A stretch of DNA of 64,000 nt from Siphonodentalium dalli (lineage: Eukaryota; Mollusca; Scaphopoda; Gadilida; Siphonodentaliidae), in the NCBI GenBank assembly GCA_032622095.1, contig CP136066.1, positions 186,222,716 through 186,286,715 on the forward strand, given 5' to 3'. The notes under the pieces are model-generated. The model searched no databases. It had not been told where the DNA came from and worked only from the letters and a program-made list of their open reading frames with translations. Below, in pieces: positions 1 through 64,000 of this stretch. Numbering within the stretch: the stretch's first letter is position 1; each line of letters opens with the position of its first letter. Both the position numbers and the translations under genes were made by a program.

Positions 1-686
1 TAAATCATTACCAGTTAGTGAGTTACCTAGAAATGTGTCTTTCAGCAAAATTCTGTGACAAATACGGATAAGAATGGACGAACATGTGGTTGGTCATCAC
101 AATTACGCATTATGAACTGGGTGTACCAACACGAGACACCTCCCGTGTTCACGAGTGAGCAGTTGTCAGTGACATCACAGTCCTGGCGACACTATGCAGG
201 TTGCAAAAAAAAAAAACAATGCTGGGTGCAGGTGGATGAATGAAATCCAATCAGTCTTGAACAATGGAATCGGCCATTCATTTTAGGGAGGTTTTATGAC
301 GTCATATATACATCCAAATGTTCTCGAATGACATTTATGAATACTGTATACTTCATTTTAACCATATTTTGTAGGGGTTGACATCAGGGACGTGACTATA
401 TATGATCTTCATGAGGCGGGTGTCCACCTTGGAATGTCCAAAAGAGGGTCGGGGAACAATAGGGAAAAAACACATGTTAAATCGAGATCAGTTGGGACGA
501 TCAAAAGTTGTTTCTTTCCCAAATTACGTGAAATAATTAACCCATACCGGTTATAACCCATGGAATTTGCTTTACCTTCGCGACGGGTGTACACAAAAGT
601 CACGAAGCTAAGGCACACACCTATAAAATACTTCTTTTGCAGACTCTGCATGAACAATTCAAGCTAAAATGGACCAGTAATACATA
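1..686. other. No gene recognised
   Basis: I see no exon, RNA gene or clear repeat boundary here. The open frames are short and lack recognisable motifs. The stretch around 480-600 shares phrases (CCCAAATTACGTGAAATAAT, GTACACAAAAGTCACGAAGC) with the tandem repeats at 1380-1720, so it is probably the same repeat family. Confidence 0.5.
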
Positions 687-1162
687 TTAAAGGTACTCAA
701 TCAGTTCAGTCGCTCCTAAATTAGTATTTCTTTGGCTTCGGGGGTAAAGAATATTTTATTTGAGAACCCACCCATCAAAGCTCATATTGATCAGATATCG
801 AATTTTGAAGTTTCTTATTTCTCGAGATGTGCAATAATATGTGGCCCAGTCCCAGAATCACGTGGTCAAACGGACGGTCTCGGACAATTTGCGGATGAAG
901 ATGGATAACTCTAAAATCAAGTGGTAATACGGCCAAATTTCGTGATACTTTAGTGATAATACGGCCATATTTTGTTGAACAAAATGTTTATAAATAACAA
1001 GTTTTTGGGGAAATTTTATACCATAGTTGACAGTGGTTAGCAATATTTTGTTGCAATGAATCGATTATGATAACTAAAGCGTATTTTGAAGAAATGTAAC
1101 GTTGTTGTTGTTGTTGTATCTTGGTGATATGGGGACCATTTGATCGGATTGAGTACATTTAA
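687..1162. mobile_element. TTAA-flanked MITE, family 1, copy 1
   Basis: The left end reads TTAAAGGTACTCAATC and the right end GATTGAGTACATTTAA, a terminal inverted repeat bounded by TTAA. A second copy with the same ends and interior (including CTTTGGCTTCGGGGGTAAA and a GTTGTTGTTGTTG run) lies at 11811-12241. There is no coding capacity, so it is a non-autonomous DNA element of the TTAA-target type (piggyBac or Kolobok class, inferred from the target site only). Confidence 0.8.
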
Positions 1163-1375
1163 GAGCTATCAGAAATCACGTCTTCTCCGTATTTTATACG
1201 GACAAATTAACCCACAAGAACGTGTGAGGCAATCAACGGAATGTGCTTTAAATTTATATAGCTTCGTGACAATGTCATGTGCTTTAGCTTCGTGACATGT
1301 TCTACAGCCATAATTGAAGTATTTGTTGATCCAAACTGGACGTTCTGTGATGAATCTTTATCAGTTAGGAAAATC

Positions 1376-1720
1376 CAAGTTGTTTCTTTCCCAAATTACG
1401 TGAAATAATTCATCCATCCTCGGTTATTACACAATGTGCTTTAGCGTGTACACAAAAGTCACGAAGCTGTATATAATATAAGGCACATAATTCATCCATC
1501 CTCGGTTATTACACAATGTGCTTTACATCCTCGGTTATGTGCTTTACATCCTCGGTTATGTGCTTTACACAATGTGCTTTACATCCTCGGTTATTACACA
1601 ATGTGCTGTATATAATATAAGGCACATGATTCATCCATCCTCGGTTATTACACAATGTGCTTTAGCGTGTACACAAAAGTCACGAAGCTGTATATAATAT
1701 AACACGATTTATAATATACG
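1376..1720. repeat. Irregular tandem repeat upstream of the LINE
   Basis: The phrases CATCCTCGGTTATTACACAA, TGTGCTTTAGCGTGTACAC and GTATATAATATAAGGCACAT recur three or more times in varying order. This is a tandem array with internal partial units. It lies just before the retrotransposon, so it could be a repeated 5' UTR or promoter of that element, but there is no direct evidence. Confidence 0.7.
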
Positions 1721-1979
1721 TTTATGATTCGTTTACGATAATAATTGCGCGGCTATATATTGGTCCAATTATATACGCAAAATGGTATAATTGTTTTGTT
1801 GAAACAGCGTCTGGATACTTAAAATTAACGAGGTAGACTAGTGTTGAAACGATGGTCTAAAGAGTTTAAAGATATATACAATGTGACTGGAATATATGCC
1901 TATTTCAATTTTGACTTTCCTATCTAGACTATTCCCGACAGTCCTTTTCGAATATCGTTACCTATATATATATACACAT

Positions 1980-2700
1980 ATGAGCTCTCTTTCGCAAAAC
2001 CATAGCCGTCGGCGGAAAATTGCATATACTGCCTGGAATGCGCAAGGCTTTGTGAATAAAATTACCGATGAAGATTGCCGAAAGCATTTAGAAAAATATG
2101 ATTTTATAACGATATCAGAAACCTGGCACCACTCTGTGGATGATATAGAAATGCCAGGGTACTGCTGCTTTGATCTTAGTAGAGGGTCAAATAGTACGAT
2201 CAGAGGAGGAATTGCCTTTTATTGTAAGAATAAATATAAGTCTTCTGTAATTAGAGTCTTGAAATTAAATCAATACGCAATATGGGTTGAATTTTGTGGC
2301 AGTATCTTCAATATGCAATCGAATGTAGTATTTATATCCATATATATTCCTCCTGCGAACTCGACTTTCTGGGCTCATAGTAGCAATTACGATTCCGTGT
2401 ACGACAGCATTGAAACACTTTTAAAAGATTGTAAGTCGGACGACTTTGTTATCTTGGGAGGGGATTTTAACTCGAGAACAGCGAAACGGCCGGATTATGT
2501 TACAGACGATTGCGATAGGTATGGCCCCCTTCCCAATACGTATAAAGTTGATGAAATCGCTGCACGAGAAAGTTTAGATGATAAAGTAAACCATTTTGGG
2601 CGACAACTCCTCTCATTATGTAAAGCTGCGTCACTGCGTATACTCAATGGAAGAACACCCGGCGATTCTTTTGGGAACTTTACGAGTTGTCAATATAATG
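1980..2700 (+). pseudogene. LINE endonuclease domain (5' part of the ORF)
   Basis: The likely start is the ATG at 1980; an upstream in-frame ATG at 1896 adds a leader without recognisable features. Motifs of the exonuclease-endonuclease-phosphatase fold appear in order: WNAQGF, ISETWHH (catalytic Glu), GGIAFYCK and LGGDFNSR. The closing SDHSQ motif (Asp-His pair) is read only in the next frame, past a one-base frameshift near 2700 in AATGGGTGCATGC. The enzyme nicks target DNA to prime reverse transcription. The frame break means this copy cannot make a continuous protein unless the shift is programmed. Confidence 0.88.
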
Positions 2701-4395
2701 GGTGCATGCAGTGTAGTCGATTATATTATAGTGTCAGAGAAATATCTATCGGACGTGTCCTATTTCTGTGTCAAAAATCCAAATGAATTTTCAGATCACA
2801 GCCAACTTGCTGTTCACTTAGAATATTTTCAAGAGAGTAGTAATTGTGATAACATGTTTATATATGAATATACTGTACCGAAATATTCATTGAAATGGAC
2901 TAAAGATAGTGCAAACAAGGCAATAATGACTGTTAACAGCAAATGTTTCCAAGACGAATTATCGAGGTTAAGAGTATCGCGTTATGAAGAAACCGCAAAT
3001 GACACAGAAAAAGCTGTAACTGACTTTACGGAACTTCTTAAAAGATTGAATAAGTCGGCATCCAAAACTGTAAAGAATGGTAAAATTAAGCAATATAAAA
3101 AACGTAGGTGGTTTAATGATAAGTGTAAAACACTAAAATGCATAATGCAAAAAGCTGTGCGCGAAATGAGAGAGCAGCCGCTGAACAAAAGTTTAATTGA
3201 AAAATTTTGCGCAGCCAAAAAAGCATATAAAAGGGAAACTAAATATAGAGCTAAATTATTCCGACACAAATTTGCAATAGAACTTGAAAACATGGAAACG
3301 TCAGATCCGAGTGAATACTGGAAGTTTATTAAAAAAATGAGAGATGATAGTAGGAAAGATAACGACGATCTTGATCCAGACATTAGTGTTAAATTCTTTA
3401 ATGATTTATATTGCAATAGCGCTAATCGGGATAAAGATACTTTTATATGTAAAACAGACAAACCTAAGATCATTTGCGATCTCAATAATGATGAAATTTC
3501 GACCCTGGAAGTAATAGGCGTTCTGAAGAGTTTGAAAAATAATAAATCTCCAGGCAGTGACGGGCTGCGGAATGAACTATTGAAAGCCGTCGGACCGATT
3601 ATGGCACAAGATTTAACAAAGTTGTTTAATTTGGTTCTGAACTCTTCATATTATCCTACATGTTGGAGCGAGTCCACACTGACACCTATCTATAAAAAAG
3701 GTGATCGTCACGATCCAAACAATTATAGAGCTATAGCTTTGAGCAGTTCTATAAGTAAAATATTTAACAAAATAATCAATACACGAATTTCCAAATTTTT
3801 GGATGATAATGATATTATAAGTGATAATCAATATGGATTTAGAAAAAATAGAAGCACGATTGATAGTGCGTTCATTTTAAAATCGCTAACTACTAAGTAC
3901 CTGAAAGAGGCAAAACCTCTATATGCAGTATTTGTAGACTTCCGTAAGGCATTTGATACTGTCCACCGAGAGACAATGTTTACTAAATTGAAACATGTTG
4001 GTATCAATGGCAATATTATGAAAACTATTGAATCTATGTATGCGTCAAGTGCTTATTCGGTACGAACTAGCCAAGGTTATGGGCCTCATATGATTTCAAA
4101 TATTGGCGTTAGACAAGGATGTATTATTTCTCCCACAATTTTCAAAATATTTATTGATGACATTAGCGCCGAATTTGATGATTCGTGCAAACCGGTTAAA
4201 GTTGGCGAAAAATCTCTAAGTCATATGCTATTTGCAGATGATCTGGTTATGCTATCTGAAACTGCTGAAGGTATGCAAAGATGTTTGAATAAATTGGAGA
4301 ATTACAGCATAAGGAACAAAGTAGAAGTGAATCTTCAGAAAACTAAATGCCTGATATTCAGGAAACGAGCAACAAAAAAAACTAACTGCCTTTAA
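2701..4395 (+). pseudogene. LINE reverse transcriptase domain
   Basis: After the end of the endonuclease (SDHSQLAVH) comes a basic linker and then a complete reverse transcriptase palm and fingers: YRAIALSSSISKIFNKI, QYGFRKNRSTIDSA, AVFVDFRKAFDTVHRE (first catalytic Asp), GVRQGCIISPTIFKIF and HMLFADDLVML (the Asp-Asp pair). All catalytic residues are intact. The frame stops at 4395 just after a run of eight A at about 4373-4381, where a one-base change moves the remaining coding region into another frame. Confidence 0.93.
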
Positions 4396-5437
4396 ATTAA
4401 GCAACACTCAGTTGGAAACAGTTAAGGAATATACCTATCTTGGTATTAAATTTTGTGCGAATGGAAAATTTTGCAAAGCCCAGATAGATGTTAACAACAA
4501 AGGGTTAAAAGCAATGTATAGTTTAATGTCATCCTTGCGCAAACATGAAATTTTCTCAGTAAGCATTTGGTGTAAACTATTTGACAAGCTGATAAAACCT
4601 ATCGTTTTATATGGTTGCGAAATATGGGCATCGCATATTAATATTAACAAGCTCGAATCTATTCCATGTGAAATTACACATGTTAAATTTTGTAAATCAG
4701 TGTTGGGTTTAAATAGAATGGCGTCTAATCACGCGACAAGAGCAGAATTGGGCAGATTTCCGATAGCACATGATGCGATAATGAATGCTGTAAGATATAT
4801 GCTTAAACTGTCTGAAAGAAAACCGAATATGTTACTTCAGAATTCTGCCCAAATATGCGAGGAATATATAATTCCACCGTTTTTGGCAGAAGCACTTCAC
4901 ATGCCAAAAATAAGCGATTTAGAGAATAACCTATCGCTGGAATATCTCAATAAAGTCCGGGAAGAATTAAAATGCGTTCATATTCTAACGTTCAAAAACG
5001 AAATATTCGATGACAACAAGAAAAACGGTATGAATAAATTAAGAACGTATCGTTGTTTCAAAGAACAATATGAAATTGAACCATACTTACTCCAAATTAC
5101 TAATTTTTATACGAGATCGTGTTTCAGTAAGCTTAGAGTAAGCAATCATAAGTTGCAGGTAGAGGTTGGGCGACACGCTCAGCCAAAAATACCTTACGAG
5201 AAACGCATATGTAAAAAATGTGAAGCAAATGAAATTGAAACGGAAGAACACTTTATAATGAGATGTGAAAAACATAACCATTTGCGGAAGAGATTTTTCA
5301 CTGAAATAGGAGTTCACCAACCAATTTTCGTAAACTTTGATGAAATAGAAAAGTTCATATTCCTCATGAAGGCTGAACACCCGAGTATATGCAATCTGAT
5401 CTGTAACATGGTTCGGCAGTTTTCCGCAAATAAATGA
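4396..5437 (+). pseudogene. LINE C-terminal region with Cys/His knuckle
   Basis: The frame continues the reverse transcriptase (thumb-like EYTYLGIKF, then KPIVLYGCEIWA) after the A-run frameshift and is open to a stop at 5437. Near the end the sequence RICKKCEAN followed by EEHFIMRCEKH gives Cys-x2-Cys and His/Cys residues typical of the zinc-binding tail of L2/CR1-like and related LINEs. There is no RNase H domain. Confidence 0.85.
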
Positions 5438-5580
5438 GAATATAGTGTTGAGTTACAAATACATGTTATATATATATTTTATATGAAATTGTCTTGACTT
5501 GTGTTTAAATTATCTGTATTATGACAACTGCCCCGCGTGGGTGTATTATGTCAATAAAAAATGTTATGTTATGTTATGTA

Positions 5581-7427
5581 GGCGTACACCTATTACCTCT
5601 GCACACCCCAGGACTCAACTTCACCCCACTAATTTTCTTTCTTAGTGTCTCCTCTAATTTTGTGCGGTTGTTAACAAGAAAAAAAGTGGCCGCAGAGACT
5701 CCAGACTCATATATCTACCAGGTCTCTTTGATCGCGATTATAGTAAAGATGATATCACATGTAGTCTTGTTTTTCGCTCGATTCGTTATGCTAATATACA
5801 ACCATGTACCTTCATTTCTGGATTAACGTACTTGATACAACCCTTACAAATTAGGTAAAAATCCGACACCAGAATCCAATATGGCGACCAAGATGGCCGC
5901 CGAAATGTGAAAATATGTTATTTTTCTGACATTTCACCACATTTCGTTTGTCTCTGTGAGAAAATATTGGCATTTTTGCGTGATGTTATACATTTGTCGT
6001 ATAGAAGAGTCATTGATGAACACACGGGGACCATAATATACATTCATTGTGGGATATTTTTGTCCGATATAACATTTTCCCAAATGCCGGTATAATCTGG
6101 TCAAAGCCGAATCGACGCTAATAACGCATCTTAAAACTTTATTGGTTAAATCTGTTTTTGATTATATACATCTATATAGTGAGCTCACAGAGATATTTTA
6201 ATGTCGACCGCATTTCCATCCAAAAGTATTTATATTGACAATTCAATTTGTATACATTTGTCAACTTTGTATAAATTGTATAGATATATATCATTACCAT
6301 TAAATAATCTAAAATCTAAAAAATACTCATTTATTGACTTGAATATTTAAGATATGTAAAGTTTGAGTTTATGCCCGTATGGGAAGTTGACAATAAGTGA
6401 TAGTAGTAGGCCTAAATATGAAGTCAATTGATATGTATCTCACCATCTTCATAGCTAATTATTGTATTGTGCGATATATACTTATTTGTTGGTGTCTGTA
6501 ATCTTTATGTCAGAAAAATGTTTGATGTTCTGAAAGTAAGCGAATGGTGTGAGTTGAATGACAGTTGTGTGTTGGTTGAGCTGAATGTAATGTAAACTAA
6601 TGTATACTTTGTAACTGAGCTTGTCTCATTCCTGCCATAATAACTCATGTATTCGGCATCGAGCCTTATTGTCTCTCCTAAACATAGAACCACATGTATA
6701 TGTCGTAACATTACCTCAGGTGTGTCCCTTAATTCGGAATTAGTCTCAGAGCCCCGTTTTATATTAGGGAGCAAGGGGAGTAATTGTTTTTTAAACCGTA
6801 TCAAGTCACTATAAAAAAAAAAATCGGTGACTCAAATATTTTTCTTAACAAAAGTTGTGACTGCCGAATTCCTGGTTAAGAGAAAAATGCCTTCTTCTGA
6901 AGAGGAATTCAATATTGTTTTTCTTAACTAGAAATCGATTCTTCTTAACAAACAATCTATTGATCCTAAGATAAATTCGCCGGTTGTCCCAGATCAATTG
7001 GGTTGCAGGTTGTTCCTATACGTTGTATCTGATGGGACCTGATCCCCGGGGCATTGTCCAAATTATTGAGAGCATATTATCGCGTAATGTTGATAAATTA
7101 TCAATTAACATACATGCATAGCGCGCTAGGTCAACTTTATAAGTAAGTAGGGCCTACCGGTATGGATATTAGGCCTACCTGTAGGCCTAGGCCTATATAT
7201 ATATATATATAAACAAAGTTTTAAAATCGAAAAAATGTGTCTAAAATTTACATCTTGAAATATTCAGAAATTATGTCAATATATTGAATAATATCAGTTT
7301 AAAAAAAACCCTATTTACCTCCCACTCGAATAAAATAAATTCGACGGTTGCGCAGCGGAGGATTTTCTGATATTATTTTCGTTCTTGTCTATGCGGAAAA
7401 ACACCGGTCAAATTGGACGTGAAAACG
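5581..7427. other. Intergenic sequence upstream of RPS29
   Basis: No convincing gene. Around 5580-5710 and 36455-36570 the same degenerate repeat occurs (CACCCCA, ACTTCACCCCACT, then AAGAAAAAAAGTGGCCG versus AAGAACAAAAAATGGCCG). The remainder to 7427 shows no feature I can support except short AT repeats near 7190-7210. Confidence 0.5.
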
Positions 7428-7465
7428 AGGCTTCTTCCTTCGATCTCTTTTTGCCGATCGCCATC
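7428..7465 (+). promoter_or_regulatory. RPS29: RPS29 5' TOP-type leader
   Basis: Just before the start codon is the pyrimidine run CTTCTTCCTTC (7431-7441), followed by a short leader and CGCCATCATGG at the start. A C followed by a pyrimidine tract at the cap site is the 5' terminal oligopyrimidine signal that couples translation of ribosomal-protein mRNAs to growth signalling. The exact start site is inferred. No TATA box is needed or clearly seen. Confidence 0.7.
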
Positions 7466-7527
7466 ATGGGTCATTCCAACATTTGGAACTCGCACTTGAG
7501 AAAATTCGGCCCTGGGTCACGATATTG
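7466..7527 (+). CDS. RPS29: RPS29 exon 1 (ribosomal protein S29 / uS14)
   Basis: The exon encodes MGHSNIWNSHLRKFGPGSRY plus the first two bases of a Cys codon, then a GTAATA donor. It joins in frame to the exon at 28946 to give 56 residues, the usual length of eukaryotic uS14. uS14 is a small zinc protein of the 40S head. The intron position, inside the codon of the first zinc Cys, matches the position I recall for the vertebrate gene. A TOP leader and good start context support this as the real first exon. Oddities are Leu11 where Pro is usual and Pro16 where Gln is usual; sequence error, divergence or a decayed duplicate exon could explain them. No other candidate first exon was found in the intron. 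Confidence 0.87.
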
Positions 7528-7991
7528 GTAATATATCATTAAAAGTTATATTTTTAATCATATGAGCCTTTATATGTTCGAAGGCAGTCAACTAAAGTGA
7601 AAATTTAGCTTTTCTTTCGCGTTCTAAAAGCCATGAAATCTGAGCAAGTCTTTCCCACGTGTAAAATTGCAATCACCCAAGTTCGCGGTCAGAACAGGTT
7701 TTGGCGTATGTGCACAATGCACATCTCAATGTGCACATCTGACTTGCGTTATATAGTGCGATTTGTGCAAATCGAGTTATACATTTTTGGGATTACCTGC
7801 ATAACAGATTATTGTCAAAACCTATCCTTGGACAATAATCTTTGTTATCAGGTCTGGGTGAACCTGAAATGGAGCTACTAGTACTATAGGCTATAGCCAG
7901 AAGTAGCTATTATTGCTACCGGTATCACCGCGGTCATGACCGGGGTATCACCCCGTTTTTCTGGTCAATTACTTTGAGAATAGTGGTATGT

Positions 7992-8077
7992 TATATACTT
8001 TTAATCGGTGTTTTAAAATATATTCTTGTCTGTTAAAAAGTCCATGGCATGGCGATTCAGTCTGCGTTGCTAATTTT
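7992..8077 (+). repeat. Left arm of an inverted repeat enclosing 7 kb
   Basis: About 86 bases, starting TATATACTTTTAATCGG and ending TCTGCGTTGCTAATTTT, are repeated in reverse complement at 14984-15069. Only about two or three differences are visible. I see no target-site duplication outside. Because the arms enclose a MULE-type transposase remnant they may be terminal inverted repeats of that element. Confidence 0.85.
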
Positions 8078-9685
8078 TCTTACAGGAAGGTCGAACTATT
8101 TGTACAAAATATAGAGCAATATAGTAAATTATTGCTCTAAAGTTGTTTATATCGGTACCAACAATAATTTATTTTCATCAGGCCGGTTTTGAGACTGGAT
8201 AGGGGGTAGTCTGAATACATACTGTCTAATTACATTGACAGTATGAAGTTCCAAGAGCCTGTGAGTGATAGCGCAAGATCGCGACAGGTTTGGCGAAGAT
8301 TTTATAGGCATATGCATCTATAAATACGCTAACGCCGCATATCATTATCATCAGTGGCATGTAATCTCAAAGAATATTACAACAAACCACGTGTTTCTGA
8401 TTGTATCTTGGACGAAATAACTTGATTAAAATCTACACATTCCGAGGTGAAAAACAGACAATACCTGACAACGGTTTCAGTCATGCGCAGTCAAATTCGT
8501 AAACAGTTGTACAAAAAGTAGTATCAACCGAAACGGACAAATCATGTTTCAATGTTCCGGAAAACGACGAAAGATCGCTCTGTCTTGTGAACCGAGCCAG
8601 CCAATGCAGTCACAGGCACCTGTTGATTCTACTACGTATCAACGTCATATTTAATGTTGGTGAGTGTTTCCCAAAGGACATGTTCAATAATAAGTTACAT
8701 AGGCCATTTTCCATCCATTAATAGGAATCTTTCAGCACTTTATTGTAGGCCTATTATTTTTTTCATCTGCCTGTTTTATAATTTTACTAGCAGGTTAACC
8801 ATCCACTGGCGGCAATCGTCTGAAACATGACATTTATAAATATATATAATTTTTTTGAATATTTTTAAGTTAATTTAAAAAAAAAATTAAAATTTTTTAA
8901 TTTTGTTAATTAATTTTTTTAATTTAATTTTTTGTTTATTATTGAGTTAATTCTGCCGTTTTAATTTTTTGTTTTATTTTTTTGTTTTTCAGTGAGTTAA
9001 TTCTGCCTTTTTTTTAATCAAGAGAAATATGGCACCCGTCCCTAAAAGAGGTACATCGGGTGGGAAAACTGACCCGATGAAAATCGCCCCCGTTTCTAGG
9101 AACGGCAGACATAAAAATCACACAACACGCTCATGTCTGGATAGACACGCTCACGTCATAATCCAGACATAAGAATCACACTACACGCATACGCTCTTTA
9201 TAGCGACGTGTCATATACAAAAGCCGAAGGGAATAAAAAAGAGCGTTATTCGGTTAACCAACCGAAATATGGGAATTATAAAGAGCGTTATTGTATAAGC
9301 CAATTTAGCACTCATGCCAATGACGGTGACTGTGGAGTGGATAAGGAATGAAGGAGCCGGCCTGTCTGCCCATGCGATAACTCAAAACATTTCTATCTGA
9401 TCGCAACCAAATTTGGTATGCGAGTTTCTCAGCCCAAAATACAGATAAGTTTGCAGTGTGCATGTATGGACGACAATGTGATTTGTGACCCGGCACGAGA
9501 CAGGACATGAACCATTCAGATATGTGTAAAATATTGAGGAGGGTAACAAAGTGTTTGGATACTAATTGATTGTTTGGAGACTGATGAGTCCACAATATGT
9601 CCTTAACTATTAGGAAATGCGATAAAGATGGCAATTCCAATACTTCTCTATTATAATAACACCTACAAAACCAGTTATAATTTTT

Positions 9686-10175
9686 AGTCGAGTTTTTTTC
9701 CAAAACTCGACTTATAGTTTGATGAGGGACGGAGGGCGGGCGGCGGGCGGGCGGCGTGTTTTGCTTATACATGTAACTCAACTGTTTATTGACGGATTAA
9801 AAACATGTTTGGTGTGTTAGTACATATCCATGCACGTAAGCTGCAGACAAAAAAATCAGCTTCGTCCGCACATTTATTACAGAGTTATGGCCCTTTGCCA
9901 TTTTTCACTGATTTTAGGCTCGTTAGCGCAACAACTTCAACAAACGTTATCCGATTTGATTGAAATTTGGTATATAGGTGTCTCCCAAGAATATCTCGTT
10001 CGAGTAGTCATTTTGTACGAATTTTGAGCTCGTTAGCGCGATAACTTCAACAAACGTCCCTGATTTGTTTAAAATTTGGAATAGACATACTTGCCAAGAA
10101 TATTTCGGACGAGTTCGAAAACCAGCCTGGCCCGATAAAATTTGATAGAGTTATGGCCCTTAATTAGTCATTTTT
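9686..10175 (+). mobile_element. Pearl/HINE-like element with GGGC microsatellite
   Basis: A terminal hairpin (GTCGAGTTTTTTTCCAAAAC then TCGAC) is followed by a GGGCGGGC microsatellite. Next come two tandem units of about 120 bp that share TTAGCGC, AACTTCAACAAACGT and CCAAGAATAT. Hairpin, microsatellite and tandem core is the arrangement of pearl-type non-autonomous Helitron relatives of bivalves. No coding capacity. Confidence 0.6.
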
Positions 10176-10305
10176 CCTATGAATTAGTCTACCGATACTG
10201 ATGCACACCAATTGGCGGTAGCCACCGGCGGTAAGCCACCGCGCGGCGAAAACGAGACACAGCATCTCTGATGACAGATTGATAGTCACAACCGGATGTG
10301 GGGAC

Positions 10306-11805
10306 AATGTGTCTTGCAACCAGGGGGGGGGGGGTCGGAAAAATTTCCAGGCATGTATGATGGGGTGGGTGGGTGTCTCTCGGGTCCAAAAAACTGTTTT
10401 TTCCATATGCCAATTTTTTTTTCAATTCCTGCTATTGAGTCTTATTTTGATGTGTTTTGAACAGAAACAGGTCATATATAGTTAATAGTAATGCTATACT
10501 ATATATAGAGGTTATCAGATGTTGGATCAGTTGCACAATGGCCAACAATAACCCAAATTCAACTTGATAGAACTGGAAACTGCGCTATTGGAAAAATAAA
10601 ATTTAATCAGGATTCCATCTACTGATACAACAAAATAAGAATAACAATGCAGAACTCAGCTGAAAATAAGCAATAAAATGAAAGCACACTTGACCATATG
10701 TGACATGGAAATAAAGATATAATAAATAATGGAATAAAATAGACTTTTGACAACGTAAAACATAAAATCTTAACAAATAAAATTAATAAATTGAAGGCCA
10801 GCCGGGCCAGCTTGAACAATTTCAAATTGTAACAAAGATTTTATCGTCACTGCATAATATCGTGAGCAAAAAAGAAGTGAGATTGGGCTATCCATCCATA
10901 TTATTACCAATTATTACGAAGCCTATTACTTCAGGCAGTGGCTACCAGCCTGCCATTACACGCTATAACATGTTTCCTCAGTTCTGGTTTCTGAGAGGCC
11001 CCAAGAAGAGTCACGCGGCTATATCATGGTTGTGTTTGGTATTAGCATTATTCTTCAAACTGGGATGAACAGTTGTATTTCCACATGTTTTGATAAACAA
11101 TTTGGTTCCAGCAATACAGTAATGCCCTAATTAAACGACTCCATAACCACAGCAGAATAATGGGTAATTTTTCAGGGGAGAGCTTTCCGATGAATGACAA
11201 CAAGCCATATTTCCAACTAAATCCTGACAAATTACCCATTATTTTGCTGTGGTTATGGAGTCAATTAATTAGGGCATTACTGTATATCACATAGCAAATA
11301 TCAATATATCAAATAATCTGAAATTTGTTGTACCGGTACCATGTATTCTGTAGAATACTCAAATGTGATTATGTGACTAGATCATGTGACTATATATGAT
11401 GAAAATGAATGTTAATAAAAACTTTGGCACTCTGCCTATATATCCCTAGAAATGTGATTATGTTGACACATTTCTTGATTAATGACACTTATATGATCAA
11501 TTCAAATAGCATCGTTATCTCATTATGCACTGTTCTATTCAAATATCGCGCAATAAATTATGATAATGCAGAATAATCAGCTATTTGGTTGCTCAATTGA
11601 TAATTTAGGGGGGGTGGGTGTCCAAAACTGACCGGAACAAAATTCCTGAAACGGAAAAAAAAAGGGTGGGTGTCCAAAATTGCCTGGAAAAAAGGCCGGA
11701 AACGGAAGAAATTGGGTGGATGGGTCCCCCGAGGCCGGAAAAAATTTAAATGATCATACGTGCCTGGAATTTTTTTCCGACCCCCCCCCCCCCTGTTGCA
11801 ACGGG
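10306..11805. mobile_element. Candidate 1.5 kb element with G/C-run inverted ends
   Basis: The segment TTGCAACCAGGGG...GTCGGAAAAATTTCCAGGCA at 10313-10355 recurs in reverse complement at about 11758-11804 (TGCCTGGAATTTTTTTCCGA, C-run, CTGTTGCAAC). The ends therefore form an inverted repeat of roughly 45 bases including a homopolymeric G/C tract. The interior contains a separate palindromic MITE at 11117-11282. I see no transposase. Confidence 0.55.
11117..11282. mobile_element. Palindromic MITE, CAGTAATGCCC family
   Basis: The element begins CAGTAATGCCCTAATTAAAC and ends with the complementary GGGCATTACTG. It is flanked by TA on both sides and folds almost completely on itself around 11185-11195. 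TA target and CAGT ends suggest a Tc1/mariner-type non-autonomous element. Related copies: 22261-22431 (interrupted), 25218-25427, 27098-27276 and 42492-42619, plus half copies near 18681, 19870, 21106 and 21732. Confidence 0.88.
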
Positions 11806-11810
11806 GTAAT

Positions 11811-12241
11811 TTAAAGATACTAAATCCGATCAGACGCTCCTAAATTACTACCGGTATTTCTTTGGCTTCGGGGGTAAAAAATATTTCATTCGAGTCAAGG
11901 ACCCACCAATCAAAGCTAGGAGTGATCAGATATCGATGTTTTGAATCTACTATTTTAATTTTGTAGTGGCCCAGTAAACTGTCGACGAGAAGAACTTATC
12001 TGACCAGATAGGCCTAGCGGATAAAGATCAATAACTTTAAAATCCAGTCGCTTTTTTGTGTCAGATCTATTTGACAGTTTCTGTCAAAATTTCGTTGAAC
12101 AAAACGTTGATAAATAACAGGTTTTGGACAATTTTATACTATAGTTGACAATTTTGATAATTGAAGCGGCATTTCAAAAAATGTTGTTGTTGTTGGAATC
12201 TGATGATATGGTGACCGTCGAATTGGATTGAGTACCTTTAA
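11811..12241. mobile_element. TTAA-flanked MITE, family 1, copy 2
   Basis: Same family as 687-1162: left end TTAAAGATACTAAATCCGAT, right end GATTGAGTACCTTTAA, interior with CTTTGGCTTCGGGGGTAAAA. The copies differ by many substitutions, so this is an older dispersal. Confidence 0.8.
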
Positions 12242-13574
12242 TAACGACCACACGAGTGAGCAAACGGTTATGAAACATTCATAGCACAACACATACTTGG
12301 TGTTTGTAGTAGGTCGGACAATATATTTTAAAGACTTTCTTTGACACAACTCAGATATTACTGAAGTTTCCTATCTAGGTTGTCCACAACTGCTATTGAC
12401 TAATTTTGGTATGACTAGGCCTAATTGCTAATATTATGTGCTGACTAGCTTTAACTTTAAACTTAAACTCCAAGTTAACGTTCATATGCCTGCTTTTTGT
12501 TTTAATAGACAAACATTTTAGTAACATATCGTTTGACTGTTAGCCACTATTTGGCATTGGTTTTGTTCCGCCTCCGATTCCGGGTTTTATTTTTTGTATC
12601 GACCGATAAAACTTCCGATCAAACATTTAGACATTGTTGCCTTTAAAATTACACGGTAAAAATGGATTTTTGTTAAATAAACACACTAAATGCAGTGGAA
12701 CTTGATGTTCGTCACCTATTATGGCAAAACGTTAGGTATTTCGAGGTAACTTCCGCTCGGATTTCAACAGAATGCCTGATAATTATATTTAATTAACTAA
12801 TATATATCTCGACGGGAAAGAACTGACAAACAACTCCAGGCGTAATATGACAATAATGGAGACCCCAGGCTAGATAGGGGGTAACATTTCGTTCAGAAAT
12901 TGGGAAATACTGATTTTTACTATCATGACTGAAAATATGCACCGTTGCCAATCAAATTCACATGGAAGCAAAATCAAACGCTCCCTGAGCTGTAAAAATT
13001 CAATTAGTTGCGTACAATGCCTTGTCCGCGTACCGACTGACCCACTGGGACTGATGGGTGACATGTAGCCAGATTTAATACCTGCCAGTATTTCCGTCGT
13101 AACAGTGGAGAAATTCATGAAGTTGGTACCAAGCACACATAGACTATTATAAAACAATTCTCAACTTTGTCATTGTATATATCCGTATATTTTTATTACA
13201 ACTCTGTTTGGGAGCATCTCACTTTGCTGACGGCTATTGTTTCCGGGGGTACCTGCACGAGGTGGCAATAATCCCTTACTTCAATCATTTGCCGCTTATA
13301 GTCTATTCCTCTTATCTTTTGGTGTGTTAATGGTTTGTCCTCTCTTTTTGTAGTTTTTTAATGATTTGTCAATTTGGGAACGAGGGTTTTGGAACCTTTG
13401 GTGCTGATTCAATGTTGATGTCAGGAAATAATCTATGTCATGTTTTATTTATTTATTGATACAAAATAATTAATAAAATACATACAAGGAGATAACAAAC
13501 ATATAACAAATACACGAGAATACTTTAACAAACAGCTCAATGGCGAACTAATTTAGCGATTGAATCTACGTATT
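12242..13574. other. No gene recognised (inside RPS29 intron 1)
   Basis: Nothing with recognisable motifs. It lies between the family 1 MITE and the 3' end of the transposase remnant and may be part of the larger inverted-repeat element. Confidence 0.5.
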
Positions 13575-14341
13575 CTACAACGTCGATCTCGTTTTTCCTG
13601 AATATTCTCTTGAAATGTCCAAGAGACGCGTTGACCGCCCGATATTGTCTTCTCTGTGGTGAACTCTGCCGCCACCAGTCAGTTGAAGTATCGTCGATTC
13701 TGTATAGGATTGCGCTTTTTTAATGTGTTCGATCATGTCGAATATATTTGGTTTTGAAGCTGCTATATAACCTTGAAGTTTTCTGTGCCACACTTCGACA
13801 TGGTTTGTGGTCCGGGGGCCGGTTGTATTATAGTGATTCCACATGGTACGGCCTTCGTCACCTTCAATCCACTGCATAGTCACATAATCGGAAAACTTTG
13901 TCACGCGGTCGTCGATTGGGCGGTCTGTTGTTTCCATATATTCTTCCCATTCTTCTAGTACATTAAGCCAAGCATCGCTCAACTGGTCGACGGGGACGAA
14001 TGGTAAGGCGATGGCACGTCGAATTAAGTTCCTTATCTCTGAATCTGGTTTGTCATACTCTGCCTTCATATGACACGTGACTGTAGCATACTTATATATG
14101 CACTGCCTGTAGTAAAACATGCACCCTTTGAGTAGCGTTGTTGGAAAAATGTCTTTAATCGCGTTCTGTGCCCTTTCTCGTAGTCTGTGAACACGGTTGG
14201 TGGATTAAGCTGGATGTTGAAATCGTTGGCCTTTTGTTTTAGTGTCTGGAAGAATCTGGTGTATGTCGCCTGATTCTTGTTCGACGGGAATCCATACACA
14301 AGTGGCAGCATCTTGTCGACGAACGCATGTATCGTGTACAT
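13575..14341 (-). pseudogene. MULE-type transposase remnant (catalytic region)
   Basis: Two overlapping reading frames on the minus strand together resemble the C-terminal half of FLYWCH-associated MULE transposases. The first (14341-14066) has YTIHAFVDKMLPLVYGF, then NKNQATYTRFFQTLK and VFTDYEKG, the last carrying an expected catalytic Asp. A frameshift near 14120 leads to the second frame, which ends with MWNHYNTTGPRTTNHVEVWH (Asn/Glu/His motif) and IFDMIEHIKKAQ. The region before the first frame, which should hold the first catalytic Asp, is missing or reduced to about 110 bases, so this copy is not functional. Family assignment is from motif memory. Confidence 0.82.
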
Positions 14342-14450
14342 ATAAATTTATATTTATAAATTAGAACGATCTTTATTGTCTGGCGTTTTGGTTAGAGAAG
14401 AATGGATGCTCTTTATAAGAAATTGAAATAAGAAAATGCATGTGTCGTAC

Positions 14451-14666
14451 CTGGTCAGAATCGGCTAGATGATTGTGTTGACTCGTTGAAGAACTAACTA
14501 TCTCGTTCTTTGTGTTGATGGTGGCACCACAGCCATTCTTACAACACACCCAGTGGACATTCTCGGATGGACGTGATTTGATGCGGAATTTGAAGTCGTT
14601 GAAGACCAGGTGTTTGCCTCCTCGATCGTTGGCGATGAAGAATACATTTACTTGAGAACTTGCCAT
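14451..14666 (-). pseudogene. FLYWCH zinc-finger N-terminus of the MULE remnant
   Basis: The 72 codons from the ATG at 14666 encode a FLYWCH finger: FFIANDRGGKHLVFNDFKF, then HWVCCKNGCGA (Cys-x4-Cys) and QHNHLADSDQ (His-x-His). It ends at a plausible splice donor (CAG then GTACGA). FLYWCH fingers occur at the N-terminus of many animal MULE transposases, where they bind DNA. The catalytic remnant follows after only about 110 bases, so an intron plus deletion separates them. Confidence 0.82.
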
Positions 14667-14983
14667 GATGAAGATAGAACAATGAATATGATAAACTTTG
14701 GAGAGACATGGGGTTTTTATAGCTCAATACGATCGCTCAATACGAATAACAGTTTACTACTATTTCACTGAGTGAACCAGCTGAGTGAACATGACATCGC
14801 TCATCTGATGAAGACTCATGTGAAATTCGTTTAGCGACATGCTAAAACAACATTGCAAACGGAAGCCGGGAAAACTGTTATTTAATTAATACAGACTATA
14901 GGCGCGACGATCACACATTGCCGGCGATATTTTTTCAGGCTCGCCGGCAAAGTGAGAATAAGCCCTCTGTTTACATGTCGATC

Positions 14984-15069
14984 AAAATTAGCAACGCAGA
15001 CTGAATCGCCCTGCCATGGACTTTTTAACAGACAAGAATATATTTTAAAACACCGATTAAAAGTATATA
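14984..15069 (-). repeat. Right arm of the inverted repeat enclosing 7 kb
   Basis: Reverse complement of 7992-8077. The outer end (GATTAAAAGTATATA) abuts unrelated sequence; no target duplication was found, so insertion is inferred only from the inverted arms and the transposase remnant inside. Confidence 0.85.
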
Positions 15070-15300
15070 TTAACCTACATTTGATTGGTCGATGTAGTCA
15101 GGTGGGTTAGCTTGGAAAAATGGCGAATTATGAGCACATTTCGCTGCTACAGCTCTTGCTTTTTTAAAGAATAAACGAAGATTTCCAATGTCACATTGTA
15201 TAATCTTTAATTAGTTTTGCAAACTTTTATCTTAATTACTATTTTCGAGGGCTGCTATATGAGAAACAGAACATATTGTTTCTATGGGATAAGGAATACA

Positions 15301-15434
15301 ATCACAGTTTAGTCAGCTGAGTGTGGTTATCTTCTCTTCAGCGTTACGACTGTGTAATATTAACAGCCTTGACTTTCTGGTTTACAGTGATCTTCGTCCT
15401 GGAGATTTACTGTGGCCTCATTAAGGCTAGCATT
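15301..15434 (+). ncRNA. H/ACA box snoRNA, copy 1
   Basis: The fold is hairpin-hinge-hairpin-tail. Hairpin 1 has lower stem CACAGT/ACTGTG, pocket AGTCA and GTTACG, and upper stem GCTGA/TCAGC. The hinge contains ATATTA, fitting ANANNA. Hairpin 2 has lower stem AGCCTT/AAGGCT and upper stem ACAGTGATCT/AGATTTACTGT. Pocket 1 pairs with the conserved 28S sequence GTAAC-UA-TGACT: GTTAC and AGTCA directly flank the upper stem and leave U-A unpaired, with about 14 bases to the H box, the classic geometry. This predicts pseudouridylation of the U after GTAAC. The tail shows AGC where ACA is expected, the weakest point. Pocket 2 target unknown. Confidence 0.72.
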
Positions 15435-17343
15435 TCTGAGAGTTGGTCAAAACTTATATAGTTCTGATCATAGTTATTGAAATGTACAAATACTTGTGTT
15501 AGTCAAGTGACAAATTTTGAATGGGTATTTCCATGCAAATATTCGTAAATCTCCATAGCATAGGTTATATATGAAGCAGTTGTCTGAGAACTGAAGTAGC
15601 CATATCTTTAAAAAGACATAACATTTAACTGGCCATTGGTAAATTGCCAATTGTTGCTATACATTTATTTTTGAGAATTTTTTTCTGGAATTGCCAGACT
15701 TGACCTAGTTTGGAAAAATCAATATCAAATTCCAAAATAAATACATAAACTTTCTAATGGAACAAATTCCAAACCATCCAACCAGATAAATATGTATTGT
15801 TTCCAATACCACACAAAGTCACAGCAAGACATATTTGCAACTCTTTTTACTTTTTGCGGAGGAGATTTCCATGAAAATGTCCATTCAAAATTTGTCTCAT
15901 TTGACATCCTCCTTAATTTTCCCTGCATTGTGGGGATGCATGCAGATTATAAAGGATATATTTGATTCTTTTATCAGCTCTAATTAAAGCAGGGAACTTG
16001 AAAGCAGACACGTATATAATAATTTAGGTTCTTATAAAGGTCTGGGATTTCAAGGTATAAAACAGTAAAAATTTCATGAGGAAGTCAGGCTTTATATTTC
16101 TATTTATTTTTCAAATATTCTGAAACTTCAAATTAAAGCAATTTGTTTGCAATTTCAGAATGTGCTCAGTATTACTTTTTCAACTGGTGCCTCAATTTTT
16201 GTCATGAAGCTGTTTTCAGGTGATAGGGGGTGTCAGAATTATTTTGGGGATGACTCCCAACTTTTGTTGTCTCCTTGACATTTGTGTAATGAACTTGGAT
16301 TTATACTCTAGACAGGTTTTCATGGCAATCAGGGTTACATTCTTGAATCATACAGTGGGACATTCCTTGTATGTCTCAAACATATTAAGATCAGAAATGT
16401 TCTTTTAAAAACAAATTGTTGCTATTTTGAAGTTTGATGTCAAATTGTCAACAATTTTAGAACAATCCAACACTCTGAATTGTTTAGGCAATGTCAATCA
16501 CCTTCTAAACGGACAGGCCGGAACAACAGTTTGAAAGTTTAAATATTTGTATTTGAGAGAAAAATAAATATAATTTAGTTAGAAGCCGTCTGTTGTTACA
16601 ATGCATCATCTATTATCAGAGTATCTGTCTCCAAATATAATGCCTTAAAAAAATATCAGTGTTTCTGCTATTAAACAGGATGGGACTCCTCCAGGGGTAG
16701 GTAGGTGGGGAACTTTTTTTTTTGGACAGATGTCACATTCCACATAAATCATGTCTGCCATATTATGATTTAAAGTAACAGAACTGCTAACTGATTGTAT
16801 TCCTGATTTCCTTGATATTTAAATTCCCAGTACTGACCTTTAATATAATTTAGTGGTCCAAGGTCAGTCAGTCGTTGGAATTGTCAACTAATTTGTTCAT
16901 TCATCACATTTTTTCCCCACAATTTGGTTTCCGACCAGCCCATATTTAAATTTTCACCATGGGGGATATCCCAGCACCCATGGTGCAACCTCTATATAAT
17001 ACAGTAAAAAGTTCATGTGAAAGTAAGGCTTTATATTTCTATTTATTTTTCAAATATTCTGAAACTAAGAATGTGAGACCTACTAAGTATATGCAAATTT
17101 AACTGTAAACAACTTGGGTTATTTTGGGTTAAGTTTTTTTTTGCAATAGAAATCTAGACCCAAGAGATATTACAAAACAGAGACACATCTTCATGTACTT
17201 GTTATGTTTCTGTAACAGATAAAAACAAAATTATGACACAAAATTATGACAGTCATTATCGGACATGGGTCGGTCTCTTTACCAGAAAAATACATTTCTC
17301 TAGGCCTAAGTAATGGTTTTCAAAGATATTGTACATGTAAATA

Positions 17344-17425
17344 GGTTGGCAATGATGCTCATATTTTTCGTCTCATGAAAGTTGTATCACTGCAAAACAT
17401 GTTGATAAAACTAACTGAGCCAACC
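17344..17425 (+). ncRNA. 82-nt C/D box snoRNA, copy 1
   Basis: A perfect 7-bp terminal stem (GGTTGGC with GCCAACC) brackets a C-box-like ATGATGC and a canonical D box CTGA. An internal TTGATAA may be C'. TATTTTTCGTC, followed after two bases by a D'-like ATGA, complements the conserved 18S sequence GACGAAAAATA over 11 bases. With D' at ATGA, the +5 rule points at the C of GACGAAAA, a 2'-O-methylated position that other eukaryotes serve through U14. The C box ends in C or T rather than A. Intact copies: 26343-26424 and 28172-28253. Confidence 0.7.
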
Positions 17426-17634
17426 ATTTAATAAATAATAACCCTAATAGGCCATAATTTAAACATTCTGTGTTCTGAGGCAACTCCCCCCGTCACTGAA
17501 ATTTTCTTTTAAAAAGCCTTGTCTAATATTTTCTCAATAATTACTGTTTGAAATATTTGACTTGGAACAAGAAAATTGATTGTTTTTTGTTTTGTTTCTG
17601 GAGTATGTTTTCCAGAGAACAAAGTTAACCCTTT

Positions 17635-17796
17635 GAGTGCCAGGGGCCGATCTCATCGGTCCTAAACCTACAAAATAAGTCAGTTAAAGAATATAACAAT
17701 AAATTATTATTTGGTCGACTCGCATATATAAGAGAATGCATTGGCACAGGGTATATGGGTTGATACAAAAATCGACCTGGCACTCAAAGGGTTTAA
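17635..17796. mobile_element. Short TTAA MITE ending CCCTTTGAGTGCC
   Basis: Begins TTAACCCTTTGAGTGCCAGG and ends with the complement CCTGGCACTCAAAGGGTTTAA split by TTAA. The interior carries half of the ATATATAAGAGAATGCATTG palindrome found in the EPRS-intron elements at 52152 and 60038, so the families are related. piggyBac-like by TTAA-CCC ends. Confidence 0.78.
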
Positions 17797-18954
17797 TAGC
17801 CTCCCTTCCCTCCCTCATCTCAAAATTTTTATTATTTTTCATTCAAATTAGTGCATTTTGAAATCTGTTTTGTTTCCATTAATGGATCCTTTCTAGTGTC
17901 AACTTCTGCAACTCTTAAAGATACGGGCAGCGTTGGCGGTGGGTATGCTGTTAAAATATTCACCTCCGTCAAAAACCGCCTTAAACAGAAAGAATAGTAA
18001 AATATAGACAGACTTTGTTCTTGTACCATTCAGAAATATGGCATAAACAGCATGTTATTGTCAAATGTTTTTCTTCGTTTTGTAAACAAAAGCAAAAACT
18101 TTTGTTTAGATCCGGATATGGTAAACATAAAGAGCATTGACGACAATATACTATTTACGCGCTGAATATGTTTGGCATATGAACAAAACTATATATATTT
18201 TAATATTCATTCTGTTGATGGCGATTTGAACAAATGTGAATAATTCTGCAACGAACGCCGCCCGTGCCTTTAATATATCTTGAAACTTGGGCATAGATCA
18301 TTGGATTTGGTTGTGCTTTGGTGTGTTTATAACCTTCCTCCCTCATCTCAAAATTATATTATTTTTCATTCAAATTATTGCACTGTTGAAATATGTTTTG
18401 TTTCTATAAATGATCCTTTCTTGTGTCAACTTCTGCAACTCTTAAAATATCTTGAAACTTTGGCATGGTGGGTACATTGGATTTGGTGTGTTGATAGTCG
18501 GGTTTAGGGGGGGGGGGGGGAGGATACCCATTTCTTGGATTTAGAATTTTTTTGTTTTTTCCATCGATAAAATTATTTAGTATTGCCCACTCTCCAAACT
18601 GAGTGTCTGGGCATATGCCACGCTTTGTGTAGTACTTGATTATTTCTATTTCTATCTTTCCTAATTTCGAGGGCTGCTATAATAATGCCCTAAATAACGA
18701 CTCCTTAACCACAGCAGAATTATGGATAATTTTTCAGGATTAGTCTGATTTAGTCGGAAATATATCTTGTTGCCATTCATCGGAAAGCTCTCACTGAGAG
18801 GTATGACATGAAAATATTTCTCAAATAAAAAATTATTTAGACAGTTTGAAGCAAAGATGGGATTCAGTGGTTCCCAAAATTTTTCATTTCTTGAGTGTCT
18901 TTTATTTACTTTGGAATGGTAGTAAAGTTCATCAAATACATCTACTTTGCGTGT

Positions 18955-19066
18955 GGTCTCAGTGATGACAATTTAGATGACGAATCTGAGCTTAAATTGT
19001 GTTTTAGCAGTCTTTGTTATTCACATCGAGTTTAATGATGCATCCGAGGCATTTGTCTGAGAGACC
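18955..19066 (+). ncRNA. SNORD15: U15-like C/D box snoRNA, copy 1
   Basis: A 112-nt unit closed by the 6-bp stem GGTCTC/GAGACC holds C box GTGATGA, D' box CTGA, a C'-like AATGATG and D box CTGA. Upstream of D is CGAGGCATTTG, complementary to 28S CAAATGCCTCG; upstream of D' is TTAGATGACGA, complementary to the adjoining TCGTCATCTAA. Vertebrate U15 has the same GAGGCATTTGTCTGAGA end and a similar GATGACGA-TCTGA element (from memory). The +5 rule puts the D-box target on the last A of CAAA. Vertebrate U15 sits in RPS3 introns; here it is in RPS29. Four further copies lie at 20138, 21371, 21899 and 24842. Confidence 0.85.
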
Positions 19067-19138
19067 ATTGCATGTTGTCACATCAAAGTCAAGCAAATTC
19101 ATTACAGTTGATAATAGTGGCTACTGTACAATTAAATT

Positions 19139-19690
19139 AGTAATACTTGTTTATAGTAATGGTCTGTCTGTCTGTCCGTGCGTCCGTCCCGAATTTGTAA
19201 GAGTCATAACTTGAACAAATGTAAACGGATTTCAAAGATTTGTGGTAAATGAGTTCACCTGACCATTACCTAGAATGAATTCGCAAGCCAGGTCTGGCCA
19301 GATATTGTTACCGGAGTTATTGGACTTTGTTTATTATTTTTGTGAATTTACCAAATAGCAAATAGACGACGTCACAGGGCTCATTTCCACAAATCTCAAC
19401 GGATTTCAAAGATATTTGGTATGAGTTCACTTGACCAGTATCTAGAACGAGTTCGCAAACTAGGTTCGGTCGGATATTTTAAGCGGACTTAATGGACTTT
19501 GTTTATTTTTGTGTGCATATGGACGACTTCACAGGGCTCATTTCCACAAATGTCAGTACCTAAAATGAGTTTGCAAGCCAGGCTTTTTGACAAAATCCCA
19601 CCTCTTGTTTAGCACATACTGAGAACGCAAATATTATTGAGAATGCACTTCCACAACTGCACAATTCGGCGGGGGATACCGTCGTCTTGC
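19139..19690 (-). mobile_element. Pearl/HINE-like element, copy in module B1
   Basis: The order is a GTCTGTCTGTCCGTGCGTCC microsatellite, then about 2.5 tandem units of roughly 180 bp (AACGGATTTCAAAGAT, AGAACGAGTTCGCAA, GGACTTTGTTTAT), then GGCGGGGGATACCG. The terminal hairpin present in its sister at 20339 has been lost here. Orientation is inferred from the microsatellite lying 3' of the core in pearl elements. Confidence 0.65.
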
Positions 19691-20137
19691 GACTGCTTGT
19701 TTTTCATTCAAATAGGTACAAGATGTAAAGGATGAGTATGTACAGTTTTCTGGTCCCTCCCCAGGATTTTGCATATACATGCGTATTCCAATTAATGTAG
19801 ATGTAAAAAGTAGTTCAATTAATAGGCTCATTCAGGAGTCTCTCAAAAATGTTGACACTATGCGTCTATACAGTAAAGCCCTGAGTAATCGACCCCTTAA
19901 GCACAGCCGAATTATGGGCAACTTTTCAGGATTTAGTCGGAAATATGGCTTGTTGCCATTCATCGGAAAGCTCTCCCTGAGAGGCATGACATGAAAATAT
20001 TTCTCAAATAGAAAATTATTTAGACAGTTTGAAGCAAAGATGGGATTCAGTGGTTCCCAAAAATGTTCATTTCTTGAGTGTCTTTGATTTACTTTTGAAT
20101 GGTAGTAAAGTTCATAAAATACATCTACTTTGCGTGT

Positions 20138-20249
20138 GGTCTCAGTGATGACAATTTAGATGACGAATCTGAGCTTAAATTGTGTTTTAGCAGTCTTTGT
20201 TATTCACATCGAGTTTAATGATGCATCCGAGGCATTTGTCTGAGAGACC
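20138..20249 (+). ncRNA. SNORD15: U15-like C/D box snoRNA, copy 2
   Basis: Identical in layout to the copy at 18955, with terminal stem GGTCTC/GAGACC, C box GTGATGA, both CTGA boxes and both 28S guides intact. Confidence 0.84.
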
Positions 20250-20338
20250 ATTGCATGTTGTCACATCAAAGTCAAGCAAATTCATTAAACTACAGTTAAT
20301 AGTGGCTACTGTACAATTAAATTAGTAATACTCGTTTA

Positions 20339-20920
20339 TTATCCCCCGCCAAATTAAAAATTTGCGGGGGATCTAGTAATGGGTTCCGTTTCGTCTCTGT
20401 CCTGTCCGTCCGTCTGTCCGTGCGTCCATCCCGAATTTGTAAGTCATAACTTGAACAAATGTAAACGGATTTAAAAGATTTGTGGTATATGAGTTCACCT
20501 GACCATTACCTAGAATGAGTTCGCAAGCCAGGTCTGGCCAGATATTTTTACCGGAGTTATTGGACTTGGTTTATTATTTTTTTCGAATTTACCAAATAGC
20601 AAATAGGGCTCATTTCCACAAATCTCAACGGATTTCAAAGATATTTGGTATGAGTTCACTTGACCAGTATCTAGAACGAGTTCGCAAACTAGGTCCGGCT
20701 GGATATTTTAAGCGGACTTATTGGACTTTGTTTATTTTTGTGTGCAAATGGACGACGTCACAGGGCTCATTTCCACAAATGTCAGTACCTAAAATGAGTT
20801 CGCAAGCCAGGCTTTTTGACAAAATCCCACCTCTTGTTTAGCACATACTGAGACAGCAAACATTATTGAGAATGTACTTCCACAACTGCACAATGCGGCG
20901 GGGGATACCGTCTTGCGACT
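20339..20920 (-). mobile_element. Pearl/HINE-like element, copy in module B2
   Basis: Begins with the hairpin ATCCCCCGCCAAATTAAAAA then TTTGCGGGGGAT, followed by a GTCCGTCCGTCTGTCCGTGC microsatellite, two to three units of about 180 bp, and GGCGGGGGATACCG at the far end. It is at the same module position as 19139-19690. Hairpin, ACGG-type microsatellite and tandem core match the bivalve pearl architecture. Confidence 0.7.
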
Positions 20921-21370
20921 GCTTGTTTGTCATCCAAATACAATGTAGGTGCAAGATGTAAAGGATGAGTATGTACAGTTTTCTTGTCCCTCCCCAGGAT
21001 TTTGCATATACATGCGTATTCCAATTAATGTAGATGTAAAAAGTAGTTCTATTAATAGGCTCATTCTGGAGTCTCTCAAACATGTTGACACTATGCGTCT
21101 ATACAGTAAAGCCCTGAGTAATCGACCCCTTAAGCACAGCCGAATTATGGGCAACTTTTCAGGATTTAGTCGGAAATATGGCTTGTTGCCATTCATCGGA
21201 AAGCTCTCCCTGAGAGGCATGACATGAAAATATTTCTCAAATAGAAAATTATTTAGACAGTTTGAAGCAAAGATGGGATTCAGTGGTTCCCAAAAATGTT
21301 CATTTCTTGAGTGTCTTTGATTTACTTTTGAATGGTAGTAAAGTTCATAAAATACATCTACTTTGCGTGT

Positions 21371-21482
21371 GGTCTCCGTGATGACAATTTAGATGACGAA
21401 TCTGAGCTTAAATTGTGTTTTAGCAGTCTTTGTTATTCACATCGAGTTTAATGATGCATCCGAGGCATTTGTCTGAGAGATC
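21371..21482 (+). ncRNA. SNORD15: U15-like C/D box snoRNA, copy 3
   Basis: Same unit. The base before GTGATGA is C instead of A, and the terminal stem is GGTCTC/GAGATC (one G-U pair). Boxes and guides are intact. Confidence 0.82.
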
Positions 21483-21898
21483 ATTGCATGTTGTCACATC
21501 AAAGTCGAGCAAATTCATTAAACTACAGCTGATAATAGTGGCTACTGTACAATTAAATTAGTAATACTCGTTTATTTTTCATCCAAAGAGGTGCAAGATG
21601 TAAACTCTCCAGGATCCCTCTCCAGGATTTTGCATATACATGCGTATTCCAATTAATGTAGATGTAAAAAGTAGTTCTATTAATAGGCTCATTCAGGAGT
21701 CTCTAAAAAATGTTGACACTATGCGTCTATACAGTAATGCCCTGAGTAATCTACCCCTTAACCACAGCAGAATTATGGGTAACTTTTCAGGATTTAGTCG
21801 GAAATATGGCTTGTTCCCAAAAAATTTCATTTCTTGAGTTTTTTTTTATTTACTTTTGAATGGTAGTAAAGTTCATAAAATACATCTACTTTGCGTGT

Positions 21899-22010
21899 GG
21901 TCTCAGTGATGACAATTTAGATGACGAATCTGAGCTTAAATTGTGTTTTAGCAGTCTTTGTTATTCACATCGAGTTTAATGATGCATCCGAGGCATTTGT
22001 CTGAGAGATC
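21899..22010 (+). ncRNA. SNORD15: U15-like C/D box snoRNA, copy 4
   Basis: Same unit with stem GGTCTC/GAGATC and intact C, D', D boxes and guides. It sits in a shortened module only about 530 bp after copy 3. Confidence 0.82.
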
Positions 22011-22260
22011 ATTGCATGTTGTCACATCAAAGTCGAGCAAATTCATTAAACTACAGCTGATAATAGTGGCTACTGTACAATTAAATTAGTAATACTCGTT
22101 TATTTTTCATCCAAATAGGTGCAAGATGTAAACTCTCCAGGATCCCTCTCCAGGATTTTGCATATACATGCGTATTCCAATTAATGTAGATGTAAAAAGT
22201 AGTTCTATTAATAGGCTCATTCAGGAGTCTCTAAAAAATGTTGACACTATGCGTCGATAC

Positions 22261-22431
22261 AGTAATGCCCTGAGTAATCGACCCCTTAACCACAGCAGAA
22301 TTATGGGTAACCTTTCAGGATTTAGTCGGAAATATGGCTTGTTGCCATTCACCGGAAAGCTCTCACTGAGAGCTTTCCGATGAACGGCAACAAGCCATAT
22401 TTCCGACTAAATCCTGAAAAGTTACCCATAA
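22261..22431. mobile_element. Interrupted CAGTAATGCCC MITE (left part)
   Basis: The palindromic MITE starts here and continues at 23710-23757 (TAATTCTGTTGTGGTTAAGG to GGGCATAACTGTA). The two parts were separated by the element at 22432-23709. Confidence 0.82.
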
Positions 22432-23709
22432 GGCCTAAAAAAAAAAGACGTTTGTTTCAGCTAACCCGACCGACCCTCTTTTAAACCCCCGGCCCTAAAC
22501 TTTTTATTGCCATTGCAAAACAAAAAACAAAAAAAATTATTTAAATTTTTTTTTCTTTCAATTTAGCTCCCAATTCATATCATAACAAGATGCAAAACAT
22601 TTATATATATTGACACAAGAAATTTAAGTTTACAAAAAGATTTAAGTTTAACAGTTGGAATCATACTGTAAAGTATGTTTGGCTTTATCTAGCTTTCATC
22701 TGTGAAAACTTCAAATAGTTTCAGTTCAGGTTTGTTATCCTTCAGACTTCAGTATTTCAATCAAATACAGTACAGGAACATTAACAATTTGATCGAATCA
22801 ACCTGGTTATCAGATTGGATCTCATAATACCAAATGAATAATTCATATAGAGATTAGTACTATAAATAGTAATTACTAACTTAATAGACATTGTTTCTGT
22901 ACTACATATAGTATATTATGTATGTGTCTTATTTGAATTTTATAAAATAGCCAATTATATGAATTCAGAGTGATAATGGCAAGTCTCATTTCAAACAGGA
23001 TAAGCATAATCCATTGAACCAAAAGATATCTGACAATAACTTATAAGCATTTCCAATCCATACATATATAACAAATTTCCAAAGTTATGCTTGAGAAACT
23101 TGATCAAATTGACCTCTCAGCAAAATTCAAAATAATGACTCAAAGCGCCCTAGATTAGCTCTAAATGCAATGGATTTTCAAATTTTTTCCAGGGGGAGAA
23201 CCCCCACCATCAGCAGGGGGTCATCCCTCCCAAACCGTCCTCCGCTCAGGCCTTCAGGTTATGCCTTCGGCATATCAATGCCCAAAATCAGGTGTCCCCA
23301 AAAAATACCTAGATCCTTTACTGAATGGGAGGAGAAGGTAGTGTTGTGAAGCCATCATTAAGAGATCGGTACAAGATGGTCACTCCAATATGTGTACAGT
23401 GCAGTGGTGCTGGACTGACTCCAGTTGTCGCCAGACCATATGGGAAATATTAGGATTATCAAAGACTATATTAGTATATAGACTGGTATATATGTAAAAT
23501 ATTAAAGCATATGTAAGATTGAATTGGAGTTTCTAGTTCCTCTGTCATTGGGGTTAACCTGATTGGGGCTAAGAAGTGCATAGTTTGGGTTATTGACAAG
23601 TATTATACAATTATTTTTAAAGATACTGAAAAAAAAAAGTTAAGCCTACCTGCCTACCCTAATTTTTTTCAGCTCGTTAGCGGAAACAAATGTATTTTTT
23701 TGTTGGGCC
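22432..23709. mobile_element. PIF/Harbinger-like non-autonomous element (1.28 kb)
   Basis: It splits the palindromic MITE and is flanked by a direct TAA duplication (22429-22431 and 23710-23712). The ends are inverted repeats of about 40 bases: GGCCTAAAAAAAAAAGACGT then TTGTTTCAGCTAAC at the left, and the complement of GGCCCAACAAAAAAATACAT then TTGTTTCCGCTAAC at the right. A three-base TWA target and GGCC ends fit PIF/Harbinger. No transposase frame is present. Confidence 0.82.
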
Positions 23710-23839
23710 TAATTCTGTTGTGGTTAAGGGGTCGATTACTTGGGGCATAACTGTACATGACATCTGAGCTATCCAGATTGAATATAAAACAATTCACCAT
23801 TCAGTTCAGACTTGGTGAAGTTGAAAATGAATGAATACA

Positions 23840-23973
23840 ATCACAGTTTAGTCAGCTGAGTGTGGTTATCTTCTCTTCAGCGTTACGACTGTGGAATATG
23901 AACGGCCTTGACTTTCTGGTTTACAGTGATCTTCGTCCTGGAGATTTACTGTGGCCTCATTAAGGCTAGCATT
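23840..23973 (+). ncRNA. H/ACA box snoRNA, copy 2
   Basis: Same two hairpins and pocket 1 (AGTCA, GTTACG) as at 15301. The hinge reads GAATATGAAC, which still contains an ANANNA match (ATATGA). Confidence 0.7.
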
Positions 23974-24340
23974 TCTGAGAGTTGGTTAAAACTTATATAG
24001 TTCTGATCATAGTTTTTGAAATGTACAAATACTTGTGTTTAACTTTCCCTGCATCGTTGGTGATGCATACAGATTATAAAGTGCTGGATATATTTTATTC
24101 TTATCAGCTCTTATTAAATCAGGCAACTTGATATATAATATACTATATAATAATTTAGGTTAATATAAATTTCTGGGATTTCAAGGTATATTACAGTAAA
24201 AATTTCATGAGAAATTAAGGCTTTATATTTCTATCTATTTTTCAAATATTCTAAGACTGAGAATGTGAGACCTATATTCAAATTGAACTGTTCGCAACTT
24301 GGGTTAATTTGGGTGACCAGTTTTTTTGCAATAGAAATCT

Positions 24341-24450
24341 CAGCCCTCAAAATTAGCAGAAATATCCTACAGCAAAATTAATGCTGTGGCATATTAGATT
24401 CAACATGTTCCCACGGCATTGCTTATTGCCATGGCCAATTTTGAGGGCTG
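24341..24450. mobile_element. hAT-like MITE with an empty-site counterpart
   Basis: Ends CAGCCCTCAAAATTAGC and GGCCAATTTTGAGGGCTG are inverted repeats around an internal ATGCTGTGGCAT / GGCATTGC hairpin. It is flanked by the direct repeat AAATCT. Module A copy 1 has the unoccupied site (ATAGAAATCTAGACC near 17148), while copies near 26030-26136 and 27846-27972 are filled. CAG..CTG ends suggest hAT; the visible duplication is 6 rather than 8 bases. Confidence 0.75.
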
Positions 24451-24611
24451 AAATCTAGAGGTATTACAAAAAAAATAATAAAAACATGTCCACAAAAATA
24501 TTATAAATCCATCAGCACAATATTATGAGTGCGGTTTCGGACATGGGTCGGTTGGTTTAGCAGAAACAGTTTTTTTTAGGCTAATTAACTATTCAAAAGA
24601 CATTCTAAATA

Positions 24612-24668
24612 GGTTGGCAATGGTGTTCATATTTTTCATCTCATGAAAGTTGTATCATTGCAAAACAT
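24612..24668 (+). pseudogene. 82-nt C/D snoRNA, truncated copy 2
   Basis: The 5' stem GGTTGGC is present but the C box reads ATGGTG and the 18S guide TATTTTTCATC carries a substitution. The 3' third, including D box and closing strand, is lost at the recombination junction. Not expected to be stable. Confidence 0.8.
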
Positions 24669-25217
24669 CGGAAAGCTCTCACTGAGAGGCATGACATGAA
24701 AATATTTCTCAAATAGAAACTTATTTAGACAGTTTGAAGCAAAGATGGGATTCAGTGGTTCCCAAATTTTTCATTTCTTGAGTGTCTTTTATTTACTTTG
24801 GAATGGTAGTAAAGTTCATCAAATACATCTACTTTGTGTGTGGTCTCAGTGATGACAATTTAGATGACGAATCTGAGCTTAAATTGTGTTTTAGCAGTCT
24901 TTGTTATTCACATCGAGTTTAATGATGCATCCGAGGCATTTGTCTGAGAGACCATTGCATGTTGTCACATCAAAGTCAAGCAAATTCATTAAACTACAGT
25001 TGATAATAGTGGCTACTGTACAATTAAATTAGTAAAACTCGTTTATTTTTTATCCAAATAGGTGCAAGATGTAAAGGATGAGTATGTACAGTTTTCTGGT
25101 CCATCTCCCAGGATTTTGCATATACATGCGTATTCCAATTAATGTAGACGTAAAAAGTAGTTCTATTAATAGACTCATTCAGGAGTCTCTCAAACATGTT
25201 GACACTATGCGTCTATA
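24669..25217 (+). repeat. snoRNA module B, copy 5
   Basis: Same segment as the 18.7-22.4 kb array, starting CGGAAAGCTCTCACTGAGAG and running into the intact palindromic MITE at 25218. Confidence 0.85.
24842..24953 (+). ncRNA. SNORD15: U15-like C/D box snoRNA, copy 5
   Basis: Complete copy with stem GGTCTC/GAGACC, C box GTGATGA, D' and D boxes CTGA and both 28S guides. It is separated from the other four by the Harbinger-like insertion and a module A copy. Confidence 0.84.
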
Positions 25218-25427
25218 CAGTAACGCCCCGAGTAATCCACCCCTTAACCACAGCAGAATTATGGGTAACTTTTCAGGATTTAGTCTGAAATATGGCTTGT
25301 TGCCATTCATCGGAAAGCTACCGCTGAGTGCTCTCCGATGAATGGCAACAAGCCATATTTCCGACTAAATCCTGAAAAGTTACCCATAATTCTGCTGTTA
25401 AGGAGTCGATTACTTTAGGCATTACTG
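25218..25427. mobile_element. Intact palindromic MITE, CAGTAATGCCC family
   Basis: About 210 bases from CAGTAACGCCCC to GGCATTACTG, flanked by TA. The two halves (GGGTAACTTTTCAGGATTTA and its complement, GGCTTGTTGCCATTCATCGG and its complement) pair along the full length around a short loop near 25322. Confidence 0.9.
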
Positions 25428-25528
25428 TACAATACGTCTGAGCTATCCAGATTGAATATAAACAGAATTCACCATTCAGTTCAGACTTGGTGAAGTTGTC
25501 ATCCGGAAACTGAAAATGAATGAATACA

Positions 25529-25662
25529 ATCACAGTTTAGTCAGCTGAGTTTGGTTATCCTCTCTTCAGCGTTACGACTGTGGAATATAAACAGCCTTGA
25601 CTTTCTGGTTTACAGTGATCTTCGTCCTGGAGATTTACTGTGACCTCATTAAGGCTAGCATT
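25529..25662 (+). ncRNA. H/ACA box snoRNA, copy 3
   Basis: Hairpins and pocket 1 are conserved; the hinge is GAATATAAAC (ATATAA fits ANANNA). One change in hairpin 2 pocket (GACCTCATT for GGCCTCATT). Confidence 0.7.
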
Positions 25663-26342
25663 TCTGAGAGTTGGTTAAAACTTATATAGTTCTGATCATA
25701 GTTTTTGAAATGTACAAATACTTGTGTTTAACTTTCCCTGCATCGTTTGATGCATACAGATTATAAAGTGCTGGATATATTTTATTCTTATCAGCTCTTA
25801 TTAAATCAGGCAACTTGATATATAATATACTATATAATTATTTAGGTTAATATAAATTTCTGGGATTTCAAGGTATATTACAGTAAAAATTTCATGAGAA
25901 ATTAAGGCTTTATATTTCTATCTATTTTTCAAATATTCTAAAACAAAAAATGTGAGACCTGAATTCAAATTGAACTGTTCGCAACTTGGGTTATTTTGGG
26001 TGACCAGTTTTTTTGCAATAGAAATCTCGGCTCCTCAAAACATTTGGAGAAATATCCTACAGCAAAATTAATGCTGTGGCATATTAGATTCAACATGTTC
26101 CCACGGCATTGCTTATTGCCATGGCCAATTTTGAGGGCTGAAATCTAGAGGTATTACAAAATTTTGTCATATTGGCTTATTAATATGAAGAAAAAAAAAC
26201 AATAATAAAAACATGTACACAAAACATATATTTATATCATCAGCACAATATTACGAGTCTGCGGCTTTGGACATGGGTCGGTTGGTTTAACAGAAACAGA
26301 GTTTTTGTTAGGCTCAGTAACTATTCAAAAGCATTCTAAATA

Positions 26343-26424
26343 GGTTGGCAATGATGTTCATATTTTTCGTCTCATGAAAGTTGTATCATTGCAAAACATG
26401 TTGATAAAACAAACTGAGCCAACC
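26343..26424 (+). ncRNA. 82-nt C/D box snoRNA, copy 3
   Basis: Terminal stem GGTTGGC/GCCAACC, C-box-like ATGATGT, 18S guide TATTTTTCGTC and D box CTGA are all intact. Confidence 0.7.
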
Positions 26425-27097
26425 ATGCTCAGGCCATAAACTAAATTTCCGTGCGCTCAGTAACCTCCATCGTCACTGAAATTTTCTTTTAAAAAGCCTT
26501 GTCAAACATTTTCAATATGAACTGTTAGAAATATTGGATTTGAACAAGGAAATTGATTGTTTTTTTGTTTGTTTCGGGAGTATGTTTTCGAGAGAGAACA
26601 AATTAACAGCCTCCCTCCCTCGTCTCAAATTGAGATCTAATTGCCTGAAAACAGATATTTTATTTTGATGGCCTTATTAACAAATGTTATAGAAGTATAA
26701 AAAAAATAGCAGAATACATATATTTGTCATTCAAATTAGTGCACATGGCCAAGGATCATCAGATTTATTTGTGCTTTGATATGATAGCCCAGCATGCGGT
26801 AAAGGATACCCACATACTACGGTAAAGGATGCCCACATACTACGGTAAAGGATGCCCACATACTACGGGTTTCGTACATTCATTTTTACCAGAGTTACAG
26901 CCCTTGTGAATTTTGTATCCATATGAAAATTTCAGCTTGTAACTTGGGCATGGATCATTGGATTTGGTTGTGCTTTCCCAGTTTAGGGGCGAAAAGATAC
27001 CCACTTCTTGGATTTAGAAAAAAAATATTTTTCCATTCATACAAATATATAGTATTGCCCAGTAATTCCCACTCTCTAGACTGAGTGTCGGGGCATA

Positions 27098-27276
27098 CAG
27101 TAATGCCCTAAATAATCGACTCCTTAACCACAGCAGAATTATGGGTAATTTTTCAGGATTTAGTCGGAAATATGGATTGTTGCCATTTATTGGAAAGCTC
27201 TCACTGACTAAAATTTCCTGAAAAATTACCCATAATTCTGCTGTGGTTAAGGAGTTGATTATTTAGGGCATTACTG
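27098..27276. mobile_element. Palindromic MITE, CAGTAATGCCC family
   Basis: Starts CAGTAATGCCCTAAATAATC and ends ATTATTTAGGGCATTACTG, flanked by TA. The internal loop part is shorter than in the 25218 copy. Confidence 0.88.
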
Positions 27277-27373
27277 TATGCCATGCTATGTGTAGTTCTT
27301 ATTTCTATCTTTCCTAATTTTGAGGGCTGCTGTATGAGAAACGACGCATTGTTTCTATGGGATAAGGAATACA

Positions 27374-27507
27374 ATCACAGTTTAGTCAGCTGAGTGTCGT
27401 TATCTTCTCTTCAGCGTTACGACTGTGTAATATTAACAGCCTTGACTTTTTGGTTTACAGTGATCTTCGTCCTGGAGATTTACTGTGGCCTCATTAAGGC
27501 TAGCATT
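27374..27507 (+). ncRNA. H/ACA box snoRNA, copy 4
   Basis: Same two-hairpin fold, hinge TAATATTAACA as in copy 1, and intact pocket 1 against 28S GTAAC-UA-TGACT. Confidence 0.71.
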
Positions 27508-28171
27508 TCTGAGAGTTGGTCGAAACTTATATAGTTCTGATCATAGTTTTTTAAATGTACAAATACTTGTGTTTAACTTTCCCTGCATCGTTTGATGCAT
27601 ACAGATTATAAAGCGCTGGATATTTTGTATTACCAGGGAACTTAAAAGCAGACGCGTCTTATAATAATTTAGGTTCTTAATATCAAGGTCTGGGATTTCA
27701 AGGTATATTACAGTAAAAATTTCATGAGAAAGTCGGGCTTTATATTTCTATTTATTTTTAAATATTCTGAAACTGAGAATGTGAGACCTACTAGTAGATG
27801 CACTTTACAGTTCACAACTTGGGTGAACAGTTTTTTTGCAATAGAAATCTCGGCCCTCAAAATTAGGAGAAATATCCTACAGTAAACTTAATGCTGTGGC
27901 ATATTAGATTCCACATGATGCCATGGCATTTTCCATGGCATTGCTTGTTGCAGTGGCCAATTTTGAGGGCTGAAATCTAGACCAAGAGGTGTTACAAAAT
28001 AGTCACAAATTCTTATAGGCTTCTTAATATACGTTTCTGCATGAAAAATATAAATATTTGTTTAAAATCAGCACAAAATTATGAGTCGACATTTTCGGAC
28101 ATGGGTCGTTTGGTTTAGCAGAAACAGAGTTTTTTTAGGCTATGTAACTGTATTCAAAGACGTTGTAAATT

Positions 28172-28253
28172 GGTTGGCAATGATGTTAATATTTTTCGTC
28201 TCATGAAAGTTGTATCACTGCAAAATATGTTGATAAAACAAACTGAGCCAACC
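28172..28253 (+). ncRNA. 82-nt C/D box snoRNA, copy 4
   Basis: Terminal stem, C-box-like ATGATGT, guide TATTTTTCGTC (preceded by TAA instead of TCA) and D box CTGA are intact. This is the copy nearest the RPS29 exon 2 acceptor. Confidence 0.7.
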
Positions 28254-28945
28254 ATGCTCCAGCCATAAGCTAAAAGTTCTCTGTTCTCTGGAACCTCCCT
28301 CGTCACTGAAATTTTCTTTTAAAAAGCCTTGTCAAACATTTTATCAATATTTACTGTTAGAAATATTGGATTTCATCAATGAAAATGGATTGTTTTTTTT
28401 TCTTCTGTTGAGTATGTTTTCCAGAGAAAAAAATAAATAGCCTCCCTCCCTCATCTCAAAATTGATCTAATAGCTTTGACAATGGATCCTTTCTAGTGTC
28501 AACTTCTGCAACTCTTACTATACCACCCACCCCATAAATTTGGGCATGGATCATCAAATTCAGTTGTGCGTGTGTATGGTCATAGCCCAGCATGTGGTAA
28601 ATGTGTTTCGTGCATTTCATACCAGAGTTAGAGCCCTTGTTGACTTCGGAATTTATGGAAATTTCAGCTTGCAACTTGTGCATGAATCATCGGATTTGGT
28701 TGAGCTTTTGTGTGTTGATATCCCAGTTTAAATGAAAGGATACCCACTTCTTGGATTTAAAAAAACCAAATTTTCATCCATGCAAATATTTAGTATTGCC
28801 CACCCTCAAGACTTGTTTTGTTTGTTTCCGCGTAAAATGATAAGATTCTGAGAATATTGCCTATTTATTTTGTTGTGAGAATTATTTCCTGTGATTTCTG
28901 AGAACACGAGTTACTATTATTGATGCAAATTATTGTTTCTTACAG

Positions 28946-29045
28946 CCGAGTCTGCTCAAACACTCATGGTCTTATCAGGAAATACGGACTAAACATCTGC
29001 AGAAGATGCTTCAGAGAGTACGCTGATGATATCGGATTTAAAAAA
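28946..29045 (+). CDS. RPS29: RPS29 exon 2
   Basis: Completes the Cys codon split by intron 1 and encodes [15 protein letters not shown], then [18 protein letters not shown], with a GTGAGT donor. The two Cys-x2-Cys pairs (residues 21/24 and 39/42 of the spliced protein) form the uS14 zinc site, and the Ile-Arg-Lys-Tyr-Gly-Leu core contacts 18S rRNA in the 40S head. The acceptor is TTGTTTCTTACAG. No frame disruption is visible. Confidence 0.96.
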
Positions 29046-29233
29046 GTGAGTGTCTGACAAATAGTTTAATTTGCAATTCTCAAATTGAATAGCTGAGTGT
29101 TTGCATTTCAATGTAGGTCTGAGATAATTGTCAATACACAATAGAAATCATGGTCTATAAAACAATATTGATGATCCATGAATCTGTAGTCGGAACGGTA
29201 TTTATAATTTTGTATAAGCATTATCTGAGCAAA

Positions 29234-29340
29234 CCCCGTTCAGCATTGATCAAAGTTTAACTCGACCGACTTCAATATTAAAACCCCGTTCAGCATTGAT
29301 CAGAGTTTAACTCGACCGACTTCAATATAAAAAGCTAAAT
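29234..29340 (+). repeat. Two-copy tandem repeat in RPS29 intron 2
   Basis: AAACCCCGTTCAGCATTGAT and AACTCGACCGACTTCAATAT recur about 56 bases apart. There is no coding or RNA signature. Confidence 0.8.
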
Positions 29341-29439
29341 TTGTGTATTATGACACTGTAGGGTACTGAAAAAGTATCTGATAAAAATTGCTGTTTGTTA
29401 TAGGACAAAAAAACTTGTTAATTTGATAATAAAGATGAG

Positions 29440-29520
29440 GCTTAACCAGAATGAGGTCCCCAGAGGGTGTATTTAGTGATGCTAGCTCAAATTCACCCTC
29501 TGGACCTCATTCTGCAAATG
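29440..29520. mobile_element. Palindromic MITE, GAGGTCCCCAGAGGG family
   Basis: CAGAATGAGGTCCCCAGAGG is followed by its near complement ending ACCTCATTCTGCAAATG, a hairpin with a short GATGCTAGCTC loop. Family members: 41481-41577, 41582-41684, 43509-43598, 49058-49150, 56438-56537, 56877-56977, 57193-57291, and half copies near 55760 and 55920. Confidence 0.82.
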
Positions 29521-29672
29521 TCTAGCACCTTATCCTGAAGCCTGTCCCCACTCCCAAAAATCTAGTGGATGGGAGTATCCATAATAAATTTAGATATATA
29601 TTGTCACACTAGTTTGTTATTCCATATTCCATAAAAAGTTCAGCTTTTAATGTTATGTTCATATCATTTCAG

Positions 29673-29681
29673 CTCGACTGA
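29673..29681 (+). CDS. RPS29: RPS29 exon 3 (last two codons and stop)
   Basis: After ATCATTTCAG the bases CTC GAC TGA give Leu-Asp-stop, the canonical C-terminus of uS14 (KLD). The tiny coding part of a final exon matches the vertebrate gene structure. The 3' UTR runs about 100 bases. Confidence 0.95.
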   Translation, partial: LD

Positions 29682-29757
29682 GCAGCCGTCTGATGAGAGA
29701 TGAGAAAAACACAAGAGAAAACCTGAAATGATCAGAGACAACACATGAAACTGTCTG

Positions 29758-29763
29758 AATAAA
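29758..29763 (+). terminator. RPS29: RPS29 polyadenylation signal
   Basis: AATAAA lies 76 bases after the stop codon and is followed by GTGTCTTTATTC, a T/GT-rich downstream element. Cleavage is expected near 29780. Confidence 0.85.
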
Positions 29764-29781
29764 GATGTTTAAAGAAAGTGT

Positions 29782-30167
29782 CTTTATTCTCCAATTATTC
29801 TCGGGCACCACTGCATTTATTTTTTTGGCCCGCTATGATCATTTTAATGTGGATGCGAAAAAATAAGTTTACTTTCATAGAAAACCAAAGAAATTTGGCA
29901 TTCAAATGACAGTAAAACACACGAGAAACCTATATTAACAGTAAATTGTACAGTAAAAGATGTGCAATTTAATAACTTTTGAATAACTAGGGTTGATTGA
30001 CCCACAAAGATGTGATACCCTGCCAAAATCCTGAACGAAATCGAAATAGAATCATTTGAAAATTAAATGTCTGGTTGTCCGAGGGTAAATTCACGAGTAT
30101 TTTACTTTCTAATCATGGCATATTTGGGCAGCAAAAAAATGAAACAAAGTGTGTTGGGAAAGAGATT
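29782..30167. other. Intergenic, no feature seen
   Basis: No recognisable gene, RNA or repeat boundary. Confidence 0.5.
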
Positions 30168-30327
30168 ATCACTACAGTGAAGTGATCTGAGTCTCCATAT
30201 CATGCCGAGTTGAGAAGGTGAGATCCCGGATCAGACGAGCTGCCGCAGGATGTGAATCTCATCAGTGATCTCAACTTTTCAACGAGACGTGATGTGGAGA
30301 CTCAGATCACTTCACTGTAGTAATAAT
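30168..30327. mobile_element. Hairpin MITE, CACTACAGTGAAGTG ends
   Basis: TACAGTGAAGTGATCTGAGT and CTCCAT at the left pair with ATGTGGAGACTCAGATCACT and TCACTGTAGT at the right, and further inner sequences also pair. About 160 bases, no coding capacity. Confidence 0.85.
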
Positions 30328-30439
30328 ATGTTTATTATATGACCAATTTAACTTAATTATTGCAACCAACCTCGGAAATTTTATTGCGAAAAAGGTGGCA
30401 AGTTGAATTCAAATTTAATGAACGAATCGCAACGAATTA

Positions 30440-30800
30440 ATCATCAAAAACAAATTTAAGAAATGTCTCAATTGAAAATAGTTCAGGAGCCTCGTTCTGA
30501 TTCACGCATGGTATGGACTCGTTCCCATCTACATGTCAATATTAACATCCATACAAATTTCATGATGATCAGGCGAACAGTTCGGCCTGTAGCCCATGTT
30601 AATTGTAGCCATGTTTTTTTGCCGAATGACCCCAAAATGACTTGTTTCCCGACAGCTATGACAAATCTTATAATGATCTGACCAAAGGTACGACCTGTAG
30701 CCCGTGCTAAAGGAAATTATTGACTAATCACACACACGGATGACGGATACCAATCCATGGCAATAGCTCAAACTTTACAAAGTAAAGTTGAGCTAAAAAG
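30440..30800 (-). repeat. Degenerate GAGCTATTGCCATGG repeat, copy 1
   Basis: ATGGCAATAGCTCAAACTTT and AAAGTTGAGCTAAAAA at the right end are the reverse complement of AGCTCCAC and TTTGAGCTATTGCCATGGG at 35120-35160. This is a dispersed repeat family, HINE-like by its paired TTAGCTC / GAGCTATTGCCATGG phrases. Confidence 0.55.
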
Positions 30801-32092
30801 TATGCGAACTCAATTGACCTCACGAAGGTGACATCGGCATATTCCGATGAAAATATTTAGCAATCTTAAGATAAACAAAACCACGTGGTTGTAAATTGAA
30901 TTAATTCTATCACTTATTCCCGGTAATTTGTCAATTAAAAATTGCGTATATATCATGAGACGTTCCATTTAAGAAATGTAAAACTAATAAGTAATATAGG
31001 AAAATAGTGGTGGAATATATAACAGCACACGATTTTGAGTAAGGGGTGTATTCGATTGACGGCATAGAAGCCGAACTCAGCCGAGTACATTACGGAACAT
31101 TTCACCTTTCAGTTAAAAAGTAAACAAACCGATGTTAGTCTTAATAAACTGGAATATTCTATGCTATTTAAAGTCATTAGCTTCACTCCCGGTGGGCATA
31201 TATTTGATGTCAGACAGAACTGTGCCCGATATACCACAAGAAAGGTCATAAAAAACTAGAAAGAAAACCCCAATGTGGCATATTATTAGTGCGGTACTCG
31301 CCCTGTATTAAATTGTTGAAAACTGCGATCAGAGTAAGAAATCTTCTCAGACACTAACACATTTTCGGAGCGAATCAGCGCGCGGAGTCTCATGGAATTA
31401 TATTCGGAGGAAATCGGAACCACCCGAATAACGACGATCGGCTGGCACGCACGACTGGGAGAACAGCCAAAACAAAGGCCGGCATGTCGATAACGAAAGT
31501 AGATTGAACAAAAAGAGAAGAAAAAAATAAAAAAATAATAGGGACCTATCATAGTTTTTGCATTCAAGTTTTCTAAGTAAAATGTCGACAATTATTTGGC
31601 AACTAACAAAGTTTTCACACTCTGTATATATATTTATATATATATGGAATTTTTGCAAATTTAGGAGAGTATGAGTACGTATTCACAGTGTGCAAAAGAC
31701 GATTGGCACACCTCCGAAATTATCCAGGTTCACCAATAATAAACAAATCTTGGAATTCTGCCTTCTAATCTAACGTCAACATATTTGGTCGAATACAAGG
31801 TGAAGTTATCTGCATGCGAATTATTGACTTCTGTAAATGTAAATTATAAGCAATATTTCAATAATATTTGACATCACAATAGACCAATCGTGTTGAGCTA
31901 GATCGATTGGTCTTCCTGACACTGTTGTAAGAGATTTCTTGAATATTGAAATTTTGTTTGCTTGAAGATTTGTTCAAATTTATGATGAATATACCAGCAA
32001 AAAATTATACATTGTCTTTCATTAGTTTCAAAATTGTCTTTCATTAGTTTCAAAATGAATAAGAATAAATTGTTCACAAAAAAATGGTTGTA

Positions 32093-32695
32093 ACTTGAAA
32101 GAACAATTTAGAGTAGGCCTACTCCCTTTATCCAAGATTCATGCTGGCTGTGAAAGACCGATGGGATTATTTTAGCCCGATCGGTATATTTTAGCCCGAT
32201 CGGGCTATTATTGATTGATCGGTGGTTCACCCAGACCTGTAGGATATGCGCACTATAGGATATAGATAAGGCGTTTTATGTATGGGAGGCCTATTTTACT
32301 TGAAAGAACAATTTATAGTAGGCCTACTCCCTTTATCCAAGATTCAGGCTGGCTGTGAAAGACCGATCGGTCTATTTTAGCCCGATCGGGCTATTATTGA
32401 TTGATCGGTGGTTCACCCAGACCTGTAGGGTATGCGCGCTATAGTATATAGATAAGGCGTTTCATGTATGGGAGGCCTATTTCACTTGAAAGAACAATTT
32501 AGAGTAGGCCTACTCCCTTTATCCAAGATTCAAGCTGGCTGTGAAAGAACGATCGGTCTATTTTAGCCTGATCGGTCTACTTTAGCCCGATCGGGCTGTT
32601 ATTGATTGATCGGTGGTTCACCCAGACCTGTAGGATATACGCGCTATAGCATATAGATACGGCATTTCATGTATGGGATACCCATTTCATTTATT
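32093..32695 (+). repeat. Three tandem units of about 190-200 bp
   Basis: Each unit starts ACTTGAAAGAACAATTTA and contains GTAGGCCTACTCCCTTTATC, CCCGATCGGGCTATTATTGA, GATCGGTGGTTCACCCAGAC and CATGTATGGGA. Unit starts are near 32077, 32297 and 32486. Copies are very similar. A fragment of the unit end recurs near 34670. Confidence 0.88.
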
Positions 32696-33334
32696 ATTCA
32701 TTTACGATCAAGCGCAAATATTTCGCAAAATAACATCTATCATTTGCTCTTCAGTGTAAATCATTTGCGCAAATAAAAATTAATATGCATTGATATCACC
32801 CCCGTGAATTAATTTTAAATGACACAGACCCACCATATGAGGGAAGCAACCCCCCCCCCCCCCCCCCCCCCAGTAACCCCAATATCTCTTTTATGACAAT
32901 GGAAATGGTAGAGATATGTGCAGGATATATCTCTTTTATAAAATATACTAGATCTCTGGGATGGAGACACAAATTATTGGGGACAGGGATGCTGATAATA
33001 TGAAAATTGGGGTTTTCCCCAATTTCAAGTCAATAAGTACACCATATGAGGGAAGCGAGTCCCCAGTAACCCCGAATTCCATATTTATGGCCATGGAAAT
33101 GGTATATATCTGTGTAGGAGATGTCCCTTTAATAAAATATACTAGAGCTCTGGGAGTGAGGCACCAATTCTTGGGACACCAGGGACAGAGATGCTGATAT
33201 ACATGTATGCATATGGAAATATTTTTTCTTCAATGTTTCAGTATTATATGGGGCTACTACCATGGGTCCATGATAATATACTATGAGATGGACTATATCA
33301 TTCACAATCAGAGGGAAGTATAAAGGGAGTGTTA

Positions 33335-33955
33335 GGTATTTGCGCTTAAGCGCAAATATATTGATAGACATATACTTGCGCTTAAGCGCAAATGATTCAT
33401 TTTCACATTTTATATTAACTAATTGCATTTAAGCGTAAATCAGTTACGCTTAATGTAATCATTTACGCTTAAGCATAATTGACTTATGCGTTATCATAAT
33501 ACATTGGAATTATATTAAGAGCAATAATTTCATCGGCTGTCTTACCTTATATGTATATTTGTATAATCTGATGTATGTTAACTTACTGGCATTAGTAATG
33601 TGGTTGCATCCATTTCAGCTTGAGTATGTGGAGTTCAATGGGGGTGTATATGAATTACGGTTAAGCGCAACTCATTTACGCTTAAGTGGATTTCATTTAC
33701 ACTTAAGCGTAATTGAAATGAATTATACTTAAGCAAATACATGTACCTATCTCCAACTGGTTTCCTCAGTCTGAACATTCATCTTAGTATGGGATCTGGG
33801 TGGAGTCCTCACCTATGTTTGAGTAATGTTTTATGGCCTGAGTTAATTTGAGTTTAGAGCAAATCACATGGGAGTCTTTTTTACATTTATTATTTATTTA
33901 CATACAAATATTTGCGCTTAAGCATAAAGCAATTGCGCTTACTTAGTGCAAATAC
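33335..33955. repeat. Cluster of CGCTTAAGCG palindromes
   Basis: About ten sites of the form TTGCGCTTAAGCGCAAAT or TTACGCTTAAGCGTAA, perfect or one-off, are scattered at irregular spacing (for example 33343, 33379, 33430, 33460, 33660, 33678, 33705, 33915). It is not a simple tandem repeat. Related AAGCGCAAAT occurs at 32710. Confidence 0.8.
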
Positions 33956-35109
33956 ACAACACTTCTTTACTTCCATCCAATTTTAACTGTCAATGATTGA
34001 GTCCATCTTATGGTATATTTATTTGGGCCTATATAAACTCAAAAATTGAAGAAAACATAATTCCATATGGATATCTATATCACTATCGCTGTCCCAAACA
34101 AATACGGTCTGTACTAGAATAGTGAATAGCAATTATGACACGCATGTAGCATTGCACAGGTAATTAAACAGTTTGAAATACACATGTAAGACAACTCTTT
34201 CTGCACGAGACTGTACCTGCTGTAGTTCGATCATAAAATCGGTCAACGATCTGCAACGATTACAAATTTCTATAAATAGTAACATTTTCAACTGTTACCG
34301 TTGTTCATTGCTCGATCATGACCACTTTGATTATAATTCTTTCATAACTCGGTCAATGTTCTTCCGTTGGTGATTTCAGGCAATAATTCCTTTTATATCC
34401 CTCCCATTCGAATTGACTATACCGCTTGTTTTTCGTTTTATTAAGCTGATGTTACGCTATTCCAGCAAACGGCCTCCCTCCACGGAAGCTATTTTCTGAG
34501 AACGAAAGCCGACTCAATCCCGACCAAGTCGGAAGTGTTCGGGTGTTTCCGCGACTGCACACGACAACTCGTTTGTGTATTTATTTCGCGTTTACAGTGG
34601 AATTATTCGTCCCGATTGAGGGAAAGTAAATAGTTAGTTACGTGGCCGTATAATTAGTACAAACTGATATCTGGTTAGGGCATTTCGTGTATGGGGGTTA
34701 TTTTATTCAGTCTTTCCACAGAATAACGCAGGGAACTCAATTGTGAGGTTCAATTTACGTTTCACATCACTTTAACATGAAAGTTAGATTATTATTTACC
34801 ATTATGACCATAAGGTGTCACTCTTTCTGATATATATAAAGCTTCAGGTATTGATTTGTTTGGTAAAATTTTGTCTACATATATAGCGACATTAGCACAT
34901 TGGTTAGTTTCGGCTGGAAATTTGAAAGCATCCAGACTACAATTCCTGCCACCAACCCTGGGCGTAACTCCTGTCATTCAAATGGTAACGGGACATACTT
35001 GTACTAAAACTAGCATCTTACTGTCCCAATATCTTAGCTGGCTTTAGTACGAGCAGACTTGGGACTACATTCAAATGAGTGGGGGAAATACTGTTTTCAT
35101 TCTACTTGT
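33956..35109. other. Intergenic, no gene recognised
   Basis: Short open frames near 34173 and 34856 carry no family motif. No RNA gene seen. Confidence 0.5.
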
Positions 35110-36020
35110 TTATGTTTTTAGCTCCACATGACAAAGTCAAGTTTGAGCTATTGCCATGGGTTGGCATCTGAACAACAATTTCCTTTAGCAAATTCTACAT
35201 GCTATATCTCATCGTCGCCAAAACTCGTATGGATGTTTGGGTGACCTTGATTTTTTGCAAAATTAAAAAAAACGAAACATTGCAGCCATCTTTTATTTGA
35301 ATCCATCAGCACACTCAGAAGCCCGCATTTAGGTTTCAAAATTTACAGACATGTTTAGGATCACCTCGAGATGGGAGCTATTGAATGAATTTGAATTAAA
35401 CATGGCCACTGGCAGCCATCTTTGATTTTACTCTTTGCATGGCTAAATCCTTTGGAACACCTTACTGACCACATCCCTCATCAAATTCGCCAAACATGGA
35501 TCTTTGGGGTGACCACTTGGGCTCCCATCAATTTCTTCCATCTTGAAATATTATTCCTTGCATGACAATCCTTTAGCACACCCTCGTCCAAACATCACCA
35601 AATATATGGATCTTCGGGGGAACTGTTCTAGATGGGAGCCATAATTTTTTTCCTGCAGGGCTACATACCTCATCCGATCATCAATAAATTGCGTATGGAT
35701 CTTCGGGGTGACTGCTAGATGGGAGAAACTGTAGCCCGCATTTATCGGAGAAATGTTTTTGAAAATTTACAGGCATGTTTATGATCACCTAGATTGGATT
35801 TGAACGATTTTCCATTAAAAACATCCAACGATTACTGCCGGCAGACATCTTGGATTTTACCCTTTGCATGACTAAATACTTCGGCATGCCCTTCAGTTAA
35901 CATTTTTCATCCAATGGGTCCCAAAACTTTGTATGGCTCTTCAGGTTAAACTTGCCACGTACATGTACCTTGTCGATCCATTGACTGTAATGTACGACAT
36001 TCTCCCCCTCTCCAAGTTGA
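35110..36020 (+). repeat. HINE-like dispersed repeat with degenerate internal units
   Basis: Starts TTTAGCTCCACATGACAAAG and GAGCTATTGCCATGGGTTGG; ends TCCAAGTTGAGCTACTAGTC. Within it a roughly 100-190 bp unit recurs imperfectly (GGATCTTCGGGG, ACAGGCATGTTTA/ACAGACATGTTTA, CATCTTTGATTTTAC). Several animal genomes carry elements with the same GAGCTATTGCCATGG end (from memory). Confidence 0.6.
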
Positions 36021-36439
36021 GCTACTAGTCTAGTCGTAATTCTCAGAAAAGACATTTCTAGAAGCATTTCCGCGGAAAAGTGTCAAACCAACTTTTTTAC
36101 CATAATTCGAAGGTGCCGAACACGAATAGACTGCCTGTCGCCCGATTGGATGAAAAATAGGGTTCAATAAAAGGCTTTTAAAATCTTCGTGTTTTCTTCG
36201 CTGGAGGGTTGTTGATACGGCACCGTACAACGTCTTATGAAATCACGTAACTGGCCTTGAACATACTCAAACTTGTATACTCCTCGCGGAACGTTCAAAG
36301 CCCCGTTGTATCATGATACTATCATCACAGTAATAATTCTGAAACATTAACATCATATTAATCATGTACCTACGGTAAGACATTGCTGTTTTGTATATTT
36401 ATCGACGATTCTCGTAAGAATTCTCTTATAGTCCGGGAG

Positions 36440-36735
36440 CCAATAGGGGTACCCTTGCACCCGCCCCATGGGACTTAACTTCACCCCACTCATTTTGTTC
36501 CTTATTATGTCCTTCAACTTTTAAGCAATGTTAATAAGAACAAAAAATGGCCGTGTAGACTTCAGACAAGACGGCGTCCATCCTGGCCGCCATTTTTCAG
36601 ATAAGACCCCAAGTCAGTTTTATGCAAATTATAGCGGGAAAATCTAGTAAAATGTATACAAATGTATATATTTTCGTGAAGCTAAGACATAATGACACTT
36701 TTTTTGGCGGAAAATTGAAACTCACCCTCCAAGAT
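36440..36735. repeat. Dispersed repeat with AAGATGGCCGCC
   Basis: Shares ACTTCACCCCACT, AAAATGGCCG and GATGGCCGCC with 5590-5910. No coding. Confidence 0.55.
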
Positions 36736-36785
36736 GGCCGCCAAACTGGTTGAGTAATATGACTTTATTTTGTGTTTTGTATATT

Positions 36786-37320
36786 AACTGATCATTGGAG
36801 CGGCGTGTATGAATACAGTATACAGTTAGTTGCTGAATTGTCATGTGTGAGGTGTATATGCAAGTACGGAACGTATAAGTGGTCGTGTGTGTTTTGGTAT
36901 TCGTATATCTGGAAGGGCTCACCATTGGTGAGGTGTATATGTATACCTGGATTGACACTATGGTCATGGGTATGGCGAATAGGTATACCTGTAGTGGCTG
37001 CATGGTCCATAGTGAGATGCATATGTATGCACTGAGTGAATGTATGATCGTGAATGTGGTGCATATGTATACATAGAGTGACTATATGGTCAGGTGTAGG
37101 AGTACACCTGGTGTTCATGCATGGTGAATCGTGGCTGTATCGTCATTTGTGGTATGTACGGGTATAACCAATTATGGCTGTATGGTCAGGTGTACGTGTA
37201 TAAAGTGGGTGACTATATTGTCATTCGTGTGGTGTTTATGTACATATGGAGTGACTGAGGTGGTGGGTGGGTTGTACATGTGTACATTGGGTGGCTGTCG
37301 CTTTCCACAATAACTCAAGG
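36786..37320 (-). repeat. Degenerate ~60-bp minisatellite, inverted block
   Basis: Units of about 55-65 bp read GAGGTGTATATG, then a varied middle, then GAGTGACTATATGGTC. They are the reverse complement of the units in 37420-38530. The open frames on both strands are artefacts of the repeat. Confidence 0.85.
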
Positions 37321-37419
37321 ATATGTTAATCAATAGAGAGGTCATGTCAGAGAGTTCTCCATCTTGATGGTGTTTATGTACATGGGGGGAAACGTTAAAC
37401 GTGGAAAGCGTTAGCCACA

Positions 37420-38530
37420 CATTATCACACAGTCATTCCATATATACATAAACACCACAGACACAACAATATAGTGACCCAATGTTTATACTTACACCTG
37501 ACCCATTACCACGGATGACCATACATCCATGAGTCACAATGGAGGCCCACCGGGTATACTCCTAAACATGACCCAAAGCCATATAGTCACTCCGTGTATA
37601 CCCATGCATTCACCTCACGATTGGCCATACGGTAATCCCCTGTATACCTATTATCCACACATATGGTCAAATAGACATTCGATATATACATCAACACCAC
37701 AGCAATGACCATAGTCACTCCAGGTATACATATGCACCTCACCAATGGCCATATAGCCACTCGCTTCATACACATACCCTCACCCATGCCATCTGGTATA
37801 CTCCTTCACCTTACATATGTCCATATAGTCACCCCCGTGTGTACCTATTCAAAACATTCATACATCATCATGGTCAATCCTTGTATACATATTCACCTCA
37901 CCATTGGCCATGTATCCCTATGTGTCGCACCATAGCCGAATAGCGACACAATATATACTAATACACCCCAGCTATGTCAGAAAAGTCACTCCATGTATGC
38001 ATATGCACATCACCCATGGCCATATAGCCACTCGCTATAGACGCATACCCCTCGCCCATGACCATATAGCAACACGTGTGTATACCCGTATAACCTACAC
38101 ATGACCATACCGCCACGAGTCACCAAGCAGGAACACCAGGTATACGCATACACCTGACACATGACCATTTAGTCACTCCCTGTATATATTTTCATTACAT
38201 TTATGACCATACAGTCACTACATGTATACCTATTCGACACACACATAGTCATATAACCACTCGATATATACATATGCAGCCCACCCTAGACCATAGAGTC
38301 ACTCCATGTATACATATACACCTCACCAACGGCCATTCAGCCCTTCCAGATATACAAAAAACCTGCACACATGACCACTCATACCTTCCATATACACCTC
38401 ACACATGACAATTCAGCAACTCACTGTATAAGCATACACGCCATCCATGATCATACAGCTAATCCCTATACACCCACCAATGATAATACATCCACGAGAT
38501 ATATAAATATATACCACAAGGACACTCCCT
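37420..38530 (+). repeat. Degenerate ~60-bp minisatellite, direct block
   Basis: Roughly eighteen diverged units of the type CACCTCACCCATGGCCATATAGTCACTCCATGTATACATATG (consensus described in parts: CACCTCAC, ATGACCATATAGTCACTC, GTATACATAT). It is the mirror of 36786-37320 across a 100-base junction at 37320-37420. Confidence 0.87.
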
Positions 38531-39439
38531 ATATACCCACACGCTTAGAGCCCGAAGCCGCCATCGCACGCCGCCGCCGCCGCCAGCCACATTGGCCACA
38601 AGCCGCCGGCAGCCATATTATTTCTAACGCCAGCCACATTAAAAAATCTCCGCCGCCGGAATTGTAAAATGGCTGAGCCGTGTGCATGGGCTTATATGTC
38701 AAGCACAACTGTTCTGTGAATCGCAAAGAACTAAACCGCATTGCCTAATATTGGCATACTCGCATGGACACGGCATGGTTGTTATATTATCAGAACACAT
38801 GGCCCCTTACTGTGGAATAGACTATCCCATTGCATGCTTTCATATAACTGAATGGGCGCATCCATTCGGTTTTGAAAGGGTTAAAATATAAATTATTTAT
38901 ATCGACAACACCCAGTCTCAGACATCACTGGCATTTGTCCATATATACACATAAGAATAGAAAATAGTTCGAAATATTATATATCATTACTATCGGGTTC
39001 ATCATTCAATGATAGATGCATATATCACAAGATGGCAGTGATGATAGCAGTCTGAAGTCGACAGAAGTCCCAATGTAACTACTCATACCGATTAGATGGG
39101 AAACTACATAGTATATCCATGCCAGTCGTTCGTGAATTTTCGCCATAATGGAAAAGCCCAACATCAAACGATAATGATTACGTGTGATCTGGAATTCTAC
39201 GGGTTCACAACAAACGCTAAAAAAAACGGCGTCTATAACCGGTAACAGGGGATTTCCCGGGATTAGGAACATTTCGGAAACGAAAATACGCTGAATGATA
39301 ACATCTCAGCCGGCTGAGCCGCCATATTTCGTCAGCCACGAACGTCGTGACTGAGCCGGCTTAGCTAGCTAACCAGCCACGAAAATCGGTTGAGCCATCC
39401 ATGAAAACTATTTGTCGTGGCTTCGGGGTCTACACACGC
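38531..39439. other. Non-repeat insert between minisatellite blocks
   Basis: It opens with a CCGCCG-rich patch (38560-38665: GCCGCCGCCGCCGCCAGCCA) and closes with a GAGCCGGCTTAGC patch (39310-39410). No gene seen. It separates two blocks of the same minisatellite and so probably inserted into one array. Confidence 0.55.
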
Positions 39440-39935
39440 TCGATAATGTCCACCCAGCTTACTCCATGTATGCATATACACTTCAATCGTGACCGTACAG
39501 TCATTCCATGTATATCTATACACATTACCCGTAACAATAAAATAACTCCCTATGTATCCACACACCCCATTCATGATCATACAGACAACACATGTACATC
39601 CCACCCATGACCTTACAGTCACTCCATATATATATATATAATCAACACATAGATGACCATGTAACTATATTCATACACCACATCAATGTCCATAGAGGCA
39701 CATCGGGTGCACCCGTACTGGAAATACACAACCACACAACATAGTCACTACATTCAAACCGATTCACCTCACACATGACCATGACCTCTCACTGTATACC
39801 TATACATCTTACAATGGACAACCCACACGTAACCATATAGTCACTCCTTGTATGCCTATTCACATCATTGATGACATACAATAATTCCCTGTATACCTAT
39901 TCACCTCAACTATGATCATAGAGTAACTCGCCGAC
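39440..39935 (+). repeat. Degenerate ~60-bp minisatellite, third block
   Basis: Same units and orientation as 37420-38530 (CATACAGTCACTCCATGTAT, ACACCCCATTCATGATCATA). Confidence 0.82.
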
Positions 39936-40980
39936 TACCATCTTGGCGTCCACCCTGCATCCAGTTGATATTTTTTGTTACCATAATGGACCAGAATAGC
40001 CACAGATTATGGTTCATCTCGGTTCCGTCTCAACGTTCTGCCCATTTCCATTCAATAATATGGCCAGAATCACAAAAGAGGTTCTCGGCAAAATTCCATA
40101 CTTTAAAATGAATTTGTCATGCCCCATATGGAACTGTGACAACCAGAATAGAACATATGGTTGTCAGTTAATTAACTAACACGTATAATAACCAAGTGAG
40201 TCACAATTTACTACCTTTTCGGATAACACGGAGAATAGTGTTCAGGATATATGTAAATTTTTTTTTTTACAAATTTGGTTTCCATCTTGAGCAATTTGGT
40301 CTATAGATACCGTAGTGTGACACATTTAAGATAGACGAAAACAATAAACACATTTGAATCCAGAGACAGTTACATTTTACCAATGATAGTTGCATTTTAC
40401 TTGAAAAAATGGTCTATACCTGAAAAGTTAATTTTTGCCGATATTTATGTAAAGTATTTGAGAGAAAAGTCCAATATTTTTGGTGATGTCAGTGGTAACA
40501 ATAGTAACAATTAACCATGGTGCATCAGATATGTTAGTATTCAATGTATAGGAGGCAGAATAGCCAATTTTATACATCAACCACAACTTGTAAGCGATTG
40601 CAGGATACGCTGGGGCAATATTTACCATTTTCCATATTTTGGCGGCCATTTTGAGCCAAAGTAAGAATGTTGGTTCCAATGAGTTGGAATATTCATAGGT
40701 AATGATATGCCTCACTTACGTTACAAATTTCTGTTCATTTCTTGTTGAAATATGACTAAAATCCCAATTGTGATTTTTTTTTGGTGAAATATTATACCAT
40801 GTTCCAATAATTGCATATTTAATTTAATAATAATTTATTAAACAAAACCAACACATCTATTTTTTCTTTTAAGGAACTCAGTGCCCTCAATATGTATCGA
40901 TCACACACATCACAAAATGGACCATAAATACATGATATTTGGTTGTCACGATGGAGAATCACGTGGTTTTAAATTGATGA
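39936..40980. other. Intergenic, no gene recognised
   Basis: No supported feature. A TTTTGGCGGCCATTTTGAG phrase near 40640 echoes the dispersed GGCCGCC repeat. Confidence 0.45.
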
Positions 40981-40984
40981 GTAT

Positions 40985-41405
40985 CATGCATTCAAAATGG
41001 CCGAGGCGATCTAAAACGTATCCAGAAATGAAGAAAAATGTTATAATCTAGGATAATGATATATACATAGTATTTTGCAGCTACGAGCATATACTAGACT
41101 ATTTTTCAAACAAGCTGATACCTCATTTGTGTCCAAACTCAGTTGTTTGCTCTGCCATTCTGACCAAAGTTGTCAGTCGAAGGGATTATCCTGGAGACAT
41201 GGACTTGTGTATTCCATGAACCTCCGACTGGCAACTTTGGTCAGAATGTTATAGAAAACTGCTGAGTATTTCCGAACAAATAAGGTATCAATTTGTTTTC
41301 AAAATTAACTACCATATGCGCGTAACAGTCAAAATGCTATGTTTTGTGTAGGTTCCTCATATAAGATGTTATTGTCCATTTGCACATTTTGAATGCGTGG
41401 TACTC
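40985..41405. mobile_element. Large imperfect inverted repeat (MITE-like)
   Basis: Outer arms GCATTCAAAATGG / ATTTTGAATGC and inner arms CATTCTGACCAAAGTTGTCA / TGGCAACTTTGGTCAGAATG pair around a loop near 41200. Intermediate stretches (GATACCTCATTTGT / AAATAAGGTATC) also pair. Confidence 0.75.
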
Positions 41406-41474
41406 TAGAACAACTAGTGTGGCTGTGCATTATTGAAGAATTTCGAAGAAATGTGCAACCCTGCAAATAGTGTG

Positions 41475-41690
41475 TCAGTCATTTGCAGAATGAAGTCCTC
41501 GGAGGGTGAATTTAATGTTATCCCGCACAGTGGACTAGTGTCACCAAATTCACCCTCTGGGGACCTCATTCTGTTGAGGCCTCAGCAGAATGAGGTCCCC
41601 AGAGGGTGAATTTGGTGATGCCAGCCCACCATGCGGGATAGCATCACTAAATCCACACTCTGGGGACCTCATTCTGCAAATGACAAGACA
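41475..41690. mobile_element. Two adjacent GAGGTCCCC palindromic MITEs
   Basis: Two hairpins, 41481-41577 and 41582-41684, sit head to tail, joined by TTGAGGCCTCAG. Both have the GAATTTGGTGATGC / GCATCACTAAATTC interior. The surrounding sequence (ATTTGCAG, CTGCAAAT) extends the symmetry. Confidence 0.82.
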
Positions 41691-42390
41691 TCATTTGCAG
41701 GGTTGAGTGACAACAGCAACCCCTTATCATAAGCAAGCATCACTGGGTAATTCACAAACCGTGGTGATATGGTCTGGCTTCAAAATGCAGTAAATGTATT
41801 CACAAAAGTGTCACAGAATGCACATGTAGCACATGAAAATACCTTGAAGACTAAAAGCCCACTTAATTTACGATTCACCAGATCACATTATATGCAACAC
41901 ATTTCATATCATATACCATTTGAAAGAGGAGGCTCCAAAACATTGTATTATCAACTGATCCAGTCAAATAAACTGGGAACATGTTTTTGTCGAGCTACCG
42001 GGGTGTGTTCTCTGCTTAATTTTAATCTGGACTGTACTGTAAAGTCTATTATTCTCAATGGAAGGGAAAAAACACTATCTCTTAGTTTGAATTCTGATGC
42101 ATTCTGGGTTAACAATGGGGGAAGTCTTTGAATGAATCTGAGTATCTCTATCACTTGGTTGACACTCCCTAGGCCACATCTGTTCCGTATTCTGGTGGAA
42201 TATATATATTGTTTTGGTTCCTCTTCCAAATGGTATATAATATGGAATATGTTGTCTATAATGTGATCTGGGCATTCAAAAAGTAGGTGGGCATTTAAAT
42301 ATATGAAAAACATAAATAGAACAGGGTGAGATGGATAATAGAACAGGGCGAGATGGATAAATTCATTGTTGTGTCTTGCTTCCCTGCAGT

Positions 42391-42462
42391 TTCTTTGAAA
42401 AGCGGATGATAATCTTATCAGATTTGATCTGATTTGATCTGATTGTCCGCTTTTCAAAGAGA
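42391..42462. repeat. Short perfect hairpin
   Basis: TCTTTGAAAAGCGGA pairs with TCCGCTTTTCAAAGA across an AT-rich loop containing TGATCTGATTTGATCTGA. Function unknown; no T-run suggestive of a Pol III terminator follows. Confidence 0.65.
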
Positions 42463-42491
42463 CTGGCTTCTCTGGTAACTTGTTTCAGTTA

Positions 42492-42619
42492 CAGTAATGC
42501 CCTAAATAATCAGTGAGAGCTTTCCAATGAATGGCAACAAGCAATATTTCAGACTAAATCCTGAAAAATTACCCATAATTCTGCTGTGGTTAAGGAGTCG
42601 ATTATTTAGGGCATTACTG
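42492..42619. mobile_element. Palindromic MITE, CAGTAATGCCC family (deleted)
   Basis: CAGTAATGCCCTAAATAATC at the left and TTATTTAGGGCATTACTG at the right, with most of the left arm deleted so that the right arm dominates. Confidence 0.85.
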
Positions 42620-42711
42620 AATTCTTAAAATGTATCGTGATCAGTGATGTGCCCAATCAATGTCCATTTTGTGGGAGGGGAATCCACATGATTTTGGTCT
42701 TAGTAATGGAT

Positions 42712-43072
42712 TAAATGCTTAAAGCAGATAAACATGATTTTGGTTTCAGCTATGTACATGTACTTAAAGCAGATAAACATGATTTTGGTTTCAGCTATGT
42801 ACATGTACTTAAAGCAGATAAACATGATTTTGGTTTCAGCTATGTACATGTACTTAAAGCAGATAAACATGATTTTGGTTTCAGCTATGTACATGTACTT
42901 AAAGCAGATAAACATGATTTTGGTTTCAGCTATGTACATGTACTTAAAGCAGATAAACATGATTTTGGTTTCAGCTATGTACATGTACTTAAAGCAGAGA
43001 ACCATGAGTTTAGGTTCAGCTATGTACATGTACTTAAAGCAGATAAACATGATTTTGGTCTTAGCATGAGCT
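42712..43072. repeat. 45-bp minisatellite, about 8 copies
   Basis: Unit AAAGCAGATAAACATGATTT plus TGGTTTCAGCTATGTACATG plus TACTT, nearly perfect in the first six copies and diverging at the 3' end. Because 45 is a multiple of three, all frames without a stop stay open on both strands; the long open frames are by-products. Confidence 0.92.
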
Positions 43073-43416
43073 ATGGACATAAAGCTGAGAAACACAATTC
43101 TGGTTTTGGTGGACATTTCACAATGAACGAAGTTTCCAATTTTGGTTATATATTATTGCCTGCTCTTCTGCAAAGGATAACAACGGAAGTACCAGAGAAA
43201 ATCAATACACAATAACTCGTGTGATAATTATTTTCTAAGGGAAAATTCATCAATAACTTCGTCCAAACATTGTGAAAAATTTGGCATCTCGTGAACATTT
43301 TGGGTGCACACATTTTGTTCCTGGTTTGAGCTCTGCTGGTTGTTTGAATGGTATACACAGTCCTTTAGCACCCATCGCAGGAGCGCCTTCCTCCACAACT
43401 ACATCCCTGAAAATAA

Positions 43417-43499
43417 TCAAATACATAATGAATACAAGTTATCAAAATACATAATGAATACAAGTTATCAAAATACATAATGAATACAAGTTATCAAAA
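43417..43499. repeat. 26-bp tandem repeat, three copies
   Basis: AAAATACATAATGAATACAA plus GTTATC repeated three times without change. Confidence 0.9.
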
Positions 43500-43599
43500 G
43501 TTTGAGAGGTGATGAGGTAACCAAAGGGCGAAATTAGTGAAGCTATCCCACATGGTGCATTAGCATCACCAAATTCACCCTCCAGGAACCTCATTCTGC

Positions 43600-44340
43600 T
43601 TAGGACAACAGCTATGGGAGCCCTAGGATCAAATTGAAGTTCCCCAGTTGAAGTTGAAGAATGAGCGATTCCCAGATTGTGAATTTGGTTATGCAGATAT
43701 TAAAGATTAATATCTCAATGTATATCCATCTCATATAACCAAGTTTGGAAGGGAAATTTCCAGTGAATGTAACTGTGCACAAGCTTTCACCTGTAGGTAA
43801 CCTGAACATCCAGGGGAACAAACTACAGATCACCTGAGCACAAAAATAACAAGGGGTGTGCATCGGAAGATGGCACTCATCAAGTTTTTTTGCCCGAAAG
43901 AGTGGATCTGTCACATAATTTTACTGGTGGCTTTTTTAGAAATTAAAAATTTGATTCTGGGACCAGTCATTGAATCAAATTTGCTTCCAACTATTTGACC
44001 AGAATAATAAGTCGAAAAAGGGGCATAACTCCATAAGAAATTGTCGGACCGAACCCAAATTCGACCTTGACCTGTATTTTCATGTGATTAATGCACATAC
44101 TAAATTTGAAAGCTATTGGAAAGTCATAACTTGAATTATCATCTGGACAACAAAATAATTTAAAAAAAATTGTCGAAAAGGGGCATAACTCTGCCAGAAA
44201 TGGTCGGACCAGGCCAAATTTGAATTTGATTGGGACTTTCGCATAACAAGTTTCATCAAAGTTATCATTTAACAAACATTTTGGATCATTTTTTTTTACC
44301 GAACAATTTTAAATGTGCAGGCCCGCATGATTTTAAAGTA
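43600..44340. other. No gene recognised
   Basis: Two related segments (43990-44110 and 44165-44280) share GTCGAAAAAGGGGCATAACT or GTCGAAAAGGGGCATAACTC and AAATTGTCGGACC or AAATGGTCGGACC, a diverged tandem unit of about 160 bp. No coding. Confidence 0.55.
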
Positions 44341-44598
44341 TAAGGCCATATAAACTTAGGCCATACACACTTAATAGTTCGTTTCTCAGGGATCGCCGCG
44401 TCCCCCAAAAACCTGCGCCTCCCCCTTATTTATTGGCACCTATAAAATCATAAATATATAAATACCGCATGTCCCGAACCGCCCCAGACCGATAACTTCG
44501 TCTTGAAACTTTACGCAAACTGCAAATCTATCCGGACTTTACATTCACAAACAAGGGCGGATAATTCTGACGAACTTCCTGTTTAAAATAATAACAAA

Positions 44599-44820
44599 AT
44601 GGCGACTTTGGTGAACATTTGTATCGTGCAGAATGCGTCGGAAGGCAAATGGACAATTATATCAGACAACAGATCAAAAACTGTTACTCAAATGGCTGAT
44701 GATTTCATGTCCACGAAAGACATTGACGATGATTTTGACCTGGTTGTTTCAAAAACGAAAACGGGGGACTTTGACACAGTTGCAGGAGAGATCATGATCA
44801 TCAATCATCATGTTTTCTGA
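44599..44820 (+). CDS. Palindrome ORF 1a (left arm), unknown protein
   Basis: The 73-codon frame starts MATLVNICIVQNASEGKWTI and is acidic in the middle (STKDIDDDFDLVV). It ends at a stop within HHVF-TGA, where a second frame (MFSEVTQFFGR..) overlaps by about ten bases. I do not recognise a family. The same break exists in both arms, so it predates the duplication. An element-encoded accessory protein is a guess. Confidence 0.5.
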   Translation: MATLVNICIVQNASEGKWTIISDNRSKTVTQMADDFMSTKDIDDDFDLVVSKTKTGDFDTVAGEIMIINHHVF

Positions 44821-44857
44821 AGTCACGCAATTTTTCGGACGATAATTTCAAATTCGA

Positions 44858-45145
44858 GTGACCAAAGAAGATGTACCAGAGAATAAATCGGGAGAAGTAG
44901 TTGATGTATTCTCGGTGCTGATGACAAGTTGCAAGGAGGTGGTGTTGCCCAGTAAGACAAATGTGAAAAACAAACGTAACAAATTGTGCAATTCATTCAT
45001 TGACTGGTTGAAAACAAAGTGGGCTTCCGAAAGGTTAGCGTTGACAGTGTGGGTCGGCAATATGTGGCTATTGTATGTAATGCACTCTGGTTTGTGGATC
45101 AGCACTATTCCAAACTTCAAGATTTTTATGAAAGTCTGTGATTAA
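44858..45145 (+). pseudogene. Palindrome ORF 1b (left arm)
   Basis: Continuation in a different frame: TKEDVPENKSGEVVDVFSV and RNKLCNSFIDWLKTKWASER. In the right arm the equivalent begins further upstream as MFSEVTQFFGRYFQIR; in this arm a T-to-A change makes a stop at that Tyr. Family unknown. Confidence 0.45.
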
Positions 45146-45200
45146 TTAGAAAATAAACCTTTTATTTCATAAATTATTGTTGTGATTTAATATTATCAAT

Positions 45201-45305
45201 TCATGTGTAGTCCAGTGGAACTCCTTCCAATAAAGCTTGATCTGGCTGGTGGTCACCCTGAGTTACATCAAATTTCACCGATGTAGTTTCCACATCTTCT
45301 GCCAT
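45201..45305 (-). CDS. Small convergent ORF (left arm), 34 aa
   Basis: Encodes MAEDVETTSVKFDVTQGDHQ and PDQALLEGVPLDYT. It lies tail to tail with ORF 1b and is identical in the other arm. Acidic, no recognised domain. It may be the first exon of a longer element gene. Confidence 0.4.
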   Translation of the reverse strand: MAEDVETTSVKFDVTQGDHQPDQALLEGVPLDYT

Positions 45306-45867
45306 GAGTGAATAACTCAAACTGTTTCCTCTATACAACTTTATTACAAATCTAGATTATTAAGGGGATATATGATGGTCAGCTTCCCTGCTTCAGTATA
45401 TTGCCCATATCCAGTATTATTCCTCATATCCAGTATTATTGCTTAATATGGGACTCCGATAAATATTATATATATAAATACCTGCCTCACCACAAAATTA
45501 ATTTGAAAAAAATAATAAATATAAATAACTGCCTCCCTCATCACTTTGAAAAAAAAAATCCCTGAGAAACAAACTATTAAGTTTATATGGCCTTAATAGT
45601 TTGTTTCTCAGGGATTTTTTTTTTCAAAGTGATGAGGGAGGCAGTTATTTATATTTATTATTTTTTTCAAATTAATTTTGTGGTGAGGCAGGTATTTATA
45701 TATATAATATTTATCGGAGTCCCATATTAAGCAATAATACTGGATATGAGGAATAATACTGGATATGGGCAATATACTGAAGCAGGGAAGCTGACCATCA
45801 TATATCCCCTTAATAATCTAGATTTGTAATAAAGTTGTATAGAGGAAACAGTTTGAGTTATTCACTC

Positions 45868-45972
45868 ATGGCAGAAGATGTGGAAACTACATCGGTGAAA
45901 TTTGATGTAACTCAGGGTGACCACCAGCCAGATCAAGCTTTATTGGAAGGAGTTCCACTGGACTACACATGA
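45868..45972 (+). CDS. Small convergent ORF (right arm), 34 aa
   Basis: Mirror copy of 45201-45305 with the same 34 codons. Confidence 0.4.
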   Translation: MAEDVETTSVKFDVTQGDHQPDQALLEGVPLDYT

Positions 45973-46161
45973 ATTGATAATATTAAATCACAACAATAAT
46001 TTATTAAATAAAAGGTTTATTTTCTAATTAATCACAGACTTTCATAAAAATCTTGAAGTTTGGAATAGTGCTGATCCACAAACCAGAGTGCATTACATAC
46101 AATAGCCACACATTGCCGACCCACACTGTCAACGCTAACCTTTCGGAAGCCCACTTTGTTT

Positions 46162-46356
46162 TCAACCAGTCAATGAATGAATTGCACAACGTTTGTTTTT
46201 CACATTTGTCTTACTGGGCAACACCACCTCCTTGCAACTTTTTATCAGCACCGAGAATACATCAACTACTTCTCCCGATTTATTCTCTGGTACATCTTCT
46301 TTGGTCACTCGAATTTGAAAATATCGTCCGAAAAATTGCGTGACTTCAGAAAACAT
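46162..46356 (-). pseudogene. Palindrome ORF 1b (right arm)
   Basis: Starts MFSEVTQFFGRYFQIRV and ends early (KNKRCAIHSLTG) because of a 7-base deletion relative to the left arm near 46190. The sequence beyond the deletion still matches the left-arm frame. Confidence 0.45.
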
Positions 46357-46567
46357 GATGTCTCATGATCATGATGTCTCCTGCAACTGTGTCAAAGTCC
46401 CCCGTTTTCGTTTTTGAAACAACCAGGTCAAAATCATCGTCAATGTCTTTCGTGGACATGAAATCATCAGCCATTTGAGGAACAGTTTTTGATCTGTTGT
46501 CTGATATAATTGTCCATTTGCCTTCCGACGCATTCTGCACGATACAAATGTTCACCAAAGTCGCCAT
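46346..46567 (-). CDS. Palindrome ORF 1a (right arm)
   Basis: Mirror of 44599-44820 with a few substitutions (TVPQMADDF for TVTQMADDF, GDIMIMRHHVF at the end). Just upstream the right arm has a 17-base tandem duplication (GCAAATCTATCCGGACT) absent from the left arm. Confidence 0.48.
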   Translation of the reverse strand: MATLVNICIVQNASEGKWTIISDNRSKTVPQMADDFMSTKDIDDDFDLVVSKTKTGDFDTVAGDIMIMRHHVF

Positions 46568-46825
46568 TTTGTTATTATTTTAAACAGGAAGTTCGTCAGA
46601 ATTATCCGCCCTTGTTTGTGAAATGTAAAGTCCGGATAGATTTGCAGTCCGGATAGATTTGCAGTTTGCATAAAGTTTCAAGACGAAGTTATCGGTCTGG
46701 GGCGGTTCGGGATATGCGGTATTTATATATTTATTATTTTATAGGTGCCAATAAATAAGGGGGAGGCGCAGGTTTTTGGGGGAAGCGGCGATCCCTGAGA
46801 AACGAACTATTAAGTGTGTAGGGCC

Positions 46826-47382
46826 TAATGGATGTGTTGTTAATATGCAGCAAGAAAAAAATTGCCAAACATAAGTGCAGACAATTTTTTCAGCAAATTT
46901 CTTTTCAATTATGTAGGGTAATGTTCAGAAGTAAATGAAAACTGAAGATGCACACACACAAAATTTAGCCTATTTCTTAAAATCAACTTCCAATAGCGCG
47001 ACAGGTGACTGAGTGGAGGTAAGTGAGGGACCAGCCTAGAATGCGACTTGGGGGGGAATCTTCTCCCTAAATGTTTGTGTTACTCCCTATTTTAGTCCCA
47101 GGGAGAAGTGACCTCTCTCATGTACAAGTATGTATCTGTCCAAACAGCATATTTAAAGTGTATTTCCTGATAATAATGGTGTAATTACTCATTATAATGG
47201 TTCTATAAATGGGCTCTTCTATTGATTAATACTTATTGGATCATAGAAGGCTTATATTTGTGGTGTAAACTGAAGTTCAGTCTTTATACCTTGTCTCTGA
47301 TAAGCAAATGGGGAGAAGGGACTTTTTAATATTTGAATCTTTTATGCTGGTCACGGAGGTAAGAACAGATGATTTATTATAC
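46826..47382. other. EPRS 3' intron or flank, last exon not found
   Basis: The minus strand should carry the final EPRS exon downstream of 47383 (ending in the conserved YYTLFGRSY-type tail). I could not find it here or elsewhere to the left, so it is either beyond recognisable range, displaced by the palindrome, or diverged. Confidence 0.5.
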
Positions 47383-47526
47383 CTGGCGCTATCTTTCTTG
47401 ATTGCGTCCTCACATGGAATCTCACCACAGAACGGGGCCTGAATGAGTTTCTTCTGATCCAGAGCATCACAGAGTTCCGTCCAATCGTATGAGACGGCGA
47501 GATATGAATCTAATTCCTTTTTAGCC
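47383..47526 (-). CDS. EPRS1: EPRS exon (C-terminal zinc domain start)
   Basis: Encodes AKKELDSYLAVSYDWTELCD, then ALDQKKLIQAPFCGEIPCED and AIKKDSAR. The sequence FCGEIPCED carries the first Cys-x4-Cys half of the zinc site at the C-terminus of eukaryotic prolyl-tRNA synthetase (human FCGEIDCED). Acceptor TTTCAG; donor AG-GTATAA. It begins with the third base of the Lys codon split from 49420 and ends in phase 2. The second Cys pair would lie in the missing last exon. Confidence 0.93.
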
Positions 47527-47832
47527 CTGAAATGGATCAGTAATAATAAACTTAATTTATATTGAAAAGGACAAAACAAAATCAAGTATTAACAAGGTCA
47601 ATCTAGAATACCCCTTCCCCATTCTCTTCGAGAGTGAGGGTATAATTAATGTTAGTATACCATACATGTATAGAAATCCTTCCGTCCTTCCTGCTAGTCT
47701 AGTAGTGATCACACTATCAATTAAATATGACCATTAACATGGGACTTGCAATGAAAAATATCTGTTGAGACCAAATTTTTAAGTCCAATAAGGGCAGTAA
47801 CTCTGGTAAAATTAAATGAACGAACCAGCTGA

Positions 47833-48070
47833 ATGAACCCCATAGTATGTGGGTATCCTCCCCCCCCCCCCCAAGCTGGGCTAAAACCAAACCATTTCTC
47901 AAACAAATCTGACAATCCACACCGAAGTTACAAATGTTCACAAAATTCAAAAATTTCCAAGTCCAACAAGGACAATAACTCAGGTAAATATAAATGGATG
48001 AACCCCGTAGTATGTGGGTGAACCCCGTGGTATGTGGGTGAACCCCGTAGTATGTGGGTATCCTTTCCCC
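47833..48070 (+). repeat. C-run and 19-bp tandem in EPRS intron
   Basis: TATGTGGGTATCC plus a run of C near 47860, then three to four copies of GAACCCCGTAGTATGTGGGT between 47999 and 48061. Confidence 0.75.
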
Positions 48071-48239
48071 AAAGCTGCACTATCAGCATAACAATTCACA
48101 CTAGAGTTACAAAGTGATATTTTCGTACAGACGGGTGGACAAAACTGGATGGATGGACAGACAATGACCCCTTCAGCCATAATAAACTGAAACAAGAGAT
48201 GGACTGTCATCCGGTGCATACCCCCTTGTGGCATACCGC

Positions 48240-48882
48240 CTAGTGTGGGCATATCTATAAGTTAACTTATGACTGCTATAGTCAGACAGATGGACCCAAA
48301 AATCAGCACTTTCATATAAACAAAGATGAATAACTATAGAACGAAAAACCAAAACAAAACAGTTGAATACGCCATTAAATATCCTCATAGTGGTGAACAT
48401 CCATATCAAATTTCATTGAGATCCGAGGACTACTGTTCAAGTTAAGACCTGAACAGACATCGGATGGACCAAAAAGCCAACATTTCCAAATAAACAAAGA
48501 TGAATAACTCTAAAATGGAAAACAAAACAATGGAACCCTCTATTGAATGTCCTCATAGTAGTGAACATCCATACCAAATTTCATTGAGATCCCAGCACAA
48601 CTGTTGAAGTTACGACATGAACAGACACCAGACGGACCAAAAAGCCAACATTTCCAGATAAACAAAGATGAATAACTCTAGAATGGAAAATCGGAACAAA
48701 ACGATGGAACCCTCTATTTAATGTCCTCATAGTAGTGAACATCCAAACCTAATTTCATTGAGATCCGAGCACTACTGTTCAAGTAATGAGATGAACAGAC
48801 ATCGGACGGACGGACGCATGCACGGACAGACAGGTGCAAAACAGTATACCCCCCTTTTAAAAAAAAAAGGGGGTATAATAAC
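48240..48882 (+). mobile_element. Pearl/HINE-like element with ~175-bp units
   Basis: About three units share GGACCAAAAAGCCAACATTT, AAACAAAGATGAATAACTCT, GTCCTCATAGTAGTGAACAT and AATTTCATTGAGATCC. They are followed by a GACGGACGGACGCATGCACG microsatellite and a terminal hairpin (ATACCCCCCTTTT, AAAAAGGGGGTATA). Confidence 0.72.
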
Positions 48883-49057
48883 AGCAGGCCAAATTGATAT
48901 TCCCCAGTTGAAGTTGATGTTCTCCATTAGTCACCTCAATTGTGCATTTTATCTTCTGCAAATTAGGGGATATAGAAACTGAACAGAAGAGAAAAAGTAA
49001 CTAAAACAATGTTAATTTGAGACTATAAATACTTCCCAAAAGATGAGGCCTGAGCAG

Positions 49058-49150
49058 AATGAGGTCCACTAAGGGTGAGTTTGGTGATGCTATCCCACTG
49101 TGCAGCATAACATCACTAAATTGACCCTCTGGGGACCTCGTTCTGCAAAT
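49058..49150. mobile_element. Palindromic MITE, GAGGTCCCC family
   Basis: GCAGAATGAGGTCCACTAAG pairs with CTCTGGGGACCTCGTTCTGC across GATGCTATCCCACTGTGCAG. Lies in the EPRS intron downstream of the exon at 49420. Confidence 0.8.
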
Positions 49151-49419
49151 TGCAGACACTAAATCCAGACTTGAACTCTAGATAATTGTTGACATTTGTT
49201 TCAGCAGAATTGTGTGCACATAATCTAACTTACACATGGCTCACTACCTCTATTGCCTGCATAAATTCTGCTCAATAAATGTTACGTTTATTATGTCAAC
49301 ATAGATTTATTAGATCAACATAGATTAATTAGGTTAGTACTACAATCACAGTGATTATACTATAACAGTATAGCTAGCTACATACACTAATGAACGTCCA
49401 TATCATCTAACAAACTCAC

Positions 49420-49580
49420 TTATTATAGAGATTATCATGGATCTGTTTTAGTAAGTCTCGAAGCTGATCGGCAAGATTCTCATGCTTCAGTGTCATCTTC
49501 TCTCCGGTATCTCTGCGCACAGCAACAACCTGATTCTGTTTAATGTCTCGTGGACCAAGTTCTATTCTTACTGGCACACC
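49420..49580 (-). CDS. EPRS1: EPRS exon (anticodon-binding domain, second part)
   Basis: Encodes GVPVRIELGPRDIKQNQVVA, then VRRDTGEKMTLKHENLADQL and RDLLKQIHDNLYN. It matches the GVPIRLEVGPRD..VAVRRDTGEK region of human EPRS1, the end of the anticodon-binding fold and the linker helix. Donor AA-GTGAGT leaves phase 2, completed at 47526. The acceptor TTTGTAG is only 8 bases from a MITE whose TTAA end is at 49589. Confidence 0.95.
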
Positions 49581-49588
49581 CTACAAAG

Positions 49589-49962
49589 TTAAAGACATAT
49601 TATAGACTTGTTCGGTGTATGAAATTGATAAGTTAGTACTCAGCCACTATGCTAACCTGGGGAATGTAGCATTCTACTAATATCGGCGAAAATTAAAAAG
49701 AAATCGACCATACCACTCCATAGGAAACATCAGCTGAACTATGCCCGATTGTAAATATTTACATTTCGATTCAGGACATAACTATCGGCGATAATCTAAC
49801 ACAAATGATTTTGCCATCAAGAGTCATTGCATTTAATTAATGTATAAGAATGACGGTGTGCATCGTCAATTTGGATTAATATTCGTAAAAATAACCGCTT
49901 TGAGCAAGATTATTCCTAATTTATCTTTGATCACCCTACCAGAGTGCTTCACATCGCTTTAA
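49589..49962. mobile_element. TTAA MITE, family 2, copy 1 (abuts EPRS exon)
   Basis: TTAAAGACATATTATAGACT at one end and CACATCGCTTTAA at the other. About 374 bases; other copies at 57591-57955 and 63530-63904 share GATAAGTTAGTA, GTAGCATTCTACTAA, CATACCACTCCATAG and ATCACCCTAC. No coding. In the sense of EPRS its 3' end supplies all but the last few bases of the intron end. Confidence 0.87.
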
Positions 49963-50079
49963 TAATATAGATAGTTTCATATCGTTGAATTTGGAAAACC
50001 CACTTGCGCTATGAGCGCACATATTAAAAACATTGAGTGCGCTTCTTTCATTCGATACGATTCTCTACAATTGGGGAGG

Positions 50080-50465
50080 CGCTTTCAGCGGGATGACAGA
50101 AACAGCATGTGTGAGTTCCCGATGTCCACTTTTGAGCGGGATGACAGGAACAGCATGTGTGAGTTCCCGATGTCTGCTTTTGAGCGGGATGACAGGAACA
50201 GCATGTGTGAGTTCCCGATGTCCGCTTTGAGCGGGATGACAGGAACAGCATGTGTGAGTTCCCAATGTCTGCTTTTGAGCGGGATGACAGGAACAGCATG
50301 TGTGAGTTCCCGATGTCCACTTTTGAGCGGGATGACAGGAACAGCAGGTGTGAGTTCCCGATGTCTGCTTTTGAGCGGGATGACAGGAACAGCATGTATA
50401 AGTTCCCGATGTCTGCTTTTGAGCGGGATGACAGGAACAGCATGTGCGAGTTCCCCGATGTCAGA
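50080..50465. repeat. 48-bp minisatellite, about 8 copies
   Basis: Unit GAGCGGGATGACAGGAACAG plus CATGTGTGAGTTCCCGATGT plus CTGCTTTT. It lies within an EPRS intron. Period divisible by three explains long open frames on both strands; they are not genes. Confidence 0.92.
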
Positions 50466-51641
50466 GTTATATTTACTTTGAAGTTGCCGCTACGTGCAGC
50501 ACGCTTTAAGAAGTATTCGCACTGTTTAGGCACATCATCATTTATCACATAATTAGCCCCTAAACCCGGCCTCATATTTTTGATTAAGACACCTGTGAAT
50601 TATTGACACGAGCAGTGGCGTAAGAGCTTAGTGCAATGATATTGATCAATGTTATTAATATTTTAATTAGAATACAATTATGATATTCAATTTTTGTTGG
50701 GTTATTTATTGTTGACTGGTATAATCATGGGTGATAAGGGTGGTTGAACAATTTTATCAGCATGAAAAGACACAATTAAAATGGAACTATATTTAACCTT
50801 GAATGTGTCCTTACTTCCTCTTTGGTTGTGATAAGGAAATCAATATTAATTTATTTAATGCCAGCCATATCAAGATCGTTTTTCCTTGCTAAACTGTAAT
50901 TACATAATAAAAAGGATCTCAAATTCGTTGTATTTCTATACAAAATTTATTAACCTCGCCCACTAAATTTGATTCGAGCCTCACTAAAGCTTGGGGGTCG
51001 AATTGAATTTAGTGCACTCGGTTAATAAATTTCAAATTAAATTTTGACGAATTTGATATCCTCTATATATGGTGAATGATTGACCAAATTAACAATTTTC
51101 TGTGTAATATACAGTACTCAGAAGATACTAAGCTACCTGCATGCCAAATTCCAGGCACATAATCGCAACAGATTCAAACAGATGATGTACTAAATTGCAG
51201 GGAGTTACACTAGTGTAGGCTAGGTGTGGTGTGATCACGTGCAATATTGGTTCCCATGCAAAATATATTAATCTAGGAGTGTTCCCTGGTGCAGCTGTAA
51301 TAATCAGAGTTTGATATACTAGAATTTGCTGGTCACGTTATTACTAAATTGATACTTAGTGACGACTTTCTGACAACTAGACACTATAACAAAAGTCACT
51401 ACTTTTCATAATTAAGCCAGCACTTTAATATATAAGCCTGGCCATATTTTAGCCAACTGAGTCCCTATTGTCATCTAAGAACTCACATGATACAAAATAT
51501 ATAGGTTATTTTTGCGCATGTGTGAAATGTTTTTGGATTAGTTTTGGTGTTCTCAATGATCCCATTTTTTTTTTCTATTTGGCCGAAGTTTATGAAAAAT
51601 GGCCAAAAGAATTATCCAGCCAGCGCAAACCATGTTCTCAC
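50466..51641. other. EPRS intron sequence, nothing distinctive
   Basis: An AT-rich inverted segment near 50905-51055 (ATCAAATTCGTTGTATTTCT vs GACGAATTTGATATCC, AATTTATTAACCTCGCCCAC vs CACTCGGTTAATAAATTT) forms a hairpin-like MITE. Otherwise no feature. Confidence 0.55.
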
Positions 51642-51818
51642 CTTCAGTTCCCAGTGATTGAATTTCCAGCCCGGAGAGTAGTTATCTCGTAGATCAGTTC
51701 GCGACCGCACACAGCCGCTGTTGTTCAGCTCTGTGGACAGTTCTTCACATTTCTTTAGGAGATTCTTGGAGTCATCTTCTGACATACTAGCAGTAACACC
51801 ACATGGTACAATGATGGC
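51642..51818 (-). CDS. EPRS1: EPRS exon (anticodon-binding domain, first part)
   Basis: The 59 codons encode AIIVPCGVTASMSEDDSKNL, LKKCEELSTELNNSGCVRSR and TDLRDNYSPGWKFNHWELK. The DLRDNYSPGWKFNHWELKG core is almost invariant in animal EPRS and recognises the tRNA-Pro anticodon stem. Acceptor TGAATTACAG, donor AAG-GTGAGA, both phase 0. The central helix (LNNSGCVRSR) is less conserved. Confidence 0.96.
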
Positions 51819-52151
51819 CTGTAATTCATTGAAAAAAAAACTTTAAAAATTATTATTGTTGACTTATACCAAGTCAGTTTGTGATGGTGTCAACCTTACT
51901 CTGACAATATATCCTATCCGTAATAGTGATTTTTGCGAAAGGTGTCTAGTGATACTTGTTTGGGAGATTACTGACAACATAAATCACATGGAATCTACAA
52001 CTAAATTATAATGGACATCTGTTCAGGAGATATAATGGCCATGGGCAACTGAAATTAGACCCAGAGTTAGTAGATGCAGAAGTCGAATGCTTCGTTATTG
52101 TGTGTCACCGAAATAAAAAATATACTATAAAACCTTGAGTGCCTGATTTGT

Positions 52152-52550
52152 TTAACCCTTTACCCAACAGAACGGCCCTGTGCCAATGCATTCTCTTATA
52201 TATGCGAGTCGACCATAGGTCGCCTCGCATATATAAGAGAATGCATTAGCTTAACACATTAAAAATTATAAAATTGTTAAAGAATGTAAGAAAAAATGGT
52301 AAAAAGTGTTAAAAAAATATTTTTTTAGGCCAATGCATTCTCTTATATATGCGAGGCGACCTATGGTCGACTCGCATATATAAGAGAATGCATTGGCACA
52401 GGGCATAACTGTAACTATCACAATGTGGTCAAGGAGCTGGTTCCAATGATATCCATATTTGTATGGTTCTATTGAGACAGACCGAAGATATTTTAGGCTG
52501 TTGAAGCTTTATTTGGCCGGTTTTGGCCAGTTTGTTGGGTAAAGGGTTAA
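52152..52550 (-). mobile_element. TTAA element with ATATAAGAGAATGCATTGG palindromes, copy 1
   Basis: Bounded by TTAACCCTTTACCCAACA and its complement. It contains two long hairpins (TGCATTCTCTTATATATGCG, GTCGACCATAGGTCGCC, then the complement) joined by AT-rich spacer. A nearly identical copy in the opposite orientation is at 60038-60426. TTAA-CCC ends fit piggyBac-type MITEs. Confidence 0.88.
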
Positions 52551-52584
52551 ATGGGTTGGCCTGAGAGACAGGAAATTGATTTCG

Positions 52585-53755
52585 CACAGCCTCATCCCAT
52601 GAGTTTAGAGCATGACCTTATCCCATGAGTTTTAGTGCACGACCTTATCCCATGAGTTTTAGTGCACGACCTTATCCCATGAGTTATAGTACACAGCCTC
52701 ATCCCATGAGTTTAGAGCATGACCTTATCCCATGAGTTTTAGTGCACGACCTTATCCCATGAGTTATAGTACACAGCCTTATCCCATGAGTTTTAGTGCA
52801 TGGCCTTATCCCATGAGTTTTAGTGCATGGCCTTATCTCATGACTTTTAGTGCACAGCCTTATCCCATGAGTTTTAGTGCATGGCCTTATTCCATGAGTT
52901 TTAGTGCATGGTCTTATCCCATGAGTTTTAGTGCATGGCCTTATCTCATGAGTTTTAGTACATGGCCTCATCCCATGAGTTTTAGTGCATGGCCTTATCC
53001 CATGGTTTTAGTGAATGGCCTTATCCCATGAGTTTTAGTGCACGACCTTATCCCATGAGTTATAGTACACAGCCTTATCCCATGAGTTTTAGTGCACAGC
53101 CTTATCCCATGAGTTTTAGTGCATGGCCTTATCCCATGAGTTATAGTGCATGGCCTTATCCCATGAGTTTTAGTACATGGCCTTATCCCATGAGTTTTAG
53201 TGCATGGCCTTATCCCATGGTTTTAGTGCATGGCCTTATCCCATGAGTTTTAGTGCACAGCCTTATCCCATGAGTTATAGTACACAGCCTTATCCCATGA
53301 GTTTTAGTGCATGGCCTTATCCCATGAGTTTTAGTACACAGCCTTATCCCATGAGTTTTAGTGCATGGCCTTATCCCATGGTTTTAGTACATGGCCTTAT
53401 CCCATGAGTTTTAGTGCACGACCTTATCCCATGAGTTTTAGTGCACAGCCTTATCCCATGAGTTATAGTACACAGCCTTATCCCATGAGTTTTAGTGCAT
53501 GGCCTTATCCCATGAGTTTTAGTGCACGACCTTATTCCATGAGTTTTAGTGCATGGCCTTATCTCATGAGTTTTAGTCCACAGCCTTATCCCATGAGTTT
53601 TAGTGCATGGCCTTATTCCATGAGTTTTAGTGCACGACCTTATCCCATGAGTTAGTGCATGGCCTTATCCCAAGAGTTTTAGGCCTCATCCCATGAGTTT
53701 AAGTGCACGGCCTTATCCTGTGAGTTTTTGGCCTTATCTCATGAGTTTTAGGCAG
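52585..53755. repeat. 27-bp minisatellite, about 40 copies
   Basis: Unit CCCATGAGTTTTAGTGCATG plus GCCTTAT with variants (GCACGACC, ACACAGCC, TATAGT). Period 27 keeps a frame open (repeating MSFSAWPYP), but the repeat lies in an EPRS intron and shows no start or splice logic. Variants alternate in blocks (for example CACGAC then ACACAG), suggesting higher-order duplication. Confidence 0.93.
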
Positions 53756-54067
53756 ACACATTTTTATATATTTGGGAATAAATTGGTACTCTGAATATAT
53801 GAAGATTAAACATTTTAAATTCACAGAATTAATTTTACACCTAAATACACAAGACTGTTTCAAATTCACCAATTAGGATTGAGCAGATTTCTTGGAAAAC
53901 TGAAGAATTTTATTCCGTACATGAATCAAATAATAAAAGCCTCCCTCCTTCATCCAATTTTCCATATATAATTGCCTGAGAACATGCTTCGTTAGTGTGT
54001 GTCACAGAAATTAAACTATTAACTTTTGATGGCCTAATTAAAATAACGGGACAAAAAGGTAAGTTAC

Positions 54068-54262
54068 CTGCACATTTGCAGCATAAGGTGGCAAGACTAG
54101 ACCCATGTTATCGCCGTGAATCATGGCCATAACGCCGATCGTCCGCGTCGTCAGACCCCATGAATTCTGATACACGTGTGACTTCACTCTTGTCTCTGGA
54201 TCTTCTATCACAATGTCAAACATTTTCGAGAAATTCTGTCCCAAGTGATGAGAGGTGGCCCC
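54068..54262 (-). CDS. EPRS1: EPRS exon (catalytic core, motif 3)
   Basis: The 65 codons encode [40 protein letters not shown] and [20 protein letters not shown], then [30 protein letters not shown] and [11 protein letters not shown] are hallmark segments of eukaryote/archaeal-type prolyl-tRNA synthetase, building the prolyl-adenylate site. Position PPY is normally PPR in human EPRS1 (class II motif 3 Arg); here it is Tyr. Acceptor TTTAACAG, donor CAG-GTAACT. Confidence 0.96.
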
Positions 54263-54866
54263 CTGTTAAATAAAGATAAGTAATAATTAGGTCAGAATGA
54301 TTAATTAAAGTCACATGTCGGTTTGCGCTACAAAATACACATAATATTATTAGCTTTTGAATTTTTCCCAGTATCAAAATATGTCGATACATATCGGAAC
54401 TACCTTTCTACGAGCATTCTGGAACACAAAAAGACGTATTGAAGTAATAAAAAATACAACTATGAACACAGTGTTTGGGTCCCAAACACAAAAAATCAGC
54501 CATGTGCATGAAATGGAACAGAAAAGAGCGTTCCGTGTTAGTTTATTCTTGATATGGTAGCAATAATTTTCAAGATTTTTCAAGGCCGTCTATTCCATGA
54601 TTCAAGGCTATTATACCACAAAATGTCAAATATTTATGGAACCCATACCTGTATGTCATGACCACTAGCCAACATATAAGTCTCCAGTTAGGGTGTAATC
54701 TCCATTAGAAAAAAATGGCACAACCACTGGTTGAGAGATAAGCCTACACATTTAACCTATAATCTCATCTGATAGTAGACTGGGACCCCTACACTATATT
54801 GTAGACTATATTATATTCTTGAATGGTAGACTGGGACCCTAACTGATAGTAGACTGGGAACCCTAC

Positions 54867-55022
54867 CTGAATGGCACGACCACTAGCTGAGATATAAGCC
54901 TCCACGGTTAATGTATATTCTCCTCCAGCAAACTTTTCCTTCTCTGTCTTCCTCCCTCGAACCACAGGTATGGCTAATATGTCTTCATACACCCGGGCAT
55001 ATAGCTCCAGAATGGTGGAAAC
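54867..55022 (-). CDS. EPRS1: EPRS exon (catalytic core, insertion helix)
   Basis: The 52 codons encode [40 protein letters not shown] and [12 protein letters not shown], matching human [20 protein letters not shown] and EKEKFAGG. Donor CAG-GTAGGG. The acceptor (TGTTTCAG) and the first bases of the exon are repeated twice more upstream at 59-bp intervals (near 55081 and 55140), giving three competing 3' splice sites; use of either upstream one would add 59 or 118 bases and shift the frame. Confidence 0.95.
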
Positions 55023-55150
55023 CTGAAACACAGTGTAAACCCATCATAAGTTCTGGCATAGGGCTTCAGAATGGTGGAAACCTGAAACACAGTGTAAACC
55101 CATCATAAGTTCTGGCATAGGGCTTGAGAATGGTGGAAACCTTAAACACG
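55023..55150 (-). repeat. Tandem duplicates of the EPRS exon start
   Basis: Two extra 59-bp units contain GTTTCCACCATTCT, GCCCTATGCCAGAACTTATG and ACACTGTGTTTCAG. In frame they read [15 protein letters not shown], a decayed copy of the exon's [15 protein letters not shown]. The second upstream unit has mutated its acceptor (TTTAAG). Confidence 0.85.
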
Positions 55151-55204
55151 GGGTAGATTACTAATTGTGACCCGCCATATCAAATCCAGTCGTAAGTCGG
55201 GATT

Positions 55205-55290
55205 TTTTTTACCCTGTGCCAATGCATTCTCTTATATATGCGAGTCGACCATAGGTCGCCTCGCATATATAAGAGAATGCATTGGCCTAA
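55205..55290. mobile_element. Partial copy of the ATATAAGAGAATGCATTGG palindrome
   Basis: CCCTGTGCCAATGCATTCTC to GAGAATGCATTGGCC, a single hairpin of the type found twice in 52152-52550. The outer ends are missing. Confidence 0.8.
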
Positions 55291-55995
55291 CAATTTTAAT
55301 AATTTGTTCTTGTATTCTTTAACAATTTTATAATTTCACCCATACAGAGCCCCAGACAAACATGAGCAGACGACACTCGCGGTTTGATATCGATAGAAAA
55401 GCAGTTAGTTAATGATTATAATCTCATCTCTATTGTGGTTTATCATACAACAATAAACCAATCACCGAACAATACAATGGTAGAAGGGAACATCAAAAGA
55501 GGATTAGCTATGTAAACACCACAATCACACTAAATACTGGTATTCCCTCCACCCAACGATACTAATGCTATCAGATTAACTGAATCTGAAAGGAGGTGTT
55601 AACTTTTCCGAAAACATAATACACAACTAATATAATTATTTTTGCCAATCACCAGGAGACCCCCCCCCCCCCCCCCCCCCCCACACACTAGAGAAAGATG
55701 AAGTCTGCTATTGTCAGAAGAAAATCAACGTTATTGTCAGAAGAAAAGAAAATCTGTCACTAAATTCACCCTTTGGGGACCTCATTCTGCAAATGTCAGA
55801 CACTAAATTCAGGTTTGCTTTGATGAATCTTACTTACTGACTGAGTCACCAGGATATCCCCCCCCCACAGTAGAGAAAGATGAAGTCCGCTATTGTCAGA
55901 TGAAAATCAAATCTGTCACTAAATTCACCCCTGCTGGGGACCTTATTCTGCAAATGGCAGACACACTATTTCAATGTTTGAGAAGAGGATTTCTA

Positions 55996-56130
<135 letters not shown>

Positions 56131-56189
56131 TCAATATTGCCTGATTTATAACTCTTTCATGATGGGAGATGCGCTGGTGCAGCTTTAAA

Positions 56190-56358
56190 TATCCTGCGCC
56201 AGTGCATTCTCTTTTAAATGCGAGTCTCCCATAGGGAGCCTTGCATTTTTAGGATAATGCACTGGCTTGCATGATCCAGGTAAATGTATTCTCTTATATA
56301 TGCGAGGCTCCCTATGGGAAACTCGCATATATAAGAGAATGCATTGGCACAGGGTTTT
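56190..56358. mobile_element. Double hairpin related to the TTAA element
   Basis: Two palindromes, 56200-56268 (diverged: GTGCATTCTCTTTTAAATGC) and 56283-56346 (GTATTCTCTTATATATGCGA with GGCTCCCTATGGGAA core), ending TTGGCACAGGG. The core differs from the GACCATAGGTC core of the 52152 family, so this is a sub-family. Confidence 0.75.
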
Positions 56359-56429
56359 CGTAATATTTCAGGAAGCTCCAGTCATGGAAGGGTTATGCTA
56401 TACAATCTCGAACAAGCCTTGAAATAGTG

Positions 56430-56545
56430 TGTCTGTCATTTGCAGAATGAGGTTCCCAGAGGGTGAATTTAGTGATGCTACCCTGCATAGCAGGCTAGCA
56501 TCACCAAATTCACCCTCTGGGAACCTCATTCTGAAATGACAGACA
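56430..56545. mobile_element. Palindromic MITE, GAGGTCCCC family
   Basis: GTCTGTCATTTGCAGAATGA at the left and its complement at the right; also pairs inside (GTGAATTTAGTGATGCTA / TAGCATCACCAAATTCAC). Additional copies follow at 56877-56977 and 57193-57291. Confidence 0.85.
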
Positions 56546-56597
56546 CCCTATTTCAAGGCTTGATCGCGAACACGTTAATACATAGTTAGAACGATGC

Positions 56598-56712
56598 AAC
56601 TGGTTAACATTATTACACAAGTTCGTTGTGACACGATGGTAACTCGAGAAGCGGAGGTTCGAGTTTTACCTCACGGCACGACAAACGAGTGCAATAATGT
56701 TAACATGTTAAC
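56598..56712. mobile_element. Small inverted-repeat element with GTTAACATTATT ends
   Basis: GTTAACATTATTACAC and GTGCAATAATGTTAAC are inverted. The interior has GGTTCGAGT, which looks like a tRNA T-loop, but no cloverleaf can be built. Confidence 0.6.
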
Positions 56713-57590
56713 AAAACTGTGTTGTTCTATGTTTATCGCACACTCTGAAGATTGTAGCTTGTAAAATACTAAAATTTAGCTTGATATTGTTTTATTTAAT
56801 TGAACAAATGTGTGCTTAATGTAGACTGTACTCCATAATTTAGTTAAAGTTGACCAGTCATGATCATAAGGTATCTGTCATTTGCAGAATGAGGTCCCCA
56901 GGGGGTGGATTTAGTGACGCTATGCTGCACAGTGGGCTAGCATCACCAAATTCACCCTCTGGGGACCTCATTCTGCATGCCTCATCTGCTGTGGGAGACA
57001 TAAACTCAGATTGAAGTTCCCAAATGGTTAATATTGTGATGTACACCCATTGGGATCCTCGATTATGCAATGCGTTGTCTGCCAATTTGGGGATATAGAG
57101 AAACTAAACTAAAAAAGAAATAGAATCTATGTGAAGAAGTTTCTATAGAAATTTTATAATAAAGAAACTTTCCAGAAAAGGTGAGGTCCAAGCAGAATGA
57201 GGTCCCCATGGGTGAATTTAGTGATGCTAGCCCGCTATGTGGAATAGCATCACTAAATTCATGTTCTGGGGACCTAATTCTGCAAATGACAGGCACCTTA
57301 TTCTCAGGCCTGAAGTTGACGTCGCCAGTGACGTTGTTGATGTAATATGCTTGTATTGTTCAAGAACAATACACATTTTATTGAACGTCTTGAAAACTTA
57401 TGTATCTTGCTGTATTTCGCACAAATAAGCCATTGGGTGTTCAATTAAAAACATTACAATTCAAACGATTGATAATTATGTAATTTGAACTAAATGATCT
57501 CACTCAAACATATGAACACAGAACAATACCATAACATTGCTGATTATTATTCATTGTTCATCATCCACATTTGGCCAATGTTAAATACAT

Positions 57591-57955
57591 ATTATGTACT
57601 TGTTCGGGTGCGTAAAACTGATAAGTTAGTATTCAGGTGCTTTGCCAACTGGAGGGATGTAGCATTCTACTAACATCACCGAAAATCTCAATCAAATCGA
57701 CCATACCACTCCATAGAAAACATTGTCTGAACTATGCTAAATTGTAATATTTACTACTCGAACCGGGACGCTTCTATCGGCGATAAACTAACGAAAACGA
57801 TTTCGTCATCGGCAGTTGCTGCATTTAATTAATATATAAGAATGGCGATGTTAGTTGTCAATTTAGATACAATATTTGTAAAAATAACTACTTTGAACAG
57901 GATTATTCTCCATTTCTATTTGATCACCCTACTGGAGTCTTTCACATCACTTTGA
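57591..57955. mobile_element. TTAA MITE, family 2, copy 2
   Basis: Same family as 49589-49962, about 80 percent similar by eye; the right TTAA has mutated (CACATCACTTTGA). Confidence 0.82.
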
Positions 57956-58495
57956 TGTTATTGTCTATCACAATTTTCCAATTTTTGGAAATAAGAAAAT
58001 CAACTCAAATAGCCTCTAGAAATAGGCATTATGTACTTTTGGATTTTAGTTGAGCTATGTTCGACTTAATGTATGCTGTTCAAATCTCATGTCAAGTTCT
58101 GTCCCAATAGAATTAGTGTCAGTGAATGTTCAGACGATCACAATACAATTGTAAGTGGAGGAATCGGGCCTGACGAGATCGTGGATAGTTTGTTCACATG
58201 ATTGCGACGTCGTCGTACATGATGATATCGTAGGTGTTCGTAAAGTATGTGATTGACTACCCTGAGATCTTTCCAGCCACAATTTTTACGTACACACAGC
58301 TGTGATTACATCGTAAGTGGAGGTATCCAGGGATACGCCACAATTTTTAATCTAAAATCAAACAGTGCTTGATAATATTTTTTGACTTGCGATTTTGATG
58401 TGAGCATGCGTAGTCTAACTACCGGTTACTTCCAACGATGGAAATCCTTCCACTTACAAATGAATCGTGGCCGTCTGAACGTTCACTTATATCTA

Positions 58496-58738
<243 letters not shown>

Positions 58739-58836
58739 CTACAAACAAACATAAATCAACAGCTTTATATCAAAATCATACAAAAATTTATTTTTAAAAG
58801 AGCAAACCTAGTATGATAAAAGGTCGCAGACCACAT

Positions 58837-59965
58837 GTCCCCCGACTCGAGTGGTAAACTTCATGATTGGAATTGTTAGAAGGATACTATTTGCAACAAT
58901 GTTATACAGTATATAGATGTTGCAAACCACCGCAAAATTTCTTGGACAAAACAACCCGATGAACAAACGCATGCAAACGCGAAAAAATGATATTTTTGTA
59001 TTAGCTATATAGATGTTGCATATCACCAACATGTTAGGAACAATATCCCAAAGTTTCAAATCTCTACATTTAAAACTGTAGGTGGAGTTGATTACACCAT
59101 GAAGGTACCCAATCTCATCCAAAAGGCAAAAATGTTCCAAATTTTCTAAGTCGAAAACCCCCCAAAAATATGGAAAAAATGATATTTTTGATTAGCTATA
59201 TAGATGTTGCAAATCACCAACATGTTAGGAACAATATCCCAGAGTTTCAAATCTCTACATTTAAAACTGTAGGAGGAGTTGATTACACCATGAAGGTACC
59301 CAATCTCATCCAAAAGGCAAAAATGTTCCAAATTTTCTAAGTCGAAAACCCCCCCCAAAAATATGGAAAAAATGATATTTTTGATTAGCTATATAGATGT
59401 TGCAAATCACCAACATGTTAGGAACAATATCCCAGAGTTTCAAATCTCTACATTTAAAACTGTAGGAGGAGTTGATTACACCATGAAGGTACCCAATCTC
59501 ATCCAAAAGGCAAAAATGTTCCAAATTTTCTAAGTCGGAAACCCCCCCAAAAATATGGAAAAATTTATATTTTTGATTAGCTATATAGATGTTGCAAATC
59601 ACCAACATGTTAGGAACAATATCCCAGAGTTTCAAATCTCTACATTTAAAACTGTAGGTGGAGTTGATTACACCATGAAGGTACCCAATCTCATCCAAAA
59701 GGCAAAAATGTTCCAAATTTTCTAAGTCGAAAACCCCCCAAAAATATGGAAAAAATGATATTTTTGATTAGCTATATAGATGTTGCAAATCACCAACATG
59801 TTAGGAACAATATCCCAGAGTTTCAAATCTCTACATTTAAAACTGTAGGAGGAGTTGATTACACCATGAAGGTACCCAATCTCGGACGCACGGACACACG
59901 GACGCACGGACGCACGGACGGACGAGGGTCATTTCTATAGTCCTCCGACGGAAACGTCGGGGGAC
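58837..59965 (+). mobile_element. Pearl/HINE-like element with five ~190-bp units
   Basis: Begins GTCCCCCGAC and ends GTCGGGGGAC. It contains five tandem units (starts near 58989, 59180, 59377, 59568, 59756) sharing TTAGCTATATAGATGTTGCA, AATCACCAACATGTTAGGAA, CATTTAAAACTGTAGG and CACCATGAAGGTACCCAATC. An ACGGACGCACGG microsatellite (59884-59920) and the hairpin TCCTCCGACGGAAACGTCGG follow. Central tandem core plus ACGG microsatellite is the bivalve pearl pattern. The minus-strand frames here are repeat artefacts. Confidence 0.85.
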
Positions 59966-60037
59966 AAAAATCCTAGATGGATGAATATTATAATTATACA
60001 ACATTACAAAACTTATCGCTAGTATGGCCAAAACCTC

Positions 60038-60426
60038 TTAACCCTTTACCCAACAAACCGGCCAAAACCGGCCAAATAAAGCTTCAACAGCCTAAAATAT
60101 CTTCGGTCTGTCTCAATAGAACCATACAAATATGGATATCATTGGAACCGGCTCCTTGACCACATTGTGATAGTTACAGTTATGCCCTGTGCCAATGCAT
60201 TCTCTTATATATGCGAGTCGACCATAGGTCGCCTCGCATATATAAGAGAATGCATTGGCCTTTTTTTAACACTTTTTACCATTTTTTCTTACATTCTTTA
60301 ACAATTTTATAATTTTTAATGTGTTAAGCCAATGCATTCTCTTATATATGCGAGGCGACCTATGGTCGACTCGCATATATAAGAGAATGCATTGGCACAG
60401 GGCCGTTCTGTTGGGTAAAGGGTTAA
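60038..60426 (+). mobile_element. TTAA element with ATATAAGAGAATGCATTGG palindromes, copy 2
   Basis: Reverse-complement copy of 52152-52550, almost identical along its length, bounded by TTAACCCTTTACCCAACA and GTTGGGTAAAGGGTTAA. It lies between the EPRS exons at 58586 and 61135. Confidence 0.88.
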
Positions 60427-61134
60427 TTGATAGGCGATCAGTTGTGTGATGGAAAGATACATTTGATTGAATTGATATACATTTACATTCAATTGAAAAA
60501 TTGTTTTATCCTCCTACCGGATTTTTAGATGAAAGGAATACAATAATAAATCAAGATCATCAATTGGGCATGGCAAAATACGCCCATGGTAATTCCAAGA
60601 AATTCCAACTTGACCTGTATTTTGGGCTAGTAAACTCGCATGCCAAATTTCATTCCATTCATTTCAGACTTACTAAAGTTATCATCTGGAAATGAAAAAA
60701 CAAACGGAAGTACCAATAACATAATACTTCCCCATCTACAAAAATAAGGCGAAGTGGCCATTCTATAGGGCGAAGTGAGTCTATAAAATTTTAATTGATC
60801 AGTACTACACCGGTAGTCGCTGTAGGACGAAAATATGAGACATGTACATAATATGTCAATTTAACTTATGAAACAATGGTTGAAATATGGAGTCTTTAAT
60901 ACTTCACAACCCTAATAACTATGAATAATACCCAAACAAAATTGTGAGAGGATAGCAGCATTTTATATCGTAATTTTGGAAGAATGGCAGAATTTTCAGG
61001 GTGACTTGCACTTCGTCTGACTGAAAAAATAAGGAGAAGTGGATGGCGCTAGGGCGACTTCTTTGCTCACGTCGCCCTCTCAGCTGGTCCCTGGTGTAAA
61101 ATAAAATAGCTCTTTGTCTAAATATAACCATTAC

Positions 61135-61344
61135 CTCTGGGGCAAAATCTTCTATATGAGATTTCTCTTTCTCGAGTGCAGCTTGAGACACAAACATTGG
61201 GAAGTAGCAGTTCTCAACGCCTAACTTCTTTATTTCTGCATCAAAGAAGGCTTTGATGTATTCCCATATAGAATAGGACCACGGACGCAGAATATAACAG
61301 CCACTGATGTCATAGTACTCTATAAGTTCTGCCTTCTTTATAAC
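61135..61344 (-). CDS. EPRS1: EPRS exon (start of prolyl-tRNA synthetase domain, motif 1)
   Basis: The 70 codons encode [60 protein letters not shown] and [10 protein letters not shown]. This is the first part of the class II core, including motif 1 (ENCYFPMFV), matching human [14 protein letters not shown] and [20 protein letters not shown]. The product charges tRNA-Pro in the cytosol; in animals it is fused to glutamyl-tRNA synthetase and sits in the multisynthetase complex, but that N-terminal part is beyond the window. Acceptor TGATTACAG (phase 0), donor GAG-GTAATG. Confidence 0.97.
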
Positions 61345-63529
61345 CTGTAATCAGAAATGAAGTGTCGATCAGCTGTATAGTAGCTCAAAACTCTCAACAG
61401 AATAGAAGTATAAATGATATTTTATCACAAAGAATGACTGATAAACAGAGACGAATTCTTCTGTGGTGCCCCCTATAGGCACAGATAATGTATGAATGAT
61501 CAAATAAAGGAGTGCTCAGATGAGTGGGGCGATTCCATTCATTACGCTCTGCTACAGTGGGTAATGGAATTACAATGTGCAATGAATAGAATGACCCGAC
61601 GTAATTACGCCGGGTTACGCTGGCTACACCTACGGCCGAGGTGATGTATTTTCGATCGTATTGTAATGTGACGTCACTTCCTCCCAAAGATCGGTTGTCA
61701 ACTGAGAAAACACATGGAAAATATTTATGTAATGGATTAAATAAATTTTATTTTTAATAATTTTTCATAAATATGTAATACATAATTCAGAAATATATAA
61801 TTCAATTGAATGACAGTTAAAATTATTTTATCCAAAGTTTTAGATACTCAGTGTCAAGTTGGTCTAAAATTAGATATATTTGCTTGTTCGATAAAAGTCA
61901 AAATTCTCATTGGTTTCATTGTGAATATCAGATATTTTTGCTCATTTACTTAAGTCTACGTCTGTTCGACATGCCCAATGTGAGTTTTGTCAAATTATGT
62001 TTTGTTCGAAGTTGTAACTATGTTGTTTATAGACTACTCCGGTCACCAAAAATCATACCATTCATTTTTGCCCACGGTAATTTACCTGTTGTAGCCCAAC
62101 ATAATAAAAGGAATTGCCCCTGTGTACATTGCATTCATCTGCATGTTGCGTTGACATGATCTGTTGTCTCCATTAATCCATTCACACAAGTGTGTACGTT
62201 GCGTTATAATGCAGAGCTTCCATCTTATAATTGCAGATAATAAGTTTGATATTGGAATAAAGGCAATATTGCAAATATATCTATCTGTAATAAATTAGTT
62301 CTACGATAATGTCAAACTTGTCAAATCCCAACAACTAATACTTCAATGACAAAAATAAAAGTCGATTTTCTTTCGTTTCAAGGACTGCTGCCATCTTTTA
62401 TTGATTGAAAACAAGAAACGTCATGATGTATGCCATATAAGGTATGCTTTAAGTCTAATGTTGCGATGAAAATAGAATCTCTCTATTGCATGCTTTAATG
62501 GATACAATGCAAACAAATAGTAGCCGTCTGAATGCCTTAGTGTTATACTGTGGTGGCACAATAACCATTTTGACACTAAATACTCATTGACAAGTAGTTA
62601 TCCCTTAGGAAATGTTTAGATAATAATAAGTTATTAACTGAAAATATGCCTCCAATAAATAGGACTTCTTCTGCACTTTCATTATCTGTCGTCTGCTTAT
62701 TTTTCTTGAACACCCCTCCAAATGAATAATAGACTCGGGATCGATACCGTGTTTGCCCGTCTTGAAGGTCTCACAGGTGTAATTTAGTTTACACTTTTCG
62801 CGGATGTCATTACGTGAAAAACTGGTGGTTCTCAGATGTTTGGCTAAAATATAGTATATCAGTGACTGTAATTATACAGGTCAAAAGTCATGACATCTAC
62901 AGCATATAATTTTATATAGTTAGTGTTTAATAGCTTTAGTATCTTCTAATCAATGAACGTGCATTCATACCAATGTTAACTTGCCTGGGCCCTTACTGTT
63001 AACATTCAATGATCCACCTATATTAACATGTTACAATGGTCCCTCATATTTAAATGCATTCATATTGACAAGAATGCCGTGAAAATAACATGTTATACTA
63101 CTAATAAGTGATATCTAGTTTCGATTTTCATTCAAAATATTGAAGTTGAGAACGATGTCAGCGGCAGAACATTTGTCTGCGATCTCTGGCTTGGTTATTT
63201 GTTTCATTTCCAAAAAAGTCTCAACTTTTATGAAAAATAAGGATATCCGATGGTCAGCTATGATTTTTCTCCGACCAGTGCTAGTCCCAATTTGATTCTG
63301 ATTTGATGTCGATGTCGACATCGGACACCCGATGTGAATCGAGATTCAATTCGCTTGCCGAATTTCCAATTCGCAGGGCCCTACATCAACCACAATACCA
63401 TATATGTCCTGTTAACAGTCCTGGTCATCCATAGCCCTTTAACATTTGTTTGAAAGAATGATAAGCATAGAACACTGCATAGAATGCTCAATTGTTTTAC
63501 CGGTCACTGTATATCATTGTGCAATGTAT
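61345..63529 (-). other. EPRS1: EPRS intron sequence, no exon found
   Basis: The next upstream EPRS exon (region before the VITKSEMIEY-type segment) is not seen, so the intron exceeds 2.6 kb. No RNA gene or mobile element boundary was recognised in this interval. Confidence 0.6.
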
Positions 63530-63904
63530 TAAAGACATGTTGTGGACTTATTTCATTGAATAGAACCAACAAGTTAGTATCCAATCATTGTCCCCATTGG
63601 AAGAATGTAGTAATGAACTAAGATTGTTGAAAACCAAACAACATCAAACTCTACCATTTCAGAGAACACAATGGTTGAACTACCCACAAATGTAAATATT
63701 TACTAATTTATTTGGGACGCATAATTGGACAATAAACATCTAAGGCAATGGTTGTGTCAATAATAGTCACTGCGTGAATTCATTTAAAACATTGACACTG
63801 TTTTCTGGCTATTTGGATATCAAATTTATGAAAATAACATATTTTGGCACAATTATATGTTATTCCGTTCAAAACAACTGATCGGAGTGTTCACATCACT
63901 TTAA
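63530..63904. mobile_element. TTAA MITE, family 2, copy 3
   Basis: Starts TTAAAGACATGTTGTGGACT and ends TCACATCACTTTAA, 375 bases, diverged from copies 1 and 2 but with the same order of landmarks. Confidence 0.82.
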
Positions 63905-64000
63905 AGTGACCTCATAAAGAAATTGTCAGTGACATCAAATGCAGTTGTTTTGACTTCTTTATGATTCTTGAGGCATCAACATGGGAATTATTTAGCATCT

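Follow-up and report, generated by a model that had tools for sequence, protein, structure and literature searches.

Intron 1 of RPS29 in the scaphopod Siphonodentalium dalli as a predicted multi-copy locus of guide snoRNAs

Intron 1 of the ribosomal-protein gene RPS29 is predicted, with a probability of about 0.86, to be a multi-copy intronic snoRNA locus in which guide RNAs have been multiplied by module duplication. On the host (plus) strand of this intron, within the window (the 64,000-nt stretch of contig CP136066.1 analysed here), we observe four H/ACA units, five U15-like C/D units, and three intact plus one truncated 82-nt C/D units, with boxes and guides intact in all twelve non-truncated units. 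A preliminary description of the same DNA had given these counts, and every unit is found where it had been placed, the outer coordinates 15301 and 28253 being those of the first U19 and the last 82-nt match in cmscan; its three guide-RNA families are supported. Two of the three families are already known, SNORA74 and SNORD15. Rfam models were matched with cmscan, with E values from a 30-kb scan of two strands, and no match reaches its Rfam gathering cut-off. As to the claim that such a cluster had not been described, no earlier report of snoRNAs clustered in RPS29 is present among the listed CC-licensed PMC papers.

The coding exons of the host gene, with ends placed by eye and tblastn support for the first two, are as follows.

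7466-7527, plus strand: RPS29 coding exon 1, ATG to the 5' splice site, GT at 7528 (tblastn)
28946-29045, plus strand: RPS29 coding exon 2, AG at 28944-28945, end read by eye at GTGAGT (tblastn)
29673-29681: last RPS29 coding exon, read by eye

The three exons sum to the 171 coding bases expected from the preliminary description, and the product matches Ribosomal_S14/S29e (PF00253, E 2.9e-12) in Pfam. Intron 1 occupies positions 7528-28945 (21,418 nt, GT..AG). Its size had been attributed to the snoRNAs, but the twelve units cover just 1,566 nt (7.3%), no snoRNA match is found by Rfam cmscan in the first 7.8 kb, and several spacer stretches are dispersed repeats; hence the snoRNAs do not explain the intron length, and most of the repeat-like sequence for which a function had been proposed gains none. 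A tRNA scan of the window yielded no hits.

The H/ACA units are 190 nt long, which none of the RNA lengths proposed earlier (112, 82 and about 134 nt) fits; 112 nt is the length of the U15-like unit from stem to stem.

15301-15490, plus strand: U19/SNORA74-like M1, cmscan 45.4 bits, E 1.3e-8; pockets and boxes present
23840-24029, plus strand: U19/SNORA74-like M2, cmscan 47.8 bits; pockets and boxes present
25529-25718, plus strand: U19/SNORA74-like M3, cmscan 49.0 bits, E 1.2e-9; fold z -4.99
27374-27563, plus strand: U19/SNORA74-like M4, cmscan 46.3 bits; pockets and boxes present

All four match the SNORA74 model over its full length (45.4-49.0 bits, E 1.2e-9 to 1.3e-8), and all four score below its gathering cut-off of 71 bits. 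As the homology is significant (E<=1.3e-8) while the score remains under the cut-off, we call these predicted H/ACA units U19-like, that is, a divergent relative of SNORA74 rather than a curated member. Each copy has an H box (ANANNA) and, close to its 3' end, an ACA box, with two more nucleotides up to the unit boundary set by cmscan, and in each the H and ACA boxes begin 14 and 15 nt past the starts of the 3' pocket strands. The pieces of both pseudouridylation pockets for the 28S stretch AACUAUGACUCUC are present in all four copies, and complement, in order, the own-genome 28S fragment L010 on both sides of both expected uridines; here and below, own-genome targets are partial 28S and 18S copies in the assembly, not necessarily active rDNA. 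The M3 unit folds better than all 200 of its shuffled versions. RNAalifold of five close U19 sequences gives a compensatory change in none of 62 pairs, with a covariation term of +0.72.

The second family consists of shorter C/D units.

18955-19066, plus strand: U15/SNORD15-like B1, cmscan 31.5 bits; boxes and two guides
20138-20249, plus strand: U15/SNORD15-like B2, cmscan 31.5 bits; boxes and two guides
21371-21482, plus strand: U15/SNORD15-like B3, cmscan 30.1 bits; boxes and two guides
21899-22010, plus strand: U15/SNORD15-like B4, cmscan 32.1 bits; boxes and two guides
24842-24953, plus strand: U15/SNORD15-like B5, cmscan 31.5 bits; boxes and two guides

SNORD15 is matched by all five better than expected by chance (30.1-32.1 bits, E 0.0019-0.0059), though again below the gathering cut-off, here 75 bits. 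C/D' and C'/D boxes with the guides GAUGACGA and GAGGCAUUUG are found in the five window copies and in one further copy from another cluster (C5, see below). Both guide targets are exact in the own-genome 28S fragment L011 and neither is exact in L010, which differs from the U15 target by one base. The U19 and U15 targets are neighbours within one 28S stretch of about 40 nt.

The third family comprises the 82-nt C/D units.

17344-17425, plus strand: 82-nt C/D M1, cmscan snoZ223 26.4 bits, E 0.45; boxes and 7-bp terminal stem
24612-24668, plus strand: 82-nt C/D M2, truncated, one base changed in each of the C box and the guide; 3' part lost at the fusion with B5
26343-26424, plus strand: 82-nt C/D M3, boxes and terminal stem; absent from the cmscan matches at E<=10
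28172-28253, plus strand: 82-nt C/D M4, snoZ223 27.3 bits; 692 nt separate its end from the 3' splice site

AUGAUG, CUGA and the 7-bp stem GGUUGGC/GCCAACC are present in three of the four copies, the fourth being the truncated one, which differs from M3 over the shared part by the two bases listed. The M4 copy has a D'-like box AUGA and no clear C' box; it matches many families weakly (33 matches listed, nearly all C/D), the best over the whole length being plant snoZ223 (cut-off 45 bits). The 82-nt RNA can pair with own-genome 18S GACGAAAAATA over 11 uninterrupted positions, a length also reached in 4 of 500 shuffles, and GACGAAAAATAAC is absent from one of five own-genome 18S copies. The box+5 rule, applied by eye, would place the target of this 11-bp complement at 18S C517, and the match to the model of SNORD56, the C517 guide (PMC5612246), is partial (model positions 8-26, D' AUGA), with only 14.3 bits and E 1.8 against a cut-off of 36. 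The 82-nt RNA is probably best regarded as a guide of C517, a SNORD56-like target, this identity being weaker than the other two. SNORD103 was considered and rejected: the 82-nt RNA has a similar box context, but its guides differ from those of a SNORD103-like pair in the C5 cluster. Two further stretches were rejected as a fourth RNA family, both being dispersed repeats: the patch 28067-28133 with its copies (36 of 40 listed matches lie outside the intron) and 28271-28465. Another patch, 27570-27845, is one of five copies in the intron and has a single weak match outside it; no convincing snoRNA boxes are seen in it by eye.

The units belong to two modules, A (U19 and the 82-nt C/D) and B (U15). 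Their separate duplication and subsequent interleaving, proposed in the preliminary description, agrees with the shared flanks and with the M2-to-B5 junction, which cuts one 82-nt copy. At this one junction the join falls within a half-copy of a dispersed palindromic element.

25215-25429, plus strand: palindromic element of a dispersed family, with half-copies or fragments upstream of the U15 units

Identity between module pairs ranges from 79% to 99%, with private insertions. An inflated or reduced unit count through misassembly of a repetitive intron is the least probable of the alternatives considered: errors are frequent in tandem arrays, and over 481 nt B2 shares 98.8% identity with B3, but this range of divergence and the private insertions argue against it.

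It had also been claimed that boxes and guides are kept while the flanks vary. This holds for the twelve intact units, for all three 82-nt pairs, where substitutions are fewer inside the RNA than in the flanks (P 0.006-0.008), and for three of six U19 pairs (P 0.0013, 0.0017 and 0.043), the other three being non-significant (P 0.052, 0.14 and 1.0). It is weak for U15, with P<0.05 in one of five comparisons of window copies with the C5 copy, and one indel inside the RNA; the window pairs tested have no indels within the RNA. These data bear on the possibility that most units are decaying duplicates, one functional copy per family being accompanied by young pseudogenes intact through recency, which is compatible with the multi-copy locus for the surviving copies. 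The M2 and M3 modules, 97% identical over 653 aligned nt, with U19 equally diverged inside and outside the RNA (P 1.0), suit this explanation, as does the already broken 82-nt copy. Still, older pairs (U19 M1 vs. M2 and M1 vs. M3, and the three 82-nt pairs) are less diverged and indel-free inside the RNAs, and no non-truncated unit has lost its guides or boxes, so we consider it unlikely. Far less probable is a mobile element carrying the snoRNAs (snoRNA retroposons), with the copy number reflecting transposition, not selection. Palindromic and other dispersed repeats are indeed interspersed with the modules, and the homology of intron U19 to a copy in an HSPA9 intron (C2) hardly extends past the boundaries of the RNA. 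But that copy (fold z -2.02, H box at 12 nt instead of 14, unreported by cmscan at E<=1) is the one further U19-like copy listed in a genome search in which 40 of 1822 candidates were scored, so that more distant ones could be missed; with every candidate scored, U15 has one further copy, in C5, and the 82-nt RNA none. Moreover, the intron copies have module flanks in common and hence are segmental duplicates. The C5 copy lies in a second snoRNA cluster, part of which is homologous to the B module; in 49,951 bases there, tblastn with RPS3, RPS13, HSC70, RPS8, RPL7A, RPL13A, RPS12, RPS11, RPL5, RACK1 and RPS29 queries found no convincing host.

Under the multi-copy locus reading, the RPS29 pre-mRNA would be transcribed and spliced, the 21.4-kb intron debranched or cut, and exonucleases would trim it to snoRNP-protected ends, yielding up to twelve snoRNAs, as expected from general snoRNA biology. 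The four U19/SNORA74 RNAs would direct two pseudouridines in 28S AACUAUGACUCUC, the five U15/SNORD15 RNAs 2'-O-methylation in CCAAAUGCCUCGUCAUC, just downstream of the U19 target stretch, and the three 82-nt RNAs probably, with weaker backing, Cm517 in 18S. The copies stem from duplication of modules A and B within the intron, as the shared flanks show, and the modules were interleaved through a join in a half-copy of the palindromic element, as seen at the one junction. The likely effect would be a greater dosage of conserved guides coupled to ribosomal-protein expression. A more speculative version, which we regard as quite doubtful, is a "snoRNA nursery", where the dosage of guides for the single 28S stretch and 18S C517 would be governed by RPS29 expression, and the many snoRNP roadblocks would yield sno-lncRNAs with repeat middles.

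Human U19/SNORA74 (RF00090) targets 28S 3741 and 3743 and is hosted by MATR3, as described in PMC6466398. The RPS29 units share with it the full-length model match, both pockets, the H and ACA boxes and the 28S target stretch, and differ in the score (45-49 vs. 71 bits for gathering) and in having four copies in one RPS29 intron. Chicken U15 is described in three introns of the ribosomal-protein gene RPS3 (PMC2653536). Similarly, the U15-like units reside in a ribosomal-protein host and have the C, D', C' and D boxes and both 28S guides of U15/SNORD15 (RF00067), but are shorter (112 nt), score 30-32 vs. 75 bits, and occur in RPS29, five per intron. Intronic snoRNA gene clusters are described in rice and Drosophila (PMC2780460), likewise with several snoRNAs per host intron; as far as snoRNA class and host gene go, the RPS29 intron differs in combining both classes, in twelve units that look intact, within one intron of an animal ribosomal-protein gene. 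Intronic snoRNAs duplicated in cis within ribosomal-protein genes are a known and largely conventional arrangement; unusual are twelve mixed-class units in one animal intron.

Animal introns mostly carry one snoRNA each, according to PMC11028025, and RPS29 intron 1 provides a clear cis-amplified, mixed-class exception. With copies of different ages, one of them broken, it can reveal how guide RNAs are multiplied and lost, and also whether extra units alter the modification of rRNA or give rise to long RNAs with snoRNA ends.

We find that RPS29 intron 1 is a real multi-copy snoRNA intron. Its host gene has two exon matches in the searched genome (2.23 Gb, 9 contigs), both at this locus, and the product matches Pfam PF00253. 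At curated cut-offs Rfam gave no match in the whole window (contig C6, 186222716–186286715); cmscan with relaxed thresholds (E up to 10, region 4000–34000) identified SNORD15 at five places on the host strand (30.1–32.1 bits, E 0.0019–0.0059) and the matches listed below.

RPS29 intron 1, cmscan matches on the host strand and dispersed-repeat spacers. SNORA74: 45.4–49.0 bits, E 1.2e-9 to 1.3e-8; snoZ223: 26–27 bits, E 0.27–0.45.
7528–28945, RPS29 intron 1, 21,418 nt, GT..AG
15301–15490, host strand, SNORA74, full-length
23840–24029, host strand, SNORA74, full-length
25529–25718, host strand, SNORA74, full-length
27374–27563, host strand, SNORA74, full-length
17344–17425, host strand, snoZ223 match (82-nt RNA)
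28172–28253, host strand, snoZ223 match (82-nt RNA)
15502–15700, dispersed-repeat spacer
25215–25429, dispersed-repeat spacer
about 28044–28144, dispersed-repeat spacer
28271–28465, dispersed-repeat spacer

Of the four copies of the 82-nt RNA, three carry AUGAUG, CUGA and a GGUUGGC/GCCAACC stem, although the one of these at 26343 has no snoZ223 match at E up to 10; the fourth, at 24612, is truncated. The preliminary description had placed three duplicated guide-RNA families at 15301–28253; cmscan and box inspection bear out its unit counts for all three and these outer coordinates, while its H/ACA length was wrong, the unit being 190 nt.

Guides were matched to rRNA fragments of the same genome, which are partial assembly copies and may be inactive. 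The U19 pocket pieces AGTCA, CGTTAC, GAGAGTT and ATAGTT are present in all four window copies and in a U19-like copy on contig C2, and the 28S fragment L010, reading GTAACTATGACTCTC, holds their complements in the correct order. The H box starts 14 nt past the GTTAC start in the four window copies (12 nt in the C2 copy), and ACA starts 15 nt past the TAGTT start in these and the C2 copy alike. Human 28S positions 3741 and 3743 presumably correspond to yeast 2258 and 2260. The two human positions are given as targets of human U19 in a passage of PMC6466398. For U15, all five window copies and a copy on contig C5 have intact boxes C, D', C' and D and both intact guides, GATGACGA and GAGGCATTTG; both guides match the 28S fragment L011, and L010 deviates there by one base. 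The predicted U19 and U15 targets in 28S lie about 40 nt apart at most. In the 82-nt RNA, TATTTTTCGTC can form 11 pairs with GACGAAAAATA of the 18S fragment L008 (at least 11 pairs in 4 of 500 dinucleotide shuffles of this 603-nt fragment), and GACGAAAAATAAC is present in four of five fetched 18S copies. By eye, the 18S position which we take to be C517 faces the fifth base ahead of an AUGA D'-like box; the T514/C517 passage of PMC5612246 agrees with this numbering. The SNORD56 model matches this RNA at model positions 8–26 alone (14.3 bits).

Judging from the sequences, the intron is probably functional. Substitutions within the RNAs and in duplicated flanks were compared between copies of the module carrying U19 and the 82-nt RNA (M1–M4; three intact copies for the latter); the pairs are non-independent, and the flanks counted are mainly those aligned by BLAST.

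Substitutions inside the RNA and in the flank, by copy pair.
U19 M1–M2: 5/190 vs 23/206, P 0.0013
U19 M1–M3: 7/190 vs 26/210, P 0.0017
U19 M1–M4: 5/190 vs 13/178, P 0.052
U19 M2–M4: 8/190 vs 35/393, P 0.043
U19 M3–M4: 10/190 vs 36/392, P 0.14
U19 M2–M3: 5/190 vs 11/440, P 1
82-nt M1–M3: 3/82 vs 27/181, P 0.0063
82-nt M1–M4: 4/82 vs 46/281, P 0.0061
82-nt M3–M4: 3/82 vs 51/368, P 0.0079

Ten pooled pairs of window U15 copies, likewise non-independent, have 10/1120 substitutions inside and 65/1617 in the flanks. Indels within the RNA are absent from the six U19, three 82-nt and ten U15 window pairs, whereas flanks have 3–15 per U19 pair and 8–18 per 82-nt pair, and the flanks of the ten U15 pairs together have 23. 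Compared to the C5 copy, the U15 units B1–B5 give P 0.086, 0.14, 0.30, 0.18 and 0.02, respectively, with one indel within the RNA for each. The U19 fold of M3 beats 200 of 200 shuffles (z –4.99), that of the C2 copy 194 of 200 (z –2.02); covariation lends U19 no support (0 of 62 pairs, term +0.72).

The modules are arranged as M1, B1–B4, M2, B5, M3, M4. M2 stops within its own 82-nt RNA and runs on as a B (U15) module, the letters CAT being common to both at the join. A palindromic element, present in full at 25215–25429 and of a family dispersed genome-wide, has a half-copy here whose inner end is about 20 nt from the join. The 57 nt left of the broken RNA differ from M3 at a single base of box C and a single base of the guide. 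Near-perfect palindromic elements are seen at 25215–25429, 22257–22431 and 27095–27282 (dispersal was found by searching the first), and half-copies or fragments lie upstream of U15 units.

Among the 40 of 1822 candidates scored, one U19-like copy lies outside this locus, the C2 copy (L003:4835–5021); it is 88.7% identical to the window U19 copies, homology being limited to the RNA itself. Its first stem is shortened, cmscan does not report it at E<=1, and it lies in an intron of HSPA9 (mitochondrial HSP70), with an exon piece on either side (downstream, a Stress-70 mitochondrial match, E 2.4e-12; upstream, a weak DnaK model match, E 0.011). The C5 copy of U15, the one found outside this intron, is 95% identical and its flanks are homologous too; U15 may have moved into RPS29 from C5. 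Another C5-homologous piece stops at 25524, 5 nt ahead of the U19 start in M3, and no U19 follows it on C5. All four scored candidates for the 82-nt RNA are in RPS29 intron 1, with none found elsewhere in the searchable part of the genome. The C5 locus is a C/D cluster in its own right, spanning about 12 kb on one strand (L004:9595 to L005:1744; C5:158251694–158263794), with SNORD16 (44.2 bits, cut-off 45), two SNORD14 (51.1 and 48.8 bits, cut-off 64), two SNORD103-like, SNORD15, snR78-like and Z221-like matches, none above its own cut-off. The few candidate host proteins tried gave no protein exon there, and the host is perhaps a UHG-like gene. Comparison of this locus with the window also yields five matches of ~100 nt at 59008–59874, spaced about 190 nt, probably a tandem array.

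The snoRNAs had been taken to explain the extreme 21.4 kb intron. Because the 12 intact-looking units sum to 1,566 nt, or 7.3% of the intron, and several spacers are dispersed repeats, its size reflects repeats and module duplication more than RNA content. The block at 27570–27845 is nearly restricted to this intron (five copies, one weak match elsewhere); partial copies lie at ~15913–16127, 16995–17119, 24039–24340 and 25728–26027, with a conserved core of 50–100 nt (about 90%, M4 vs others).

A search of CC-licensed PMC papers (best matches) found no description of such a cluster in RPS29, and passages of PMC2246290 and PMC1459141 describe no snoRNAs in this gene. Passages in the literature place U15 in RPS3 and name cis-duplication as the main origin of chicken snoRNA paralogs (PMC2653536), count 27 fly ribosomal-protein genes hosting snoRNAs (PMC2246290), and describe snoRNAs duplicated across neighbouring introns of sponge ribosomal-protein genes (PMC3412847). 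Intronic snoRNA clusters were reported in rice first and in Drosophila later (PMC2780460); the usual animal rule is one snoRNA per intron, two sharing an intron giving sno-lncRNAs (PMC11028025). The RNA families in RPS29 intron 1 are known, the 82-nt one less certainly, as is the genomic habit; the extent is unusual.
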